In this document: in pieces, positions 1-64,000 of the stretch | Position numbering within the stretch: the first letter of the stretch is position 1 | Layout of the letters: each line of letters opens with the position of its first letter | Assembly: GCA_947458545.1 (NCBI GenBank) | Contig: CANGYH010000002.1 | Coordinates: 1 to 64,000, forward strand | From: Cytophagaceae bacterium | GTDB lineage: Bacteria; Bacteroidota; Bacteroidia; Cytophagales; Flexibacteraceae | Reading direction: 5' to 3' | DNA: 64,000 nucleotides | The notes under the pieces: generated by a model | What the model was told of the DNA's origin: nothing | The model's input: only the letters and a program-made list of their open reading frames with translations | Database searches by the model: none | Translations under genes and position numbers: made by a program

Positions 1-87
1 CTCATTGAGCACGGGCTCTATCAAGGCCCAGTCCTGATCGGTAAGCCTGCCTGGATAGCCCAGGCCCGGCGTCGTTGCAGCTTTCAT
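1..87 (-). CDS. IS5-family transposase, N-terminal fragment (cut by window edge)
   Basis: The minus strand from 87 reads an ATG-started frame of 29 residues with no stop before the window edge. It begins MKAATTPGLGYPGRLTD and continues through a QDWALIEP stretch. The pattern Y-P-x-x-L-T-D-x-x-W-x-x-I-x-P is the start of the DUF4096 domain that opens many IS5-family DDE transposases. The catalytic residues lie outside the window, so activity cannot be judged. The frame sits just inside an AT-rich end that looks like an IS terminus. Family assignment rests on this short motif only. Confidence 0.75.
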   Translation of the reverse strand, partial: MKAATTPGLGYPGRLTDQDWALIEPVLNE

Positions 88-152
88 AGCTCATTCGGTT
101 TTTGTCCAAAACCTATACGAGCCAAAAACAAAAGAATCTAAACAGCTTCTCC
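1..152 (-). mobile_element. End of an IS5-type insertion sequence
   Basis: The transposase start is followed, reading outwards, by about 65 bases of AT-rich sequence that ends near 150 with GAGAAGCTGTTTAGATTC on the minus strand. That resembles the terminal repeats of some IS5-family groups (family knowledge). Immediately beyond, the sequence changes to the GC-rich hairpin repeats. The junction falls inside a palindrome (GGTCT/CCAGACC) that is intact in the related copy near 14840. I infer that the element inserted into a repeat unit. The other end and the target duplication are outside the window, so the boundary is approximate. Confidence 0.55.
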
Positions 153-654
153 AGACCGGGACCCACCCACGGAAGGCCCCGCGGTCTCCAGACCGCTGAA
201 AGGGAGGGCGTCAGGCTAAGGCCCGCCCCAGGCTAAAGCCGTGGGGCTACTAGCATAGCGACGGCTGAAGCCGCCCGCACCCCCCTCCTTGCTCTCGCCA
301 GCCTCCAGGCTGGTGAGTGGCAGGGGCAGAAGCCTCTGGCTTCTGCGCCGAAGGCCAACCTGTCGCAAGTCTTTAGCGACCCGATTAGGGGAGCGATGAC
401 TTGTGACGCCCATTATCGAGCAGTCTTCAGACTGGTGTATCACCACAGGTAAAAACCCTTAACCTGGTCCCGGTTTGCAACCGGGACACACCCAAGTTTG
501 CCGGTTTGTAACCGGCCTCAAAGGCAATCTCCTTGTAGCGCGGGCTGCAGCCCGCGAACCCACTGTAGGACAGGGCGACAGACCTGTCCCCAATGTACAA
601 GGCCACCCTCCCCAAAGAAGGTGGCCTTGTTTCTACCGCAAGACAGTCGTCGAC
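153..654. repeat. Hairpin repeat island 1 (no gene)
   Basis: About 500 bases without a credible gene, made of short palindromes: GCGGTCT/AGACCGC near 180-198, GGCTAAAGCC and CGGCTGAAGCCG near 230-275, AGAAGCC/GGCTTCT at 329-346, CCGGTT/AACCGG near 468-515, and GCGGGCT/AGCCCGC at 538-555. The stretch from about 153 to 360 is an inverted, roughly 90% similar copy of 14605-14850. Positions 531-558 are identical to 34901-34928, and 357-435 match 50499-50577. Open frames across it are by-products of the repeats. Confidence 0.8.
357..435. repeat. 79-bp conserved hairpin element, copy 1
   Basis: Bases 357-414 are identical to 50499-50556, and similarity continues without gaps to 435 (identical again at 421-435). 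The element can fold: GTCGCAAGTC at 362-371 pairs with GACTTGTGAC at 397-406 through one G-U pair, and a smaller GTCGC/GCGAC pairing is an alternative. A second small palindrome, AGTCTTCAGACT, closes the element. No function is recognised. Conservation of a long exact block inside otherwise variable repeats suggests recent copying or a selected structure. Confidence 0.75.
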
Positions 655-924
655 TTACGCCCCGATCCCCCGCTTCTTCAGCTCATCGCTCAGCGTGGTC
701 AGAATCTTCTCTGGGGTGTAGCCGGCAAAGCTGGCGGGCATACCAACCTGCACATTGCTCAGTTGCAGCGTTTTGGCAGCCTCGTCAAAGGCATAGTCCA
801 GGCTCACGCCCATTTTGGAGACCGAGCCTCGGGTTCCGTCCAGTTGCAGGCCAAACTCGGCCATTTTGTTCTTGATTTGCTCAAAAACGGCGGCATCTAT
901 GCCGGTAAAGGTTTTAGCGTTCAT
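655..924 (-). CDS. Small hypothetical protein
   Basis: An 89-residue soluble protein starting MNAKTFTG. I recognise no domain. It has no signal peptide or membrane segment; the sequence is mixed helix- and strand-like and ends in a charged helix (DELKKRG). The ATG at 924 is preferred over a TTG two codons upstream. The start lies 11 bases inside the end of the preceding glycosyltransferase gene on the same strand, so the two are probably translated from one mRNA together with the E1 gene. It is the last gene before the repeat island. Confidence 0.7.
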   Translation of the reverse strand: MNAKTFTGIDAAVFEQIKNKMAEFGLQLDGTRGSVSKMGVSLDYAFDEAAKTLQLSNVQVGMPASFAGYTPEKILTTLSDELKKRGIGA

Positions 925-2095
925 CGTCAAACTCTTGGGTTTCTAGGTTGTTCAGGTCAAAGTCGGGGTCCGCGGGCTCAGGCTTGGGTTGGGCTCCGTG
1001 CAGGCCCAGCAGGGCGCTGTACCAAAAGGCTTGGTGACGGGCCACCACCTCCAGGCTGTAGTGGCTAACGGCAAACTGCCGGCAACGGTTGGCCAGCTCG
1101 GCCCGGCGGTTGGGCATGATGGAAGCCGCCTCTTCGATGGCCTTGCGGATGGTGGCCACCTCGGTGCCGCTGTCCAGCGCCAACCCTTGGGTAAACGCGT
1201 CCGGAAAGTTGCAGCCTACCGAAATGAGCGGCACTAGCCCCTCGCTCATAGCCTCCACCACCGCCGTGGGGAACCCCTCCGACAGGCTTGGCAGCACAAA
1301 GAAGTGGCTCTGCCGCAGCAGGCGCTCCTTCTCCTCGCCATAGACGCCCTCCGTCACCACCAGGTTGGCGCAAGCTTGCGCCCCGGGCAGCTTCAAGATG
1401 GCGTCACGCTCGCCTTCCTCAGGCCCGGCCATCACCAGGCGGAAGGCCGGGTCTTGAGACAACGGGCTCTCCAGCCAGGCTTGAGCCAGTTGCACCGGCC
1501 GCTTCTTGGCATGGAAACGGGCAAGATAAACAAACTGTATCGGCTGCTGGGGCCGCACAAAGTTGCTGGGCCGCGCCGAGTGCCCGTTCGGAATAAAAAT
1601 CACCGACCGGTAGCGGCGCAATAGGTTTTGCCGCTCGGGCTGTCCCACGGCGCGGATGCCTGCCGCCCGGCGGGTCCGGGGGCCTTCTGTAAAGTAGAAG
1701 TAGAGCCGCTTCAGCAGGGCCTTTTGGCGCATGCTCCAGGGCTCTAGCATGCCGTGGGGCACAAACACCCAGCGGAACCCCCGGCTGCGCAGCCAGGCAC
1801 CCCAGCGGGTAGGGTAGCGCCAGCACCCGTGCGTTACAATAATGTCTTGCTCGGGGTTTAGGCCAGCCTCTTCTACCAGCGCCTTCAGCGTGCGCGTCTT
1901 GGTGTTGGGCAGCTTGCGCACAACCACCTCTGCAGGTAGCTCTACGTCGCCTTCTAGCGTTGCGGCCGGAAACCAAAGCTCAGAGACTACGTCGTGGTTG
2001 CGGGCCAGGGCCGGGGCCGTGTTGGTGGCCGCGTTCCATATCCCGTAGTTGACCCGCGCCAGCGAGTCCACAATGTTGATTACACGGAGGCGCAT
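914..2095 (-). CDS. Glycosyltransferase, GT4-like (family 1)
   Basis: A 393-residue cytoplasmic glycosyltransferase of the GT-B fold, expected to transfer a sugar from a nucleotide donor to a surface glycan or lipid acceptor. The C-terminal half carries the GT4 signature: an AGPEEGER stretch near 223-230 and the donor-binding motif LPSLSEGFPTAVVEAMSEG at 268-286, with the two spaced glutamates expected of an E-x7-E site. Its start ATG overlaps the stop of the upstream E1 gene by one base (TGATG), indicating translational coupling. Donor and acceptor cannot be predicted. The pairing with a dehydrogenase gene is probably positional rather than functional. Confidence 0.88.
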   Translation of the reverse strand: MRLRVINIVDSLARVNYGIWNAATNTAPALARNHDVVSELWFPAATLEGDVELPAEVVVRKLPNTKTRTLKALVEEAGLNPEQDIIVTHGCWRYPTRWGAWLRSRGFRWVFVPHGMLEPWSMRQKALLKRLYFYFTEGPRTRRAAGIRAVGQPERQNLLRRYRSVIFIPNGHSARPSNFVRPQQPIQFVYLARFHAKKRPVQLAQAWLESPLSQDPAFRLVMAGPEEGERDAILKLPGAQACANLVVTEGVYGEEKERLLRQSHFFVLPSLSEGFPTAVVEAMSEGLVPLISVGCNFPDAFTQGLALDSGTEVATIRKAIEEAASIMPNRRAELANRCRQFAVSHYSLEVVARHQAFWYSALLGLHGAQPKPEPADPDFDLNNLETQEFDDER

Positions 2096-4452
2096 CAGAA
2101 ACGGTGCGGCGCGGCTTCGCGCATCAGCTCCAGTACCGTCTGGATTACGTCTTCAGCGTTCGATTTAGAGAAGTAGTCGCCGTCCGACCCATAGGCCGGG
2201 CGGTGGGCCTGGCTGGTTACCGTACGCGGCGCGCTGTCCAGCAAGTGGTAGCCATCCTGGCGCTCCAGCACCTGCTGCAAGATGAAGGCCGACGCTCCGC
2301 CGGGCACATCCTCATCCAGCACCAACAGGCGGCTTGTTTTGCGGAGAGAATCGGCAATCATACCCGTAAGGTCAAACGGAAGCAGGGTGCGGCAGTCTAT
2401 CACTTCCACTTCTATGCCATGTTGGGCCAGGGCCTCGGCGGCATCCAGCGCAATACGGCAGCAGCTGCCAAAAGTTACCAACGTCAGGTCTGCGCCCGTG
2501 CGGATCACCTCGGGTACGCCCAACGGCAGGCGCAGCTCGGCCAGGTTGTCGGGCAACTGTTCCTTGATGCGGTAGCCGTTGAGGCACTCGATGATCAGCG
2601 CCGGGTCGTCTTGCTCCAGGCAGGTGTTGTAGAAGGCGGCCGCCTGCGTCATGTTTCGCGGCACACAGACGTGCATGCCCCGCAGCGCGTGGATAATCAT
2701 GCCCATGGGGCTGCCGCTGTGCCACATACCCTCCAGGCGGTGGCCTCGGGTGCGGATAATAAGCGGGGCACGCTGGCCTCCGGCCGTGCGGTAGCTCAAG
2801 CAGGCCAAGTCGTCAGACATCGTCTGCAGCGCATATAGCAGATAATCCAGATACTGAATCTCAACAATAGGCCGCAGCCCCCGCAGCGCAGCGCCAATGC
2901 CCTGGCCCAAGATGGTCGCCTCGCGGATGCCGGTATCGGTTACACGCAGCTCGCCATACTTGGCCTGCAGGCCGGCCATTCCCTGGTTCACGTCGCCGAT
3001 GCGGCCCACGTCTTCGCCAATGGCAAACACCTCGGGCTTTTCGGCCAGGATGCGGTCAAAGTTGGCCAGCAGCACCTCGCGGCCATCCACCGTAGCGGCG
3101 TCTGCCCCATAGCGGGGTGCTACTTCTTGCCCTACTACGGCATCTTCTGGCACAGAGAGCAGGTCTCCGTTCAGCTTCTTCCGTAGGCACGGCAGCACTG
3201 CATCCAGATAGGCCTGGCAAGCCGAGCCCTTGCCCAGCAGCGTAGCCCGGCGCAGCATGCGCAGATACTCGGCCCGGCCCGTAAAGCGCTCTGCAGCTAA
3301 GGCGTCGGCTTCGGCAATTAGGCCATCCTGGCGCAGGGCGGCTACGGCACCGGCCGTCTCCGCATCCAGCTCGGTGCGGAAGGCCTGCCAGGCGGCGGCA
3401 CGGGCGGCTTGCACCTCGGCGCGCGCCTCCGTCTCCAGGGCCGTCAGTTGCTCTTCGGTGGCCATGCCTTCGGCCAGCAGCCAGAGGCGCATCTGCCGGT
3501 TGCAGTCAAACTCTTCTTCCCAAGCCAGGCGCTCGGGGCTCTTGTAGCGGGTATGGCTGCCGCTGGTGCTGTGGCCCTGGGGCTGGGTCAGGTCGGTTAC
3601 GTGCAGCAGCACGGGCTGGTGCCGGGTGCGGCACAGGTCGGCACAGCGCTGGTAGGCTTCCAGCAGGGCAGGGTAGTCGTAGCCGCGCACGCGCTCCACA
3701 TGGAGGCCGTTGCCCTCGTGCCCGTGCATGCCGCCCAGCGCCTCAGAGATGCTGCCCTTGGCTGTATGATACTCTTGGCTTACCGAGATGCCGTAGCCAT
3801 CGTCCCAAACAGACATCAGCATAGGCACCTGCAGCACAGCGGCCGCGTTCATAGCCTCATAGAAGAGGCCTTCGCTGGTGCTGGCGTTGCCGATGGTGCC
3901 GAAGGCCACCTCGTTGCCTTTGCGGCTGAAGGAGGGTTTTTCTAGGCCTTCAACATGCCGGTAGAGCTTGCTGGCATAGGCCATGCCCAGCAGGCGCGGC
4001 ATCTGCCCGCCCGTGGGCGATATGTCTGAGCTGGAGTTTTTGGTATCAACCTGCGGCAGCCAGTTGCCGGCGTCGTCTATCAAACGGGTGGCAAAGTGGC
4101 CGTTCATCAGTCGGCCGCCGCTGGCAGGGTCTGCCTCTACGCTGGCGTGGGCATACAGTTGGGCAAAGTACTGCTGCACCGTAAGCCGCCCAATGGCGAA
4201 CATAAAGGTCTGGTCTCGGTAATACCCGCTGCGGAAATCGCCCGGGCAAAAGGCCCGCGCCATGGCCAGTTGGGCTACCTCTTTCCCGTCGCCGAAGATG
4301 CCAAACTTGGCCTTGCCTGCAAATACCTCTTTGCGGCCCAGCAGGCTGGCCTCGCGGCTAACGACGGCAAGGCGGTAGTCGGCCATAATGTCGGCCACGC
4401 TGGGCCCCGCCAGTTTCTCGATCTCTGGCATCGGCGTTCCTTTCTTTGGCAT
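2095..4452 (-). CDS. 2-oxoacid (probably branched-chain) dehydrogenase E1, alpha and beta fused
   Basis: A 785-residue thiamine-diphosphate-dependent E1 that decarboxylates a 2-oxoacid and passes the acyl group to an E2 lipoyl domain. Residues about 20-420 match the E1 alpha subunit, with the cofactor region at 186-220 (GNASTSEG, then DDGYGIS). Residues about 450-785 match the E1 beta subunit (FAIGEDVG, then RGLRPIVEIQ and VLDEDVPGG). Such fused E1 proteins are known in Bacteroidota and are usually annotated as 2-oxoisovalerate dehydrogenase or alpha-ketoacid dehydrogenase. No E2 or E3 gene is nearby. A second in-frame ATG at 4431 is an equally possible start. Substrate specificity is inferred from the family. 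Confidence 0.9.
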   Translation of the reverse strand: MPKKGTPMPEIEKLAGPSVADIMADYRLAVVSREASLLGRKEVFAGKAKFGIFGDGKEVAQLAMARAFCPGDFRSGYYRDQTFMFAIGRLTVQQYFAQLYAHASVEADPASGGRLMNGHFATRLIDDAGNWLPQVDTKNSSSDISPTGGQMPRLLGMAYASKLYRHVEGLEKPSFSRKGNEVAFGTIGNASTSEGLFYEAMNAAAVLQVPMLMSVWDDGYGISVSQEYHTAKGSISEALGGMHGHEGNGLHVERVRGYDYPALLEAYQRCADLCRTRHQPVLLHVTDLTQPQGHSTSGSHTRYKSPERLAWEEEFDCNRQMRLWLLAEGMATEEQLTALETEARAEVQAARAAAWQAFRTELDAETAGAVAALRQDGLIAEADALAAERFTGRAEYLRMLRRATLLGKGSACQAYLDAVLPCLRKKLNGDLLSVPEDAVVGQEVAPRYGADAATVDGREVLLANFDRILAEKPEVFAIGEDVGRIGDVNQGMAGLQAKYGELRVTDTGIREATILGQGIGAALRGLRPIVEIQYLDYLLYALQTMSDDLACLSYRTAGGQRAPLIIRTRGHRLEGMWHSGSPMGMIIHALRGMHVCVPRNMTQAAAFYNTCLEQDDPALIIECLNGYRIKEQLPDNLAELRLPLGVPEVIRTGADLTLVTFGSCCRIALDAAEALAQHGIEVEVIDCRTLLPFDLTGMIADSLRKTSRLLVLDEDVPGGASAFILQQVLERQDGYHLLDSAPRTVTSQAHRPAYGSDGDYFSKSNAEDVIQTVLELMREAAPHRF

Positions 4453-4687
4453 GGGGTTCTCGGGGGCAGAAAGCGCTTATAGTGTGTGCGTTATGCAGCT
4501 TACCCTGCCACTGCCCAAACGGGCCGGCGCAGGGCGCTATCGGGCAGTAAAAATATAACCCCGGCAGGGGTTTGCCCATAGCCAAGCCCCGCCAGGCAGT
4601 GTGCGCCCCTACTAAGGGCAACATGCGTCGTTTGGCAGCTTAAGCTGTTTGGCCAAACAAATGGTAAGTGGTTGGCTGCCAGTATAT
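4453..4687. other. Intergenic region upstream of the E1 gene
   Basis: No gene is visible. The segment must contain the minus-strand promoter of the E1 operon, but I see no convincing TTTG/TAnnTTTG pair. A short palindrome (TTTGGCAGCTTAAGCTGTTTGGCCAAA) lies at about 4632-4658 and might be an operator or a weak terminator. Confidence 0.4.
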
Positions 4688-4718
4688 ACAAAAAAACCGC
4701 CCCTGGCTTGGGGCGGTT
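4688..4718 (-). terminator. Intrinsic terminator of the YtxH gene
   Basis: On the minus strand, ACCGCCCC and GGGCGGT form a stem around a seven-base loop and are followed by a run of U residues. It lies 40 bases past the stop of the YtxH gene. Confidence 0.85.
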
Positions 4719-4756
4719 CTTGTTTTGCAAAAGGCGGGCTAGGCCCACTTTGATGG

Positions 4757-5017
4757 CTAGTTTACGTTGGCCTTCGCTTTTTCTACGGCAGAGTTGGCCA
4801 CACCCTTCAGCTCAGACTGCACCTTCTCGACGTAGTCTGACAGTTTGCTTATGGCCGTGTTGATCTGGCCCGATAGGTCTTCGCTCAGGTCTTTGGTCTT
4901 GTCGGCAATTTTGCGGCGCGTCTCTTGGCCGCTGTCTGGTGCCAGCAAAATACCTGCTAACGCACCGGCTGCCAGGCCGACGACAAATCCTACGATGGCT
5001 TTCTGGTTGCTATCCAT
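4757..5017 (-). CDS. YtxH domain-containing protein
   Basis: An 86-residue envelope protein. Residues 7-25 form a glycine- and alanine-rich membrane segment ending in LLAPDSG, the hallmark of YtxH/gas-vesicle-like small proteins. The rest is a charged, helical tail that could form a coiled coil (LSDYVEKVQSELKG). Members are often linked to general stress (family knowledge), but the molecular role is not known. The frame extends further upstream, but the start at 5017 (MDSNQKA) fits the family length and has an AG-rich stretch before it. It is followed by a strong terminator. Confidence 0.85.
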   Translation of the reverse strand: MDSNQKAIVGFVVGLAAGALAGILLAPDSGQETRRKIADKTKDLSEDLSGQINTAISKLSDYVEKVQSELKGVANSAVEKAKANVN

Positions 5018-5217
5018 GGCAAAAAAGGGGGAAGGTTTGTTTCTGAAAGTGTTTGGCCAGTGCTTAAACGCAAGCCCTGGTGCTGTTACCGGCAGGCCCG
5101 CGGCAGGGTTGCAGCAGGCCATCACGGTAAAGATAAAGGGGCCTGCATTCAAATGTCCAAATGGAGCAAGGCGGCTGGCAAACAGTAGGTTGTAACATTG
5201 CCGCCAGCCTATATGGC

Positions 5218-7212
5218 TTATTTGGCCGAGCCCAGCATATCCGTGGCAATCAGCTCTACCGGTGCGCTGCCATAGCTCAAAAACCGCTCGTGGAAGTTGC
5301 GCTGGTTAAAGGCGTCGCCTTCCTCGGCCTTTAGCTTTTCGCGCAGCTTTAAGATAGCATCAAACCCGCAGAAGTAGCTGCAGAGCTGCACGTTGCTCAA
5401 GGTGGCGCGGCGCCATTTCCCCCGTGCCTCTGCCTCCGTCTGGAAGGCCTCCTCCGTCAGCAGCTTCATGGCCTGCTCTTCCGTCATGCCCAGGTTGTGG
5501 ACGGAGTAGTCCAGAATCGTGTTGCAGACGGTGCGCAGGTTCCACTTGTAGTACATCAGCCACATCTCGGGGCTGTCGTTGCCGTAGCCGTTTTCCAGCA
5601 TCATCAGCTCGCTGTACACGGCCCAACCCTCCACCATGGCCCCGTTGCCGAAAATACTTTTGACGATGCTCGGGCTCTCGTTGGCATACACCAGTTGGGC
5701 ATAGTGCCCCGGTATGGCCTCGTGGATGTTGAGGATCTGCAGCGTATAGTCGTTGTACTCCCGCAGATAACTCTCTTGGGCCTTGGCATCCATACTAGCC
5801 AGGCTGCCCACGTTGTAGTAGGTATTGCCGCCTTTTTCGTAAGGCCCCGGTGCCGATATGCTGGCCCCGGCCACACCGGCCATGTAGGCAGGCTCTGCGC
5901 GTACAATCAACGGCTTAGAGGGGTCTAGGCGGATGAGGTCTTTCCGCCTTACAAACTCGGCCAGGGCCGGTATCTGCTTCCGGATCGTCTCCTGGAAGTC
6001 GGCCGGCTTGCAATGCTTCTGGCTGATGACGTCAATCACCTCCTTAATCTTGCCTGGCCCGGCTTTTTCGGCCGCGCCCCCCAGGCCGTATTTGCCTGCC
6101 AGTTTACTGGCCAGCAGCGACATCTTGGCCAGCAGCTCCTCTTTGCGGGCCAGTGCTGCTTTGTAGGCTTCTGCCGGGCCTACGCCGGTGCGGATCTCGT
6201 AGGCAAACTTGCGCGCGTACTGCTCGGGCCCAAGGCGGAAGCTCCGCGAGCCTACGTCGTCGCGGTTTTGGAGGGCGTTTACGAAAGCCACCGTCGCCTC
6301 CGTGGCAGCCTTGCAATCCTCGAGCGCCCGGATGAGCACCGTACGAGGCAGCCTGGCCTTTTTGAGCGAGTCGGGCAGCTCCGTATTAAAAACCTCGATG
6401 CTGCCGTTCAGTTGCTGGATGGCCAGCTTGGTATGCTCTGCCGTAGGCTTGCGGATGTTGAGCAGGGCGGCCTCGTAATACGCCGGCACGGCCCGTATGC
6501 GGATGGCCAGGTCTCGGTACTTCTGCTTGCGCGGTACTTTGGGGTTGGCCATAATCTCTGAGAAGGTGCCCATCGGGTTGTACTGCGAGGGATTCCACTC
6601 AAACGAGCGATACTCGTTCAGGTACCAGACTCCTGCCTCCAGCTCGTTGCGGAGGATGTCGTGATCCATAGCCACCCGCTCAGAGAGCTTAGAGGGTATA
6701 AACTCTCCCAGCCGACCCAACTGCTCCTTCAGAAAGAAAGTCTGCCTGTCTCGCAGCTCTGCCGTGGGCAAGGGTAGCAGGCTGTCGTACGTATGCAGGC
6801 CAGCGCCTAGGGCAGCCTCCGGAAAGTAAGAAAAATAGCCTTGCAAAAACTCCTTTACAAACTCGTAAAAGCGGTTGTCTTCGTCTGTTAGCGTAATGGC
6901 TTTGGGGTCGAAGGGGCTGCTGCCCTTGCCCTCGGCCAGGGTGCGCTTTTGTGCAGGCTTTGGAGATTCTACGGCCTCGACGGCGGCCTCCATCAAGCGT
7001 ATCGGGCCCGGGGTTTGCGCAGGCTGGGCTGGCGCAGACGCAGGATTCGGCATTGGTTTGGCTGCCTGGCCGGAGGCTGTGCCCTGCTTTTTGGCTTGTT
7101 GGGCAGCCTTGGGTTGGGCCTTGGCCTTTTTCTGCTGCGCCCAGGTGGGCACACCCGCCAACAAGGCAGAGGTTAGCAGCAGCATTGCAGATAGGTGAAC
7201 GGTAAAACGCAT
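5218..7212 (-). CDS. Secreted DUF885 zinc-peptidase-like protein
   Basis: A 664-residue exported protein. Residues 1-25 are a signal peptide ending TWA-QQ, followed by a low-complexity Lys/Ala/Pro/Gln linker to about residue 75 and then the DUF885 domain. The key motif is HEAIPGH at 497-503, followed by a second possible zinc ligand in EGWAVYSE near 525-532. This HExxxGH pattern is typical of DUF885 proteins, regarded as metallopeptidases related to the M32/thermolysin-like group. It probably acts in the periplasm or on the cell surface. The gene stands alone on its strand, with about 200 bases free on its downstream side. Confidence 0.88.
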   Translation of the reverse strand: MRFTVHLSAMLLLTSALLAGVPTWAQQKKAKAQPKAAQQAKKQGTASGQAAKPMPNPASAPAQPAQTPGPIRLMEAAVEAVESPKPAQKRTLAEGKGSSPFDPKAITLTDEDNRFYEFVKEFLQGYFSYFPEAALGAGLHTYDSLLPLPTAELRDRQTFFLKEQLGRLGEFIPSKLSERVAMDHDILRNELEAGVWYLNEYRSFEWNPSQYNPMGTFSEIMANPKVPRKQKYRDLAIRIRAVPAYYEAALLNIRKPTAEHTKLAIQQLNGSIEVFNTELPDSLKKARLPRTVLIRALEDCKAATEATVAFVNALQNRDDVGSRSFRLGPEQYARKFAYEIRTGVGPAEAYKAALARKEELLAKMSLLASKLAGKYGLGGAAEKAGPGKIKEVIDVISQKHCKPADFQETIRKQIPALAEFVRRKDLIRLDPSKPLIVRAEPAYMAGVAGASISAPGPYEKGGNTYYNVGSLASMDAKAQESYLREYNDYTLQILNIHEAIPGHYAQLVYANESPSIVKSIFGNGAMVEGWAVYSELMMLENGYGNDSPEMWLMYYKWNLRTVCNTILDYSVHNLGMTEEQAMKLLTEEAFQTEAEARGKWRRATLSNVQLCSYFCGFDAILKLREKLKAEEGDAFNQRNFHERFLSYGSAPVELIATDMLGSAK

Positions 7213-7269
7213 GATGGTATAAGCAAAAAACGGAAGAACACCTGCCCAAGTATCGGACAGGCCCTTAGA

Positions 7270-7977
7270 CTAATAATGCCGCAAGAGTAGGCTGGTTGGG
7301 GCGGTTTGCCCGAACACCAGCCCTGTTTGCCCTGCCAGCACTTGGCTGAAAACGCGCCCAGAGGCCAGCGCAACGTCGTAAATGGCAGGTACTGCGGCCA
7401 AATACGTGCCTGCCTGCCGTATCCGCAGCTTATAGCTGCCGGCCTGCTGCAGGGTAAAATCTGTAGCGGTGCCAAAAGCTACGTTAGAGGCCACCACCGT
7501 ACTGTCTAACACAAAATCTACCGGCCCTGCATAGCCCAGCAAAAGATGGATGAACCGCACCTTGGCCATACCAGTAGCTGGCAGACCCGTTTCGTCGCTC
7601 AGGTTCAGCGCCCGTACCTGGGCAGATGAGTCGTACAGAAAAACGGTGTAACGCTGCCCGGGCTGCCAGCCTGGTTGCGTGCTGCTGATATCTGCACCTT
7701 GCCCCGTCCGCCGAACCTGCAATTGCCAGGGAGTTCCCTCGTCTGGGCGGGTAGGGGTCAGGTAGGGCGAGCCTGCCAGTGTTGTCGGCTGCAGGTAGGG
7801 GAGGCCAGGCACCATCAGGTTGCCGTTGCTCAGTACATCAAACGTACGCATCGGGGCCAGCGCCGCATTTACGATGGCCACTTTGGGCGCCTGTTTGGTG
7901 GCGTTCTCAGGATCGCTGCAGGCGTTCAGGGCGGCGGCCAATGCCAGCCCACAGGCTATGGTTAGATGGCGCAACAT
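7270..7977 (-). CDS. DUF4397 lipoprotein
   Basis: A 235-residue lipoprotein. The signal peptide ends in a lipobox (ALNAC) with the modified cysteine at residue 20, so it should be processed by Lgt, which is encoded later in this window. The mature part matches the DUF4397 pattern of beta-strand repeats with phrases such as AKVRFIHLLLGY and YDVALASG. The function of the domain is unknown. I chose the ATG at 7977, one base after the stop of the upstream Fe-S protein gene. A start four codons earlier would overlap that gene. The close spacing suggests one transcript. Confidence 0.82.
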   Translation of the reverse strand: MLRHLTIACGLALAAALNACSDPENATKQAPKVAIVNAALAPMRTFDVLSNGNLMVPGLPYLQPTTLAGSPYLTPTRPDEGTPWQLQVRRTGQGADISSTQPGWQPGQRYTVFLYDSSAQVRALNLSDETGLPATGMAKVRFIHLLLGYAGPVDFVLDSTVVASNVAFGTATDFTLQQAGSYKLRIRQAGTYLAAVPAIYDVALASGRVFSQVLAGQTGLVFGQTAPTSLLLRHY

Positions 7978-7978
7978 G

Positions 7979-8749
7979 CTAAAGCACACGGTCAGCCAGG
8001 ATTTCAGAAATGTCGCGCACTTTCACGTCGGCCTCGCGCTCTTTGTTTTTGACGCCGTCGCTCATCATCGTCATGCAGAAGGGGCAGGCCACGGCAATCT
8101 GCTCGGGGTTGGCAGCCAGAATTTCCTCCGTCCGCTCGATGTTGATGTCCTTGTCGCCCTTCTCTGGCTCTTTGAACATCTGCGCCCCACCGGCACCGCA
8201 GCACAAGCCTTTGGCCCGGCTGCGCTTCAGCTCCATCAGATCTGCCTTCAGCGCTCGGATGACCTCGCGCGGGGCCTCGTACACATCGTTGGCCCGGCCC
8301 AGAAAGCAACTGTCGTGGTACACGATGCGGCTCGGCTTGTCTTCGCCCTGCACCTTCAGGGCACCGCTCTCCAGCAGTTGCACCAAAAACTGGCTGTGGT
8401 GCAGCACCTCGGCCGTGCCACCCACCTCGGGATACTCGTTCTTGAGCGTGTTGAAGCAATGCGGGCAGGCCGTTACTACTTTTTTGACCCCATACATCTC
8501 CATCGTCTGGATGTTCTGGGCGGCCAGCATCTGGAACTGAAACTCGTTGCCGCTGCGGCGGGCCGGGTCTCCGGTGCAGGCCTCCTCGTCGCCCAGCACG
8601 GCGTATTTGATACCGGCCTTGTCCAGCAACTGGGCAAAAGTGGCCGTTACGCGGCGGTAGCGGTCGTCAAAAGCGCCGGCACAGCCGACCCAGAAAAGGA
8701 TGTCGAACGTGTCGCCGGCGGCGGCGTAGTCTCGGGCTAGTTTGGCCAT
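7979..8749 (-). CDS. (Fe-S)-binding protein with two CCG domains
   Basis: A 256-residue cytoplasmic protein with two cysteine-rich (CCG) domains of the kind found in HdrB, GlpC and LutA-type redox proteins. The second domain shows DSCFLGR, then LCCGAGG, then ACPFC. The first has a more degenerate set: GCAG, EACTGD and ACPHC. These cysteines bind an Fe-S cluster in homologues and take part in electron transfer during lactate, glycolate or disulfide metabolism. In Bacteroidota this protein usually follows a larger Fe-S/membrane partner gene. No such partner is present upstream here, where the next gene is GH31. The partner and physiological electron donor are therefore unknown. Confidence 0.88.
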   Translation of the reverse strand: MAKLARDYAAAGDTFDILFWVGCAGAFDDRYRRVTATFAQLLDKAGIKYAVLGDEEACTGDPARRSGNEFQFQMLAAQNIQTMEMYGVKKVVTACPHCFNTLKNEYPEVGGTAEVLHHSQFLVQLLESGALKVQGEDKPSRIVYHDSCFLGRANDVYEAPREVIRALKADLMELKRSRAKGLCCGAGGAQMFKEPEKGDKDINIERTEEILAANPEQIAVACPFCMTMMSDGVKNKEREADVKVRDISEILADRVL

Positions 8750-8839
8750 CGGTGCGTCTGGCTCGCGGGGGAGTAATAGGTGATGCAGCGTGCCTGCCCG
8801 CGGGCAGGCGCTGCGCCAACAAAAGTAAACTGCCCGGCC

Positions 8840-11260
8840 TTACTTGGGCAGGCCTATGGCACGCAGGCCCAAGCCATAGGGCAGCTCGGCCGCCTGCACC
8901 GCGCAGCTGTAAGCCGCCTGTTCGTTGCCGAAGGGGTCAAAGGCAGGCAGCGCGTCCACGAAGCGGTAATGGGTGGCTTCCAAAGGCACGGGCTTGCCGT
9001 CTACCACCAGCGCCTGGCTGGTGGCAAAACCGTGCAGCACCAGCCGAAGGGTGTGCCAGGGGGCGGGCAGTGTGCCTTGCGCTTCTGCCAAGGTAAGCGT
9101 ACCCTCCACCGGGTCGTAAGCCAGCTTGCAGCGGTGGAAGTGCCCGGATTGGTAGCCAAAGCCGTCGCCTTCGTCCCAATAGAGGTCTTGCTGCGTAGGG
9201 GCATCGCCGTGGTAGAGGTGTAGGGTCAAAATGCCATCGTCGGGCTGGCCCGCGTGTTGCACCAGGCTGCGCATGGTCAGCATGGCCCCCGGCGGCACAA
9301 AGGCGGGCAGAAGCTCCAGCGGAGCGGGCACCAGCGGCTGCCCGGCGGCATACCGCGTGTCGTCGTAGAGGTAGTACCAGGGCTGTCCGCCCCGCTCGGG
9401 CAGAAACACCTGTGTGTGCTGCTGCTGCGCCGCCACCGGGGCCACCAGCACTTGGGTGCCCAGCATAAACTGATTGTCGTACCGCCCGTCGTAGGTCTGC
9501 CACGCCCAAGGGTCAGACAGGGCCAGGCTGCGTTGCACGGGCAGGCCTGTCTCTTCCATTTCCTTAAAGAGGCTGTAAAGCAGCGGCATGAGCCGATACC
9601 GCAGCCCGATGTAGTTCTGGCTGATGGCCTCCGTGCGCTCCCCGTAGGCCCAGGGTTCGCTGTCTCGGCTGTCTATCATGGTGTGGATGCGGCACATGGG
9701 CGCAAACGCGCCGATGGTCATCCACCGGGCAAACAGGGCCCGGTCTGCATCGCCCACAAACCCGCCGATGTCTGTACCGCAAAAGCCCACCCCGGCCAGC
9801 CCCAGGCTGTTGATGAGCCTCGCCCCCAGCAACATGTGCCCTTCGCTGGCTACGTTGTCGCCCGTCCAAACGGCGGCATGGCGTTGGATGCCGCTAAAGC
9901 CGGCCCGCGTCAGCACAAAGGGCCGCTTGCCGGGCCGGGCCGCAGCGGCGCCTTCTGCCGTGGCCCGGGCCATTTGCATGCCATAGACGTTGTGGGCCTC
10001 TTTGTGACTGGCCTTGCGGCCTTCCAGGTCGTGCAGCAGCACCTCGGGCACGCGCTGGCCCCAGGTGGCAGGCTCGTTCATGTCGGTCCAGAGGCCTGCA
10101 ACGCCGGTGTCGGTTACCTCGCGCACCTTACCTGCCCACCAGGCCCGGGTTTTCGGGCGGGTAAAGTCCGGAAAATGGCACCACCCCGGCCACACCTGTC
10201 CCTGGTAAAGGCTGCCGTCAGGGTATCGCACAAAGTGGTCGCCGGCCACACCCTCGTCGTAGGCGGCATAGCCGGGCTCTACCTTGATGCCGGGGTCAAA
10301 AATCACCACCACCTCAAAGCCCATCGCCTTCAGCTCCGCCAGCAGGCGCTCGGGCTCGGCAAATCGCTCTGGGTGCCAGGTGAAGACCTTGTAGGCATCC
10401 ATATAGTGGATGTCCAGGTAGATCACATCGGCCGGGATTTGCTTGCGCCGATAGGTCTCTGCCACCGTGCGCACCTCGTGGGCGGGGTAGTAGCTGTAGC
10501 GGCATTGCTGCAGGCCCAGCGCCCAGCGCGGCGGCAGGGGTGTTCGGCCCGTCAGCCCGGTATAGAAGGTCAGCACCTCGGCTGGGCTAGTGCCGGCCAT
10601 TAGGATGTAGTCCATGGCCCCGGCCTCCGTCGTTACAGAGGCAAAGCGTTCGTTGCTGGCCCCCAGGTTTACGGTAGAGCGGTGGCTGTTCACCAGAAAC
10701 AACCCGTAGCACCGCCCCTGGTGCAGCCCCATGTAGAAAGGCGTAGAGCAATAGAGCGGGTCGCTGTCCTCGCCGTAGCCAAAGTAGTCTGTGTTCCAGT
10801 GCGTGTAGGCCCGGCCACGCCTGTCTAGCGGGCCAGTCTTCTCGCCCAGGCCGATGAAGCGCTCGCCCGGCTGCAGCGTCTTGTACACCGTTGTCTCTGT
10901 ACCCAGAAAGCTGGTGCCCAGTCCCGGGTCGTCGGCACAGAGGACGTGGCCCGCCGCATCCAGCAGCGTAAAGCGCAGCGGGTTCAACTGAACTTCAAGA
11001 CACGCATCGGTAGAGGCATAGCGCAGCACCCCTTCTGCCGCCCCGCCTTGGGAAGCAAAGCCGTGTCCGGAGGCCAGGCGCTCGGCCTCCTCAGTCAGCG
11101 CATAGGGGTTGGTCTCAAACCGCCCCGCAGGGTCTATCTGAATGCGCACCCCCTGCGCCCCCAGAAAGGTTACGCGTACCTGGGCCTCGGCCGTGGCCAG
11201 ATCCAGGCCGGTGGGGGTAGGGAAGACGGCGGTGCAGGCACCGAGCAAAGTGGGTAGCAT
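8840..11260 (-). CDS. Glycoside hydrolase family 31 (alpha-glucosidase type)
   Basis: An 806-residue enzyme expected to remove alpha-linked glucose or xylose from oligosaccharides with retention of configuration. The GH31 core is clear: an IPADVIYLDIHYMD strand, and the nucleophile motif WTDMNEP with Asp at residue 393. No signal peptide is seen, so it is probably cytoplasmic and acts on imported malto- or isomalto-oligosaccharides. I chose the ATG at 11260 because the frame upstream runs into the divergent GH13 promoter region; a longer start at 11350 is possible. A TACTTTTC box at 11301-11308 on the minus strand could be its promoter. It pairs with the divergent GH13 gene in alpha-glucan use. 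Confidence 0.92.
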   Translation of the reverse strand: MLPTLLGACTAVFPTPTGLDLATAEAQVRVTFLGAQGVRIQIDPAGRFETNPYALTEEAERLASGHGFASQGGAAEGVLRYASTDACLEVQLNPLRFTLLDAAGHVLCADDPGLGTSFLGTETTVYKTLQPGERFIGLGEKTGPLDRRGRAYTHWNTDYFGYGEDSDPLYCSTPFYMGLHQGRCYGLFLVNSHRSTVNLGASNERFASVTTEAGAMDYILMAGTSPAEVLTFYTGLTGRTPLPPRWALGLQQCRYSYYPAHEVRTVAETYRRKQIPADVIYLDIHYMDAYKVFTWHPERFAEPERLLAELKAMGFEVVVIFDPGIKVEPGYAAYDEGVAGDHFVRYPDGSLYQGQVWPGWCHFPDFTRPKTRAWWAGKVREVTDTGVAGLWTDMNEPATWGQRVPEVLLHDLEGRKASHKEAHNVYGMQMARATAEGAAAARPGKRPFVLTRAGFSGIQRHAAVWTGDNVASEGHMLLGARLINSLGLAGVGFCGTDIGGFVGDADRALFARWMTIGAFAPMCRIHTMIDSRDSEPWAYGERTEAISQNYIGLRYRLMPLLYSLFKEMEETGLPVQRSLALSDPWAWQTYDGRYDNQFMLGTQVLVAPVAAQQQHTQVFLPERGGQPWYYLYDDTRYAAGQPLVPAPLELLPAFVPPGAMLTMRSLVQHAGQPDDGILTLHLYHGDAPTQQDLYWDEGDGFGYQSGHFHRCKLAYDPVEGTLTLAEAQGTLPAPWHTLRLVLHGFATSQALVVDGKPVPLEATHYRFVDALPAFDPFGNEQAAYSCAVQAAELPYGLGLRAIGLPK

Positions 11261-11359
11261 GGCAGGGTGGGAGAGGAGCGCCCCCAAGGGATTAGAAGCC
11301 GAAAAGTACGGAAGCCAGGCCTGAATGGATGGCTTGCCCCACCTTTGCACTACCCTCCC

Positions 11360-13006
11360 ATGCGCCTCTACCAGATCTTCACCCGGCTCTACGGCAACAC
11401 CGTGGAGCGTCCCGTGCCCAACGGCTCGCGGGCCCAGAACGGCTGCGGCACCCTAGACGACCTGACCGAGACTGCTCTGGCGCGCATTGCAGGCCTGGGT
11501 TTTACCCACATCTGGCTCACCGGGCTGATTGACCACGCCACCACCACCGACTACGCCGACCTGGGCCTGCCGCCCGCCACGGCCTCCATCACCAAGGGGC
11601 GAGCGGGTAGCCCCTACGCCATCCGCAACTATTTCGACCTCGCGCCCGACCTGGCCCGCTACCCCGCCCGCCGCTGGCAGGCTTTCGAGGCCTGCCTGGC
11701 CCGCATCCATGCCGCCGGCCTCAAGCTGCTGGTAGATTTTGTGCCCAACCACACCGCCCGAGAGTACCGCCCCGGCCAAGGCACAAACCCCGCTGCCCAA
11801 GACACGCGCCGCCCCGGCTTCTATCCAGACAACTTCTACTTCTACCTGGACGGCGGCCTGAAGCTGCCCTTTGCGCCTGACTACAAAGAGCTGCCCGCCC
11901 GCGCCACCGGCAACGACGCCTTTACCCCCACACCCACCGAGCAAGACTGGTACGAGACCGTCAAAGTCAACTACGGCCAAGACCCCCGCTCCGGCCGGGC
12001 CCACTTGGAGGGCCCGCCCCGCACATGGCGCTTTATGGCCGAGGTGCTGCAGTTCTGGGCCGGCAAGGGGGTAGATGGCTTCCGCTGCGACATGGTGGAC
12101 ATGGTGCCTGTGCCCTTCTGGCAATGGGCGCTGGCCCAGGCCAAGGCAGCCCACCCCCACCTGCTCTTTGTTGGCGAGAGCTACCAGCCCCACAACTACG
12201 AACCCCTCTTTGCCGCCGGTTTTGACCTGCTCTACGACAAGGTGGGCCTCTACGATGCCCTGCTGCACCGCCTGCAGGGTAAGGCAGATACCGGAGCCAT
12301 CGGCAAGGCGCTTTGGGACACCCGCGGGCAAGACCGCCGCCTGCTCCGCTTTACCGAAAACCACGACGAGCCCCGCCTGCCCAGCACCGCCCTGCTGGGC
12401 AAGACGCTGCCCGCCACCACGGCTTTCTTTGTGACGGCTGTGGTGGGGCGGCAGCTCATGGTCTATGCCGGGCAAGAGGTCGGCGAGCCCGGGCAAGACC
12501 AAGAGGGCTTCAGCGGGCCAGACGGCAAGACGAGCATCTTCGACTACTGGTCGGTTGCCAGCCTGCGCCGCCACTGCAACCAGGGCCGCTGGGACGATGC
12601 TGCCCTTCTCCCCGCCGAGCGCCAGACGCTGGAGGCTTATCGGCAGATACTGGCCCTCCACGCCCGCCTGGAGGCCGAGCGCCTTGAGCGGCTCTACAAC
12701 CTGCAAACGGCCAATCCACAGGGCTACGGCGCCGCCGCCCTCAACGATGGCCTGGCCCTGCTGATGCTGCCCGCCCACAGCGCCACGGCCCCGCTGCTGG
12801 CGGTGGCCAACTTTACCCCACGCCTGGAGCGGTTCACGATCCGCATCCCGCCGGAGGCGGGCGTGGCCTTCCCCACCGCGCTAGAAGACTGGCTGCACCT
12901 CTCCGACGCAGAGGCTTTCTCGGACGTGCATCTGCTGCCTGACGGCGGCTTTGCCGTATCGGCCACTTTGGGGGCCTATGGCTGCTGGGCCTGCCGGCTG
13001 CCCTAG
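11360..13006 (+). CDS. Glycoside hydrolase family 13 (alpha-amylase family)
   Basis: A 548-residue alpha-amylase-family enzyme. It begins directly with the catalytic barrel (MRLYQIFTRLYGN) and has no signal peptide, so it should be cytoplasmic. The conserved GH13 regions are present: LLVDFVPNH, then GFRCD with the nucleophile Asp244, then VGES with the acid/base Glu273, and ENHDE. Substrates are probably malto-oligosaccharides; the subfamily is uncertain. The start at 11360 is chosen because family members begin there and because ACCTTTG lies 13 bases upstream as a likely -7 box. It is transcribed away from the GH31 gene, a common arrangement for starch or glycogen use. Confidence 0.92.
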   Translation: MRLYQIFTRLYGNTVERPVPNGSRAQNGCGTLDDLTETALARIAGLGFTHIWLTGLIDHATTTDYADLGLPPATASITKGRAGSPYAIRNYFDLAPDLARYPARRWQAFEACLARIHAAGLKLLVDFVPNHTAREYRPGQGTNPAAQDTRRPGFYPDNFYFYLDGGLKLPFAPDYKELPARATGNDAFTPTPTEQDWYETVKVNYGQDPRSGRAHLEGPPRTWRFMAEVLQFWAGKGVDGFRCDMVDMVPVPFWQWALAQAKAAHPHLLFVGESYQPHNYEPLFAAGFDLLYDKVGLYDALLHRLQGKADTGAIGKALWDTRGQDRRLLRFTENHDEPRLPSTALLGKTLPATTAFFVTAVVGRQLMVYAGQEVGEPGQDQEGFSGPDGKTSIFDYWSVASLRRHCNQGRWDDAALLPAERQTLEAYRQILALHARLEAERLERLYNLQTANPQGYGAAALNDGLALLMLPAHSATAPLLAVANFTPRLERFTIRIPPEAGVAFPTALEDWLHLSDAEAFSDVHLLPDGGFAVSATLGAYGCWACRLP

Positions 13007-13013
13007 CGGCAGG

Positions 13014-13021
13014 TAATTTTG
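13014..13021 (+). promoter_or_regulatory. -7 promoter box (TAATTTTG) of the TenA gene
   Basis: TAATTTTG fits the Bacteroidota -7 consensus TAnnTTTG exactly and ends 12 bases before the ATG at 13034. No TTTG is visible at the expected -33 distance. The predicted start of transcription leaves only a few bases of leader. Confidence 0.6.
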
Positions 13022-13033
13022 AGGCACGCAGCT

Positions 13034-13690
13034 ATGTTTAGTCAGACCCTGGTCCTTGAGACCGCCCCCCTGCTGGAGGCCATCCTGGCCCAACCCTTCC
13101 TGAAAGAGCTGGCCGCCGGCACCTTGGCAGAGGCCCGCTTTGTGCGTTACATGCAGCAAGACGCGCTCTACCTGGCCGAGTATGCCCGCGCCCTGACGAC
13201 CCTGGCCTCAAAGGCCGAGACGATGGAAGACCTGGTTACCATCGCCGATTTCGGCAAGGGGGCCGTCTTTGTAGAGCGCCAACTGCACGAGCAGTTTCTG
13301 GCCCAGTTTGCCGCCCCGCCTGCCACGGAGATGGGGGCCGCCTGCTTTGCCTACACGCACTTTTTAAAGAGTACCTGCGCTACCCGCCCCCTGGGTGTGG
13401 GCCTGGCAGCCGTTCTGCCCTGCTTTAAGATCTACACCGACGTAGGCCATCGTTTACTGGCTCTGGCTGCCAAGCCCAACAAATACCAAGCCTGGCTAGA
13501 CACCTACGCCGCCCCCGAGTTTGAAGCCCTCACTACCCAAGCCTGCGCCCTGGCCGACCGCGCCCACGCCCAAGCTGGCCCCGCCGAGCAGGCCGAAATG
13601 CGCCAGGCCTACCACCATGCCGCCCGCCTAGAGGCCTGGTTTTGGCAAGATGCCTACGCGCCAGGGCAGGGGTTCCCGATTCTAGCCTAA
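13034..13690 (+). CDS. tenA: TenA-family thiaminase II
   Basis: A 218-residue all-helical protein of the TenA family. TenA hydrolyses aminopyrimidine breakdown products of thiamine so that the pyrimidine can be salvaged. Visible family features are MQQDALYLAEYARAL, with the aromatic and acidic residues of the active site, and the VLPCFKIY segment, whose cysteine matches the catalytic Cys of characterised TenA proteins. No other thiamine genes and no TPP riboswitch are seen nearby, so the salvage role is from family knowledge. The 3' end overlaps the convergent acetyltransferase gene by four bases. Confidence 0.88.
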   Translation: MFSQTLVLETAPLLEAILAQPFLKELAAGTLAEARFVRYMQQDALYLAEYARALTTLASKAETMEDLVTIADFGKGAVFVERQLHEQFLAQFAAPPATEMGAACFAYTHFLKSTCATRPLGVGLAAVLPCFKIYTDVGHRLLALAAKPNKYQAWLDTYAAPEFEALTTQACALADRAHAQAGPAEQAEMRQAYHHAARLEAWFWQDAYAPGQGFPILA

Positions 13691-14220
13691 GCCTCCTCAG
13701 GCCAGAGGCAGTGGTAGGTATCCCGATCTATCTGGTAAAGCATAGCAGGCTGCCCCTCAAAGTAGCCTTGGTGGATGGGGCGCATGCCCAGTTTCTCTTT
13801 GACCCGTATGGATGCTTTGTTGGCCACCAACGCATCAGATACAATGGCCGCTAGCCCCAGCACTTCGAAGCCGTACCGCAGGCAAGCCATCGAGGCCTCT
13901 GTCGCATAACCCTTGCCCCAAAACGCAGGCAGCAGTCGGAAGTCCAAGTCAACAGTACCGTTCTCCAGCGTTTTGAGGCCACACCAGCCCACAAAGGCCC
14001 CGGTGGCTTTTTCCACCACATTGAGCCGCCCCGTGCTAAAGGGCTTGTATTGCTGCTCAGCATAATCAGCAAACGCTGTTGCCACCGCCTCCACACTGGC
14101 AAAGGGAACCTCACCCGTATACTGCGTTACTGCAGGGTCTTGGTAAAGCCGGTACAGGTTTGGGTAATCTGAGGGCGCAAAGGGCTGCAGGATAAGGCGG
14201 GGGGTGTGTAGGGGCTGCAT
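13687..14220 (-). CDS. GNAT-family N-acetyltransferase (RimJ/RimL-like)
   Basis: A 177-residue acetyltransferase that should transfer acetyl from acetyl-CoA to an amine. It opens with TPRLILQPF, typical of the RimJ/RimL-like Acetyltransf_3 group. The acetyl-CoA-binding loop is the WGKGYATEA segment at about residues 120-128, and the conserved NKASIRVKEKLGM helix follows. The acceptor is unknown; such proteins modify ribosomal proteins, antibiotics or small amines. It is convergent with tenA. Just upstream lies repeat island 2, so its promoter must lie in the AT-rich 60 bases after 14220. Confidence 0.88.
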   Translation of the reverse strand: MQPLHTPRLILQPFAPSDYPNLYRLYQDPAVTQYTGEVPFASVEAVATAFADYAEQQYKPFSTGRLNVVEKATGAFVGWCGLKTLENGTVDLDFRLLPAFWGKGYATEASMACLRYGFEVLGLAAIVSDALVANKASIRVKEKLGMRPIHQGYFEGQPAMLYQIDRDTYHCLWPEEA

Positions 14221-14967
14221 GAGTTCGGTAAGTTAACCGTACGATATGTCTTGCCATAAATGATTTTCTTAACTAGCTTTTTTTGAGGAGGTTGTAAGGG
14301 ATTTTTGTCGCGATTTGTCGGCATGCTTGTCGTTGTAGTACGGGCTGCCAGCCCGCTTGGCGGAACCTGCCCGTAGGCGGGTAGCCCAGCCTGTGTGTCA
14401 GAATTTTGATTTGCGCATTTTGCATTGAATTACAAGGGTTTACAAGGGGTTTTTGTCGGGAAATGTCGGTGGTTTTGTCGGGCGATTATCGATCAGGTGA
14501 AGGCATGGCACAGCCTCGAACAGCATATACATGGGTTTGCTGCAATAGGGGAAGGTAAGGAGCAGGTTTGCGGCCTTGGCTATTTTGTGCTAAGGAAGGA
14601 TTGTTCGCCTACGGCGCGGAAGCCAGAGGCTTCCGGCCCTGCCACTCACCAGCCAAGAGGCTGGCGAGAGCGTGTGCGGGGGGCGCATGCGGGCGGCTTC
14701 AGCCGTCGCTATGCTAGTAGCCCCACGGCTTCAGCCTGGGGCGGCCCCAACCGCAGGCGGCTCCAAAGTTTAAACACCTTACCTCACGCCCCCCCTTTCA
14801 GCGGTCTGGAGACCGCGGGGTCTTTCGTGGGTGGGTCCAGGTCTGGAGACCTGGACCAGCCTCCAGGTCCCGGTCAGAGACCGGGACCAGCGGTCCACTC
14901 TCAACTTTCAACTCTCAACTTTCAACTTTCAACTCTCCGCTTCCACCTGCCGTAACTTGCGGCCCTA
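14221..14967. repeat. Hairpin repeat island 2 (no gene)
   Basis: About 750 bases without a gene. From 14296 it holds two copies of a motif with three TGTCG steps (14296-14332 and 14443-14482), a GCGGGCT-type hairpin (14341-14354), then at 14605-14850 a block related to island 1 in inverted orientation (GGAAGCC/GGCTTCC, CCAGCC/GGCTGG, CGGCTTCAGCCG, GCGGTCTGGAGACCGC, GGTCTGGAGACC). At 14897-14940 is a CTCAACTTT tandem that also occurs at 50938-50966. A TAACTTG box at 14953-14959 ends nine bases before the next ATG. The open frames here are repeat artefacts. Confidence 0.8.
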
Positions 14968-16278
14968 ATGCTGGACGCTGCATCCTTCTACGACCGCCTG
15001 GCCCGCAAAGAGGCCGCCATTTCTGTTACAGGCTTGGGATACGTGGGCCTGCCCGTTGCCCTAGAGTTGGCCCGCAAGTTTTGCGTGGTGGGTTTTGATG
15101 TAAAACCCGAGCGGGTAGAGATGCTCCGCCGGCAAGAAGACCCCAGCGCCGAACTGGAGGCCGCCGCCTTTGCCGGGTGCGACATCCAGTTCACCGCCGA
15201 TGCGGCAGACCTGCAGAAGGCTACGTTCCACATTATAGCCGTGCCAACGCCCATAGACAAGCACGCACAGCCCGAGCTGCGCCCCTTGCTGGCAGCCTCG
15301 GCCTCGGTGGGCAGGGCCCTGAAGCGGGGCGACGTGGTCGTCTATGAAAGCACCGTTTACCCAGGCTGCACAGAAGAGGACTGCGTGCCCATTTTAGAGC
15401 AAGAGTCTGGCCTCAAGTTTGGCACCGACTTCACCGTCGGCTACAGCCCAGAGCGCATCAACCCAGGCGACCGCGAGCATACCTTGACGCGCATCACCAA
15501 GGTCGTCTCTGGCTCAGATGCTGCCACGCTAGAGCTCGTATCGCAGGTCTATGGCGCCATCGTAGAGGCTGGGGTGTACCGGGCCTCGTCTATCAAAGTG
15601 GCAGAGGCCGCAAAAATCATCGAAAACACCCAGCGAGACCTCAACATCGCCCTGATGAACGAGCTGGCCATGATATTTGGCAAGCTCGGCATCAACACCT
15701 ACGAGGTGCTGGCTGCCGCGGGCACCAAGTGGAACTTCTTGAAGTTCGTCCCCGGCCTGGTAGGTGGGCACTGCATCGGGGTAGATCCCTATTACCTGAC
15801 TTACAAGGCCCGGGCTTTGGGTATAGACCCGGCTGTCATCGCCGCAGGCCGCCGCATCAACGACGGCATGCCCGGCTATGTGGCTAAAAAGGTGGTACAG
15901 CGGCTCATCAAGATGGATAAAGACCTGCAGCATGCCCGCATCCTGCTGCTGGGTGCCACTTTCAAAGAGAACGTCAAAGACATCCGCAACTCCAAAGTGG
16001 CAGACCTGTACCAGGAGCTGGCCGCCTACTGCGTGGCCGTCGATATCATAGACCCCCACGCCAGCCCAGAGGAAATGCACGAGGAGTACGGCATCACCCT
16101 AAGCCCCGCCCCTAGCGGCCGCTACGACGCCGTCATCCTTGCCACGCCCCACAAAGAGTACCTGGCCATGCCCTGGGCTGAGATAGAAGCCCTACTCCAG
16201 CCCACTGCCCTGGTCGGAGACCTCAAAGGGGCCTGGAAAGACCGCCTGCCCGCCGGGCAAGCCTACTGGAGTCTATAG
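14968..16278 (+). CDS. UDP-N-acetyl-hexosamine 6-dehydrogenase (WbpA/TviB type)
   Basis: A 436-residue NAD-dependent nucleotide-sugar dehydrogenase that oxidises the C6 hydroxyl of a UDP-N-acetylated hexosamine to a uronic acid, giving precursors for capsule or O-antigen. It has the N-terminal Rossmann motif TGLGYVGLPVA at 21-31, the ESTVYPG segment, and the active-site sequence VGGHCIGVDPYY with the catalytic cysteine. The C-terminal domain ends with the usual KGAW segment. The sequence most resembles the UDP-GalNAc/ManNAc dehydrogenases rather than UDP-glucose dehydrogenases; the exact sugar is inferred. It is preceded by the repeat island and followed convergently by a glycosyltransferase. 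Confidence 0.92.
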   Translation: MLDAASFYDRLARKEAAISVTGLGYVGLPVALELARKFCVVGFDVKPERVEMLRRQEDPSAELEAAAFAGCDIQFTADAADLQKATFHIIAVPTPIDKHAQPELRPLLAASASVGRALKRGDVVVYESTVYPGCTEEDCVPILEQESGLKFGTDFTVGYSPERINPGDREHTLTRITKVVSGSDAATLELVSQVYGAIVEAGVYRASSIKVAEAAKIIENTQRDLNIALMNELAMIFGKLGINTYEVLAAAGTKWNFLKFVPGLVGGHCIGVDPYYLTYKARALGIDPAVIAAGRRINDGMPGYVAKKVVQRLIKMDKDLQHARILLLGATFKENVKDIRNSKVADLYQELAAYCVAVDIIDPHASPEEMHEEYGITLSPAPSGRYDAVILATPHKEYLAMPWAEIEALLQPTALVGDLKGAWKDRLPAGQAYWSL

Positions 16279-16298
16279 CATAGAGACGAGGCGAAGGC

Positions 16299-17105
16299 CT
16301 ATTGCTCAATCCCGTACGGCGTAAAGGCCCTTGCCTCCTGTTGCACCTGGGCAAACAGGTCTAGGTTGGCTTGGGGGCGGGGGAGGAGCTTGTGGTGCAG
16401 GTGGTATTGTACGGCCAGATGCAGCACGGGCTTCACCACGACGCCCGCCAGGCCTAGGCGGTATTCCACATCCGTATCCTCGCCGATGGTGGGCTGTGTA
16501 TAGCGCTCGTCGAACCCGTTGATGCGCAGCATATCAGCCCGGTGCAGGCTGAAGTTGCAGCCCACGATGCCCTTCGGCTTGCGGTTGGCCCAGGCCAGCA
16601 CCCAGCGGTTGCGCGTGTACCAACCCTTCGGGATCATGCTATCCTTTTGCAGCAGCGCCGGGAGGTAGTCCAGATGAAAGCGCTCTGCCCGGCCTGCCCG
16701 GATGGCGGCCGGCGTCAGCCGTTCACTCAGGCCCGCTGGCAGGTTAAGCCTCCGCCCGGCCAGGGCCACCCCTTCTGCCCGATGGCGCAGGTGCTCCTCC
16801 ACAAAGGCCCGGTGCGGTATGCAGTCGCCATCTACGAAGATGAGGTAGTCGGCTCCGGCCCGGCGGATGGCCTCGTTCAGGATCTTGTTCTTGCGGAAGC
16901 CTGCGTCCTCGTGCCAGCAATGCTGCCAGGGGATGCCGGCGGCGTTCATCAGTGCAGGCAGGGCCTCGGTAAAGGCCGGGCCGCTGCCGTCGTCGGCCAA
17001 AATGATCTCGAAGTCTCGCTCCGTCTGCCGCTCAAACCCGGCCAGCACCTTGGCCAGAAAGTCTAGCTTGTTGTAAACAGAGATGATGACGGTGGCCTTG
17101 GGCAT
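16299..17105 (-). CDS. Family 2 glycosyltransferase with galactosyltransferase-like C-terminal region
   Basis: A 268-residue GT-A glycosyltransferase. Visible motifs are VIISVYNK at the N-terminus, ILADDGSG for nucleotide binding, FVDGDCIPH as the DxD-type metal site, and NGFDERYTQPTIGEDTDVEYR, which matches the Glyco_transf_7C segment containing the catalytic acidic residues. It is probably cytoplasmic and adds a sugar to a surface polysaccharide or lipid. Its location beside a nucleotide-sugar dehydrogenase supports a role in surface glycan assembly, but the two are convergent, not co-transcribed. Confidence 0.9.
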   Translation of the reverse strand: MPKATVIISVYNKLDFLAKVLAGFERQTERDFEIILADDGSGPAFTEALPALMNAAGIPWQHCWHEDAGFRKNKILNEAIRRAGADYLIFVDGDCIPHRAFVEEHLRHRAEGVALAGRRLNLPAGLSERLTPAAIRAGRAERFHLDYLPALLQKDSMIPKGWYTRNRWVLAWANRKPKGIVGCNFSLHRADMLRINGFDERYTQPTIGEDTDVEYRLGLAGVVVKPVLHLAVQYHLHHKLLPRPQANLDLFAQVQQEARAFTPYGIEQ

Positions 17106-17177
17106 GCGCAGGCAAAGTTCGCCCTCGGAGGGCTCAAATGCAGCAGTTTGAGCCTTGGCATATACCTTGCAACCGTT

Positions 17178-18566
17178 ATGCGCAAGTTCCTTATCCTCTT
17201 TTTACTGCTGACCTCTGGGGCTGTGCAGGCCCAGGGCATCCAGTTCTTCAAAGGCACATTGGCCGAGCTTTTTGCCAAGGCCCGTGCCGAGCAAAAGCAT
17301 ATCTATGTTGATGTCTATACGACCTGGTGCGGCCCATGCCAGCTGATGGCCCGCCAGGTCTTTCCGGACTCTGCCGTGGGGGCTTACATGGCCCCGCGCT
17401 TTGTGAGCTACAAGCTCAATGCCGAGAAGGGAGAGGGCCCAGCCTTTGCCAAGAAGCATGGCGTAACGGGCTACCCGACGGGGCTTTACTTCAATCCGGA
17501 GGGGGAGTTGGTGTACTCAAATATGGGCTTTAACGACACCAAAGGATGGTTTGAATCCCAGGGTAACATAGCGTTAAAAGAATCGGCAGATCCTCAAAAT
17601 CTGGCATTTCTGAAAAAGGAGTATGCGGCAGGTAAGTCAGACACTGCTTTTTTGAAGAAAATCCTCACAAAGGAAATTGAGCTAAATACTCAAAACGACG
17701 GTACAGCCAGCAGAGCAACACAGCTGTTTCGGCAATTGACCCCAGCCCAGCAGATAGATATATCCAATCTTCGCCTGTTGACGCTGGCTAATGTCTTTGG
17801 GCATGATACGGTCTTGGCACACTCCCGGAAATACCTGGAGCCCTTGCTGCGGGGTATTGCCGGAGCTGATAGAGATAAAATTGCTACAGCCTTGGGCGAT
17901 GCTGGCCAGAATAATCTCTACAGGGTTATGCCCAAAGGCAAAACAAGCTATGAATACGAATTAGCTGAGTACCTAAAAACCTCTTATGTATTAGATTCAC
18001 TTACCCCAGAGGATGTTGAAAAAGAAGAGCTTACCAAGCGCCTGGAGGCAGCTGGCCGCGGCGTACCCGATATCCTAATTCCACGTGTACCCCAGTTGGT
18101 GGCCAAGTACTATACGGGCCTCTCAGACACTGAACTCAAGCGGAGAGACAGCGTAAGCTATGCAGGTATGGCCGCTGATATCGAAAGCATGATTGCTAGC
18201 GGCAACCTATCAGGTGCAGAGGCAGACCAGGTACGCGCCATGAACAAAGGCATGGGGCGCGCCGTGGTTGCCAATAACCTCAACAACGCCGCCTGGACCT
18301 ACTTCGAACTTAAGCGCCCCACCCCAGAGCTAAAACTGGCCCTTACCTGGATAGACGAAGCCCTACGCATCGCCCCCAAAGATCACAACGCCATGGACAC
18401 CAAGGCCCACCTGCTGGCCAGCCTGGGCCGACGGCCCGAGGCATTGCAGTTGCAGCGCAAAGCCGTGGCCCAGGGCAAAGCAGCAGGTGCTGATACGGAA
18501 GAGTTGGAGGCCTACCTAAAAAAGCTCGAAAAGCAGGCTGCGGCCAAGCCCAAAGCCCGCAAATAG
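17178..18566 (+). CDS. Secreted thioredoxin-domain protein with C-terminal helical region
   Basis: A 462-residue exported protein. Residues 1-19 are a signal peptide (ending VQAQG). A thioredoxin fold follows, with the redox motif WCGPC at about residue 54 and the cis-proline in TGYPT near 97. The region from about residue 120 to 350 matches no domain I know. The last 100 residues look like TPR-type helices (DEALRIAPKDHNAMDTKAHLLASLG). It probably handles disulfides in the periplasm. The middle part (17540-18220) is visibly richer in A+T than its flanks, hinting at a separate origin or weaker constraint. TACCTTG lies eight bases before the ATG. Confidence 0.85.
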   Translation: MRKFLILFLLLTSGAVQAQGIQFFKGTLAELFAKARAEQKHIYVDVYTTWCGPCQLMARQVFPDSAVGAYMAPRFVSYKLNAEKGEGPAFAKKHGVTGYPTGLYFNPEGELVYSNMGFNDTKGWFESQGNIALKESADPQNLAFLKKEYAAGKSDTAFLKKILTKEIELNTQNDGTASRATQLFRQLTPAQQIDISNLRLLTLANVFGHDTVLAHSRKYLEPLLRGIAGADRDKIATALGDAGQNNLYRVMPKGKTSYEYELAEYLKTSYVLDSLTPEDVEKEELTKRLEAAGRGVPDILIPRVPQLVAKYYTGLSDTELKRRDSVSYAGMAADIESMIASGNLSGAEADQVRAMNKGMGRAVVANNLNNAAWTYFELKRPTPELKLALTWIDEALRIAPKDHNAMDTKAHLLASLGRRPEALQLQRKAVAQGKAAGADTEELEAYLKKLEKQAAAKPKARK

Positions 18567-18712
18567 GGCGGGGGCGCGGCCCTGGGTCGCATAGTGCCGG
18601 TGAGTGGCCCCACCCCGGCGGTGAACGGCAACCTAACCCTCCGCCCGGGCCCCCATCTTTGGACCTGAGCAGGCAGCGTGGTAAGCCCACCAGCGGCCCG
18701 CCCGTAGAAGGC

Positions 18713-19675
18713 ATGACGGTACTTGGTTTACTCCTCGGATGGCTCCCCCTGCTAGGGTGGGATTTCCCTGCCGAAGCCCCCGCAGGTGGGCCCGGCCGGG
18801 GTTTGCGGGCCGAGTATTACGCGGGCCGCAACTTCGACAAGCTGCTCATCACGCGGACAGACCCGGCCATCAACTTCGTGTGGGGGCAGAAGGGGCCGCC
18901 CCGGGGCAACCGCTTTGTGATGGCCCCTCCGGGGCCAGACTTCCCCACCGAAGACTTCTCCGTCCGCTGGACGGGCCGCCTGCACCCACCCGAGAGCGGT
19001 ACCTACACCCTGCAAGCCAGCGTGGACGATGGCATCCGTGTCTGGCTCGGCGAGCTGCTGGTAATAGATGCCTGGCGCAACCAACCTGCCACCGCCTACG
19101 ACGTGGATGTTGAGCTGCAAGCCGGTGCTACCTACGAGCTAAAGGTAGAGTACTACCAGGCCCGCTACGAGGCCGAGGCCATCCTGGCCTGGCGCCTACC
19201 CAGCGCCCCAGACTATGCCGAGCCACAGCCCATTAGCACTGCCTACTACTCGCCCCCGCCGGCGCTACGCCCCAAGCCCCTGCGCCCCCAGCCCGTGGCC
19301 CAGGCCGAGCCCGCCGCCCCCATCCTGTGCGTAACGACGGAAGACCCAGAGGCCAGCCCGGCATCTCTGCCGCCCCCAGGCCCGCTGCCCCCTGCCTTGC
19401 GGCCTGGTATGCATTTTGCCATGGCCAACGTCTTTGCCACAGACAACCCCACCCAGCCGGCCCCCTCAGCCTTGCGCACCTTGACCCAACTGGCGCGCGT
19501 GCTCAAGGCCCAGCCTAAGCTGCGGCTGCAATTGGCCGGGCAGGGGGCTTCGGCCGCCGTCCAGGCGCAGGCCGTGCGGCAATACTTGCTGCAGGCTGGC
19601 GTGGCCCCGGCCCGTATCTCGCTGGCTCCGGCTGGGCAGGCCCCGCCGGGCAGCATTTCAATCCGAGTACGCTAA
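18713..19675 (+). CDS. PA14-domain protein with degenerate OmpA-like C-terminus
   Basis: A 320-residue secreted protein. After a short signal segment (TVLGLLLGWLPLLG) comes a PA14 domain (about residues 25-165) with GLRAEYYAGRNF, SVRWTGRL and a QASVDDGIRVWLG segment. A proline-rich linker follows, then about 85 residues aligned to the OmpA domain of the next gene. That domain lacks the GHTD segment and the NRRV segment, so the residues that bind peptidoglycan are missing. The neighbour at 19867 has the same order of domains with an intact OmpA domain. The pair is a tandem duplication in which this copy has lost its anchor. PA14 domains bind glycans in other proteins. Confidence 0.82.
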   Translation: MTVLGLLLGWLPLLGWDFPAEAPAGGPGRGLRAEYYAGRNFDKLLITRTDPAINFVWGQKGPPRGNRFVMAPPGPDFPTEDFSVRWTGRLHPPESGTYTLQASVDDGIRVWLGELLVIDAWRNQPATAYDVDVELQAGATYELKVEYYQARYEAEAILAWRLPSAPDYAEPQPISTAYYSPPPALRPKPLRPQPVAQAEPAAPILCVTTEDPEASPASLPPPGPLPPALRPGMHFAMANVFATDNPTQPAPSALRTLTQLARVLKAQPKLRLQLAGQGASAAVQAQAVRQYLLQAGVAPARISLAPAGQAPPGSISIRVR

Positions 19676-19708
19676 TGGTCAGTCACCAAATAAATGCGCA
19701 GCCTTACT

Positions 19709-19760
19709 CCCCCTCTTCTCCCTTGGAGGGATTCTGCGCTTTGAGCAGAGAAAGAGGGGG
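19709..19760. repeat. Inverted repeat in the PA14-OmpA intergenic gap
   Basis: CCCCCTCTTCTC and GAGAAAGAGGGGG form a stem of about 12 base pairs around 27 bases. Its sequence resembles a C-rich palindromic unit dispersed in other Bacteroidota genomes. It lies 34 bases past the first PA14 gene and may stop transcription between the duplicates. Confidence 0.5.
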
Positions 19761-19866
19761 CTGGGGGTGATGAGGGGGTGCTCCCCACCGCAAATCCCTA
19801 TCTTCCAAATCTTGAGTGACCATAAGTGCCCCCATTCTTCACCCAAACAACCAAACTTCTACACCC

Positions 19867-20913
19867 ATGCGCCACTTCCGCCTTTGCCTGGCCTTTCTAC
19901 TGGCTGCCGTACCGCCTCTGGGCCTGCAAGCGGCACCCGCCCACCAGGGCCTGCGGGCCAGCTACTACGCAGGCCGCAACTTCGACCGCCTCGTGCTCTC
20001 GCGCCCGGAGGCTACCATCAACTACGTCTGGACGCGCAAAAACCGCGACTTTTTCGGCAGTGGGTTCGACTACCAGGCCCCGGCCCCCGGCGTGCCCGCC
20101 GAAGACTTTTCCGTCCGCTGGCAAGGCCAGCTCCGCGCCCCAGAGGCCGGGGTCTATACCTTCCAGGCCAGTGTGGACGACGGCATGCGGGTTTATCTGG
20201 GCAACGATCTGATCCTGAACGCCTGGCAAAACCAACCCGCCACGGCTTATACCGTGCAGGTAGAGCTAGAGGCCGGGGCCACCTACGCCCTGCGGGTAGA
20301 GTATTACCAGGCCCGGTTCGAGTCTGAAGCGCGCCTCAACTGGAGCCTGCCCAGCGCCGGGCCCGATGCTCGCCCCCGGCCCATTGCCGCCGCCTACCTA
20401 ACCCCGCCCGCCGAGGCCCGCCCCAATCCGCTGAAGCCCCAGCCGCTGGCCGCCCAGGTGCCCCCTCAGAATGCCCCGGCGCTGGGCCCGCCGCCCATCC
20501 AGCCAATGCCTGACGCCGCTGCCCCGTTTGCCCGGCCAGCTCAAAAGTTGGTAGCGCCTGGAGCAATGCCAGCAAGATTGGCCAAGGGTACCTCGCTCAC
20601 CCTGTCCAACCTCTTTTTCGACATCAACAGTGCAGACCTGGCCCCCGCCAGCGCCCCCACGCTCGATGCCCTGGCGCAGACGCTGCTGGCCCAGCCCGAC
20701 CTGTCCATCACCATTGCCGGGCATACAGACCTGGCCCGCAACCGTGCTGAGAGCCTGAAACTGTCGGCAGACCGCGCCCAAGCCATCAAAGACTACCTGA
20801 TCGAAGCCGGCGTCGAGCCAGACCGCCTCGCTACCGAGGCCTTTGGGTTCGACAAACCCCTGGTGCCCGGCCGAGACCCACGCAACCGCCGGGTCGTCAT
20901 TACGGTGCGGTAG
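19867..20913 (+). CDS. PA14-OmpA fusion protein
   Basis: A 348-residue envelope protein. Residues 1-24 form a signal peptide (GLQAAPA). The PA14 domain spans about 28-170 (GLRASYYAGRNF, ASVDDGMRVYLG). After a proline-rich linker (about 175-235) comes a full OmpA C-terminal domain with FFDINSADL, the diaminopimelate-binding region around AGHTDLARN, and DPRNRRVVI at the end. The OmpA part should hold the protein on peptidoglycan, while the PA14 part may bind a carbohydrate. It shares about half its residues with the preceding gene over the PA14 domain. The start at 19867 is set by the signal peptide. Confidence 0.88.
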   Translation: MRHFRLCLAFLLAAVPPLGLQAAPAHQGLRASYYAGRNFDRLVLSRPEATINYVWTRKNRDFFGSGFDYQAPAPGVPAEDFSVRWQGQLRAPEAGVYTFQASVDDGMRVYLGNDLILNAWQNQPATAYTVQVELEAGATYALRVEYYQARFESEARLNWSLPSAGPDARPRPIAAAYLTPPAEARPNPLKPQPLAAQVPPQNAPALGPPPIQPMPDAAAPFARPAQKLVAPGAMPARLAKGTSLTLSNLFFDINSADLAPASAPTLDALAQTLLAQPDLSITIAGHTDLARNRAESLKLSADRAQAIKDYLIEAGVEPDRLATEAFGFDKPLVPGRDPRNRRVVITVR

Positions 20914-20970
20914 GGCAGGCAAGAGGGTCGGTCGTATCTTTACCACAGATTCGCACACCTGCCAACCGCC

Positions 20971-22689
20971 ATGAGCACACCCCTCAACCCGGCCTCTGAA
21001 GAAGCCGTCGTAGCCGCCCTGGAAGACTTCATCTCCAAGATGGAGGAGGCCGCCCCCAACCTCTACGACCGCAACTACATCACCTTTTTTGAGGAGAATC
21101 CCTCGCCCAAAAATTACGGAGAGACCGCCGACGCCGAGGGCAAAGCCGCCTACGAAGCGCGCCTGGGCCAACCCTTCGAAGACCTGCTCCAGAACATGGA
21201 GGGGGCCCGCTGGCAAGGCGAAGAAGAGTCTCCCTACACCGGCAAAGACCTGGGCATCACCTATCCCGTCTTCTCGGCCGAGACCCTGGTGGAGCGTGCC
21301 AACCTGGCCCGCGAAGAATGGGAGCGCTCCAGCCCCGACGAGCGCCGAGCCTGCCTTGTGCTGGCCCTAAAAAACTTCGAGGCCCGTTTCTTCGAGGTAG
21401 CCCACGCCACCATGCACACCACCGGCCAGGGCTTTATGATGGCTTTCCAGGCGGCCGGGCCCCATGCCGCAGACCGGTCGGCTGAGTCTCTGCTGCTCTG
21501 CTACGATGCCGTTACCCAAAACGACACGGCCAGCCTGTGGGAGAAAAACATGGGCAAGATCACCCTCCAGCTCGAGAAGACCTGGCACACCTATCCCTAC
21601 GGCATATCGTTGGCCATAGGCTGCTCTACCTTCCCGACCTGGAACACCCTGCCCGGCGTGTTTGCCAGCCTCATGGCAGGCTCGCCCGTCATCGTCAAGC
21701 CCCACCCCAAGGCGGTGCTGCCCCTGGCCCTGGCCGTGGCCTGCATCCAGGATGCGCTAGACGTGTGCGGCTTTGAGCCCGAGGTCTGCCAACTGGCTCC
21801 AGACACCGCCGCCGAGCCCCTGGCCAAGCAACTGGCCGAGCATGAGCTGGTCAAAATCATAGACTACACCGGCGGCGCAGCCTTCGGCGAGTATCTGGAG
21901 ACCCTGCCCGGCAAGATCCTCTTTACAGAGAAGAGCGGCATCAATGCGGCCATCATCCACTCGGTGCAGAACTTAGACGAGGTGCTGGGCAACCTGGCCT
22001 TCTCCATCTGCCTCTACTCCGGGCAGATGTGTACGGCCCCGCACCACATACTCATCCCGGCAGAGGGCGTCCACACACCCGAGGGTCTGGTGCCCTTCGA
22101 CGAGGTGGCCCGCCGCTACGCCGCCGCCGTAGATAGCCTGGCCCAAAACCCCAAGGCTGGGCCTTTCGTGCTCGGTGCCATTCAAAACAAAGCAACCCTC
22201 GAGCGCCTTGGCCTGCTCAAAGGCAAGGGCAAGGAGCTGCTAGATCATAAGCAAGTGGCCCACCCGCAGTTCGAAGGGGCCCGCATCCTCTCGCCCCTGG
22301 TGCTGGAGGCAGACGAGAGCCAGTACGACCAGATCGCCCACGAGATCTTCGGCCCGGCCGTGCTCGTCGTCAAAGCCCAAGACCTGGACGCTTGCCTGGC
22401 CATGGCCCGCCGCATGGCCGTAGAAAAAGGTGCCCTATCCGGCGCCGTCTATACCACAGACGAGGAGCTGGAAGAGGAGATTGCCTACGCCCTCAACTCA
22501 GCCGGTATCCCGGTCAGCTTCAACCTCACCGGCCCCGTGTACATGAACCAGAACGCGGCCTTCTCTGACTACCACGTCACGGGTGGCAACCCGGCCGGCA
22601 ACGGCTCTATCGGCGACGTTACGTTTGTGCTGCGCCGTTTCTTCCGCGTAGGCAACAAGTTTGGCAACCTGCGAGGCCGCAACCAGTAG
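20971..22689 (+). CDS. PaaN-like aldehyde dehydrogenase
   Basis: A 572-residue NAD(P)-dependent aldehyde dehydrogenase of the branch annotated as phenylacetic acid degradation protein PaaN. It has the long N-terminal helical extension of that branch, the cofactor-binding segments GSPVIVKPHPKAVLP and DYTGGAAFG, a TEKSG segment at the usual general-base position, and SGQMCTAPHH with the catalytic cysteine. In PaaN-containing pathways it may oxidise a ring-opened aldehyde, but no other paa gene is in the window, so the substrate is uncertain. A TATCTTTA box at 20934-20941 may be its promoter. A strong terminator follows. Confidence 0.85.
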   Translation: MSTPLNPASEEAVVAALEDFISKMEEAAPNLYDRNYITFFEENPSPKNYGETADAEGKAAYEARLGQPFEDLLQNMEGARWQGEEESPYTGKDLGITYPVFSAETLVERANLAREEWERSSPDERRACLVLALKNFEARFFEVAHATMHTTGQGFMMAFQAAGPHAADRSAESLLLCYDAVTQNDTASLWEKNMGKITLQLEKTWHTYPYGISLAIGCSTFPTWNTLPGVFASLMAGSPVIVKPHPKAVLPLALAVACIQDALDVCGFEPEVCQLAPDTAAEPLAKQLAEHELVKIIDYTGGAAFGEYLETLPGKILFTEKSGINAAIIHSVQNLDEVLGNLAFSICLYSGQMCTAPHHILIPAEGVHTPEGLVPFDEVARRYAAAVDSLAQNPKAGPFVLGAIQNKATLERLGLLKGKGKELLDHKQVAHPQFEGARILSPLVLEADESQYDQIAHEIFGPAVLVVKAQDLDACLAMARRMAVEKGALSGAVYTTDEELEEEIAYALNSAGIPVSFNLTGPVYMNQNAAFSDYHVTGGNPAGNGSIGDVTFVLRRFFRVGNKFGNLRGRNQ

Positions 22690-22714
22690 GTTGCCGTTTA
22701 CCGCATAAACTAAG

Positions 22715-22753
22715 GCCTGCCCCCGCACGTTTTAGGGGGGCAGGCTTTTCTTT
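22715..22753 (+). terminator. Intrinsic terminator after the aldehyde dehydrogenase
   Basis: GCCTGCCCCC pairs with GGGGGCAGGC around a ten-base loop and is followed by TTTTCTTTG. It lies 26 bases past the stop codon. Confidence 0.88.
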
Positions 22754-22783
22754 GTCCTGCGTATTTGCGTTAAACCACCGGCT

Positions 22784-24040
22784 TTGGCACGTACACTCTC
22801 GGCTTATCTATCCCTTAGGGTGCTGGCAACTTTGCTGATGCTGCTTGCTGCTTGGGCGCGGCCTGCCGCCGGGCAGTCCCTCACCAAGCAAGACAGCATC
22901 AACCAAGGCCTACAATACCTACTTGAAGACCGCCGTACCCGCTACGAGACGACCGACGTCATCAACGCGATGTACAACTTCAAGTACGACCAGGCCGACC
23001 AAGAATACCGATATCTAGAGGCTAAGTATCCCGGCCATCCGCTGCCTACCTTCTTACGCGGGCTGCTGGTGTGGTGGAAGATGCTGCCAGACCCCGAAAA
23101 TCGCAGCAACGACGGCGAGTTTCTGGCCCACATGGCTGGCACCATCTCTAAAGCCGAGCAACTGTTGGAGCGCAACGAGAAAAACCTGGAGGCCGCCTTC
23201 TTCTTGGCTGGGGCCTATGGCTTCCGCGGGCGCTACCATGCCGAGCAAAAAAACTGGCGCAAGGCCGCGCTAGACGGCAAGGCCGCCCTCAAGTACCTGG
23301 AGATGAGCCACGGCCAGGAGCAGTTCTCGCCCGAGTTTCTGTTTGGCGACGGCCTCTTCAACTACTACCGCGAGTACATCTCGGAGAACTACGTGATGCT
23401 GCGCCCGCTGATGGCCTTCTTTCCCAAGGGCAGCAAGCAGCTCGGGCTAGACCAGCTTAAACGGGTAACGCAAACCGCCTTCTACACCCGCACCGAGGCC
23501 CAGACCTACCTGATGCGCATCTACGCCAACGAGGAGGGCAAGGCCGAGCTAGCCTACCCGCTGGCTGAGTATCTGGCAAACAAGTTTCCTGACAACAGCT
23601 ACTACCAGCGCTACCATGCCCGCATGGCCTACGTGACGGGCCGCAACAGCGATTGCCGCCGCGTGGCGCAAGACATGTACATCAAGTACAAGGCTGCCAT
23701 GCCGGGCTACACCTCTGAGACCATGCGCAACGCGGCCTACTTTTTGGGCTACACTACCTGGATGCGCGCCAGCACAGACACAGCCAAGCGGACGGCCCTG
23801 CGCTTTTTTACCGAAGCCGTGCAGGCGGCCGAGCAGGCCAAGGCCATGGAGAGCGGCTACACCATAAGCGCCATGTACTTTGCGGGCCTGGCCAGCCACC
23901 AGCTAGGCGACGCCCCGGCCGCCATCGCCTGGATGGAGCGCGCCGTCGACAACGCTGACAAAGACAACTACGCCGGCAAAGACGCCCGCGCCTGGCTAGA
24001 GAAAAACGCCCCTCGCAAGAAGCGGTTCTGGCTGTTTTAG
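22784..24040 (+). CDS. Secreted TPR-like helical repeat protein
   Basis: A 418-residue exported protein. The only start giving a full signal peptide is the TTG at 22784 (MARTLSAYLSLRVLATLLMLL, cleavage after AAG). The mature protein is a chain of helical hairpins of TPR type, for example NFKYDQADQEYRYLEAKYPG near 65-84 and SHQLGDAPAAIAWMERAVDN near 370-390. It has no catalytic motif that I recognise. It probably acts as a periplasmic scaffold. It has no close operon partner; the next gene is on the opposite strand. The TTG start makes the N-terminus less certain than the rest. Confidence 0.78.
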   Translation: MARTLSAYLSLRVLATLLMLLAAWARPAAGQSLTKQDSINQGLQYLLEDRRTRYETTDVINAMYNFKYDQADQEYRYLEAKYPGHPLPTFLRGLLVWWKMLPDPENRSNDGEFLAHMAGTISKAEQLLERNEKNLEAAFFLAGAYGFRGRYHAEQKNWRKAALDGKAALKYLEMSHGQEQFSPEFLFGDGLFNYYREYISENYVMLRPLMAFFPKGSKQLGLDQLKRVTQTAFYTRTEAQTYLMRIYANEEGKAELAYPLAEYLANKFPDNSYYQRYHARMAYVTGRNSDCRRVAQDMYIKYKAAMPGYTSETMRNAAYFLGYTTWMRASTDTAKRTALRFFTEAVQAAEQAKAMESGYTISAMYFAGLASHQLGDAPAAIAWMERAVDNADKDNYAGKDARAWLEKNAPRKKRFWLF

Positions 24041-24072
24041 CGGTGGGTTATCTCTATTTCACCTTTGAACTG

Positions 24073-24354
24073 TCATCTACAGACCCAAGGGTATGAATGG
24101 TAGGATTGCCCCCTTTTGCCCTTGCGTCGTTCTTGAATACGTGCCTCTAGCTTGGCGAAGAACTCGTCAGCCGGCATGGCTTCGCCTCGTTTTGCTTGCT
24201 CGATGGCGCGGGAGTATCTGGCCCACTCTTCGTCCGTAGGCTCAGGGTATTTTTTGTTGCCCTCTAACCGGGCCTCTAGGTCTTTCAGAAGGCCTTGGTC
24301 GGTAGTTTGGTCCACCAGTTGGTGGATGTGTGCTTTCAGTTCCTCCAATCCCAT
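24073..24354 (-). CDS. Small antitoxin-like hypothetical protein
   Basis: A 93-residue charged, helical protein (MGLEELKAHIHQLVDQ, then DEEWARYSRAIEQAKRGEAMPADEFFAKLE). The form, two short helices and a segment ending with a conserved acidic stretch, resembles the antitoxins of RelE/ParE-type modules in Bacteroidota, where the C-terminal part wraps the toxin. No toxin frame follows: the next 30 bases lead into the convergent TPR gene. It could be an orphan antitoxin or an unrelated small protein. The C-terminal nine residues (YHSYPWVCR) look unlike the rest and may reflect a lost original stop or a deletion. Confidence 0.6.
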   Translation of the reverse strand: MGLEELKAHIHQLVDQTTDQGLLKDLEARLEGNKKYPEPTDEEWARYSRAIEQAKRGEAMPADEFFAKLEARIQERRKGKRGQSYHSYPWVCR

Positions 24355-24399
24355 TACCCTAAGATACGAATAAAGGGCCGATATGGCCCTTTGTGGTTG

Positions 24400-24879
24400 T
24401 TATTCAGTGATGATAGCTTCCGGTATCGGCATCGACTTGCTGTCTTTAAAGGTAGAGAGCACCACCGTTGTCTGGGTGCTGTCAATCTCGGGGATCTCGT
24501 TGATGATCTCCACCAGCAGCTTCTGGTAAGAGCTGATGTCGGGCGAGATGATTTTGAGAATAAAGTCTCCCTGGCCGGTGATGTGGTGCACCTCGATAAC
24601 CTCGGGGATGTCGCTCACGTGGCTCATGAAGGCGTCTATGTGCTCCTTCTTGTGGCCCTTCAAGGTTACGGTTACAAACGTCTGCACCGTCAGGCCGATG
24701 GCCTGCGGGTTGAGGCGGGCATGGTAGCTCTGGATGATGCCCGCATTTTCTAGTTTCTTTACCCGCTCTAGGGTAGGCGCAGGCGACAGCCCGATCTCTT
24801 TAGAGAGCTGGGCGTTGGTGATTTTTGCGTTGGCTTGCAAAATTTCAAGAATCTTGCGGTCGGTCAGGTCAAGTTTCAT
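24400..24879 (-). CDS. Lrp/AsnC-family transcriptional regulator
   Basis: A 159-residue DNA-binding regulator. Residues 1-60 form the winged helix-turn-helix (MKLDLTDRKILEILQANAKI, then LSKEIGLSPAPTLERVKKLE). Residues about 65-145 form the RAM ligand-binding domain (FVTVTLKGHK, then VIEVHHITGQGDFILKI). Members sense amino acids and form octamers. The nearest divergent genes are egtB and egtD, so control of ergothioneine synthesis is conceivable but not shown. TACTTTTG at 24950-24957 on the minus strand is an exact -7 box, predicting a leader of about 65 bases. Confidence 0.92.
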   Translation of the reverse strand: MKLDLTDRKILEILQANAKITNAQLSKEIGLSPAPTLERVKKLENAGIIQSYHARLNPQAIGLTVQTFVTVTLKGHKKEHIDAFMSHVSDIPEVIEVHHITGQGDFILKIISPDISSYQKLLVEIINEIPEIDSTQTTVVLSTFKDSKSMPIPEAIITE

Positions 24880-24949
24880 GGGGCCAGGGGAGATAGGCAG
24901 CGGTTAGCAGGTTGCTAGGCTTTGTTTTGCTAAAACGGGCTATACCGGG

Positions 24950-24957
24950 CAAAAGTA
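24950..24957 (-). promoter_or_regulatory. -7 promoter box (TACTTTTG) of the Lrp-type regulator
   Basis: TACTTTTG on the minus strand matches TAnnTTTG exactly. The nearest TTTG further upstream is not at the standard distance, so only the -7 part is supported. Confidence 0.55.
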
Positions 24958-25157
24958 CGGGTTTAGGCCAAATCCTCTTCGGGCAAAACGGTCTTTTGCT
25001 CATTTTCAGCGTATTGGCAAGGGGTGCAAGCAAATAAAATTTGTTAATCTAAGGGCAACCGTACGGGTGCCTAGCCCGCTTTGCAGCGATGGGCCTAACG
25101 GCTAAGCGCACTTGCGCGTACAAAGCCATACCTCCGCTCCTCAGACATTCCTTGGCT

Positions 25158-26435
25158 ATGGACCCTACCTCCGCGCGTGCCCCAGGCTTGGCCACCGCCT
25201 ACGCCCAGACCCGTGCCTACTCCGAGGCCATCGTAGCGCCGCTCGAGCTGGAAGACCTTGTGGTGCAGACGGCCTTTGTCGTGAGCCCGCTCAAGTGGCA
25301 TATGGGCCATACCACCTGGCTGTTCGAGCACTTTGTGCTGCGGCCCCACCTGACGGGCTACCGACCCTTCGACAACAGCCTGGAGGCCGTATTCAACAGC
25401 TACTACCAGTCTGTGGCCAAGCCGGCCGACAAGGCCCTGCGCGGCCAACTCTCGCGCCCGACGGTGGCCCGCGTGCTGGCCTACCGCCGCCATGCAGACG
25501 CCGCCATGCAAGACCTGCTGGCCAACGATGCCCTGGCCGGCCGGCCCCAGGTGCACCGCCTGGTAGAGCTGGGCATCCACCACGAGCAGCAACACCAGGA
25601 GCTGATGTGGTACGACATCAAGCACATCCTCTGGAGCAACCCTGGCCAGCCAGCCTACGCCCCCGCTCCCAAAGACCAAGCCAGACCCGCTGCCTCGGCC
25701 GAGGTGCCAGACTGGGTAGCCTTCGACGAGGGCATCCGCCAGATTGGTTATGCCGGGCCCGGCTTTGCCTTTGACAACGAGCTTCCCCAGCACCGGCAAT
25801 GGGTAGAGGGCTTTGCCCTGGCCAGCCGCGCCGTCGGCAACGCCGAGTATGCCGCTTTTGTGGACGACGGCGGCTACCGCTCGCCCCGCTGGTGGCTGGC
25901 CGAGGGCTGGGCCCGCTGCCAGGCCGAGGGCTGGCAACACCCCCTCTACTGGCAGGCCGACGGGCCAGGCTGGCAAGAGTTTACGCTTTACGGCTGGCAG
26001 CCCCTGGCCCCCGACGTGCCCGTCAGCCACATTAGCTTTTATGAGGCCGATGCCTATGCGCGCTGGGCTGGCCACCGCCTGCCCACAGAAGCCGAGTGGG
26101 AGACTGCCGCGGCAGGCTACCCCAGCCAAGATGGCCAGTGCAACCAGGGCCTGTTACACCCACAACCCCAGGGTAACGATGGCGCAGCGTTGGCGGGCTT
26201 GTTTGGCAACGTATGGGAGCACACCCAGTCGGCCTATTTGCCCTACCCGGGCTACCGCTTCGTAAACGATGGCCTGGGCGAGTACAACGGCAAGTTTATG
26301 AGCGGACAGATGGTGCTGCGCGGGGGCAGTTGCTACACCCCCTGGCAGCACATACGCCACAGCTACCGCAACTTTTTCGAACCCGGCAGCCGCTGGCAAT
26401 GTGCCGGGCTGCGCCTGGCAACAGACGCTGCATAA
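25158..26435 (+). CDS. egtB: Ergothioneine biosynthesis sulfoxide synthase EgtB
   Basis: A 425-residue non-haem iron enzyme that couples a thiol donor with trimethyl-histidine. The N-terminal half is a DinB-like helical bundle holding the three iron ligands: His51 in WHMGH, and His142 and His146 in HEQQHQE. The C-terminal half is an FGE-sulfatase fold (residues about 190-425), with RLPTEAEWE and the LRGGSCYTPW segment. The start at 25158 is chosen because it puts the first iron ligand at the same place as in characterised EgtB. Only four bases separate it from egtD. No egtA, egtC or egtE is in the window, so the thiol donor and the C-S lyase are unknown. Confidence 0.93.
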   Translation: MDPTSARAPGLATAYAQTRAYSEAIVAPLELEDLVVQTAFVVSPLKWHMGHTTWLFEHFVLRPHLTGYRPFDNSLEAVFNSYYQSVAKPADKALRGQLSRPTVARVLAYRRHADAAMQDLLANDALAGRPQVHRLVELGIHHEQQHQELMWYDIKHILWSNPGQPAYAPAPKDQARPAASAEVPDWVAFDEGIRQIGYAGPGFAFDNELPQHRQWVEGFALASRAVGNAEYAAFVDDGGYRSPRWWLAEGWARCQAEGWQHPLYWQADGPGWQEFTLYGWQPLAPDVPVSHISFYEADAYARWAGHRLPTEAEWETAAAGYPSQDGQCNQGLLHPQPQGNDGAALAGLFGNVWEHTQSAYLPYPGYRFVNDGLGEYNGKFMSGQMVLRGGSCYTPWQHIRHSYRNFFEPGSRWQCAGLRLATDAA

Positions 26436-26439
26436 GGCC

Positions 26440-27447
26440 ATGGCAACCCGTGTAAACGTATCGCCCCAGGCACGCATAGAGTATCTGCATACCCGCCCCA
26501 TTTCGCTAGACGGTATGGCCGCAGATGTGCGCCGTGGCCTGGCCCAGACACCCAAAAGCCTGCCCAGCAAGCTCTTTTACGACGATGTGGGCTCTGGCCT
26601 GTTTGCGCAGATTATGCGCATGCCCGAGTATTACCCCGCCCAGGCCGAGCAGGAGATTCTGACGCGGCATGCGGGCCAGATCGTGGGCCTGATGCCCGAA
26701 GAGCCTTTTATTCTGCTTGATTTAGGCTCTGGCGATGGGACAAAGACACGCCTGCTCATAGACGAGCTGCACCGCCAGGGCCGCGCCTTCCGATATGTGC
26801 CCATAGACATCTCTGCCGCTGCCATAGAAAAGCAGGTAGAGCACCTGGCCCAGGCCCTGCCAGACCTGCCGGTGCATGGCATCGTGGGCGATTTCTTTAC
26901 CGGCGTGGGTGGGGTTCGGCGCACTTTCAGACCTATGCCCATTTTTGCGCTTTTTCTGGGTAGTAACATCGGCAACTTCGACCAAACCCAGGCCCTCGTC
27001 TTTTTGCGGACACTCTACAACCTGTTGGCCAAGGGCGACCACCTCTTGTGCGGGTTCGACCTCCAGAAAAACCCTGCCGTCATCCGCCTGGCCTACGACG
27101 ACCCCGCCGGGCTGACGGCCCGCTTCAACTACAACCTGCTGCTCCGCCTAAACCGTGAGCTGGGGGCCAACTTCGACCTGACCAAATTTGTGCACTACGC
27201 CACCTACGAGCCGCTGGCCGGAGTTGCCCGCAGCTTTTTGCTGGCCACCGAGGCCCAGGTTGTACACTTGGCCTACTGCAACGCCACCTTCGGCCTAGAG
27301 GCCTGGGAGCCGATCCATACCGAAAACAGCTATAAGTACACCTTGCCGGGCCTGGCCCACCTGGCTGGCCAAACCGGCTTTGCCGTAGTAGAGCATCTGT
27401 TTGATGCACGCCGCTATTTTACCGATGCCATATGGCGTCGCACATAG
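26440..27447 (+). CDS. egtD: L-histidine N-alpha-methyltransferase EgtD
   Basis: A 335-residue SAM-dependent methyltransferase that trimethylates the alpha-amino group of histidine to hercynine, the first step of ergothioneine synthesis. The SAM site is LLDLGSGDGTKTRLL near 88-102, and the family motif FLGSNIGNF follows near 170-178. The family-specific N-terminal segment KSLPSKLFYDDVGSGLFAQI is present. The start at 26440 sits just after the egtB stop. It forms a tight two-gene operon with egtB, which settles the pathway for both. Confidence 0.94.
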   Translation: MATRVNVSPQARIEYLHTRPISLDGMAADVRRGLAQTPKSLPSKLFYDDVGSGLFAQIMRMPEYYPAQAEQEILTRHAGQIVGLMPEEPFILLDLGSGDGTKTRLLIDELHRQGRAFRYVPIDISAAAIEKQVEHLAQALPDLPVHGIVGDFFTGVGGVRRTFRPMPIFALFLGSNIGNFDQTQALVFLRTLYNLLAKGDHLLCGFDLQKNPAVIRLAYDDPAGLTARFNYNLLLRLNRELGANFDLTKFVHYATYEPLAGVARSFLLATEAQVVHLAYCNATFGLEAWEPIHTENSYKYTLPGLAHLAGQTGFAVVEHLFDARRYFTDAIWRRT

Positions 27448-27478
27448 TAGGCAGGGGCCATGGCATCTTTGCAACCAC

Positions 27479-28540
27479 ATGACAGCCGTACTAACCGCTG
27501 ACCTTGGCCTGGACGCCGCAAGCATAGAGGCCTTGCGCGCCCTCTTGGCCGGAGGCGGCAAGCGTATCGTTATAACCACCCACCACAAGCCCGATGCCGA
27601 CGCGCTCGGCTCCTCGCTGGGGTTGGCACGGTACCTGCAAAAAGAAGGCCACCAGGTGCAGGTAGTGGCCCCGACGGACTTCCCCGCCTTTTTAGACTGG
27701 ATGCCTGGCCGCAGCCAGGTACTGCAGTTCGACAAGTCTGCCCAGACGCGTGCCGAGGCCACCCGCCTGGCCACCGAGGCAGACATCATCTTCTGCCTGG
27801 ATTTTAACACGCTGGAGCGCATCAACGACTTTGGCCCCATCGTAGGGGCAAGCCCAGCTGCCAAGGTCAATATAGACCATCATCTGCTGCCTCAGCCCTT
27901 TGCCCAGGTCGTCTTCTCTGACACCAGCGCCGCCGCCACGGCAGAGCTCATCTACCTGGTGATAGCTGCCCTCGGGGGCCGTGGGCAGATAGATGGCCCG
28001 TTGGCAGATTGCCTCTACGCAGGCATCATGACGGATACCGGCTCTTTCCGCCACGGCAGCACAACGGCCCGCATCCACCGCGTCATTGCAGAGCTTATAG
28101 AGCTTGGGGCAGACAATGCCAAGGTCCACCGCCTCATCTACGACACCAATTCGCTAAACCGCGTACGCTTTCTGGGCTATTGCTTGGCAGAGAAGCTGGT
28201 GGTACTGCCCGAGTACAAAACGGCCTACTTCGCCATCTCTGCCGAAGAGCTCAAGCGCTTCCACATCCAGACCGGCGATACGGAAGGCATCGTCAACTAC
28301 GCCCTCTCGCTAGAGGGTATCGTGCTGGGGGCCATCATCATAGACCGTACAGAGATGGTCAAGATGAGCTTCCGCTCAGCGGCAGCCTTTGACGTAAACA
28401 CCTTTGCCCGCCGCTACTTTGAGGGTGGAGGGCACTTCAATGCAGCCGGGGGCAAAAGCACAGACGACCTGCCCCGCACCATAGAGCGCTTTCTGCAAGC
28501 TGTGGCCGCCCATGGGGCCGAGCTGGCGGCGCTGGGCTAG
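27479..28540 (+). CDS. DHH-family phosphoesterase (NrnA-like)
   Basis: A 353-residue phosphoesterase with DHH and DHHA1 domains. The metal-binding motifs are TTHHKPDADALGS near 38-50 and the signature VNIDHHLLP near 130-138. A GGGHFNAAGG segment near 317-326 is the DHHA1 substrate-binding loop. Homologues (NrnA) degrade very short RNAs and dephosphorylate pAp. The start at 27479 is seven bases after a CATCTTTG box. The gene follows egtD by 31 bases but has its own likely promoter. Confidence 0.9.
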   Translation: MTAVLTADLGLDAASIEALRALLAGGGKRIVITTHHKPDADALGSSLGLARYLQKEGHQVQVVAPTDFPAFLDWMPGRSQVLQFDKSAQTRAEATRLATEADIIFCLDFNTLERINDFGPIVGASPAAKVNIDHHLLPQPFAQVVFSDTSAAATAELIYLVIAALGGRGQIDGPLADCLYAGIMTDTGSFRHGSTTARIHRVIAELIELGADNAKVHRLIYDTNSLNRVRFLGYCLAEKLVVLPEYKTAYFAISAEELKRFHIQTGDTEGIVNYALSLEGIVLGAIIIDRTEMVKMSFRSAAAFDVNTFARRYFEGGGHFNAAGGKSTDDLPRTIERFLQAVAAHGAELAALG

Positions 28541-28559
28541 GGGGTGCAGGTGCAACGGC

Positions 28560-28567
28560 TATCTTTG
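28560..28567 (+). promoter_or_regulatory. -7 promoter box (TATCTTTG) before the FKBP gene
   Basis: TATCTTTG matches TAnnTTTG. It lies upstream of both a terminator-like hairpin and a short frame that begins at 28581, so transcription from here would pass through the hairpin before reaching the FKBP start. Confidence 0.45.
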
Positions 28568-28580
28568 CCCACAGTCCCTC

Positions 28581-28667
28581 ATGTACAACCTCAGAGCCGG
28601 GCTTCTGAAAGCGCCGGCTCTCTTTTTACCAGATTCAGAACCTACCCCATGCGTTTCGCTCCTGTAA
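28581..28667 (+). other. Possible 28-codon leader frame overlapping the FKBP start
   Basis: An ATG at 28581 opens a frame (MYNLRAGLLKAPALFLPDSE...) that passes through the hairpin at 28593-28621 and ends with TAA at 28665-28667, overlapping the first codons of the FKBP gene in another frame. The arrangement would suit an attenuator or coupled leader. It may equally be chance, because the hairpin is explained as the terminator of the previous gene. Confidence 0.25.
28593..28627 (+). terminator. Intrinsic terminator-like hairpin between the DHH and FKBP genes
   Basis: AGAGCCGG (28593-28600) pairs with CCGGCTCT (28614-28621), with inner GCTT/AAGC pairing, and is followed by CTTTTTA. It lies 52 bases past the DHH phosphoesterase stop and 22 bases before the FKBP ATG. 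Confidence 0.75.
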
Positions 28668-29551
28668 TGCTAGCCCTGGCCGGGGTTAGCCTGCTGGCCT
28701 CTTGCAACAAAAGCACAGAAGGCACCGCCCAAAAAACGGCCGACGGCTACACCTACACCCTGGTAAAGCACGACGAAAACGCCCAGAAAGCCCAAGGCGG
28801 AGACATGCTGATGATGCATGCCACCTACCGTACAGACAAAGACTCTGTGCTGGGCACCACCTATCAGCAGGGTGCCCCCATGACGGTGACCATAGACACC
28901 GCCAAGCCAATGCCCGGAGCCCCGCGAGACCCTTTCATGAGCTGCTACAAGGTGCTTGCCGCCGGAGACTCGGCCAACTTCCTCATTCCGGCCGACTCGC
29001 TCTTTAAGGGCTCGCCTGATGCCCAGCGCCCGCCCTTCCTTAAGTCTGGCAGCAACCTCAAGCTGGGGGTGCGCGTGCTGCGCCTAGAGAGCAAGGCTCA
29101 GATGGAAGCCCGCGTCGCCAAAGAGCTAGAGACCTTGGCCGGGGCTGGCAACTTCCAGATGTTGAACGGGGGCGTCTATGTAGGCTTCACCCAAAAGGGC
29201 GCCGGTGCCATGCCTAAGGCTGGTGATACCCTCACCGTACACTACACTGGCCTGCTGGCCGACACCAGCGTCAGCAAAAAGCCCTTCGACTCCAGCATCA
29301 ACCCGCCGCAGCCGGGCCGCCCTGTGCAGCCCTTTAAGCTGGTGCACAAGGCCGGTATGGTTATCCCCGGTTGGGACTCTGCCTTTGCCGTCATCCCCGA
29401 GGGCAGCAAGGCCCGTATCCTGATACCCTACAGCTTGGCCTACGGCGCCCAAGGTGCTCCGGGTGCCATCCCGCCCTTCAGCAACCTCATCTTCGACGTT
29501 GAGCTGCTCAAGGTTACCCCGCCCAAAGCCGCCCCGGCCAAAAAGAAGTAG
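28649..29551 (+). CDS. FKBP-type peptidyl-prolyl isomerase lipoprotein
   Basis: A 300-residue lipoprotein. The lipobox LLASC puts the lipid-modified cysteine at residue 19. Two FKBP-like modules can be seen. The first (about 25-150) is divergent (GDMLMMHATYRTDKDSVLG). The second (about 185-290) is canonical, with GDTLTVHYTGLLAD, FKLVHKAGMVIPGWD, and the closing FDVELLKV. It should accelerate proline isomerisation while attached to a membrane facing the periplasm. It ends with a Lys/Ala/Pro tail. The start at 28649 is fixed by the signal peptide. Confidence 0.9.
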   Translation: MRFAPVMLALAGVSLLASCNKSTEGTAQKTADGYTYTLVKHDENAQKAQGGDMLMMHATYRTDKDSVLGTTYQQGAPMTVTIDTAKPMPGAPRDPFMSCYKVLAAGDSANFLIPADSLFKGSPDAQRPPFLKSGSNLKLGVRVLRLESKAQMEARVAKELETLAGAGNFQMLNGGVYVGFTQKGAGAMPKAGDTLTVHYTGLLADTSVSKKPFDSSINPPQPGRPVQPFKLVHKAGMVIPGWDSAFAVIPEGSKARILIPYSLAYGAQGAPGAIPPFSNLIFDVELLKVTPPKAAPAKKK

Positions 29552-29564
29552 CGATAGCTACGCT

Positions 29565-29617
29565 GGATAAACGAAGCGCCCGCCCCTGCATTACAGGGGC
29601 GGGCGCTTCGTTTATCC
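29565..29617. terminator. Bidirectional terminator, perfect 24-bp stem
   Basis: Arms 29565-29588 and 29594-29617 are exact reverse complements around a five-base loop. With U/A-rich ends on both strands it can serve both the FKBP gene and the convergent ABC1-kinase gene. Confidence 0.88.
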
Positions 29618-29630
29618 GGCTACGGAATGC

Positions 29631-30944
29631 TTAAACCATAATCGTCTGGCTCACGCTTTCGGTATTCACCTCGGCCCGTAGCTGATTCAAGATGCTGTAA
29701 AGGCCATAGTAAGTCCGGTTGATGTAGAGCGAATCCTTACTGCCCCGGGCTACTTTGCTCTCTTTGAGCTCTTTCATGTTGGCCAGTTGCTCGCCGAAGG
29801 CATAGATCTCGTCGAAGTAGGCATCATTGCCAAAGTCGAACCTCCCCTCGTAGAAGGGTCGCCCCAGCAAGGCAATCATCTTGCTGAAAAGCTCTGTATA
29901 GAACCGTACATCTTGCTGGCTATCAAAGTCATACACAAACTCCAGTTGGCGGAAGATGCGGTCCGTCGTTTCGGCATCCTGCAGGTTCCGCTGGTTGATA
30001 AGCCCGAAGTACGGCGTATAAAAGCTCTCCGGTATCTCTTTCACGCAGCCGAAGTCGATCACGCCTACCCGGCCATCGGGCCTAAAGAGGAAATTGCCCG
30101 GGTGCGGGTCGGCATGCACCTCGCGCCGGCCATGGATCTGCAGCTCGTAAAAGTCCCACAATAGCTGCCCTGCGCGGTTGCGCACCTCCTGGCTGGGGTT
30201 GGTGGCCAAAAACTCGGGCAGGTGCAGGCCCTCCATCCAGTCCATGGTCAAGATGCGGTCGCTGCTGTATGCCTCGTAATAGCTGGGGAAGAGCAGCCCG
30301 TCTATCTCGGCGCAGGCTTCGGCAATCTGGCGGCCCCGGCGTAGCTCCAGTTTGTAGTCGGTTTCTTCCATCAGCTTGCCTTCTACCTCGCCCATATAGC
30401 GATTCACGTCTGCCTCGTTGAGGCCCATCAGCCGCACGGCAAAGGGTTTAACCATCTTCAGGTCGCTGGCAATAGAGTCTGCCACGCCGGGGTATTGCAC
30501 CTTCACGGCCAGGCGGCGGCCGTCTTTGTAAGCCTCGTGCACCTGGCCGATGCTGGCCGCGTGCAAGGCCTTGTCGCTGAAACGATCGAATAGCTCGAAG
30601 GGGCTCTTGCCCAGCGTGCGCTGAAAGGTCCGCACCACCAGCGGCAGAGACAGCGGCGGCGCCGAGTACTGCGACATCTGGAAACGCTGCTGGTAGGCGC
30701 GCGGCAGCACGGTGCGGTCCATGCTCATCATCTGCGCCACCTTCAGGGCCGAGCCTTTCAGGCCAGCCAGGCTCTCGTAGATGTCAGTGGCGTTGTCCTC
30801 GTGTAGTTGCGCCTTGCCTGCCTCCGGATTTACCAGGTTGCGGGCATAGTGCTTCAGGTAGTTGCCGCCGATTTTGACGCCGGTCTTCAGAAACTCGCCG
30901 GCGCGCTCTACTTTACTGGTGGGTATGGACGACTGCTCTTTCAT
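29631..30944 (-). CDS. ABC1/UbiB-family atypical kinase
   Basis: A 437-residue protein of the ABC1 (UbiB/AarF/ADCK) family. These proteins act as ATPases or atypical kinases that help quinone or lipid metabolism at membranes. The family traits are visible: the KxxQ-type motif in LKGSALKVAQMMSMD near 62-76, the AASIGQVHEA nucleotide loop, AVKVQYPG with the lysine, the catalytic loop HADPHPGNFLF, and VIDFGCVK in place of DFG. It follows a TetR-fold gene by 52 bases on the same strand, a frequent pairing in Bacteroidota. No substrate is known. Confidence 0.92.
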   Translation of the reverse strand: MKEQSSIPTSKVERAGEFLKTGVKIGGNYLKHYARNLVNPEAGKAQLHEDNATDIYESLAGLKGSALKVAQMMSMDRTVLPRAYQQRFQMSQYSAPPLSLPLVVRTFQRTLGKSPFELFDRFSDKALHAASIGQVHEAYKDGRRLAVKVQYPGVADSIASDLKMVKPFAVRLMGLNEADVNRYMGEVEGKLMEETDYKLELRRGRQIAEACAEIDGLLFPSYYEAYSSDRILTMDWMEGLHLPEFLATNPSQEVRNRAGQLLWDFYELQIHGRREVHADPHPGNFLFRPDGRVGVIDFGCVKEIPESFYTPYFGLINQRNLQDAETTDRIFRQLEFVYDFDSQQDVRFYTELFSKMIALLGRPFYEGRFDFGNDAYFDEIYAFGEQLANMKELKESKVARGSKDSLYINRTYYGLYSILNQLRAEVNTESVSQTIMV

Positions 30945-30996
30945 GCAAGGTTTTTTGGCAAAGCCGGTGGTTTTGGAGGAGGTGGGCCAGCCGCAA

Positions 30997-31650
30997 CTAC
31001 CGGCGGCTGTTCCACAAAAATTTGGCTAGGTCGGCAGCGGCATCTACCACGTTTTGGCCCATCAGCTCAAAGCTCAGGCGCACAGCTTTCTCGATGGCCG
31101 CGTCTGTCTGCTCAAACCCGGCCGAGGTATCGCGCGCCCAGAAACGGGTCACAAATGCCAGCTGCGTCCAGAGGCCGTCAGCATACCGGTCGCTTAGCAG
31201 AGGCCGGGCCACCAGCTCGCCGCTGTCCAGCCCTTGGTTCACCAGGTCTTCCGCAAAGCCGATAAACTGCTTTTTGAGCGTCTGCATGGCGGCAGGCGTG
31301 CGCATGGCCGTGTGCCGCTCTTGCCCGGCAGCGTACAGCACAAAGCTGCGTCTTGGCTTAAGCACCTCTACCCAGGTAAAGTAGAAGGCCAGCAGTTTCT
31401 CTCTGGCAGAATAGCCTGCGTAGCTGGGCTCGGCCTGCAGGCGCTCTACGGTTTGCTGCAACAGCCCGGCCCAAATGGCCTGCTCTATGGCCAGAAAATT
31501 ATTGAACTGCTGGTAAAAGTCGGCCTCTGCCATGCCCTGGCTCTTGGCAAAGGCATAAACCGATACGGGCGGGCAGCCTTCGGTCAGCACATGGTCTAAG
31601 TAGGCGTCTTGCAGGCGGAGGGCCAGGTCTGGCGCAGGGGCAGTTTCCAT
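30997..31650 (-). CDS. TetR-fold protein paired with the ABC1 kinase
   Basis: A 217-residue all-helical protein annotated in relatives as a TetR-family regulator. The N-terminal 60 residues have the helix-turn-helix layout (PVSVYAFAKSQGMAEADFYQQFNNF), with a loose match to the TetR DNA-binding signature. The long C-terminal domain (about 70-215) is the ligand-binding type. It lies directly upstream of the ABC1-kinase gene. Because COQ9, which works with quinone enzymes in mitochondria, is a TetR-fold lipid-binding protein, a lipid-binding rather than DNA-binding role is a fair alternative (inference). Confidence 0.75.
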   Translation of the reverse strand: METAPAPDLALRLQDAYLDHVLTEGCPPVSVYAFAKSQGMAEADFYQQFNNFLAIEQAIWAGLLQQTVERLQAEPSYAGYSAREKLLAFYFTWVEVLKPRRSFVLYAAGQERHTAMRTPAAMQTLKKQFIGFAEDLVNQGLDSGELVARPLLSDRYADGLWTQLAFVTRFWARDTSAGFEQTDAAIEKAVRLSFELMGQNVVDAAADLAKFLWNSRR

Positions 31651-31782
31651 AGTAGAGTCTATAAAGCTTTAACACCGGCCAGGGCCATTGGGTTTAGGCG
31701 GGCTCCAAACCTGTTGCCCGCCCTTGCGTACCAAGGGCCAAGCGGCCGCCCGACGATTTTCCGGCCGTTGTTGCGATAAACC

Positions 31783-32412
31783 ATGCAAAAACACGCTTAC
31801 ATCCTCACCGCACCCCTGCTGGCCCTTGCACTTACCTTGACCAGTTGCTCAACTACCAACCATACAGATCAATCTGCCGAGCAAGCCACCACCGCTGCCG
31901 ACTCTGGCGCCTTGGTTGATCGCAATGGCGAAGGCACAGGCCTGGCCGCCGCCGCAGACGGCACCGAAGCCGCCGCGGGCCGCGCCTGGGACGGCCTGGA
32001 CTGGAACCTGCCCAACGTTCAATCGCCCCGCATCCGTATGGAGAAAGTGAGCCTGCGCGCCGCTGAAGACCGCGCCAGCTACGACCTGCCAGAGACTGTC
32101 CTCTTTGCTACAGACCAGGCCACCTTGAGCAACGACGGCGCCAAAGCCTTAGACGAAGTGGCCGAAGATTACAAGGAGCGCTTTGCCCAAGGCGGGATGC
32201 TAAAAGTGTATGGCTTTGCCGACACCACCGGCAGCAAGGCCTACAACAAAGACCTCTCCGAAAAGCGCGCCATGACGGTAAAGCAGTACCTGGTAGGCAA
32301 AACCGGCCTCTCTGACGCCCAGATAGAAATCCAGGCTATGGGCGAGCGCAACCCTACCGGCCGCAGCAACGCCGCCGACCGCCGCGTCGTGATAGCCGCC
32401 CGCAAGGCTTAA
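31783..32412 (+). CDS. OmpA-family lipoprotein
   Basis: A 209-residue lipoprotein. The lipobox LTSC places the modified cysteine at residue 22, followed by an acidic, alanine-rich linker to about residue 95. The OmpA C-terminal domain runs from about 105 to 209: ETVLFATDQATLSNDG, the peptidoglycan-binding region around GFADTTGSKAYN, and NAADRRVVI. It should link the outer membrane to the cell wall, like Pal. It has no tol genes beside it. A strong terminator follows, so it is transcribed alone. Confidence 0.9.
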   Translation: MQKHAYILTAPLLALALTLTSCSTTNHTDQSAEQATTAADSGALVDRNGEGTGLAAAADGTEAAAGRAWDGLDWNLPNVQSPRIRMEKVSLRAAEDRASYDLPETVLFATDQATLSNDGAKALDEVAEDYKERFAQGGMLKVYGFADTTGSKAYNKDLSEKRAMTVKQYLVGKTGLSDAQIEIQAMGERNPTGRSNAADRRVVIAARKA

Positions 32413-32442
32413 TCCGGTACGTTGATTGTGGAGAGTAAGGAG

Positions 32443-32469
32443 GCCTCGGCTTTTGCCGAGGCTTTTTTT
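32443..32469 (+). terminator. Intrinsic terminator after the OmpA lipoprotein
   Basis: GCCTCGGC and GCCGAGGC form an eight-base-pair stem with a TTTT loop, followed by seven U residues. Confidence 0.92.
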
Positions 32470-32976
32470 GTGGGGTGGTTGTCGGCTTTACCCCGGGGTA
32501 AACACGACAATCCCGCCCTAGATTTGATAATTCACACAAACCTTTCTACCTTAGCCCCCGTATTGAGAGAAGGGACTGCGGTGCAGGCATCTGAGCCTGG
32601 CGCTGCTGCGGCCTGCTCCCCAGCTGATCAGCGCGTAGCGTAATGCTTGCCTACCCGTCCTGACCCACCGGCTTTTGCGTCTTCTTTAACGATTACCCTA
32701 GCCGGCTCGATGTACCCCTACCTTTCCCACTGCACATTTGCGCCCTGAGGATTGCCTGTCTGGCCCAGACAGTTCAACCTTTATACGGGTAATTGGGCAT
32801 GGGCCTGCGGGCCTAAGGTGCCTGGCAGCGGGTTCTGATACGTACCGACAACGCAACACCGCCTGGGCATGGGCCTCGTAGAAGGCCGCCCCAGTCTTCA
32901 TTTACAACCAGCTTTGGCTAGGCACGCTGCCTGCTGGCTTTAACCATAGCCCTGATTTCCCAGCAAATCATTTCCG
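32470..32976 (+). promoter_or_regulatory. Promoter and long 5' leader of rho
   Basis: About 500 bases without a gene lie between the OmpA terminator and rho. TTTG at 32523-32526 and TACCTTAG at 32547-32554 are 20 bases apart, the same spacing as in the tRNA-Val promoter here, and make a good promoter. Transcription from it would give a leader of about 415 bases. The leader holds only short open frames and a few small hairpins (for example CTGTCTGGCCCAGACAG at 32757-32773). Rho often controls its own synthesis through its leader, so the length may be functional (inference). Confidence 0.55.
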
Positions 32977-34896
32977 ATGACCACGGAAGACCTCAAGGAT
33001 AAACTCGTATCAGAACTACGAGAAATTGCCGAAGCACGCGGCATCAAAAACGTAAAATCGCTCAAAAAAGACGAGCTGATACAACGCCTGACCAGCGCCC
33101 CGCTGGCAGACCCTGCCATGGCCGAGGCTGACGCCGGAGACGATGCCCGCCGCGAGCCCCGCCGCCGCACGGCCAACGCCCGTGGCCTGGCCTCTAAAAT
33201 CAACCCCGGCCTCTTTGCCGAGGCTGAAGAAGAGACATCCCACTTCGATGCACAGCCCGAGCGCGAGCCCCGCGCCGACGGCCCCCGCCGAGACGACGAA
33301 GCCACCAGCGCCGCCGATATGCTGCGGAGCTTTTCGCAAGATATTGAGGCTACCATGGCCACTTTCGGCGGCGCCGAGCCCGCTCGCAGCGCCGACGGTG
33401 AGCCCACCAGCCAGACCAGCCCCGCAGGCGAGGGCAATGCAGAAGACAGCGACGGCATGCCCGCCGAGGGTCGCGTAGCCCGCTTCGAGCAACGCCGAGG
33501 CCGCTTTGAGCGCAACGGCAACGGCCCTGCCAACCCCGGCACAAGCCCCGGCGACGGGGCAGAAAACCCCAACCCAGACGGCCGCCGTGGCCGATTTGAA
33601 CGCCCCGGCCGCCGCGAGCGCGACCCCAACCAAGGCTTTGACCGGGGGCCCCAGCTACAACCCCGCCCCGAGCGGGCCGAGCGCACCGAAAGGCCCGAGC
33701 GCCCCGAGCGCGAGCCCCGCGCCGATGGGCAGCCCAACTTCCGCCCAGACCGCCGCCGGGAGATGGCCAACCTGCGCGAGTTCGACGGTATCATCAGCAA
33801 CGAGGGTGTGCTAGAGATGATGCCCGATGGCTACGGCTTTCTCCGCAGCCCCGATTACAACTACCTGGCCAGCCCAGACGACGTCTTCGTATCGGCCGCC
33901 CAGTGCAAGCTCTTCGGCCTGCGCAACGGCGACACCGTACGCGGCACCATGCGCGCCCCGCGCGACAACGAGAAGTACTACGCCCTCGTCAAAGTAGAGC
34001 GGGTAAACGGCAAGTCTGCAGAAGAAGTGCGAGACCGTGTGCCTTTCGAGTACCTCACGCCCCTCTTCCCCAACGAGCGCCTCAAGCTCTCCAGCGCCCC
34101 CACCGAGTACAGCACCCGCATCCTGGACCTGTTTGCCCCCATCGGCAAGGGCCAGCGCGGTATGATTGTCGCTCAGCCCAAAACGGGCAAGACGGTGCTG
34201 CTCAAAGAGGTGGCCAACGCCATCTCGCGCAACCACCCCGAGGTGTACCTGATCGTACTGCTCATAGACGAGCGCCCCGAAGAGGTAACTGACATGTCGC
34301 GTTCCGTGCGCGGCGAGGTACTGGCCTCCACCTTCGACGAGCAGGCTGAACGCCACGTAAAAGTGGCCCAGCTCGCCCTAGAGAAGGCCAAGCGCCTCGT
34401 AGAGTGCGGCCACGACGTCGTCATTCTGCTAGACTCCATCACCCGCCTGGCCCGCGCCTACAACACAGTGGCGCCTGCCTCGGGCAAGATCCTCTCCGGT
34501 GGTGTAGACGCCAACGCCCTGCACAAGCCCAAGCGCTTCTTCGGCGCGGCCCGTAACATCGAGAACGGCGGCTCGCTCACCATCATCGCCACGGCTCTGA
34601 TAGACACCGGCAGCAAGATGGACGAGGTAATCTTCGAAGAGTTCAAAGGCACCGGCAACATGGAGCTGCAGCTAGACCGCAAGCTTGCCAACAAGCGCAT
34701 CTACCCGGCCATCGACGTGCCCGCCTCCGGCACCCGCCGCGAAGACCTGCTCATGGACAAAGAAGAGCTCCAGCGCGTCTGGATCCTCCGCAAACACATG
34801 TCCGACATGACCTCCATCGAAGCCATGGAGTTCATCAAAGACCACATGAAAGGCACCCGCGACAACGCCGAGTTCCTCGTCAGCATGAACGGCTAA
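32977..34896 (+). CDS. rho: Transcription termination factor Rho with long N-terminal insert
   Basis: A 639-residue hexameric RNA helicase that ends transcription. Residues 1-45 are the Rho_N SAP-like motif ([20 protein letters not shown]). Residues about 50-255 are a low-complexity insert rich in Arg, Glu, Gly and Pro with repeated RRGRF-like steps. The RNA-binding domain starts near 265 ([17 protein letters not shown]). The ATPase domain has its Walker A motif (PKTGKT) at 401-406, about 220 residues later than in E. coli Rho, and Walker B at [10 protein letters not shown]. Such inserts are known in Bacteroidota Rho and are thought to add RNA-binding capacity. Confidence 0.96.
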
Positions 34897-34900
34897 GGAA

Positions 34901-34928
34901 CCTTGTAGCGCGGGCTGCAGCCCGCGAA
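34901..34928. repeat. GCGGGCT-hairpin repeat unit after rho
   Basis: These 28 bases are identical to 531-558. They contain a near-perfect palindrome (CGCGGGCTGCAGCCCGCG). Variants occur at 50208-50232, 50719-50742 and 50914-50937. It lies four bases past the rho stop codon. Confidence 0.85.
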
Positions 34929-34942
34929 GGATCACCAAACAG

Positions 34943-34968
34943 AAGCCCCGCCGGTAGGTGGGGCTTTT
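34943..34968 (+). terminator. Intrinsic terminator after rho
   Basis: AAGCCCCGCC pairs with GGTGGGGCTT around GGTA and leads into four U residues. The gene for the termination factor itself thus ends in a factor-independent type of site. Confidence 0.8.
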
Positions 34969-34989
34969 GCATTGTAGGACGCACATCAA

Positions 34990-35040
34990 CTGTGCAAAGG
35001 CTCCGCCTTTGTCACGTGCTCTTCTGAGGTTGTGCCTCAC
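34990..35040. repeat. Two-hairpin repeat with compensatory changes
   Basis: This block aligns with 50102-50152. Stem 1 is CAAAGGC/GCCTTTG here and CAAGGGC/GCCCTTG there. The spacer GTCACGTGCTCT is the same in both. Stem 2 is TGAGGT/GCCTCA here and CGAGGC/GCCTCG there. Paired positions changed together in both stems. Confidence 0.75.
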
Positions 35041-35042
35041 GC

Positions 35043-35348
35043 TCACCCCCACACCACATCCCCCTCCACCGCCATCCGAAAACCGTCGGCAATGGCATTC
35101 CAGTCCACTACATCCACACGAATCGGCAGTGCCGATTCTTCGAAGGCGATGGAGAGCTTTAACAGCGAGGGGTGCGGCAGGCGCTGGCCTGCATCTACCA
35201 TAAGATCCAAATCGGAGCCCCGGCGAGCGGTGCCCTTGGCACGAGACCCAAAAACCCCCACTTTGGCATGGGGCGGCAGATGGGTCTGCAGGATCTCCTC
35301 CACAATGGCGCGGTCTTTGTCGCGGAGGTCGATGTGAGGGCTAATCAT
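35043..35348 (-). CDS. MNT-type nucleotidyltransferase antitoxin
   Basis: A 101-residue minimal nucleotidyltransferase. The motif GSRAKG at about 34-39, followed by SDLDLMVD, is the G-S-x10-D-x-D signature of the pol-beta superfamily MNT group. Related proteins act as antitoxins that add AMP residues to a HEPN RNase. Its start overlaps the end of the HEPN gene by four bases, so the pair is co-translated. The order HEPN then MNT matches the HI0074/HI0073 type of module. Confidence 0.9.
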   Translation of the reverse strand: MISPHIDLRDKDRAIVEEILQTHLPPHAKVGVFGSRAKGTARRGSDLDLMVDAGQRLPHPSLLKLSIAFEESALPIRVDVVDWNAIADGFRMAVEGDVVWG

Positions 35349-35770
35349 TTTCCAAGGCGGTTTTCCAGTTCGTTTCTCAGGAACTGAGCCTCAGCCAAAA
35401 AGGCAGGGATATTCTCATATACGAACTGCGCCTTGTCTTCATCATACCCGTGGCTAGTAGTGCCTCGGCTTTTCCGAAATTGCTGCCATTCGCTTAATTC
35501 TGCCTGCAGCAAATCCTCCTCGTAGCCCTTGCGGATCAGTTCGTTAAAGCTCATGGCCTGAATCACACCAGGGCTTGCATCCACCTCCTCTAGGTACCGC
35601 CGTAACGTCTTTATGGCAAGTTCATAGGTGTATTCAAAGGCTTGTATTGCCCCAGCCCGCAGTGCTCGGGAATGGGTGTCGTCGGTGCCGGCTACATCAG
35701 ATTCAGCTAGCTGAAAGTACGCTTCCAGTTGGGCAATTGCCCGCTTGTAGGAGGATATATCCAGCGCCAT
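35345..35770 (-). CDS. HEPN-domain (HI0074-like) toxin/substrate-binding protein
   Basis: A 141-residue helical-bundle protein of the nucleotidyltransferase substrate-binding family (HI0074). The segment FEYTYELAIKTLRRYLE is typical of the family. RGTTSHGYD carries the R-x4-H motif that serves as the RNase centre in active HEPN toxins. Both key residues are present, so the protein may be active. It is translated first and overlaps the MNT gene. Together they make a type VII-like toxin-antitoxin module. No phage or defence genes surround it. Confidence 0.88.
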   Translation of the reverse strand: MALDISSYKRAIAQLEAYFQLAESDVAGTDDTHSRALRAGAIQAFEYTYELAIKTLRRYLEEVDASPGVIQAMSFNELIRKGYEEDLLQAELSEWQQFRKSRGTTSHGYDEDKAQFVYENIPAFLAEAQFLRNELENRLGK

Positions 35771-35949
35771 GGTAGTTCAAAACTACGCATGCCCATCCCC
35801 ATACACCCAAATCCTGTATGTAGCAAAATGAAAAGCCAAACGCGAGGTAACCGGGCCCCAACCGCCTCAGCAACCTGTCCATGGGCTACCAATAGGAGGC
35901 ACAGTCGCGTTCGGTTAAACAATCCAGCGTTTTCTGGGTCTTAACTGGT

Positions 35950-36276
35950 ATGCGGCGCTGGATGATCCTGTTTTTGTTGCCTTTGCTGGCCTTCATCGGC
36001 CCGGCCGAGTTCTCGGCCCATGTGGATTTACAGCCTGGGCAGCAGTACACCCTGGGGGGCGGGCAGACAGAGCCCTTCTCCGTCCGGGTAGAAAACAAGG
36101 GCGGCTGGGAGGTGCAACTCTACCTGCGCACCGAGGTCGGCAACGAGCAGTCTGCCGGCCGCGTCAAGCCCGGCGGCTCAGCCAAAACCAAGGTTGGCCC
36201 GCAGACGGTCTTCATCATCCGCAACCAGGCCGACAACCCGGCCTCGCTCGAGGTTTCGAGCAAAGACATGCCCTAG
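35950..36276 (+). CDS. Small secreted hypothetical protein
   Basis: A 108-residue exported protein. Residues 1-22 form a signal peptide (LPLLAFIGPAEFSA). The rest looks like a small beta-sandwich with strands such as PFSVRVENKGGWEVQLYLRTE and TVFIIRNQADNPASLEV. I recognise no family. The next gene starts 39 bases downstream on the same strand, so they may share a transcript. Confidence 0.75.
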   Translation: MRRWMILFLLPLLAFIGPAEFSAHVDLQPGQQYTLGGGQTEPFSVRVENKGGWEVQLYLRTEVGNEQSAGRVKPGGSAKTKVGPQTVFIIRNQADNPASLEVSSKDMP

Positions 36277-36315
36277 CCCATAGCTACGGCTCAGCCCTTA
36301 CCATCTACACCAGCT

Positions 36316-36753
36316 ATGACACCCATCACTGCCTCAGACCAACCCTTTTTTGCCGAGACCCGTCGCCTGTTCGACTATGTCTCTGCCCACAACTTCGACG
36401 CCCTGGCCGCGCTATGCGACGATGACTTCGGCATCGTAGATCTGGGCCCCTCTGGCGAGAACATCATGATTCGCACCCGGGCCGAATGGGAAAACTGGTT
36501 CCGCACCCTCTTTGCCAAGCTGACCGAAATGCAGGCCACCACCGACACCGACATAACGGATTACAAGGCCTTGCAGATGGCTGACATGGGCTACTCTGTG
36601 GTGGAGTTCTGCCAAAACCTGCGCGTTGGCGGGCAGGTCGGTCGTTTTCAGTGCGTCACGACCATAATTTGGAAAAAAACAAGCCAAGGCTGGCAAGAGT
36701 CTCGCTGGCACGTTAGCCTGTTGAGCCAGAACTGGGAAGCAGAAGCAGCATAG
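36316..36753 (+). CDS. NTF2-like (SnoaL/DUF4440-type) protein
   Basis: A 145-residue cytoplasmic protein of the NTF2-like cone-shaped fold. The N-terminal helix with FDYVSAHNFDALAALCDDDFGIVD and the closing strands FQCVTTIIWKK and WQESRWHVSLL are typical of SnoaL/DUF4440 proteins. These bind small molecules or act as isomerases, and the specific role here is unknown. It lies 211 bases before the rhodopsin gene and is separated from it by an AT-rich promoter region. Confidence 0.8.
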   Translation: MTPITASDQPFFAETRRLFDYVSAHNFDALAALCDDDFGIVDLGPSGENIMIRTRAEWENWFRTLFAKLTEMQATTDTDITDYKALQMADMGYSVVEFCQNLRVGGQVGRFQCVTTIIWKKTSQGWQESRWHVSLLSQNWEAEAA

Positions 36754-36964
36754 TGAGCGCCCCGGCAATAAAAAATTTTACGGGGCGCTACCTGCACAAA
36801 AGATAATTTTGAAAAAACATAAAATTAAGAATAGCAATAAAACATATAAACTAAATAAGAATTTATACTTATTTATCGCCTAATTCTAAGAAAAATGGCT
36901 TAAGTCTTAAACAATTCATTGTCTTTAACTATTATTGCTGTGTCACCTTTAACCAGTTCACAAC
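36754..36964 (+). promoter_or_regulatory. AT-rich promoter region of the rhodopsin gene
   Basis: Some 200 bases much richer in A+T than the surrounding sequence, especially 36800-36930. They contain runs such as AAAAAACATAAAATTAAG and TATTATTG (36930-36937), which could serve as a -7 box. No gene is visible. The composition suggests a strong or regulated promoter. Confidence 0.5.
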
Positions 36965-37714
36965 ATGACGCTTCTCTCAAGTACACTTCAGGCCGGAGAC
37001 TACATCGGCTTCACCTTCTTCACCGGCTACATGTCCATGTTGGCCGCGTCCATCTTTTTCTTCGTCGAGCGCGGCCAAGTGCTCGATAAATGGAAAACTT
37101 CGCTCACCGTCTCTGGCCTTATCACGTTCATCGCTGCCGTACACTACTTCTACATGCGCGGTGTCTGGCTAGAGGAGCATGTGTCTCCCACCCAGTTCCG
37201 CTACATAGACTGGACACTGACCGTACCCCTGATGTGTATCGAGTACTACCTCATCCTGCGCCCCGTAAAGGCCAGCTCAGGTATGCTCTGGCGCTTGCTG
37301 GCGGGCTCTGTGCTGATGCTGGTAACCGGCTACCTCGGCGAGGCCGTACAGCCTGAGCGCAACGTGTTCTGGGGCGTAGTCTCTACCCTCGGTTGGGCCG
37401 TCATCATCTACGAAATCTACTTCGGCGAGGCCGCCAAAAAGGCTGCCACCAGCACCATGCCATCTGTGCAGCGCGGCTATGCCGTAATGCGCTGGTTTAC
37501 TCTGGTGGGCTGGGCCATTTACCCCATCGGCTACATGATGCTGCCAGGCAACCTGCTCAGCGGCCTGGTAGAGGGTGTAGATCTGTCAAAGTCTTCTCCC
37601 GTAGATCTGGCCTACAACATTGCCGACGCCATCAACAAAATCGGCTTCGGCCTGGTGGTGTACAGCATCGCCAAAGGCGCTACAGAAGAGGAGCGCGGCA
37701 TGGCCAACGCCTAA
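36965..37714 (+). CDS. Proteorhodopsin-type light-driven proton pump
   Basis: A 249-residue seven-helix retinal protein expected to pump protons outwards in light. The retinal lysine is K225 in helix G (ADAINKIGFG). Helix C carries the DTE set of proton pumps: acceptor D82, T86 and donor E93, with R79 before them. H60 matches the histidine that interacts with the acceptor in proteorhodopsins. M90 occupies the colour-tuning site, predicting green absorption as in other Bacteroidota. G137 in helix E aligns with F152 of green proteorhodopsin, leaving room for a carotenoid antenna as in xanthorhodopsin. No retinal-synthesis gene (blh) is in the window. A strong terminator follows. Confidence 0.96.
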   Translation: MTLLSSTLQAGDYIGFTFFTGYMSMLAASIFFFVERGQVLDKWKTSLTVSGLITFIAAVHYFYMRGVWLEEHVSPTQFRYIDWTLTVPLMCIEYYLILRPVKASSGMLWRLLAGSVLMLVTGYLGEAVQPERNVFWGVVSTLGWAVIIYEIYFGEAAKKAATSTMPSVQRGYAVMRWFTLVGWAIYPIGYMMLPGNLLSGLVEGVDLSKSSPVDLAYNIADAINKIGFGLVVYSIAKGATEEERGMANA

Positions 37715-37757
37715 GCCAAACGGCCAAACGCTCTCTACGAGAGCGCCATCATTTAGC

Positions 37758-37792
37758 ACAAAGAGCCCAGGCCAAAGGTCTGGGCTCTTTGT
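37758..37792 (+). terminator. Intrinsic terminator of the rhodopsin gene
   Basis: ACAAAGAGCCCAG and CTGGGCTCTTTGT are exact complements (13 base pairs) around a nine-base loop, so the rhodopsin is transcribed as a single gene. Confidence 0.9.
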
Positions 37793-37849
37793 ATTACAGG
37801 CGTATCGGCATTAAGTATGTAGGCAACAGCCGACCTTTGCCTCCTGACT

Positions 37850-38905
37850 GTGAAGCCCAAAATCCTCTACCTCTCCGTCAACGACGGCTCAGATACACGC
37901 ATCAACAAAGAGGTGCGCACCCAGGCCACCCAGGCCGATGTTATCTACTGCGGCATCGGCCAATCGGCCGAGCGGGCTTTTGTGCGCGGGCATTGCGCCG
38001 AGTTCTACCTGGTGCAGGGCGCACATAACAACCCGTTGGTGCTGTTGCGATACCTGCTGCTGGTGGCGCGGGTCTTTTGGCGTCATCGCTACCACAGCAT
38101 CCACATCATAAACGAGAACCTGCTGCTGCTCACGCTGCCGATCCTGGCATTTACGCGGAGCCGCATCGTGGTAGATGTGTTCGACAGTATCTTTTTGCGG
38201 CTAGGGCAGCAAGGCATTTACAAGGCCCTGCAGCGGTTTTGCTACCGCATCCCCGCAGCTGTAATCGTGACAGACGATAACCGACGAGACCTGCTGCCCG
38301 CCGGCTACGAGGACAAGACCTTCGTCGTAGAGAACTACCCTTACCCCGTAACCGAGCGCTTTGCCAAGGCGGCCGGCCCGGGAGAGCTCATAGTCTTCTA
38401 CAACGGCAGCATGAGCAACGTCCGCGGTACAGAACTGCTGGCGGGAATGTTGGCCGTAGCCCCAGGGCTACGCGTCTGGATGGCAGGTTGGATTTACGAT
38501 GAGCCCACCCGCCGCCTGGCTGAGCATCCGCAGGTGCAGAATTTCGGCGTCGTCAGCCAGCAAGAGAGCCTGCGGCTGGCCGCCCAGGCCGACTATATCC
38601 TGTCCGTTTACGAGCCCGTAAATGCCAACAACATCAACGCCAGCCCCAACAAAATTTACGATGCCATCCAGGCTCGTACGCCCGTCATCATCAACGGCGA
38701 GGTGCTGGTGAGCGCCTGGGTGCGCCAGCACCGCCTGGGCTACGTGATGGAGAGCTTCTACCAGCGCAATTACGCAGAGCTCTTTGCCGACTGGCTCGCG
38801 CAAAAAGAGGGCTACACTTTCTCTGACGCGCTGGCCCAGGCCCATACCTGGCCCGCCATAGAAGGTAAGCTACTTGCAGCCCACAAGCTGAATGCCCTTG
38901 CCTAA
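37850..38905 (+). CDS. Glycosyltransferase, GT-B fold
   Basis: A 351-residue GT-B-type glycosyltransferase. The N-terminus (KPKILYLSVNDGSDTRINKEV) and the middle segment (FYNGSMSNVRGTELLAGML) fit GT4-like enzymes. The donor-site region reads SVYEPVNANNINASPNKIYDAI, in which an E with spaced polar residues replaces the usual E-x7-E. It starts with GTG at 37850, ten bases after a GACCTTTG promoter-like box. It probably builds a surface glycan. There are no partner genes on the same strand. Confidence 0.82.
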   Translation: MKPKILYLSVNDGSDTRINKEVRTQATQADVIYCGIGQSAERAFVRGHCAEFYLVQGAHNNPLVLLRYLLLVARVFWRHRYHSIHIINENLLLLTLPILAFTRSRIVVDVFDSIFLRLGQQGIYKALQRFCYRIPAAVIVTDDNRRDLLPAGYEDKTFVVENYPYPVTERFAKAAGPGELIVFYNGSMSNVRGTELLAGMLAVAPGLRVWMAGWIYDEPTRRLAEHPQVQNFGVVSQQESLRLAAQADYILSVYEPVNANNINASPNKIYDAIQARTPVIINGEVLVSAWVRQHRLGYVMESFYQRNYAELFADWLAQKEGYTFSDALAQAHTWPAIEGKLLAAHKLNALA

Positions 38906-38911
38906 AAACAC

Positions 38912-38955
38912 AACCCCTGCCTGTGGGAGCCTTGCGGCGCCTACGGGCAGGGGTT
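38912..38955. terminator. Hairpin between convergent glycosyltransferase and hemF
   Basis: AACCCCTGCC (38912-38921) pairs with GGCAGGGGTT (38946-38955), with further pairing inside the loop. It probably ends transcription of the glycosyltransferase gene. U runs are short. Confidence 0.65.
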
Positions 38956-38985
38956 GGGCACAGCTCCGTGATGGCTGGGTACTAC

Positions 38986-39936
38986 TTACGCAGCCACCAG
39001 CCAATCGATATCTTTTTTGAGCCAGTTGAGCGTTTCGGCCTCTCGGCTGCCCGGCTCGGTTTGGTGGTTGTACGCCCAACTGGCCAGCGGGGGCAGGCTA
39101 ACCAGTATAGACTCTGTACGCCCATCTGTTTCGAGCCCAAACTTAGTACCTGCGTCGTAAACCAGGTTGAACTCGGTATAGCGGCCCCGGCGCAGGCGCT
39201 GCCATTCTTGCTCGGCCTCGCCAAAGGGTAGGTGGCGGTTATGCTCGGCCATATACGCGTAGATGGGCACAAAGCGGTTGCCCACGGCCTGGGTAAAGGC
39301 CCAAAGGGCATCGCGGCCATAAGGCTCGTTGGGGCCCATGCGGTCATAAAAGATGCCGCCTACGCCCCGCGTCTCCTGCCTGTGCTTGATGTAAAAGTAG
39401 TCGTCGGCCCAGGTCTTGAGGCGGGGGTAGAGCGCGGGGTCAGTCTGGTCGCAAACGTCCTTCATCTGCTCGTGGAACCAGGACGCCTGCTCGGGCACCA
39501 CGTAGTGCGGCGTCAGGTCTATGCCGCCGCCAAACCACCAGGTCTGCCCGGCCAGCTCAAAGTAGCGCACGTTCATGTGGATAATCGGCATCATCGGCGA
39601 GCGCGGATGCAGCACGATGGACACGCCCGTGGCAAAGAACTCGTCGCCAGGCAGTTGCAGCATCTTGGCCATGCGCTCAGATACAGGCCCGTGCACGGCA
39701 GAGAACATCACCCCGCCTTTCTCTAGCACGTTGCCGTCGGCAATCACCCGGCTCCGGCCGCCACCGCCACCCGGGCGCTGCCAGGGGTCAGTTATGAAGC
39801 TGGCCTTGCCGTCAATCTCTTCCAGCCCACGGCAGATGCGGTCTTGCAGGCCCATCATCCACTCGGCTACCTCGTGTTTGAATTCCATATCTACGCTTAC
39901 AGCCACCGCTTCAAAATGGTTTAGCGCCCGGCCCAT
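38986..39936 (-). CDS. hemF: Oxygen-dependent coproporphyrinogen III oxidase
   Basis: A 316-residue enzyme that uses O2 to decarboxylate coproporphyrinogen III to protoporphyrinogen IX in haem synthesis. Signature segments are RPGGGGGRSRVI, GGVMFSAVHGPV, the IHMNVRYFEL strand and WWFGGGIDLTPHYV, and later KHRQETRGVGGIFYD. Length and motifs fit the family fully. Its need for oxygen shows that the organism can live aerobically, in line with the rhodopsin and the ergothioneine pathway. It stands as a single gene. Confidence 0.96.
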   Translation of the reverse strand: MGRALNHFEAVAVSVDMEFKHEVAEWMMGLQDRICRGLEEIDGKASFITDPWQRPGGGGGRSRVIADGNVLEKGGVMFSAVHGPVSERMAKMLQLPGDEFFATGVSIVLHPRSPMMPIIHMNVRYFELAGQTWWFGGGIDLTPHYVVPEQASWFHEQMKDVCDQTDPALYPRLKTWADDYFYIKHRQETRGVGGIFYDRMGPNEPYGRDALWAFTQAVGNRFVPIYAYMAEHNRHLPFGEAEQEWQRLRRGRYTEFNLVYDAGTKFGLETDGRTESILVSLPPLASWAYNHQTEPGSREAETLNWLKKDIDWLVAA

Positions 39937-40040
39937 GCCCGGCAGGTTCCGGCGGCTTTATGGTTACAAAGGTGCAGTCCAGGCACACCAGTAGCGCTTA
40001 CTCGCAAAACTGAGAATTGTCAGTACTTACCGCTCAACCC

Positions 40041-41039
40041 TTACACCAACGCCTCCTCGCCCGAGACAAACGGCTTATCGGCCAGCGTACCCCGCCGCCC
40101 GCCTTGCAGGGCAAAATACCCGGCCATGCCGATCATGGCGGCGTTGTCTGTGCAATAGGCCAGCTCGGGGATATACACCTGCCAGCCCTTTTGGACGGCC
40201 AGCGTCTTGAGGCCGATGCGCAGGCCTTTGTTGGCGGCCACGCCACCTGCCAGGGCTATGTGGCGCAGGCCCGTCTCGGCAGCGGCGCGGGCCAGCTTCT
40301 GCAGCAGCGTCTTCACGATGGTGGCCTGCACCGACGCACACACATCGGCCAGGTGCTGCTGGATGAAGGCCGGGCCCTGCCGCTCGGCAAAGTTTCGCAC
40401 GGCCGTCTTCAGGCCAGAGAATGAATAGTCCAGCCCCGGCATCTCCGCAATGGGAAAGGCAAACGCTTCTGGGTTGCCCGCGGCGGCGTGCTTGTCTATG
40501 AGCGGGCCGCCGGGGTAGGGCAGGCCCAGCATTTTGGCGCACTTATCGAAGGCCTCGCCGGCGGCATCGTCGCGCGTCTGGCCGATGACCTCCATCGCCT
40601 CGGGCCCGCGGGCCACCACCAGCTGCGTATGCCCGCCCGACACGGTCAGGCACAAAAACGGAAAGGGCGGCTGCGGCTCGTCTATGAAATTGGCCAGCAC
40701 GTGAGCCTTCATGTGGTCTATCCCGACGAGGGGCACGCCCAGGCCCAGCGCCAGCCCTTTGGCAAAACTTTGCCCCACCAGCAGCGCCCCCAGCAGGCCG
40801 GGGCCCTGGGTGTAGGCAATAGCTTCGATGTCTGTCAAAGCCTTACCTGCCAGGCGCAGGGCACGCTGCACGGTCGGTAAAATGGCCTGCTGGTGGGCAC
40901 GGCTGGCCAGCTCTGGCACAACGCCGCCCCAATCTTCGTGCACCGTCTGGCTGGCGGTGGCCTGAGCCAGCAGGCGCGGGCCGTCAAACACGGCGGCGCC
41001 GGTGTCGTCGCAACTGGTTTCTAAGGCAAGCAGAAGCAT
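40041..41039 (-). CDS. tsaD: tRNA threonylcarbamoyladenosine synthase subunit TsaD
   Basis: A 332-residue enzyme that transfers threonylcarbamoyl to A37 of tRNAs reading ANN codons, working with TsaB and TsaE. The metal ligands H109 and H113 lie in HMKAH, and the nucleotide site includes TVSGGHTQLV and the later GGVAANKGLR segment. The start at 41039 (MLLLALETSCDDT) is set by homology; the frame extends five codons further. A TGTGTTTG box ends six bases before the ATG, and a terminator for the upstream small gene lies immediately before it. Confidence 0.96.
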   Translation of the reverse strand: MLLLALETSCDDTGAAVFDGPRLLAQATASQTVHEDWGGVVPELASRAHQQAILPTVQRALRLAGKALTDIEAIAYTQGPGLLGALLVGQSFAKGLALGLGVPLVGIDHMKAHVLANFIDEPQPPFPFLCLTVSGGHTQLVVARGPEAMEVIGQTRDDAAGEAFDKCAKMLGLPYPGGPLIDKHAAAGNPEAFAFPIAEMPGLDYSFSGLKTAVRNFAERQGPAFIQQHLADVCASVQATIVKTLLQKLARAAAETGLRHIALAGGVAANKGLRIGLKTLAVQKGWQVYIPELAYCTDNAAMIGMAGYFALQGGRRGTLADKPFVSGEEALV

Positions 41040-41050
41040 AGGTGCCAAAC

Positions 41051-41075
41051 ACAAAAGCCGCCGAAAGCGGCGGCT
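41051..41075 (-). terminator. Intrinsic terminator between the 36-residue gene and tsaD
   Basis: On the minus strand AGCCGCCG pairs with CGGCGGCT around CTTT and is followed by TTTGTGTTT. The U-rich tail also forms part of the likely tsaD promoter. Confidence 0.75.
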
Positions 41076-41102
41076 CCGTAGCCTTGGGAATTGGGGCCCG
41101 GC

Positions 41103-41213
41103 TTAGTCTTGAAACTTGTTGCGGGGCCGCTGCTCCAGCTTGTGATTGGGGATGGTGTAGGTGGCAATCACACCGAGGACCACCAGCGCATAGATGATAA
41201 CAAGCCAGATCAT
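41103..41213 (-). CDS. 36-residue single-span membrane protein
   Basis: A short frame of 36 codons plus TAA, too small for most gene callers. It begins MIWLVIIYALVVLGVIAT, one hydrophobic segment of about 18 residues, and ends in a basic tail (NHKLEQRPRNKFQD). Its own intrinsic terminator follows 28 bases later, which supports it as a real transcription unit. Small proteins of this form are often overlooked subunits or regulators of membrane complexes, but nothing indicates which one. It lies between the GT87 gene and tsaD, all on the minus strand. Confidence 0.65.
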   Translation of the reverse strand: MIWLVIIYALVVLGVIATYTIPNHKLEQRPRNKFQD

Positions 41214-41287
41214 AATAGAAAGATGCCTTTGTAAGCAGTACAGACCCTAGGCCTGCCGCTGCCCCTGCAAAGATAGAGCCTGCCTTG

Positions 41288-42523
41288 CTACACACCAACG
41301 CTGGCAGGGTCTTTCTGCCCCGGTTGCAGCCGCAGCCAGGCTTGCGCCGCCAGCCAGGCCACCGCCAGCGCGGCCAATGCCAGCCCCACCGTCTGCCGGG
41401 CAGACCATAGCGTAATTTTTAGCAGGCCCTCTAAGGGTAGGCGTTGCTTCACTTTATACTCTACAAACGGCCAGAGCATATATACCAATACGCCGGCAAG
41501 CAGCGTCCAACCCACCCGCCTGCCTTGCAGGGCCAGGTAGGGCACCGTCAGCAGCAAAAACAGCAGCCGGTAGTTGTAGCTGGCAGATAGCAAAAACGTA
41601 GCCGCAAAGATGCCCGCCCCCGCCAGGCAGAGGCTGTAGCGCCAGTCGGTACGTGTAGGCCGCAGGGCCTCTAGCCACCGCCAGGCAGCCCAAAGGCCTG
41701 TGGCCAGCACGGTGGCCGTAAGCCCCAGGCGCAGCGCCGTGTGCAGCGCCCCTTTTTTTATCAGTAGCAGCATACCCGGTATGCCATAGCTGTATTTGGC
41801 AGACGAGGGCGTGTTGCCAAACAGGTACGGCAAAGTTTGCCAGTCTGCCACCTGGTATATACCTGCCGCCAAGAGCCCCAGCGCTACGGCTTGCCAGCGA
41901 TGCTGCCGCTGGGTAAAGGCCAGCGCAGCAGGCAGGGCAAAAAGCGGAAAAAGCTTTAGCAGAATACCCAGCCCGGCCAGCGCCCCAAACAGGCCCACGG
42001 CCAAACGGTGCTGTCCGCGCTTGTCTAACTGCCAAGGCAGCACGGCCAGGCCTGCTACCAGCCAGGCAACCATCTGGTCGCTGTTGCCGCGCTCTAGGCC
42101 CAGGGCGCCGCTGCCCATGCCGAGGCCCAGCGCCATGCACATCCCTGCCGCTGCGGGCGCGCCCCAGCAAAGGCCAGCCAGCAACGCGCAGGTTACGGCC
42201 AGCATAGCCGTGCCCGCCCAAGGCACACAGCCCCAGGCATCGTACCATCGCCACATGGCCCAGAGCATGGCCCGGCTGTAATTGGCCTTGATGCCCGATT
42301 CGTTGTAGCTGCCGTCTGTATAGGGGTTGTGTCCGGCTTGCAGGTACTCGTATTGCTTGCGCGTCAAATCCAGGTCGGCGTATGGGTGCATGGGGGTAAC
42401 CCCCACGGCTTGCCAGCCTAGGTGGGGCTGGTTGTCCATGCCTTGCATGGCTTGCAGCGCATATGCCCAGATCGTCAGCGCCGTCAGGCAAAAGACGATG
42501 AGGCTTGTCCAGGGTCTAGTCAT
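41288..42523 (-). CDS. GT87-type (DUF2029) membrane mannosyltransferase-like protein
   Basis: A 411-residue integral membrane protein with roughly ten hydrophobic segments. The layout fits the GT87/DUF2029 family (GT-C fold), which uses polyprenyl-phosphate sugars as donors on the outer face of the inner membrane. An acidic/aromatic loop near residues 45-80 (MHPYADLDLTRKQYEYL) and the LERGNSDQ segment, typical of the family, are visible. It is the last of three overlapping or nearly touching genes with the SGNH and MBOAT genes, pointing to assembly and acylation of a surface glycan. Confidence 0.82.
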   Translation of the reverse strand: MTRPWTSLIVFCLTALTIWAYALQAMQGMDNQPHLGWQAVGVTPMHPYADLDLTRKQYEYLQAGHNPYTDGSYNESGIKANYSRAMLWAMWRWYDAWGCVPWAGTAMLAVTCALLAGLCWGAPAAAGMCMALGLGMGSGALGLERGNSDQMVAWLVAGLAVLPWQLDKRGQHRLAVGLFGALAGLGILLKLFPLFALPAALAFTQRQHRWQAVALGLLAAGIYQVADWQTLPYLFGNTPSSAKYSYGIPGMLLLIKKGALHTALRLGLTATVLATGLWAAWRWLEALRPTRTDWRYSLCLAGAGIFAATFLLSASYNYRLLFLLLTVPYLALQGRRVGWTLLAGVLVYMLWPFVEYKVKQRLPLEGLLKITLWSARQTVGLALAALAVAWLAAQAWLRLQPGQKDPASVGV

Positions 42524-43439
42524 GGCAGGGTTTGCCGAGGGCGGGCAGAAGCATCCGAGCTACCCGCCTAGCCCGCAGCCGGGCTCCGCTCCGCAGGGTG
42601 TGGTATGGCGTGTCGTAAAAAAAGCTGTCGGCAAAGATCATAGCCTCGGGCCTGCAAACAGCCTGCATACCGGCCGCCTGCACCCAGGCAAAGCGTGCTA
42701 GTGCGGCGGTGCTGTCTTGGCGGTAGCCGCTTTCTGAGTAAGCAGGGGGTAAGTGCAACACTTTAAAGCCTTGCTGGCGGGCTACAGCCACCAATTGTGC
42801 CACAGCCTGTTTGCAGGCAGGCGGGTCTGGCTCGGCGGGTGGGTGCAGGGCAAAGTCTTGAGGCCCTTTGTTGGCATGGCTTACCAGATCGCCGAAGCGG
42901 TCGTAGCCGTCGGCCCGGTACACGTCAGAGGCAGGTACCTGCCGCAGCAGCCACTTCTCCACCATCATTCCGCCCGTAATCTGAGCCTTAAACACAGCCA
43001 CACGGATGCGGTCGTTCAAGCTCAAATTCAGCAGCTTTGCACTGCGCGGACTCTCCAGGCTTAGCATGGCAAAAGCCCGGCAGCTGCCCGTGCCCACGCC
43101 ATACTCTGGCGAGAACAGCACTACATCGCCCGGCCGTGCACAGGCCTCTGCCACGCGGGCCATAAAGGGTATGCCCAGCTCTGCACTAAAGGCCAGGTTG
43201 TAGACGGGCCGCCCCAGGCACCGCTCCAGCTCGGCAGACGACAGCCCAAAGACCAGGTTAGACCCTCCCACCAGCAGCACCCTTGGCGAGGCTACGTGCG
43301 CCTGGTCGGCCAGCTTGCGGTCCATAACCTGAAAAAAGTCGTTAGGCCGCCGCACGTAGGGGTGCAGCAGCGGCAAGCCCCAGAGCACCAGCCCAAGGGC
43401 CGCTCCGCAGAGGATAAGGGTACGCCACAGGGCTTGCAT
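42516..43439 (-). CDS. SGNH-like protein (DltD/AlgX-type) of an O-acylation operon
   Basis: A 307-residue protein with one N-terminal membrane anchor (LILCGAALGLVLWGLPLL) and a domain facing the periplasm. LLVGGSNLVFGL near 54-65 has the position of the SGNH nucleophile block, and FADSFFYDTPYHT near the C-terminus supplies a D-x3-H pair. This form fits the esterase-like partners that work with MBOAT acyltransferases. It overlaps the GT87 gene by eight bases and starts five bases after the MBOAT gene, so all three should be co-expressed. Without a structural match the family call is moderate. Confidence 0.7.
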   Translation of the reverse strand: MQALWRTLILCGAALGLVLWGLPLLHPYVRRPNDFFQVMDRKLADQAHVASPRVLLVGGSNLVFGLSSAELERCLGRPVYNLAFSAELGIPFMARVAEACARPGDVVLFSPEYGVGTGSCRAFAMLSLESPRSAKLLNLSLNDRIRVAVFKAQITGGMMVEKWLLRQVPASDVYRADGYDRFGDLVSHANKGPQDFALHPPAEPDPPACKQAVAQLVAVARQQGFKVLHLPPAYSESGYRQDSTAALARFAWVQAAGMQAVCRPEAMIFADSFFYDTPYHTLRSGARLRARRVARMLLPALGKPCHD

Positions 43440-43444
43440 CTGCG

Positions 43445-44902
43445 CTAGAACTGAAAGTAAATAAAGGGTCGGTTGGCCTCAAACACGCCCAAGAGCAAAA
43501 TAGCTACCAAGAGCCCGGCCGTTAGCGTCGCCTGCAGCCAAGGGTGCTGGGCCAGCCGGGCGCGCAGCGGGCCTGCCTGCTGTATCCGCTCAACCCCGAA
43601 CAGGATGCCAATAACCAGCGCCACCGTCCACCATGTATGGGCAGACTGGCCCAAGGATAGGTAGTGGGAAGAGGTCCAGGTCCGCCACAGATCTGCCTGG
43701 CCTGCCACCACCACATGGTAGGCCTCGCGCCAGGTCTCGGCGCGGAAGAACGGCCAGCCCAGCATCAAGACCAAGAAGGTGTAAACCGGCCCCAAGCCTT
43801 GCCGCAGCCACGGCGGCAGCTGCAGCCAGATATTACCGAGACGCTGACCCAGCGTCTCTGCCACTATAAATCCGCCGTTGAGCCCTCCCCAAAACGGAAA
43901 AGTCCATCCCGCGCCATGCCAGAGCCCGCTAAGGCCAAAAGTCAGCAACACGTTACGCCATTGTCGTACCCTGCCCACCCTGCTGCCGCCAAGGGGGATG
44001 TACACATAGTCTCTAAACCAGCCCGTGAGCGATATGTGCCAGCGGCTCCAGAAGGCGCGGACGCTGTGGGCAAAATAGGGGCGGTCAAAATTGCGCGTCA
44101 GGTCAAAGCCCATCACCTGGGCAGCCCCAACGGCCATGTCTGCATAGCCCGAAAAGTCGGCATAGATCTGCACGGCAAACAGGGCCGTGGCAATAAAGAG
44201 CGGAGACCCGTAGAAGTCCATCGGGTGGCTAAAGACGCTATCTACCAGCGGGGCCAGGCGGTCTGCCACGGCCACCTTCTTAAACAACCCCCAGGCCATC
44301 AACTGCAGGCCTGCCAGCACCCGCCGGCCATCCCAACGGTGGGCAATCCTAAACTGGGGCAGCAAATGCTGGGGCCGCTCTATGGGCCCGGCCACCAGCT
44401 GGGGGTAAAACAAGACGTACAGGGCAAACCGCCCCAGGTGCCGCTCGGGCGCCTGGCGCCCGTGATACACCTCTAGCGTATAACTCAACGCTTGGAATGT
44501 ATGGAAAGACAGCCCCAGCGGCAGCACCCACCCTAGGTAGGGCAGGGGAGCCGTGCCCGCCCCTAGGCCCAACTGCCCTAGCCAAACCGCCAGATGGCCC
44601 GCCAGCCAGTCGTAATACTTAAATGTGGCAAGCACGCCCAGGTTGGCACCCAAGCTGGCATATAAGCCCCAACGCCGCGCTTTGCCCTGCGCCTGGGCCA
44701 GATACAACCCACTGACGTAATCTACCAGAATAGTAAAGCACAGCACCAGGATATAGGCCGGGATAAAGGCCATGTAAAACCCCGCACTTGCAACCAACAG
44801 CCAAACCCACCGCCAACGGTGCCGTAAGGCGAAGTACCCAGCCACAACCCCCAGGAAAAACCATAAGAAAGCGAGGGAGTTGAAAACCACGGCAGCCAGC
44901 AC
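43445..44902 (-). CDS. MBOAT-family O-acyltransferase (AlgI-like)
   Basis: A 485-residue membrane-bound O-acyltransferase with about ten membrane segments. The catalytic histidine lies in SGLWHGAGWTFPFWGG, and the family motif PQLVAGPIERP occurs earlier. AlgI and DltB relatives pass acyl groups across the membrane to a periplasmic partner that acylates alginate, teichoic acid or other glycans. Here the partner is probably the SGNH-like protein encoded next. The start is GTG at 44902; a CATCTTTG box lies 15 bases before it. It is the first gene of the three-gene operon. Confidence 0.92.
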   Translation of the reverse strand: MLAAVVFNSLAFLWFFLGVVAGYFALRHRWRWVWLLVASAGFYMAFIPAYILVLCFTILVDYVSGLYLAQAQGKARRWGLYASLGANLGVLATFKYYDWLAGHLAVWLGQLGLGAGTAPLPYLGWVLPLGLSFHTFQALSYTLEVYHGRQAPERHLGRFALYVLFYPQLVAGPIERPQHLLPQFRIAHRWDGRRVLAGLQLMAWGLFKKVAVADRLAPLVDSVFSHPMDFYGSPLFIATALFAVQIYADFSGYADMAVGAAQVMGFDLTRNFDRPYFAHSVRAFWSRWHISLTGWFRDYVYIPLGGSRVGRVRQWRNVLLTFGLSGLWHGAGWTFPFWGGLNGGFIVAETLGQRLGNIWLQLPPWLRQGLGPVYTFLVLMLGWPFFRAETWREAYHVVVAGQADLWRTWTSSHYLSLGQSAHTWWTVALVIGILFGVERIQQAGPLRARLAQHPWLQATLTAGLLVAILLLGVFEANRPFIYFQF

Positions 44903-45225
44903 CGGCAGGTGCCAGGCAAAGATGCCTTACCGGCTACTATTCAGACTTTCGCGATGGGGTGGTAGATGCATGTATAATTTATTCATTGATTAGTGTAAGT
45001 GCCTAAGTGTAAGCATAAAATAATTTAACATTGGTCAGACCTTACATAAGTGCTATATCCTTCTGAAACTAAACCTGCAGACCCATGTAACAATGGGTAT
45101 TTTAAAGAAAAGCAGAATAATATTCTGATATTACCATCAATAGGTGTTGTGTATTGCGTAAAACAACTGTTGTGTAAAAGGTTCTTCTGTATTCTCTTTG
45201 TGCTGTACTATGGTTCAAAACCCAT
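44903..45225. promoter_or_regulatory. AT-rich divergent region between MBOAT operon and T9SS protein
   Basis: About 320 bases, strongly AT-rich from 44960 on and without a gene. It holds a small hairpin with a U run (ACCCAT/ATGGGT, 45081-45098) and a repeated TGTTGTGTA step near 45147-45177. It must carry promoters for both divergent units. No clear TTTG/TAnnTTTG pair is seen for the plus strand. Confidence 0.5.
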
Positions 45226-46959
45226 ATGAAAAGACTCTTATTTACGCTCTTTAGCTGTTTTTGCCTTGTTACTTACGTGCAAGCTCAGCAAGTGGCCTTC
45301 CAAGACATAGCCTGGAAGCGCCAAACCCGTGGGGACAAAGGCGACCAGTTTAACCGCGTACGCACTACGCCCTTCGGAGACGTGGTTGCCGCCGGTTCCT
45401 TTGCCGACAAAGCCAACCTGGAAACCAACAACACCGGCCAGGTGCAGCTTCGCAGCGAAGGCGGCCTCGATTGTATGATGGCCATGTGGGATGCCAACGG
45501 CCGTTTTATGTACAAACTCAACTTCGGCGGCGATGGCAATGATGAAATCCTCGGCTTGGCACCAGGCCCGTTTGGCGAGGTGTTCATCACGGGCTACTTC
45601 TCTGACGAGATAGAGTTTGAAGACGCCAATGGCAGAGAGATCGAGCTTGAGTCTGCTGGCGGCACTGACGGATTTGTGGCCCGCGTAGATAGCCGCGGAC
45701 GCATTACCTGGGCTTTCCGCTTTGGCGGCTCCGGCAACGACAGAGGCACAGGCATAGACGTAGCCCGCAATGGTAACCTCTGGGTAGCTGGTACTTTCTC
45801 TAACACCTTCAACCTCAAAGGGCTCTTCGGTACCCAGCAAAGCCTAAACAGCGCCGGTGGTACCGATGCCTTCCTGGCTAAGTTCTCTGGTGTAGGCTCG
45901 CTATTCTGGGCAGCCACGGCAGGCGGGCCTGGCAACGATGCCGCCGTAGCCGCCGCCGCAGACCGTGCCAACAACGGCTTCATGCTCGGCACATTCACGG
46001 GCAGCGCCAACTTCCGCACCAGCAACAAGCTCTTCACCCGCTCGGCCGTAGGCGGAAACGACGTCTTCGTACTCGGCATGAGCAACGGGGGTAACCTAGA
46101 CTACGTAACCGCTATGGGCGGCGCAGGCTCAGAAGAAGCCAACGACCTGGCCGCCGACCCGCGCAACCAAGGTGTAGTGGCCATCGGCACCTTCTCTGGC
46201 ACCTCAGCCTTTGGCAGCACCAGCCTTACCTCAACCGGTGGTCTGGATGCTTACCTCGTGCGCCTTGGCACCACCGGCCAGGTACAGTGGGCCCGCCGCA
46301 TGGGCGGCACCAACATGGACCTTGGCCAGTCGGTCCGCATGGCCCGCAACGGCCAGATCCTGGTGGGCATGGCCTTCGATACCCGGGTCACCATGCCCGG
46401 CAACACCGTTATCACTGAAAACAACGGCTGGCTCACCGGCCTCATCGCCCGCCTGACGGCAGACGGCACTGGTGTCCTTTTCTCTGCCAAAATCATGGGC
46501 CCCCGCGGAGACGACGCCGTCCTCGGTGTAGATACCAGCATCCGTGGTGGCTGCTACGCTGCCGGTATGTTCCACAGCCGCACCCGCCTGCGTGTACTGC
46601 CCAATGGCGGCGGCGGTGGCCTGCGCCAGAACGCCTACGTGACCTACTACGGCATTGCCAACCCCAAGCGTGAGGGTGTTAACGAAGAAGCCGTGCTGGC
46701 AGAAGTGCCCACGCTGCAACTGGCCCCCAACCCCGCCGGCCTGGCAGAAGCGCAGCGCCTGACGGCCACCGGCTTTGAAGGTACCGTAACCCTGCAAATG
46801 CTAGATGCCACCGGCAAGCTGGTATCGGCCCAAACGGCTGACGCCACCACCCTGGCAGAAGGCATCGAGCTGACTGGCGCCACCCAGCCTGGCCTCTACA
46901 TCCTAGTGCTTACGGATGCGGCGGGCCACAAAGCCCAGGTGCGCATGGCTGTCCGCTAG
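45226..46959 (+). CDS. Secreted SBBP-type beta-propeller protein with T9SS type A signal
   Basis: A 577-residue secreted protein. Residues 1-20 are a signal peptide (VTYVQAQ). Residues about 30-485 hold around eight repeats of the SBBP kind, each with a phrase such as GGDGNDEILGLAPGPFGEVFITG or GGTDAFLAKF, likely forming a propeller. The last 80 residues match the T9SS type A sorting domain: LQLAPNPAG near 500, LQMLDATGKLV, and a closing GLYILVLTDAAGHK. It should cross the outer membrane through the type IX system and be attached to the surface or released. Its binding partner is unknown. Confidence 0.9.
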   Translation: MKRLLFTLFSCFCLVTYVQAQQVAFQDIAWKRQTRGDKGDQFNRVRTTPFGDVVAAGSFADKANLETNNTGQVQLRSEGGLDCMMAMWDANGRFMYKLNFGGDGNDEILGLAPGPFGEVFITGYFSDEIEFEDANGREIELESAGGTDGFVARVDSRGRITWAFRFGGSGNDRGTGIDVARNGNLWVAGTFSNTFNLKGLFGTQQSLNSAGGTDAFLAKFSGVGSLFWAATAGGPGNDAAVAAAADRANNGFMLGTFTGSANFRTSNKLFTRSAVGGNDVFVLGMSNGGNLDYVTAMGGAGSEEANDLAADPRNQGVVAIGTFSGTSAFGSTSLTSTGGLDAYLVRLGTTGQVQWARRMGGTNMDLGQSVRMARNGQILVGMAFDTRVTMPGNTVITENNGWLTGLIARLTADGTGVLFSAKIMGPRGDDAVLGVDTSIRGGCYAAGMFHSRTRLRVLPNGGGGGLRQNAYVTYYGIANPKREGVNEEAVLAEVPTLQLAPNPAGLAEAQRLTATGFEGTVTLQMLDATGKLVSAQTADATTLAEGIELTGATQPGLYILVLTDAAGHKAQVRMAVR

Positions 46960-46992
46960 GTGCAGGCGACCAATTAAGCCAAGTATCCATAC

Positions 46993-47038
46993 CCGGGCCC
47001 TGCTCCGCCGCAAGCGGTAGCAGGGCCCGGTGCTTTTT
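46993..47038 (+). terminator. Intrinsic terminator after the T9SS propeller protein
   Basis: CCGGGCCCTGCT pairs exactly with AGCAGGGCCCGG, with extra CCGC/GCGG pairing inside, followed by CTTTTT. Confidence 0.9.
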
Positions 47039-47075
47039 AGCCCAGGGAGGCTTTCACCCACCGGGGGGCGGTTTG

Positions 47076-47083
47076 TACCTTTA
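47076..47083 (+). promoter_or_regulatory. -7 promoter box (TACCTTTA) of the cysteine desulfurase gene
   Basis: TACCTTTA differs from TAnnTTTG at one base and lies 80 bases before the chosen ATG at 47163. A TTTG immediately precedes it. Confidence 0.4.
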
Positions 47084-47162
47084 CGGTATAGATGCGCTGC
47101 CTGGCAGTGCATCAGCTAGCAATTACACCGACGCACCCTTTCTACCTCGCACGCTTAGTACC

Positions 47163-48329
47163 ATGTCAGGCCAGCTCACCCGCATCTTTCTGGACAATGC
47201 CGCTACCACCCAGCCCGATCCCCGGGTCGTAGATGAAATGATCCCGTACCTGCGCGAGCAATGGGGCAACCCCAGCAGCCTCCACGGCTACGGCCGCGAG
47301 GCCCGCGTGGCCATAGAGCGCGCCCGCAAAACCGTAGCCGGACTGCTTGGCACCTCGCCGGCAGAGATCTTTTTCACCAGCGGCGGCACCGAGGCCGACA
47401 ACACCGCCATCTGCGGGGCCGTGCGCACCCTGGGGTGCAAGCACATCATCACCAGCCCCATAGAGCACCACGCCGTCCTCCATACGGCAGAAATCCTGGC
47501 CCACCGGGGCGAGGCCCAGCTCCACTTCGTCCGCCTCGACGAAGACGGCTATGTGGACTATGAGCACCTGGCCGCCCTCCTGTCTCAACTACCAGCACCC
47601 GTCCTGGTCAGCCTCATGCACGGCAACAACGAGGTAGGCAACCTGACAGACCTGCACCTGGTGGGCAACCTGGTACGCCGCCACGGCGGGTACTTCCACA
47701 GCGATACGGTGCAGACGGTCGGACACTTTCCGCTAGACCTTAAGAACACGCCGGTGGACTTCATCGCCGGTGCTGGCCATAAGTTCCACGGCCCCAAGGG
47801 CACGGGCTTTTTGTATGTCAACAGCCGCGTCAAGATAGACCCCTTCGTCTGCGGCGGCGCCCAGGAGCGCAACATGCGCGGCGGCACCGAGAACGTGGCC
47901 GGCATCATGGGCGTGGCCAAAGCACTTGAGCTTGCCTGCACAGACATGGAAGCCCATCACCAGCACATCCTCTCCGTAAAGCTGGCCCTTAAGGAGGCGC
48001 TGGAGGAGCGCATCCCCGGCATCCGCTTCAATGGCGGCTCCGGCCGGGCAGAGGGTAGCCTTTACACCGTTCTGTCGGCCTCCCTGCCGCCCAACCCCAT
48101 CTCCGAGATGCTCCTGCTCCGGCTCGACATGGCCGGCGTCTGCGCCAGCGGCGGCTCGGCCTGCAGCTCCGGCTCACAGGTCGGCTCCCACGTCCTCAAC
48201 ACCCTCTACCCCGGCTCAGACCGTCAGGGCGTCCGCTTCAGCTTCTCTCGCACCACCACCCAAGCCGAAGTCCTCCAAGCCGCCGACATCCTGGCCGGGT
48301 TGCTGGTGGGAGAGAAGGTGGCGGTGTAA
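47163..48329 (+). CDS. Cysteine desulfurase (IscS/NifS type)
   Basis: A 388-residue PLP enzyme that takes sulfur from cysteine for Fe-S clusters and tRNA thiolation. It starts with RIFLDNAATTQPDP. The PLP lysine is in GAGHKFHGPKG, the EHHAVL histidine stacks on the cofactor, and the catalytic cysteine is in GSACSSGSQ. The short loop around that cysteine places it with the class I (NifS/IscS) group. The start at 47163 is chosen by homology; upstream codons in frame come from the promoter region. No iscU or other isc/suf gene is beside it. Confidence 0.94.
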   Translation: MSGQLTRIFLDNAATTQPDPRVVDEMIPYLREQWGNPSSLHGYGREARVAIERARKTVAGLLGTSPAEIFFTSGGTEADNTAICGAVRTLGCKHIITSPIEHHAVLHTAEILAHRGEAQLHFVRLDEDGYVDYEHLAALLSQLPAPVLVSLMHGNNEVGNLTDLHLVGNLVRRHGGYFHSDTVQTVGHFPLDLKNTPVDFIAGAGHKFHGPKGTGFLYVNSRVKIDPFVCGGAQERNMRGGTENVAGIMGVAKALELACTDMEAHHQHILSVKLALKEALEERIPGIRFNGGSGRAEGSLYTVLSASLPPNPISEMLLLRLDMAGVCASGGSACSSGSQVGSHVLNTLYPGSDRQGVRFSFSRTTTQAEVLQAADILAGLLVGEKVAV

Positions 48330-48385
48330 TCCAGAATTTTCCAAAATTTGTATGGGCCTTAGCTTTTTTGGCTTAGGACATCCTG

Positions 48386-48733
48386 CTATTTTCTTTTTTC
48401 AAATATCATGTAATAGGTTCCCCGTTGAAAATTAGGGAAGATAAAAGGCGATAAAGCAAACCTTTCTTTGAATTCGTATCCAGCGCTATCCATAAAATAA
48501 AGAAACTGGCTATGGCCCCTCATCCTCATGAATCGGTCGTTGAATTGTTTGCGGCTTAAGACGCCAATGCTATCCGGTGACTGCAATCGAAAGGAGCTTT
48601 TACCGGAAAAAACGCTAACATGATCCACGGCCACCTCCACGAATTGGCTGTGTTTAGGTAAAAACTTAGGAGTAGTACAACCCGCGATGATGACTCCTAA
48701 AGGTAGAAGGGAGAATGGTAGTAGAATTCGCAT
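48386..48733 (-). CDS. Small AT-rich lipoprotein, function unknown
   Basis: A 115-residue lipoprotein. The lipobox VIIAGC puts the cysteine at residue 19. The mature part has no recognised domain (HSQFVEVAVDHVSVFSGKSSF, then GTYYMIFEKRK). The gene and its flanks (48340-48780) are far richer in A+T than neighbouring genes, with codons such as ATA, AAA and TTT common, which suggests recent acquisition or weak codon adaptation. It is convergent with the cysteine desulfurase gene. Confidence 0.7.
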   Translation of the reverse strand: MRILLPFSLLPLGVIIAGCTTPKFLPKHSQFVEVAVDHVSVFSGKSSFRLQSPDSIGVLSRKQFNDRFMRMRGHSQFLYFMDSAGYEFKERFALSPFIFPNFQRGTYYMIFEKRK

Positions 48734-48794
48734 AATTACGATAATGGTTTAATTTACCCCAATTTTTGTGCCATACTATGAATCTGACAAAACC

Positions 48795-49631
48795 CTAGCT
48801 TTTACCCTTGCTCGCAAACCGCCGCGTCACCATCCGCACGCCCACCGTACCCCACAGCGGCAGCACGACATCGCCTGCGATGCCTTGGCCTACGGTCATA
48901 TCCATCTGCACCCATTCGCTGAAAAAGTGGCGGAAGCCCCCCTGCCAGGCCGTGCCCGTGCCGGGGATGTAGGGGTCGCCCGAGAAGACCTCGCTCACGA
49001 GGTGGAAGCCCTTGTAGGTCCGCACCTGGGTGCCGACCCCCCAGGTGGCTATGAGGGGGCGCTCCAGGTCGGCATGCAGGTAATTGGCCCCGCCGTTGAC
49101 GTGGATCAGCACGTCCTCGTGCCGGCCGAAGCATTGGGTCACGTTGGTAAACGTAAACACCCCATACCCCGGCGGCCTAAAGAAGCCCTGCCCCATCGGC
49201 AAAAACGTACCCAGCACCGTGGCCACCCCCGGCCCTTTGCCGGGCGCGTAGGGCCTGAAGAGGTACTTGCCCTGCAGCAGCGGCAGGGCGTAGGCGGCTT
49301 TGTGTATCTCCGTACCCCGCTCGGCATCCCGAACGACCTCGTAACCGCCCACCCCACCCACGGTAAGTTCCAGGCGGGGGGTGGGGCCGTAGGCCATCAA
49401 TAGCCACTTTTGGCCCGCTTCGCGGTCTATACGCAGCCAGGCCTCGGCCTGGGCCAGCCGGTGTCCCACCACCCGGGCATCGTCTGTGATGAAGGGGCGC
49501 ACCGTAGGGCGCTTCCAGGTGCTTTTGCGTGTGCCGGCAGACCTTGCTTCCGTCTCTGCCCAAAGCGGCAGGCTGCTACCCAAGGCCACAGCCAACCCCA
49601 GCCATCGCCAACCCTTGATACCCCAGCGCAT
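48795..49631 (-). CDS. Putative outer-membrane beta-barrel protein
   Basis: A 278-residue exported protein. Residues 1-25 are a signal peptide (SSLPLWAETE). The segment RPFITDDARVVGHRLAQAEAWLRIDRE is typical of a group of barrel proteins annotated as transporter or MetA-pathway-of-phenol-degradation-like. Alternating strands such as LELTVGGVGGYEVV and GTVGVRMVTRRF support a barrel. The function is not known. It ends just before the small AT-rich lipoprotein on the same strand. Confidence 0.72.
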   Translation of the reverse strand: MRWGIKGWRWLGLAVALGSSLPLWAETEARSAGTRKSTWKRPTVRPFITDDARVVGHRLAQAEAWLRIDREAGQKWLLMAYGPTPRLELTVGGVGGYEVVRDAERGTEIHKAAYALPLLQGKYLFRPYAPGKGPGVATVLGTFLPMGQGFFRPPGYGVFTFTNVTQCFGRHEDVLIHVNGGANYLHADLERPLIATWGVGTQVRTYKGFHLVSEVFSGDPYIPGTGTAWQGGFRHFFSEWVQMDMTVGQGIAGDVVLPLWGTVGVRMVTRRFASKGKS

Positions 49632-49696
49632 CGGTAGAAGTACGTCAATCTGAAGGGCTGCCCGGCAAATTTTGAGCCAGACCTCAGTAGGCCCAA

Positions 49697-49724
49697 CAAA
49701 AAAGCCCCGCCGAAGGCGAGGCTT
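49697..49724 (-). terminator. Intrinsic terminator after tRNA-Val
   Basis: On the minus strand AAGCCTCGCC pairs with GGCGGGGCTT around a three-base loop and leads into a U run, 14 bases past the tRNA end. Confidence 0.85.
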
Positions 49725-49737
49725 AAGTTTGCTTTTT

Positions 49738-49815
49738 TGGTGGAAGTTGAGGGATTCGAACCCCCGACCCTCTGCTTGTAAGGCAGATGCTCTGAACCGG
49801 CTGAGCTAAACTTCC
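49738..49815 (-). tRNA. tRNA-Val (anticodon UAC), CCA encoded
   Basis: The minus strand folds into a complete cloverleaf. The acceptor stem is GGAAGTT/AACTTCC, the D arm contains AGCTCAG, the anticodon stem TCTGC/GCAGA encloses loop CTTACAA with anticodon UAC, and the T arm has GGTTCGAATCC. The discriminator base is A, and the 3' CCA is encoded in the DNA. UAC reads valine GUA codons. It has its own promoter and terminator, so it is a single-gene unit. Confidence 0.96.
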
Positions 49816-49862
49816 AGGCTTGTTTTGCCCCTCTCAAACCCCGCTGGGCCCGAAAGGGACTG

Positions 49863-49894
49863 CAAAAGTAGAGGGCAGGCGGGGTATCTCCAAA
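49863..49894 (-). promoter_or_regulatory. Promoter of tRNA-Val (TTTG-N20-TACTTTTG)
   Basis: On the minus strand TTTG (49891-49894) and TACTTTTG (49863-49870) are 20 bases apart, matching the -33/-7 pair recognised by the Bacteroidota housekeeping sigma factor. It is the best promoter in the window. Confidence 0.82.
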
Positions 49895-50101
49895 TGGCCA
49901 GCCGGGTTTTTTTGAAAAGTTTTTGTGGGGCGGTAGGGAGGGTCGGCTATGGGGCCACCCTAGGGTTGGGGCCGCCCCAGGCTGAAGCCGTGGGGCTACC
50001 AGGATAGCGGCGGCTGAAGCCGCCCGCATTTGTGGCCCAACCCAACGGCTTGCTGTTCGAGGGCTCTAGCCTATTTCTTTGCAAGGGCTGTGCCCCCTAA
50101 C

Positions 50102-50298
50102 TCTGTGCAAGGGCTTTGCCCTTGTCACGTGCTCTCGCGAGGCTGCGCCTCGCATGTAGGCCAAGGAGATAGACCTGGCAGGATGCGGAGGGTGTCAGGG
50201 TGCGGATTGTAGCGCGGGCTGTAGCCCGCGAGCCCCGAGTTCACCCCAGGCTAAAGCCAGGGGCTACTGCTATGGCGACGGCTAAAGCCGAACGCTTT
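50102..50298 (+). repeat. Long inverted repeat, left arm
   Basis: About 197 bases that reappear in reverse complement at 50649-50846 with only a few mismatches and one three-base length difference. The arm contains at least four hairpin units in a fixed order. Confidence 0.85.
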
Positions 50299-50498
50299 GA
50301 GCCTTCGGCATGCCCGAAAGATGCTGTTCGAGGGCTCCAGCCCTCGTAACCCTCACGGGCAGGGCTCCGGCCCTGCATGCCCTCCTACCGCAAACACGGC
50401 GCAACGGCACAAACAAGGCCCAGGCAAAGCTCTTGGCATACCTTAACCAACCTCAACATCTGTTATCTCTTACCTTTTCTCTTTTATCTCCCGCCCGC

Positions 50499-50577
50499 AA
50501 CCTGTCGCAAGTCTTTAGCGACCCGATTAGGGGAGCGATGACTTGTGACGCCCATTGCAGCACAGTCTTCAGACTGG
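50499..50577. repeat. 79-bp conserved hairpin element, copy 2
   Basis: Second copy of the element at 357-435, with 58 identical bases at one end and a shared AGTCTTCAGACT palindrome at the other. It sits in the centre of the long inverted repeat. Confidence 0.78.
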
Positions 50578-50648
50578 AGCAACAACACGACAAACCCGCC
50601 GACATTCCCCGACAAAATCCCCTCGTAAAGGATTGATAAACAGACGTA

Positions 50649-50846
50649 AAAGCGTTCGGCTTTAGCCGTCGCCATAGCAGTAGCCCCTGGCTTTAGCCTG
50701 GGGTGAACACGCGGGGCTCGCGGGCTACAGCCCGCGCTACAATCCGCACCCTGACACCCTCCGCATCCTGCCAGGTCTATCTCCTTGGCCTACACGCGAG
50801 GCGCAGCCTCGCCAGAGCATGTGACAAGGGCAAAGCCCTTGCACAG
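50649..50846 (-). repeat. Long inverted repeat, right arm
   Basis: Reverse complement of 50102-50298. The pair could form a cruciform, or a long RNA hairpin if transcribed through. Confidence 0.85.
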
Positions 50847-50973
50847 ATTTAGGGGGGCACAGCCCTTGCACAGTATTAGGGCGCACAGCCCTTTCACAGA
50901 AGATTGGGCAAGGCGGGCTAACAGCCCGCGCTACAACTTTCAACTCTCAACTCTCAACTTTCAACTCAATCAC

Positions 50974-50981
50974 GACCTTTG
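50974..50981 (+). promoter_or_regulatory. -7-like box (GACCTTTG) of the dCMP deaminase gene
   Basis: GACCTTTG ends four bases before the GTG start at 50986. The same spacing and a similar CACC or CCCC spacer are seen before lgt and yicC. A leaderless mRNA is predicted. Confidence 0.5.
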
Positions 50982-50985
50982 CCCC

Positions 50986-51510
50986 GTGGAGCAACGCCCT
51001 GCCTTCGAAGACATCTTTATGGAGCTGGCCTGGAACCTGGCCAAGCGCAGCCACTGCGTCAAGCGGCAGGTGGGGGCTGTCCTCACGCGCGACACCCGCA
51101 TCATCTCCGTCGGCTACAACGGGCCGCCCGCCGGCACCCACAACTGCGACGAAGAGTTTCCCACCACGGGCTGCGCCGTCGATCGCAAAGGCTCCTGCTC
51201 CCTGGCCATCCATGCCGAAGAGAACGCCATCCTCTACGCCGCCAAAAACGGCACCAGCGTGGAGGGTGCCTCCCTCTACGTCACGCTCTCGCCCTGCCTG
51301 GCCTGCGCCCGCATCATCTACTCGATGGGCATCAAGAAAGTAGTCTATCTCCACAGCTACGCCCGCTACAAAGGCCTGCAGCTAGACGAGGGCATAGACT
51401 TTCTGGCCCGGTTCGGGGTAGAGGTGGCCGAGTACAAGGGCCGCCTCGCCCACCTTTATCCTGACCCCCACAGCGTGGGCCCACCGGCCGTTTCGGCCCA
51501 GACTCCGTAA
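50986..51510 (+). CDS. Deoxycytidylate (dCMP) deaminase
   Basis: A 174-residue zinc enzyme that deaminates dCMP to dUMP for thymidylate synthesis. The zinc and catalytic motifs are HAEENAIL and the PCLACARII segment. An upstream extra zinc-type site, HNCDEEFPTTGC, is typical of ComEB-like dCMP deaminases. The longer open frame runs back into the repeat island. I chose the GTG at 50986 because it is the first start past the repeats, lies four bases after a promoter-like box, and gives the family length. The lgt gene starts ten bases after its stop. Confidence 0.92.
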   Translation: MEQRPAFEDIFMELAWNLAKRSHCVKRQVGAVLTRDTRIISVGYNGPPAGTHNCDEEFPTTGCAVDRKGSCSLAIHAEENAILYAAKNGTSVEGASLYVTLSPCLACARIIYSMGIKKVVYLHSYARYKGLQLDEGIDFLARFGVEVAEYKGRLAHLYPDPHSVGPPAVSAQTP

Positions 51511-51519
51511 CCTTGCACC

Positions 51520-52605
51520 GTGCTTAGCTTTATAATCTGGGACGCCGATCCCATCCTGGTAACCCTGGGCGGCTTTGAGGCCCGTTGGTACGGCTTGTTC
51601 TTCGCCATGGCCTTTGTCGTGGGGCAGTACATCATCACCCGCATCTTTCTGGCAGAAGGCAAAACCGAGCGCCAGGTAGAGAGCCTCACGCTCTTTATGA
51701 TCGTCTCTACCGTGGTAGGGGCGCGCCTGGGCCACTGCCTGTTTTATGATGCCGATTATTATCTGGCCAACCCATTAGAAATCCTTAAAGTCTGGAAGGG
51801 TGGCCTCGCCAGCCACGGTGCAGCCTTTGCCATCATCGTAGCCATGCTGCTCTGGGCGCGGCGAGAGAAAACGACCGCCCTCTGGATTCTAGACCGTATC
51901 GTAATCGTCGTTGCGCTCGGTGGGGCCTTCATCCGGATGGGCAACCTCATGAACGCCGAAATCGTCGGCAAACCGACGGATGTGCCCTGGGCTTTTGTAT
52001 TTACCCATCCCATCCGCCAGGCCATAGAAGCCAGCCAGCCCGAGGGCGTCCGCAGCCTGAGCTTCCACAAGACGGGCAAAGCCTTTACCACCGAGGGCGG
52101 AGACCCCCGCGTGCTGGTGCAGGCAGACCTGCAGGCCCCCGGCGTAGATCCGCAAACGCTCACCGGCTATGGCGAGCGGCAGTTGCCCACGGCCATCATG
52201 AGCTACGACGAGGCCCACATGCACGCCCACCCAGAAGATGCCGAAACCGTAGCCCGCCTAGAGGGCGACACGCTGAAAGTGGACATCCCCGCCGTACCCC
52301 GCCACCCGGCCCAGCTCTACGAAGCACTTAGCTGTGTGGCCATATTCTTGGCCCTGTATGCCACCTGGGCCCGCCGCAAGGCCGCCCTGCCTGAGGGGCG
52401 CCTGTTTGGTTGGTTTGTAGTGGGCGTGTTCGGCCTGCGCTTCGTGTACGAGTTTCTGAAAGAGCCCCAGGTAGATTTCGAGACCGAACTACCCTACAAC
52501 ATGGGCCAGTTCCTCAGCATACCCTTGGTCATCATCGGCCTTTACGTCTTGCTGCGCAGCTACCGCCAGCACATGCACACGCGCTCGGGAGACGCTATCT
52601 CGTAA
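51520..52605 (+). CDS. lgt: Prolipoprotein diacylglyceryl transferase
   Basis: A 361-residue inner-membrane enzyme that attaches diacylglycerol to the lipobox cysteine of prolipoproteins, the first step of lipoprotein maturation. The Lgt signature GGAFIRMGNLMNAEIVG is complete, with the essential arginine and asparagine. Seven membrane segments are visible. A non-membrane insert of about 85 residues (around 175-260) precedes RHPAQLYEA, as in other Bacteroidota Lgt proteins. It starts with GTG at 51520 directly after a TAACCTTG box. Several lipoproteins encoded in this window are its likely substrates. Confidence 0.95.
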   Translation: MLSFIIWDADPILVTLGGFEARWYGLFFAMAFVVGQYIITRIFLAEGKTERQVESLTLFMIVSTVVGARLGHCLFYDADYYLANPLEILKVWKGGLASHGAAFAIIVAMLLWARREKTTALWILDRIVIVVALGGAFIRMGNLMNAEIVGKPTDVPWAFVFTHPIRQAIEASQPEGVRSLSFHKTGKAFTTEGGDPRVLVQADLQAPGVDPQTLTGYGERQLPTAIMSYDEAHMHAHPEDAETVARLEGDTLKVDIPAVPRHPAQLYEALSCVAIFLALYATWARRKAALPEGRLFGWFVVGVFGLRFVYEFLKEPQVDFETELPYNMGQFLSIPLVIIGLYVLLRSYRQHMHTRSGDAIS

Positions 52606-52646
52606 GCCGCTTTCCTGGCAAGGCGGGGCCTGCCCGCTGCATGGCG

Positions 52647-52654
52647 TAGGTTTG
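52647..52654 (+). promoter_or_regulatory. -7 promoter box (TAGGTTTG) of yicC
   Basis: An exact TAnnTTTG match ending four bases before the ATG at 52659. With a start of transcription five to seven bases downstream, the mRNA would begin at or next to the AUG. Confidence 0.6.
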
Positions 52655-52658
52655 CACC

Positions 52659-53555
52659 ATGTTAAAGTCTATGACCGGCTTTGGGGCCGCCGCCTCCGAA
52701 ACCGATGCCCGCGTTTTCACCGTCGAAGTACGCACGCTCAACAGCAAGAACCTGGACGTATCCCTCCGCCTGCCCAGGCTTTATTCCGACAAAGAGATTG
52801 AGGTGCGCAACCTGATAGGCCAAGTGCTGGAGCGGGGCAAGATCTCTGTTTTTGTTGATGCAGAAGACAAAAACCTGAAGGCCAGCAGCACCGAGACGAT
52901 AGACAAAGACATCATCCGCTTCCGCTACCAGACCCTGGCCGAGCTGGCCCAAGAGCTAAGCACCGGCCAAACACCCGCCGAGCTGCTGGATATGGCCTTC
53001 CGCTGGCCCGCCGCCGTGCGAGAGCAAACCCAGGCCGAGCGCCTGACCGACGAACAGACCGAGTGGCCCAGCCTGCTGGCCACCATCCGCAAAGCACTCG
53101 ACGCCTGCGAGGGCTTTCGCCAAGACGAGGGCCGCGTGCTTGAAGAGAAGCTGCTGGAGTACAACCAGAACATCCGCCAAAACCTGGCCGCCGTCCGCGT
53201 GCTAGACCCACTCCGCGCACCACGCGTACGCGCCCGGCTCGAGGAGAAACTGGCCGACTTTCTGGCCGACGGCCGCCTGGAAGGCAGTCGCCTAGAGCAA
53301 GAGATGATCTTCCACCTGGAGCGGCTGGACATTGCCGAAGAGCTGGTGCGCCTCCAAAACCACCTGGACTACTTCGAGCAGACCATAAAGACAGACGACA
53401 ATCCCGGCAAGAAAATCGGCTTCATCTCTCAAGAGATGGGCCGAGAGATCAATACCATCGGCTCCAAAGCCAACGATGCCGCCATGCAGCAACGCGTCGT
53501 TGCCATGAAGGAGGAGCTAGAGAAGATCAAGGAGCAGTCTGCCAACATCCTTTAG
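52659..53555 (+). CDS. yicC: YicC-family endoribonuclease
   Basis: A 298-residue protein of the YicC family. It opens with LKSMTGFGAA and has VEVRTLNSKNLDVSLRLPR in the N-terminal YicC_N domain. The C-terminal DUF1732 domain ends with GKKIGFISQEMGREINTIGSKAND, the most conserved stretch of the family. Homologues are metal-dependent endoribonucleases that act on small RNAs and mRNAs. The 3' end overlaps the convergent histidine-kinase gene by four bases. In many genomes gmk follows yicC; it does not here. Confidence 0.93.
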   Translation: MLKSMTGFGAAASETDARVFTVEVRTLNSKNLDVSLRLPRLYSDKEIEVRNLIGQVLERGKISVFVDAEDKNLKASSTETIDKDIIRFRYQTLAELAQELSTGQTPAELLDMAFRWPAAVREQTQAERLTDEQTEWPSLLATIRKALDACEGFRQDEGRVLEEKLLEYNQNIRQNLAAVRVLDPLRAPRVRARLEEKLADFLADGRLEGSRLEQEMIFHLERLDIAEELVRLQNHLDYFEQTIKTDDNPGKKIGFISQEMGREINTIGSKANDAAMQQRVVAMKEELEKIKEQSANIL

Positions 53556-55300
53556 GCTGCCAATACGCCTACACCTTCTGCCGCAGGCAGCACAATGGTA
53601 ATGCGGGTGCCGCCTGCCTCGGGTGTCTCTACCTCTACATGCCCGCGCATCAGCCGGGTAAAGTCGCGCACCAGCAAGAGCCCAAAGCCTTGGTAGAGGT
53701 TCTCTTTTTTGTGCAGGGCCTTGTCTTGCAGGCCATCTGTCGTTAGCAGGTGGCGCTGGGCCTCTGGCAGGGCGGGCCCCGGGTTGTAAACAGATAGGCG
53801 CACAAGCCCCCCGGCTTCAGCGGCCTCTACCGCCACCATACCGCCCGCCGGGCAATGATTGACGGCGTTTACCACCAGGTTGCGCAGCACCGTTTTGAGC
53901 AGGGCAGGGTGGCCCATGGCCATTTGTTCTGCATCGGCTTTAGTGTCAGCAAAGGTTACGTGCTTGGTGCTGGCCAGGGCGCGGTGTTGGTACAGCACCT
54001 CTTCTGCCAGCGGATAAACGGCGGTGGCCGATGGGGTGGCCTCCAACCCGTTCATCTCGCTTTTGGCCCAGAGCAGCAAATCGTCTAGCAGGCTGCGGGC
54101 GGCTTGTACGTCTGCCCCCAGCGTCTGGGCCAGTTGCTGAATTTCTGCCGGGGCTAAATCTTCCAACTCCAGCAAGCCGACAATCCCTTGCAGGCTTGCC
54201 AGCGGGGCGCGCAGATCGTGCCCTATCACCCCCATCAGCACGTTTTTGGTTTGGTTAGACGCCTCTAGCCGGGCGCTTGCCTCTGCCAGGGCCTGTTTTT
54301 GTTTGTCTGCACGTAGGTATGCCAGGCCAAGCAACAGCAACACTACCATTACAGCCGCCAGGCTACCAAAGGCCAAACTGGTGCGTGCCTCGGCTAGGTT
54401 CTTTTGGTTATCAACTTCTGCCCTAAGTTTTGCCTCTCTGGCCAGTACAAGGGCCCCTTTCAGGTCAGACATGCTACGATCTACTTCGCCCACCTGATAT
54501 CGTTCTCGCAGCGAGTCTCCAATCCAGAGCCAGTGATAGGCCGCCTTATCATCACCTGTCTTGTGGCACAATTCTGCCAGATTCACCACAATCCAGACCA
54601 CATGGATACCTGCGCCCATGCGCAGGTTTTGTGCCGCAGCATCAGCAAAATACTGCCTTGCCAGCAGCAGGTCTCCCTGGCGCTTGGCAAGGTTGCCCAG
54701 TTGGCACCTGATCATGGGTACGTTGGCCGTGTCAACCTTTTCTGCCAGTGTCAGGGCTTGCAGCAAATACTTGCGCGCCGCCTTGTGGTCTATATCCAGC
54801 AGAATAAAGCCCTTGATGTGCGCATTCCAGGTTTCTAGCTTAAGGTTCCGCTTTGGCAACGCCCGGCAAAGGTTAATAGACTTGTTAACGAAATACAGGG
54901 CGCTGTCCGTAACCCCGGCCTCAGACATCGTGGCTGCCATGCGGTTGTAGGCTTTGGCCCGCTCAGCCTGTTGAATATCCTCTGCCAGAATACTTCTGTA
55001 AATGGCCATTGCCTCTGGGGCCCGCGTCAACAGCTTAAGTATCTCGGCCTGCTCAAAGGCAAGCTGGCGCCAGGCAACCCAGTGCCGATGATTGTCTAGC
55101 GTGATGAGGGCACTTTTTAAGCCAGCAATAGCCTCTGGCGAATCATTGGTGGCATCCAACCGCTTAATGCACTGTGCCACCAAAGAGTCGGCCTGGGCTT
55201 CGGTAAGTGCCTCTGGCCCGGCGGCGTTTGCAGCAGCAGATCCTGCGCTCAGGCCCATCACAATACCAAGTAAGACCCATAGCACACGAAAGGCTTGCAT
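53552..55300 (-). CDS. Orphan TPR-type sensor histidine kinase
   Basis: A 582-residue sensor. Residues 1-28 are a signal peptide. About 30-290 are helical TPR-like repeats placed outside the inner membrane, followed by a membrane segment near 312-330 (LAAVMVVLLLLGLAYL) and a coiled linker. The kinase core follows: H-box GHDLRAP with His361, N-box LRNLVVNAVNH, and the GFGLLLVRDFTRLM ATP-lid region. No response regulator is adjacent. The ATG at 55300 is preferred over a TTG two codons upstream. A TTTG-N19-TATCATTTG promoter ends three bases before that ATG. Confidence 0.92.
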   Translation of the reverse strand: MQAFRVLWVLLGIVMGLSAGSAAANAAGPEALTEAQADSLVAQCIKRLDATNDSPEAIAGLKSALITLDNHRHWVAWRQLAFEQAEILKLLTRAPEAMAIYRSILAEDIQQAERAKAYNRMAATMSEAGVTDSALYFVNKSINLCRALPKRNLKLETWNAHIKGFILLDIDHKAARKYLLQALTLAEKVDTANVPMIRCQLGNLAKRQGDLLLARQYFADAAAQNLRMGAGIHVVWIVVNLAELCHKTGDDKAAYHWLWIGDSLRERYQVGEVDRSMSDLKGALVLAREAKLRAEVDNQKNLAEARTSLAFGSLAAVMVVLLLLGLAYLRADKQKQALAEASARLEASNQTKNVLMGVIGHDLRAPLASLQGIVGLLELEDLAPAEIQQLAQTLGADVQAARSLLDDLLLWAKSEMNGLEATPSATAVYPLAEEVLYQHRALASTKHVTFADTKADAEQMAMGHPALLKTVLRNLVVNAVNHCPAGGMVAVEAAEAGGLVRLSVYNPGPALPEAQRHLLTTDGLQDKALHKKENLYQGFGLLLVRDFTRLMRGHVEVETPEAGGTRITIVLPAAEGVGVLAA

Positions 55301-55303
55301 CGT

Positions 55304-55335
55304 CAAATGATAGTGGTGCTAGTACCAACCGCAAA
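55304..55335 (-). promoter_or_regulatory. Promoter of the histidine kinase gene
   Basis: On the minus strand TTTG (55332-55335) and TATCATTTG (55304-55312) are 19 bases apart. The box ends three bases before the ATG, so the transcript is predicted to be leaderless. Confidence 0.6.
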
Positions 55336-55465
55336 GAAAGGCTGTGGTAACACACAAACCCCGGCCTTTATCCAGCATACTGCTGTGCGTGTAATACGGA
55401 AGGCCAAAAGCCACCAATTCTGTAGCTTTTGGCCTTATGGTAAGATAAGTTATACCTAAACGGTA

Positions 55466-58400
55466 TTATTGCCGCACCAGGCGTCCTTTGTACTGGCCTG
55501 CCGGGCCATGAGCAACCACCCAATAGAGCCCCGGGGTGGTAGGCAGCATGTCTGCAAGGTCTGCCGGTGTGCTTTCTGCTATAACCTTGGTGGCAGCAGC
55601 CAATTGCTTACCGGCCACGTCTAACAGAAGTACCTGGTAGGTGCCTGCAGGCCCTTGCAGGCGGGTGCCTTCGGCGGCGGGGTTCGGTGAAAGTGTCCAA
55701 CCGGCGCTGCCTAGGGCTGCCAGGGCCGTTATGGCAGGCATTCGTATCGTGTCAGCCACGGCCCAGCCCGACTGGCCGCCCGGGCATGTGCTCTGCAGGC
55801 TTACCCTGTAGAGTGCCCCCGGCACCAGGTTGCTGATAGACAGCGAGGTAGCCGGTGCTCCCACAGAATACAAGGTAGGCTGGCCCTGCCCTACCTGCTC
55901 TACCCTGATTTGATAGGCAGATGCGTTGCTGCTAGCCTGCCAGGTAGCCTGGGCCGTGGTGGGGTTGAGCAACCGCACCGCCAGGCCTGCAGGCGCAGGG
56001 CAAGGCAGCGCCAACGTGCGGAACGTGACCATGGCAGACCATGCACTCACCGCACTGCCGCCGCAGCGTTGCTGCACCTGGGCCTCAACATCTGCATAGG
56101 CCGGCAGAGATGCCAGGGCCGCCGTAGCCGTTTGGGCCGTGGAAGTGGCCCAGCTAGTGGTGCCTACCTGGCGGTAGCGGACGTTGTACCCGGCCGTATT
56201 GCCAGCCACGCCTTGCCACGTAAGCGTGGCAGAGAAGAAGCTGATGTTGGAGATGGCCAGGCCCGCAACAGGGTCGCAAGGTGGGGTTTGGGTGGTAAAC
56301 GCAAGGCTGCCCGTATAGGTAGAGGCATTGCTGGCACACAGGGCCCGCAGTTGCACCTCGTAGCCAGTGGCCGGGCGCAAGCCCGCCAGCGCCGTCGGAG
56401 AGGTTGTCACCGTATCGGCAAGCCAGTTGGTGCTGCCCTCTATCCGATGGCGCACCTCGTAGCGTGGTGCCGTGCCGATGAAGCTGACAACGGCGCTGGT
56501 TTGTGTGATAGCGGCCACGCTCATGCCAGTGGGTTCGTCGCAAGGGGCGGTGGGCATGGCAAACGTACGGCTGGCCGTATAGCCAGACACGCGCGCCGGG
56601 CAGATGGTGTTTACCTGAAACTCGTAGGTGCGGCCTGCGGCCAATTGGGCCTCTACGTGGCGCGTCTCGCTCACAACCACAAACTTCCAGTTGGTGGTGC
56701 CCGTGGCGCGCAGGCGCAGCTGGTAGCTTTGGGCACCTGCGGCGTTGTTCCAGGTGAGCAGAGCCGAGTCTGTGGTGGTAAAGGGCTGGCCCGCCAGATT
56801 GGCGGCCTGGGCACATACATCAGCCGAAGTTTGGGCCGTTACGACGGTGGTGGCAGGGCTGGTGGCAGCGCCGCACACCGTTACGACGCGCACCTCGTAG
56901 CCGGTGGCTGCCTGCAGGCCGGTAAGCGTTACAGGGAAGCTGGCCGCCGCCGTGCTCATCCAGGTAGTTGTGCCCACGGCCCGGTACTCTACGCGGTATT
57001 GCGTGGCACCGGCCGCAGCCGTGGCGGTTACCGTGAGCGAGGTTGAAGATGCCGGCGCTACGGCCAGGCCCGTTGCAGCCAGGCACGGAGGCGCCTGTGT
57101 AGAGAAGCTCACCGTCGCGCTCCAGTTGCTAGAGTCTATGGCGGTGCATAAAGCCCGCACGCGCACCTCGTAGGCGGTGCCGGGTTGCAGGTTGGTTAGT
57201 GTGGTTGGGGCGGCGTTGTCGGTAATGCTCGTCCAGTTGCCGCCTGCTGGGCGGACCTGTATGCGCAGCATCTGAGCGCCAGAGGTATAGTTGATCCGCG
57301 CGCCCGTCGTGGTGATGTTGCTGGCATTAACGGCCGTGGGCGCATCGCAAGGGGTGCTGGCATATACCCGCACGCTTTCCATCTGCCCAAACATGAACAA
57401 GAAGCCCGGATACTCGGCCCCGGTGCCGCTCCAGGGTATCCATACTTTGGCTGCGGTGCCAAAGCCGCTGGTGGGGTAGGGTACGGCCCCGGCGGCGCGG
57501 CGCAAATACGTGTCGCGCCAGAGGGGTTTCTGGTAGTACTTGTTGGCCACGGCCAGCAGATAGTCCCAGGTGCAATGGTTGGTGCCAAAGCGGTTGGTGC
57601 CCTCAAAGCCTACGTCTAGGCGGTTGTTGGGGGCCGTCGTGTTGTAAAAGATGCCCGGGTTGCCCACCGCGTTCTGGGCCACTTTGTCTAGCACCAGCTC
57701 TAGAGACTTGGGCCTGCCCCCTGCGGGCACTACCATGTTATGAGCACCGTCTCGGGTCTGAAACTGGTAGAGGCTGAAGTCTCCGCGGCGGGCCAGGGCA
57801 TCTGCCAGCATGATGACAGCCTGCAGGTTGAGCCCGCCGTACATCCAGGTGCCCTGGTGGGGGTTGCCATAGTTGCCATTGCGCTCGTACTCGCCAAAGG
57901 TGCCGTCCGGAAAGACGGAGAACATGATGAACTCCTTGGCCGCCTGCTTGGCGTTCCAAACCAGGGTTGTGTCGCCCGTCAACAGGCCGCAAAGGCCCAT
58001 AAAGTGCATTTTCTCGTACACCCGGTTGTTGTAAAACGAGGCCAGCCGGGGTATGGCATTGCCCAGAGACCCATCTGCATTGCGGTGCGTGTAAACCTGC
58101 CCATTGGGCCACACCGCATGGCTGCTGGTGGTTTGTGGCATATAGATGGGCGGCGTCCACTGTGGCACGCCCCCGGGGGCTGCAGCGCCTACGCGGGTGG
58201 CATAGTCGTTGCGCAGCCGGTTGGGAAAGTTGAACCGGAGCTGCGTATGCGTCCGGGTAGAGAAGTAGCGGGCCGAGCGAGCCAGGTAATCTTCCACCTC
58301 GGCTTGCTCGGCGGCGGTAAAGAGGCCCTTGGTGTAGTCGTAGGCAAACAGCAGGCGGCAGAGCCACACGGCCTCTTTAGCGCCAGACTCTGGCGTGGGC

Positions 58401-58891
58401 CGGCGCTGGCTGCTGGCGGGTATGGGCCAGGTAGATACGTCGTAGCCCTGATGGGTAGGATGCGTAAACCGCACTTGGGCCAGCAGGGTGCGCCGCACCG
58501 GGTTGCCGTAGCTGGTGTCGCCCGTCAGCAAGAAGCGGAAACCCGCCGCCGCCATCTTGATCCCTTGCCAGACGGGGTATTGCTCTAGCGAGTCTATCGT
58601 GTAACGGTAGCCGGTCCAGATGTCCAGGTCCTCATCGTTGCGGTTGCCTGTATCCATTGGGCTGGCCCTAAAGTCGTCTGCGTACTGAGAGATGCGGGTC
58701 CAGTCGGGCGGTGTGTTGGTGCCTGCATCGCCAGCCAGGCGATAGGGGCCGCTGGCCAGGCGTTGGCGCCAGGCCGCCAGCTCTTGCGAGCTATGGTGCA
58801 GGCCTTGTGCCAACATGGGCAGAGCAATTGTTGCGAAAAGTACCGTAAAGGCAAACACCTGTGCGGCAAAAAGCACCTTTTTCATAGGCAT
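55466..58891 (-). CDS. Secreted alginate-lyase-like enzyme with six FN3 domains and T9SS type A signal
   Basis: An 1141-residue exported protein. Residues 1-29 are a signal peptide (ALPMLAQG). About 30-510 form an alpha/alpha-toroid domain like the alginate-lyase group (HHSSQELAAWRQRL, then TWPIPASSQRR and FGTNHCTWDYLLAVANKYY). Six fibronectin type III domains of about 85-95 residues follow, each opening with a cysteine (mostly PC) and carrying a further internal cysteine, which suggests a disulfide in each. The last 75 residues are a T9SS type A signal (LSPNPAAEG, then GLYWVVAHGPAG). It should degrade a uronate polysaccharide outside the cell. The substrate is inferred. The start could also be 58885. 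Confidence 0.85.
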   Translation of the reverse strand: MPMKKVLFAAQVFAFTVLFATIALPMLAQGLHHSSQELAAWRQRLASGPYRLAGDAGTNTPPDWTRISQYADDFRASPMDTGNRNDEDLDIWTGYRYTIDSLEQYPVWQGIKMAAAGFRFLLTGDTSYGNPVRRTLLAQVRFTHPTHQGYDVSTWPIPASSQRRPTPESGAKEAVWLCRLLFAYDYTKGLFTAAEQAEVEDYLARSARYFSTRTHTQLRFNFPNRLRNDYATRVGAAAPGGVPQWTPPIYMPQTTSSHAVWPNGQVYTHRNADGSLGNAIPRLASFYNNRVYEKMHFMGLCGLLTGDTTLVWNAKQAAKEFIMFSVFPDGTFGEYERNGNYGNPHQGTWMYGGLNLQAVIMLADALARRGDFSLYQFQTRDGAHNMVVPAGGRPKSLELVLDKVAQNAVGNPGIFYNTTAPNNRLDVGFEGTNRFGTNHCTWDYLLAVANKYYQKPLWRDTYLRRAAGAVPYPTSGFGTAAKVWIPWSGTGAEYPGFLFMFGQMESVRVYASTPCDAPTAVNASNITTTGARINYTSGAQMLRIQVRPAGGNWTSITDNAAPTTLTNLQPGTAYEVRVRALCTAIDSSNWSATVSFSTQAPPCLAATGLAVAPASSTSLTVTATAAAGATQYRVEYRAVGTTTWMSTAAASFPVTLTGLQAATGYEVRVVTVCGAATSPATTVVTAQTSADVCAQAANLAGQPFTTTDSALLTWNNAAGAQSYQLRLRATGTTNWKFVVVSETRHVEAQLAAGRTYEFQVNTICPARVSGYTASRTFAMPTAPCDEPTGMSVAAITQTSAVVSFIGTAPRYEVRHRIEGSTNWLADTVTTSPTALAGLRPATGYEVQLRALCASNASTYTGSLAFTTQTPPCDPVAGLAISNISFFSATLTWQGVAGNTAGYNVRYRQVGTTSWATSTAQTATAALASLPAYADVEAQVQQRCGGSAVSAWSAMVTFRTLALPCPAPAGLAVRLLNPTTAQATWQASSNASAYQIRVEQVGQGQPTLYSVGAPATSLSISNLVPGALYRVSLQSTCPGGQSGWAVADTIRMPAITALAALGSAGWTLSPNPAAEGTRLQGPAGTYQVLLLDVAGKQLAAATKVIAESTPADLADMLPTTPGLYWVVAHGPAGQYKGRLVRQ

Positions 58892-59357
58892 GGGCTGCGG
58901 CCCGAAGGCTGCGGACTAGCGCTGATGGGAGACAGTTTGGCTGTGGATGCCTGGGCGCTGATCAGGCTCGGCCTCTTTTGCCAGCGTAGGTGGGCGGCTG
59001 TATCTGAGTTGCTCAGATGCGGGCCGCCTGGCGGGGCTGGTAAAAGCGAGCAGGCGTGGCGCCTAGGCAAGAGCCCTGAGAGCTTGCAGGCGCGGGGCGT
59101 CTACATGGGCAGGGTTCCGGTTTCAAATCTGGCAGGTGCGTTGTAAGCCCTTGGCGCACAGCGATGCTTGTTGGTACATGTGCCAAAAAACAGCCAAAAT
59201 CTGCCGATTTAGCCCGTGTTTAGACTGTTACCCAGCCTGGCTGACGCCAAGTGTATTTTGTTATCTAGAGACAAGTGCCTTGGCCATGTGCCAACAGCAG
59301 ATGTATTATTGTCTCGGACTGTTGGCCTTTTGCCCTCTTCTTTTCCTACCCTTTGCT
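58892..59357. other. Divergent intergenic region
   Basis: About 465 bases between two large secreted-protein genes transcribed apart. I see no gene; a frame runs in from 59136 but lacks gene-like content before the signal peptide at 59358. GC-rich up to 59150, then more AT-rich. TACCCTTTG at 59347-59355 ends two bases before the ATG at 59358 and is the likely -7 box of the plus-strand gene. Confidence 0.5.
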
Positions 59358-62300
59358 ATGATACCAGCTCGATGCTTGCGATTGCTCTTCGCTTGCCTGG
59401 CTATGGGCTTCCCATTGTCTGCCCTGGCAGACCATCTGGTGGCGGCAGACATCACTTATAAAAGCCTGCGCGGCACCCAGTACGAGGTAACGCTCACCCT
59501 TTACAGGGACTGTGGCTCTGCTACGCCGCTGCCCAATACGCAGCAGGTGTTTCTGTTTAGTGCCACCACCAATCCGCAGCAGATACCCTTCTCGCTCAAC
59601 CAGGTCGGAGATAAGGCAGACGTTACCCCCGTCTGCGCACGCACGCCCAGTACCTGCCAGGGGGGGATGCAACCCGGGGTAGAGCGCTTCATTTACCGGG
59701 GCACTATCAACCTGCCGCGCCAGGCCCGAGACTGGGTCTTGTACTTTAGAGACTGCCGGCGCTCGGCTGCCATCAGCACCATCCGGCACGACGGCAATAC
59801 CTGCCTTTACATAGAGGCCGGCATCAACAACGTAGATGCCTCCATCAATGCCAGCCCGGTCTTTAATACAGACGCCGCCTCCTTCGTCTGCGCCAATGCA
59901 GATGTTTCGCTCAGCCTTGGCGCTACAGACGTAAACGGCAACCGCCTGCGCTTCAGGCTTATAGCGCCTCGCACCAACACCGTCTCGCCGGTAGATCCGG
60001 GCGTGGTGCAGTTTGTGCCGCCCTTCTCGGCCACCAATCCGCTGCCCACCGTCAGTGGCTTCGCGCTAGACAGTATTACAGGTACCTTCACCTTCAATGC
60101 CACGCGCAGCACACAGGCCGTTACGGCCTTGCGGGTAGACGAGTACGATGCCCAGGGCCGCCTCATTGGCTATGTGATGCGAGACATGCAGCTCATCGTG
60201 CAAGACTGCAACAACCGGCTGCCCGCCCTGGGCGGCATAAACGGCACGCCTGCCCGCACCTTTACCGTCTGCGCCAACGCGCCCGTAACGCTCACCTTCA
60301 ACGCTACGGATGCCGACGCGGCAGACTCGCTCCGGGTTTTTGCCAACAACACGCTGCCGGGCACCTTCAACTTCTTCTCAGAGCCTGGGGTAGGCAGCAC
60401 CCAAGGCATAGCCACCTGGACACCCACCTCCGCCGATACCGGCACCCGGCTGCTCACCCTCACCGTCCGCGACAACAGCTGCCCCCGGGTGGGTATCACC
60501 ACCGTCACCTATACGATTAGGGTGCTGCCCGGGCCCATCGTTCGCTTACGGTCAGACACGGCCATCACCTGCGGCACGCGTATCCCCATCCTGGCCCGTG
60601 TCAGCGGCGGGGCACCGCCGCTTGCACTACGCTGGCTAGGCAGAGATGATACCACCCGGCTGCTAAACCTGAGCTCGGGCCTGTACACCGTTACCGTTAC
60701 AGACCGCAACGGCTGCGCGGCCCAGGCCCAGGTAAACCTCGGCACGCCCGATTTGGCCGTCAGCTTTCGAGCAGACTCCGTTTGCGCAGGCACGGCCTCG
60801 CGCCTCATTCCTACCGTCAGCGGGGGGCTGGTCGGGCCCAGCCCGCGCTATGCCTGGGCCTTTCCGGGCGGCGTAACCTCTGGCCTGGTGCGGCCGCAGT
60901 TCAACTTTGGTCCGGCGGGCCGCTATCCGGTCAAGCTCACCGTGACGGGCCTCAACAATTGCGAAGTAGAGGTATCCAGATTCATCACCATTTGCGAGCC
61001 GCCGCAGGTCTTTCCCTTCATCACCGGGGCGCGCTGCCAGGGCGATGCCATCCAGCTCAATGTCTCTGCCGCTGCCCCCGGCGGGCCAGAGTGTGCGCCC
61101 ATTTTTTACTCACTCTTCCTCAACAACAGGGGCTATGCCGAGAACGCCAACGTGCCCCTGACGGTACCGGCCAACCTTCAGGTAGCAGACACCAACCGGG
61201 GCATCGTAACGGTTGTGTCTCGCAACGGTTGCCGTACCCAGCGGCCTGTTCGGTTTACCCTAGAGCCCAAGCCGCAGGCGGCCTTCTCTCCGGCCTTCAT
61301 CTGGCACAAGTGCGACAGGCCCGACACGGTCTTTAACCTCAAAGTCTGGAAGCCGCTGCCCAACGCCAGCATGAGCTACCGGGTCACGGTATCCGGGCTG
61401 GATACGACCTTCACAACGGGCCCGCTAACAGACGATACGGTGCGTTTCCGCATACCCGTGCGGCGGGTGCAGACGGTTACGTGCCGGGCAGTGTTCACCA
61501 ACGGCTGCGTGCAGACGATACAGGCGCAGGTGCGCTTCCCCTTCTCGGGGCAGATTACCTCTACGCCGTATTGCCGCGTAGGCGATACAGTGCGCCTGCG
61601 GCAGAGCGTCTCTGCCCGCTGGCCCATCCGCTACTTCCGCTGGAACCTGGCCAACGGCGACACCAGCAGCCTTGCCAGCCCCCTGCCCACGCTACCGGCC
61701 GATACGGCCGTGCCCATCTCGCTGATTCTGAGAGATTCTACCGGCTGCCGAGACACGCTTGACCATACCGTATCTACCCGTCTGCCAGACACTACCGCCT
61801 TTATTGTGGTAGATACCGCCTGCTTTGCCACGCGGGTGGCGGTGCGGTTTCGCAACCCGGCGTTGGTGCAGCAATGGCGCTGGTTTGGCACCAACCCGGG
61901 CGATACGGCCCTTTTCAACGCCACCTCTACAAGAGACTCGCTGCTGCTGACCTCGCCGGGGCGCACGCCCATCGGCCTGCGCATCCGCTTTAAGGACGTG
62001 TGCGTGAAGACCTACACCGCCGACACCGTCTTTGTGCGAGACTCCGTCGGGGTGGCTGCCACGGTAGGCCAGGTCTGCGCCGTTAGCCCGACACAGCTAT
62101 CGGGGCTGCGTACCCAGTCTCAGTATCCCATTCGCCGCTGGTACTGGAACTACAACTACCCAGCCCTGCCCAACCTGCCCGCCTTTCCGCAAGACCAAGG
62201 TGCCACCGTGGCCCGTACCTTCAACCAAAACGGGGTGCTGCGCATCCGCCTCACGGCCTACGACGCCAAGGGTTGCCCCGGCCGCTATGTGAAAGACACG

Positions 62301-63368
62301 GCTACGGTGCTGGTCTCTCGGCCCGTGTTCGACATCAAGGGCCAGTGCGAGAAAGACTCGCTGTTCTTCTTCTACGGCCGCGTGCCAGACCAGTACGAGA
62401 ACATCAGCCGTTTCATATACGACTTTGGCGACGGCACCACGCAAGAGAACGCCAACGGCCAGGTCTATAAGGTCTATCCGCGCATCGGCCGGTTTATGGT
62501 AAAGCTGACGGCCATCACCGACGAGGGCTGCCGCAACACCGACAGCAGCCTGCTAGACCTAAAGCCCAAGCCGGCCATCGTCTTCGGCACCAACCCCAAC
62601 CCGTGCTCCAATTCTAACATTCTGCTGGATGCCACGGCCAGCCGCTCCCCGGGCGACACCGGGCGTATCGTGTCCTACATCTGGCTGCAAGACGGCTTGC
62701 CACTAGTCAATACCCAAGGCCAGGCCGCCGCTGGGCCCAGAGAAGTTGTGCGGTTCACGCAGACCGGCCCAACACTCCTGCAACTGGTGATTGTGGGCAA
62801 CAACGGCTGCCGAGACTCGCTGGCCCTGCCACTGCAGGTGCGCGAGGGGCCCATCGCAGGTTTTACCTACAACCTGGACGAGCTGGGTACAGACGGCAGC
62901 CTGCTCTTTAGAGACTCTACCCGCTTTGTAACCAACTGGCGCTGGCGCTTCGGAGACGGAGACTCGCTGGTGACGAGCCAGGCTACCGACCCGCGCCACG
63001 CCTACCGCCAAAGCGGCCGCATCACCGTGACGCAGATCGTGACCAATCCCTCGGGCTGTGCCGATACGGCCACGGCCCGGCTGGAACTGCGCAGCTTTGT
63101 GGCCCTGCCCTCGGCTTTCTCGCCCAACGGAGACGGCAACAACGACGCCCTGGAACTTCGGCACCGGTTCTTGCGCCAACTGACGCATTACGAGGTGTAC
63201 AACCGCTTCGGGCAGGTTGTCTTCTCTACCACCAACCCAAACCAAACCTGGGACGGTAAGCTCAACGGGGCAGAGGCACCGGTGGGCAACTACGTCTATG
63301 TGGTGCGGGCCAAGAGCATCTTCGGCGAAGACCTGGCCCTGCGGGGTAACCTTCAACTCATCCGCTAA
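59358..63368 (+). CDS. Giant secreted PKD-type protein with T9SS type B (gliding-motility) C-terminal domain
   Basis: A 1336-residue surface or secreted protein. The signal peptide (LLFACLAMGFPLSALA) fixes the start at 59358. The N-terminal part (about 25-200) has a repeated strand pattern with paired cysteines (LTLYRDCGSA, FRDCRRSA). The centre holds several PKD-like immunoglobulin folds, for example RFIYDFGDGTTQENAN and WRWRFGDGDSLVTS. The last 90 residues match the gliding-motility-associated C-terminal domain: SAFSPNGDGNND, YEVYNRFGQVVFS, and TWDGKLNGAEAPVGNYVYVV. This type B signal directs export by the type IX system. The next gene encodes a PorP/SprF protein, its probable dedicated partner. 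Confidence 0.92.
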   Translation: MIPARCLRLLFACLAMGFPLSALADHLVAADITYKSLRGTQYEVTLTLYRDCGSATPLPNTQQVFLFSATTNPQQIPFSLNQVGDKADVTPVCARTPSTCQGGMQPGVERFIYRGTINLPRQARDWVLYFRDCRRSAAISTIRHDGNTCLYIEAGINNVDASINASPVFNTDAASFVCANADVSLSLGATDVNGNRLRFRLIAPRTNTVSPVDPGVVQFVPPFSATNPLPTVSGFALDSITGTFTFNATRSTQAVTALRVDEYDAQGRLIGYVMRDMQLIVQDCNNRLPALGGINGTPARTFTVCANAPVTLTFNATDADAADSLRVFANNTLPGTFNFFSEPGVGSTQGIATWTPTSADTGTRLLTLTVRDNSCPRVGITTVTYTIRVLPGPIVRLRSDTAITCGTRIPILARVSGGAPPLALRWLGRDDTTRLLNLSSGLYTVTVTDRNGCAAQAQVNLGTPDLAVSFRADSVCAGTASRLIPTVSGGLVGPSPRYAWAFPGGVTSGLVRPQFNFGPAGRYPVKLTVTGLNNCEVEVSRFITICEPPQVFPFITGARCQGDAIQLNVSAAAPGGPECAPIFYSLFLNNRGYAENANVPLTVPANLQVADTNRGIVTVVSRNGCRTQRPVRFTLEPKPQAAFSPAFIWHKCDRPDTVFNLKVWKPLPNASMSYRVTVSGLDTTFTTGPLTDDTVRFRIPVRRVQTVTCRAVFTNGCVQTIQAQVRFPFSGQITSTPYCRVGDTVRLRQSVSARWPIRYFRWNLANGDTSSLASPLPTLPADTAVPISLILRDSTGCRDTLDHTVSTRLPDTTAFIVVDTACFATRVAVRFRNPALVQQWRWFGTNPGDTALFNATSTRDSLLLTSPGRTPIGLRIRFKDVCVKTYTADTVFVRDSVGVAATVGQVCAVSPTQLSGLRTQSQYPIRRWYWNYNYPALPNLPAFPQDQGATVARTFNQNGVLRIRLTAYDAKGCPGRYVKDTATVLVSRPVFDIKGQCEKDSLFFFYGRVPDQYENISRFIYDFGDGTTQENANGQVYKVYPRIGRFMVKLTAITDEGCRNTDSSLLDLKPKPAIVFGTNPNPCSNSNILLDATASRSPGDTGRIVSYIWLQDGLPLVNTQGQAAAGPREVVRFTQTGPTLLQLVIVGNNGCRDSLALPLQVREGPIAGFTYNLDELGTDGSLLFRDSTRFVTNWRWRFGDGDSLVTSQATDPRHAYRQSGRITVTQIVTNPSGCADTATARLELRSFVALPSAFSPNGDGNNDALELRHRFLRQLTHYEVYNRFGQVVFSTTNPNQTWDGKLNGAEAPVGNYVYVVRAKSIFGEDLALRGNLQLIR

Positions 63369-63404
63369 ACCATCATCCCACCATCATCAACCATCATTTT
63401 CATT

Positions 63405-64000
63405 ATGCGGATGATTGTTTACCGGTTTAGCCTGACGGCCCTCCTGCTTTGCCAAGGCCTGTTGGCCTACGGGCAAGAGTTTACCTTCTCGCAGGCGGGG
63501 CAGGTGCGCCACGCCATCAACCCGGCCCGCGTGGCCGACATGCCCGAGGATGCCCGGGGCACGGCAGCCTACCGCAACCAGTGGTATGCCGCTAACCAGC
63601 CCTATGCCGTGCTCTTTGCCAGCGGAGAGATGAGCTACCGCTTCAAAAAGGCAGATGCACTCCGCCGGATAGGTGGCCAAATCTCTTTTGCTGACGACAA
63701 CCTGGCCCGAGGCGTGCTGCGCACCCAATGGGTGCAGTTGGCAGGTAGCTATACCCAGAGCCTGGACGTGGCCCGGCGGCACCAACTCTCGGGCGGCCTG
63801 GGCCTGGCCCTGCAGATGCGGCGGCTCGGGCCCGATGGCCTCACCTTCGGCAACCAGTTTGATGCCGAGCAACTGGGCTTTAACCCAGCCCTGCCCAGCG
63901 GCGAGGGCGACCTGCTGCGCCTGCAAACCTTTGTGCAGACCAGCTTGGGCCTGGCCTACCGGTTCTACCAAACCGATCGCCTCTCTTGGCGGGCCGATGT
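63405..64000 (+). CDS. PorP/SprF-family T9SS membrane protein (cut by window edge)
   Basis: The first 198 residues of an outer-membrane protein. A signal peptide (LTALLLCQGLLAYGQ) is followed by the family opening: FTFSQAGQVRHAINPARV, then RGTAAYRNQWYA. Later segments alternate as barrel strands (RHQLSGGLGLALQMRRLG). PorP/SprF proteins anchor or help export type B T9SS cargo, and such genes commonly sit right after the cargo gene. Here the gap is 36 bases and contains short CATCAT repeats, so the two genes should be co-transcribed. The C-terminus is outside the window. Confidence 0.92.
   Translation, partial: MRMIVYRFSLTALLLCQGLLAYGQEFTFSQAGQVRHAINPARVADMPEDARGTAAYRNQWYAANQPYAVLFASGEMSYRFKKADALRRIGGQISFADDNLARGVLRTQWVQLAGSYTQSLDVARRHQLSGGLGLALQMRRLGPDGLTFGNQFDAEQLGFNPALPSGEGDLLRLQTFVQTSLGLAYRFYQTDRLSWRAD

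Follow-up and report, generated by a model that had tools for sequence, protein, structure and literature searches.

The open reading frame at 36965–37714 of the window, which is the whole 64,000-nucleotide stretch of Cytophagaceae bacterium DNA that was analysed, encodes a rhodopsin. It raises the question of whether this protein is a plain light-driven pump or one that also collects light through a bound carotenoid, and, if the latter, which carotenoid the cell supplies. According to PMC12308411, the natural pairing of rhodopsins with carotenoids is poorly understood.

The gene is a single open frame on the + strand, from an ATG at 36965 to a TAA at 37714, and encodes 249 amino acids that match PF01036 at 4.2e-40 (138 bits, cut-off 24.6). 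It is the sole match to this family, in a search at E ≤ 0.001, in the genome to which the window belongs (3,233,599 bases in 9 contigs, 99.73% complete). The retinal lysine, a D-T-E motif in helix C and a methionine at proteorhodopsin site 105 place the protein in the Bacteroidota subgroup of the proteorhodopsins.

An alignment of 83 rows was built from the window's protein, two PDB chains and 80 kept relatives of at least 563 found. Four residues are the same in all 83 rows: D82 (37208–37210; this and all other residue coordinates are on the + strand), the proton acceptor and Schiff-base counterion, equivalent to D94 of Kin4B8; T86 of the DTE motif (37220–37222); E93, the proton donor (37241–37243); and K225, the retinal-binding lysine (37637–37639). 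M90 (37232–37234), at the green/blue tuning site, is methionine in 82 of the 83 rows, and the green absorption predicted from it presumably holds, as it fits the family. The first-pass annotation had given these five residues and G137 at exactly these positions, an agreement far beyond chance, and its proposal of an outward proton pump with an open antenna window draws support from the motif, from kinship and from the solved rhodopsin NM-R1. By these sequence features the protein would be an ordinary bacterial light-driven outward proton pump carrying retinal at K225.

Among solved chains, 9jov (7.1e-69) and 9jou (7.7e-69) matched best, at 235 bits versus 198 for the next, 4jq6 (1.3e-57), which was followed by other green and blue proteorhodopsins. 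Xanthorhodopsin (3ddl) was far behind at 1.5e-24 and 90 bits, which sets the protein outside the xanthorhodopsin family. An AlphaFold2 model made from 30 aligned sequences had a mean pLDDT of 86.2 and a pTM of 0.84 and was consistent with seven helices, with helix F in two pieces. The model is weak at the antenna site – mean pLDDT 72 for residues 181–190 and 65 for residues 191–200 – so the geometry of the antenna floor is not settled by it. Two rhodopsins of the same Bacteroidota type, with 63 and 65% identity, come from contigs that bear the names Candidatus Caenarcanales and Bacteriovoracaceae (L037 and L038), either through horizontal transfer or because the contigs are misbinned.

The predicted carotenoid site is centred on G137 (37373–37375), equivalent to G156 of xanthorhodopsin and G153 of Kin4B8, which is glycine in 82 of the 83 rows; the lone exception is the PDB chain 4jq6, with tryptophan. 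As had been proposed, this glycine lies opposite F152 of green proteorhodopsin: a phenylalanine is found there, its number reached by counting on from D97. Two further site residues were followed in a set of 70 rows, made up of the window's protein, 50 of 80 named relatives and 19 of 23 rows with DTE and M from a sample of the phylum (four repeats dropped). T141 (37385–37387; T160 in xanthorhodopsin, T157 in Kin4B8) is threonine in 57 of the 70, and Y190 (37532–37534; Y207 in xanthorhodopsin, Y204 in Kin4B8) is tyrosine in every one. As a control for the alignment to xanthorhodopsin and Kin4B8, the published residue letters were recovered at their numbers. Seven chromophore-pocket residues are described as common to the Gloeobacter and Salinibacter rhodopsins (PMC3587595). 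Five of the seven are kept here – G137, T141, L180 (xanthorhodopsin L197), I188 (I205) and Y190 – while N191 and M211 of xanthorhodopsin are replaced by V174 and P194. According to PMC12308411, every known carotenoid binder conserves the tyrosine at Kin4B8 position 204.

Comparison with solved or characterised carotenoid binders shows shared features and differences in each case. NM-R1, whose host we take to be Nonlabens marinus, is the nearest solved relative by sequence, and its entry 9jou is titled as zeaxanthin-bound. It shares the DTE motif, the methionine at the tuning site, the window glycine and a Y-M pair at the helix-F contact, but helix F reads Y-M-A-G-T-P-G-W in NM-R1 and Y-M-M-L-P-G-N here. 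The fold alignment to 9jou gave a Z of 30.5 and an rmsd of 1.4 over 230 residues with 51% identity. Five other entries, none titled as carotenoid-bound, tied with it within 1 Z (9r21, 9r23, 8cqd, 9r22 and the green proteorhodopsin 7b03, Z 30.1), so it is sequence kinship and not fold that singles out NM-R1, and the fold by itself is no evidence for an antenna. The literature search found no paper naming 9jou or 9jov, and NM-R1 was absent among the matches listed. KR1 of Dokdonia eikasta, a flavobacterial proteorhodopsin and likewise of the Bacteroidota, is reported to bind the 3-hydroxy xanthophylls zeaxanthin and lutein, and also astaxanthin with energy transfer, while canthaxanthin is given there as not bound (PMC12308411); it differs in having T and D at two helix-F anchor places (Table 2 of that paper) where P and G stand here. 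Xanthorhodopsin of Salinibacter ruber (3ddl) and Gloeobacter rhodopsin (6nwd) share the five pocket residues but belong to the other rhodopsin family (E of 1.5e-24 for 3ddl versus 7e-69 for 9jov), as does Kin4B8 (8i2z), which shares the equivalents of G153, T157 and Y204.

The first-pass annotation took the glycine as the sign of an open antenna window. The residue does map to the window of xanthorhodopsin and Kin4B8, but it is no special mark of this protein. A sample of 395 genomes of the phylum, including the window's own, contained 61 with a rhodopsin; 68 loci were taken from 70 matches, leaving out the window's own gene and one weak match (7.2e-4), and 66 of these were aligned at helix E (L114 and L140 were left out). 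At the place of G137 at least 59 of the 66 have glycine and five have phenylalanine (L111, L166, L170, L171 and L174); the remaining two, L137 and L149, have glycine on rereading. The glycine occurs alike in proton-pump, xanthorhodopsin-like and NDQ (Na+ pump type) rhodopsins, and is present in 80 of 80 kept relatives and in all 70 rows with DTE and M. One NDQ-type pump is reported to bind salinixanthin (PMC10026069). Since glycine is the rule in the phylum, by itself it says little about the window's rhodopsin.

This gives some weight to the reading in which the protein is a green proteorhodopsin with no antenna in the cell, the glycine being inherited within the Bacteroidota rhodopsins and the window holding lipid. 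A residue so widespread, NDQ types included, is not tuned to this protein, and P194 and G195 occupy the places of the polar anchors in helix F. Against it, two flavobacterial proteorhodopsins bind carotenoids – NM-R1, going by the title of 9jou and with the same glycine, and KR1 – and T141, Y190 and the genes for xanthophylls are all in place. On balance a pump without an antenna seems unlikely here. The protein is probably a Bacteroidota-type proteorhodopsin that combines an outward proton pump with a carotenoid antenna, a reading in which pumping, binding, energy transfer and the identity of the pigment are drawn from the motif, the glycine window, the kinship to NM-R1 and the gene set. A carotenoid antenna is likely, yet antennas of this sort are already known for Bacteroidota proteorhodopsins. 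In such a pump, retinal bound at K225 would drive protons outward, and a carotenoid ring would lie against the retinal through the window between helices E and F at G137 and pass it the energy of blue-green light.

At the floor of the site this rhodopsin departs from Kin4B8 and KR1, which bind hydroxylated carotenoids. In Kin4B8, S208 and Y209 of helix F hold the 3-hydroxyl of the pigment, and the S208A change leaves 2% of zeaxanthin binding; the anchor places hold T/D in KR1, M/A in xanthorhodopsin and M/L in Gloeobacter rhodopsin (PMC12308411). NM-R1 has T and then P at these places. The window's rhodopsin has P194 and G195 (37544–37549), and thus lacks the polar pair of the subgroup that binds 3-hydroxy xanthophylls, Kin4B8 and KR1, in which it is therefore not placed. 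Among the 70 rows the first place is P in 52 and T in 12, and the second is G in 55. With these residues at the anchor places, a 3-hydroxyl would be held otherwise than in KR1 or Kin4B8, possibly by hydrophobic contacts as in xanthorhodopsin or by N196.

Genes for retinal and for xanthophylls are present in the genome by homology, several of them under NCBIfam cut-offs. One cluster at about 1430–1435 kb of contig C1 contains ispH (343.8 bits, cut-off 276), a CrtYcd-type lycopene cyclase (domain 93.1, cut-off 39.4), crtB and crtI (361.7 bits, cut-off 238.1). The crtB gene is named by its PF00494 domain and its place beside crtI, because its best NCBIfam match, HpnD, is under cut-off. Just upstream on the same strand is a gene for an ECF-type sigma factor (L086:10687–11235), which perhaps switches the cluster in response to light or oxidative stress. 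Retinal formation is represented by blh at 84 kb of contig C6 (109.6 bits, cut-off 95.25). A crtD gene at C1:705 kb matches NF042421 at 523.9 bits (cut-off 500), while two of the three NCBIfam models that list it fall under cut-off. A CruF-type protein matches PF04240 at 95.8 bits (cut-off 25), with all three NCBIfam CruF models under cut-off. Its gene lies with a crtZ homologue and a CarH-like regulator at C1:600–602 kb (L104:6102–8392). The regulator is of the MerR type with a B12-binding domain (7.6e-29, under NCBIfam cut-off), and light may control the late steps of carotenoid synthesis through B12.

The two genes that bear most on the pigment are a ketolase and a hydroxylase. CrtW is the best NCBIfam match of a gene at C1:676 kb, at 219.8 bits and under the cut-off of 350. 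This is one of four FA_desaturase genes (five matches) in the genome. Two others (L106 and L107) were rejected as CrtW since their best matches are DesA-family desaturases, under cut-off; the fourth is at C1:1092 kb (L109). In plasmid records CrtW had four matches of 25–44% identity; three of these carry the annotation fatty acid desaturase, and the fourth has none. CrtZ was first inferred to be absent from a PF04116 search, which matched one fatty-acid-hydroxylase-like protein and one protein with a weak OlsE match. This was overturned by a 155-amino-acid CrtZ-like frame near cruF (L104:7010–7477) and by tblastn. The frame is missed by every Pfam model at E up to 1 and by every NCBIfam model at E up to 0.001, so family searches would report crtZ absent from this genome. 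It is 38–42% identical to plasmid genes among the 15 of 109 tblastn matches listed, one of which (Pantoea vagans, 38.6%) adjoins crtB, phytoene desaturase and crtY. Hence the search for crtZ and other xanthophyll genes that the first-pass annotation had called for turned up homologues of both CrtZ and CrtW, and a lack of hydroxylated carotenoids, which would have told against an antenna, is not what the genes indicate.

Such a gene set would presumably allow a flexixanthin-like carotenoid, with a 3-hydroxy-4-keto ring and an open 1'-hydroxy-3',4'-didehydro end; should the cyclase form both rings, we assume an astaxanthin-like one as well. A rhodopsin system and astaxanthin genes are reported for the relative Aquirufa (PMC10821818). 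Xanthorhodopsin and Gloeobacter rhodopsin both use 4-keto pigments (PMC12308411). Lutein and zeaxanthin, which had been suggested as antennas, fit this rhodopsin less well: a 3-hydroxy-4-keto carotenoid is what the genes suggest, and where Kin4B8 anchors the 3-hydroxyl this protein has proline and glycine. Our tentative candidate for the native antenna, which would come from the cell's own crtZ/crtW route, is such a 3-hydroxy-4-keto carotenoid, flexixanthin- or astaxanthin-like; we place it ahead of lutein or zeaxanthin while giving it a little under an even chance. Zeaxanthin, lutein or another plain 3-hydroxy xanthophyll takes a distinctly smaller part of the probability assigned to an antenna. 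In favour of such a pigment are the CrtZ homologue in the genome, the binding of zeaxanthin by NM-R1 and KR1, and the rank of pigments of this kind as the best antennas in Kin4B8 (PMC12308411), but the CrtW, CruF-type and CrtD homologues point to a hydroxy-keto and perhaps monocyclic end product, and P and G stand at the S208 and Y209 places. Energy transfer in Kin4B8 is about 50% for zeaxanthin and about 20% for astaxanthin, 4.5-fold under zeaxanthin for canthaxanthin, and none for salinixanthin (PMC12308411). Astaxanthin carries the ring predicted here, so the efficiency of the predicted pigment as an antenna is not a given. The points against the antenna and its proposed pigment include the P194/G195 floor, V174 in place of xanthorhodopsin N191, the poor transfer from 4-keto pigments in Kin4B8 and the lack of canthaxanthin binding reported for KR1.

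The rhodopsin gene stands apart from these pathways. Its scanned neighbours are a SnoaL-like gene upstream and, downstream, a frame without a Pfam match followed by hemF- and tsaD-type genes; no carotenoid gene was found among them. The downstream frame (37850–38905, 351 amino acids) is glycosyltransferase-like by eye. Two inverted repeats, read by eye, flank the rhodopsin gene, which may for this reason be transcribed alone. The upstream one, at 36756–36789, has 9-base arms and a 16-base A+T-rich middle and is perhaps the terminator of the preceding SnoaL-like gene; the other, at 37759–37791, has 12-base arms and a 9-base loop and is perhaps the rhodopsin gene's own. A pattern scan of 36700–37900 that accepts loops of 3–8 bases only found no terminator-like site, neither repeat included. 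No Bacteroidota-type promoter pattern precedes the gene (3 in the window versus 2.2 expected by chance), and one sigma-70-type site is on the + strand at 36908–36935 (3 in the stretch versus 1.2 expected). The rhodopsin had no match in phage records and eight in plasmid records, all under 35% identity. That the gene lies apart from blh and the crt genes might suit a light sensor in place of a pump, but the full DTE motif, the 249-amino-acid frame in which no further domain was found and the kinship with solved proton pumps make a sensor very improbable.

One residue next to the floor tracks the ketolase. N196 (37550–37552), the sixth residue past the antenna tyrosine, tends to occur where the genome has a CrtW gene: 33 of the 38 rows with N have one, versus 3 of the 32 others. 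CrtW was counted as absent where its match was weaker than 1e-40 (L041, L045 and L076, for instance), and completeness is not given for the named genomes. The association has a Fisher p of 3.6e-11 with kinship ignored and was the best of 554 column-letter tests over the 70 rows. In the 50 named genomes alone, 31 rows have N, 28 of them with CrtW, and none of the 19 others has it, with only matches under 1e-40 counted. Columns 148, 193, 197, 144, 107 and 133 also track CrtW with p under 1e-8, a sign of how strong an association kinship can produce by itself.

On a tree, which is of the rhodopsins and not of the species, N changes 5 times and CrtW 7 times. Of three supported independent pairs that differ in N (five if all branches are counted), 2.5 go the same way and none the opposite way (p 0.25 at best). 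Six supported pairs differ in CrtW: 2.5 go the same way, none runs opposite and 3.5 show no difference (median p 0.5). N196 was third of 525 features in the tree-aware ranking, and the pattern was first noticed on the same data. In one supported clade Fibrella and Fibrivirga have N and CrtW, while two Spirosoma strains and a MAG have G and no CrtW, and a Hymenobacter MAG (N, CrtW) falls inside the PGGW group on an unstarred branch. Exceptions go both ways, N without CrtW in L032, L038, L076, L118 and L132, and G with CrtW in L134, L141 and L147. The latter three (genomes G220, G318 and G204) also have T at the floor site. CrtZ is found in 59 of the 70 genomes of the rows. A pairing of the threonine floor with CrtZ (12 of 12 T rows versus 47 of 58 others, Fisher p 0.19) was dropped, as was one with CrtW (3 of 12 versus 33 of 58, p 0.06).

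The pairing of N196 with CrtW is a lead from sequence comparison, and no proof. It would be a bold extension, and a doubtful one, to make the 196 place part of a pigment-selectivity switch in Bacteroidota proteorhodopsins, with Asn going with CrtW-made 4-keto or 3-hydroxy-4-keto antennas and Gly with plain hydroxy xanthophylls. If this were true, the sequence of a rhodopsin could reveal its native antenna.

The group to which the window's rhodopsin belongs comes from contigs with such labels as Runella, Arcicella, Bernardetiaceae and Thermoflexibacter. Its genomes mostly have homologues of both CrtZ and CrtW, and its Pro-Gly floor is unlike those of the five rhodopsins in Table 2 of PMC12308411. 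The window's rhodopsin is a reasonable subject for finding out which pigment pumps of this group use, and N196 offers a hypothesis that comes down to a single residue.
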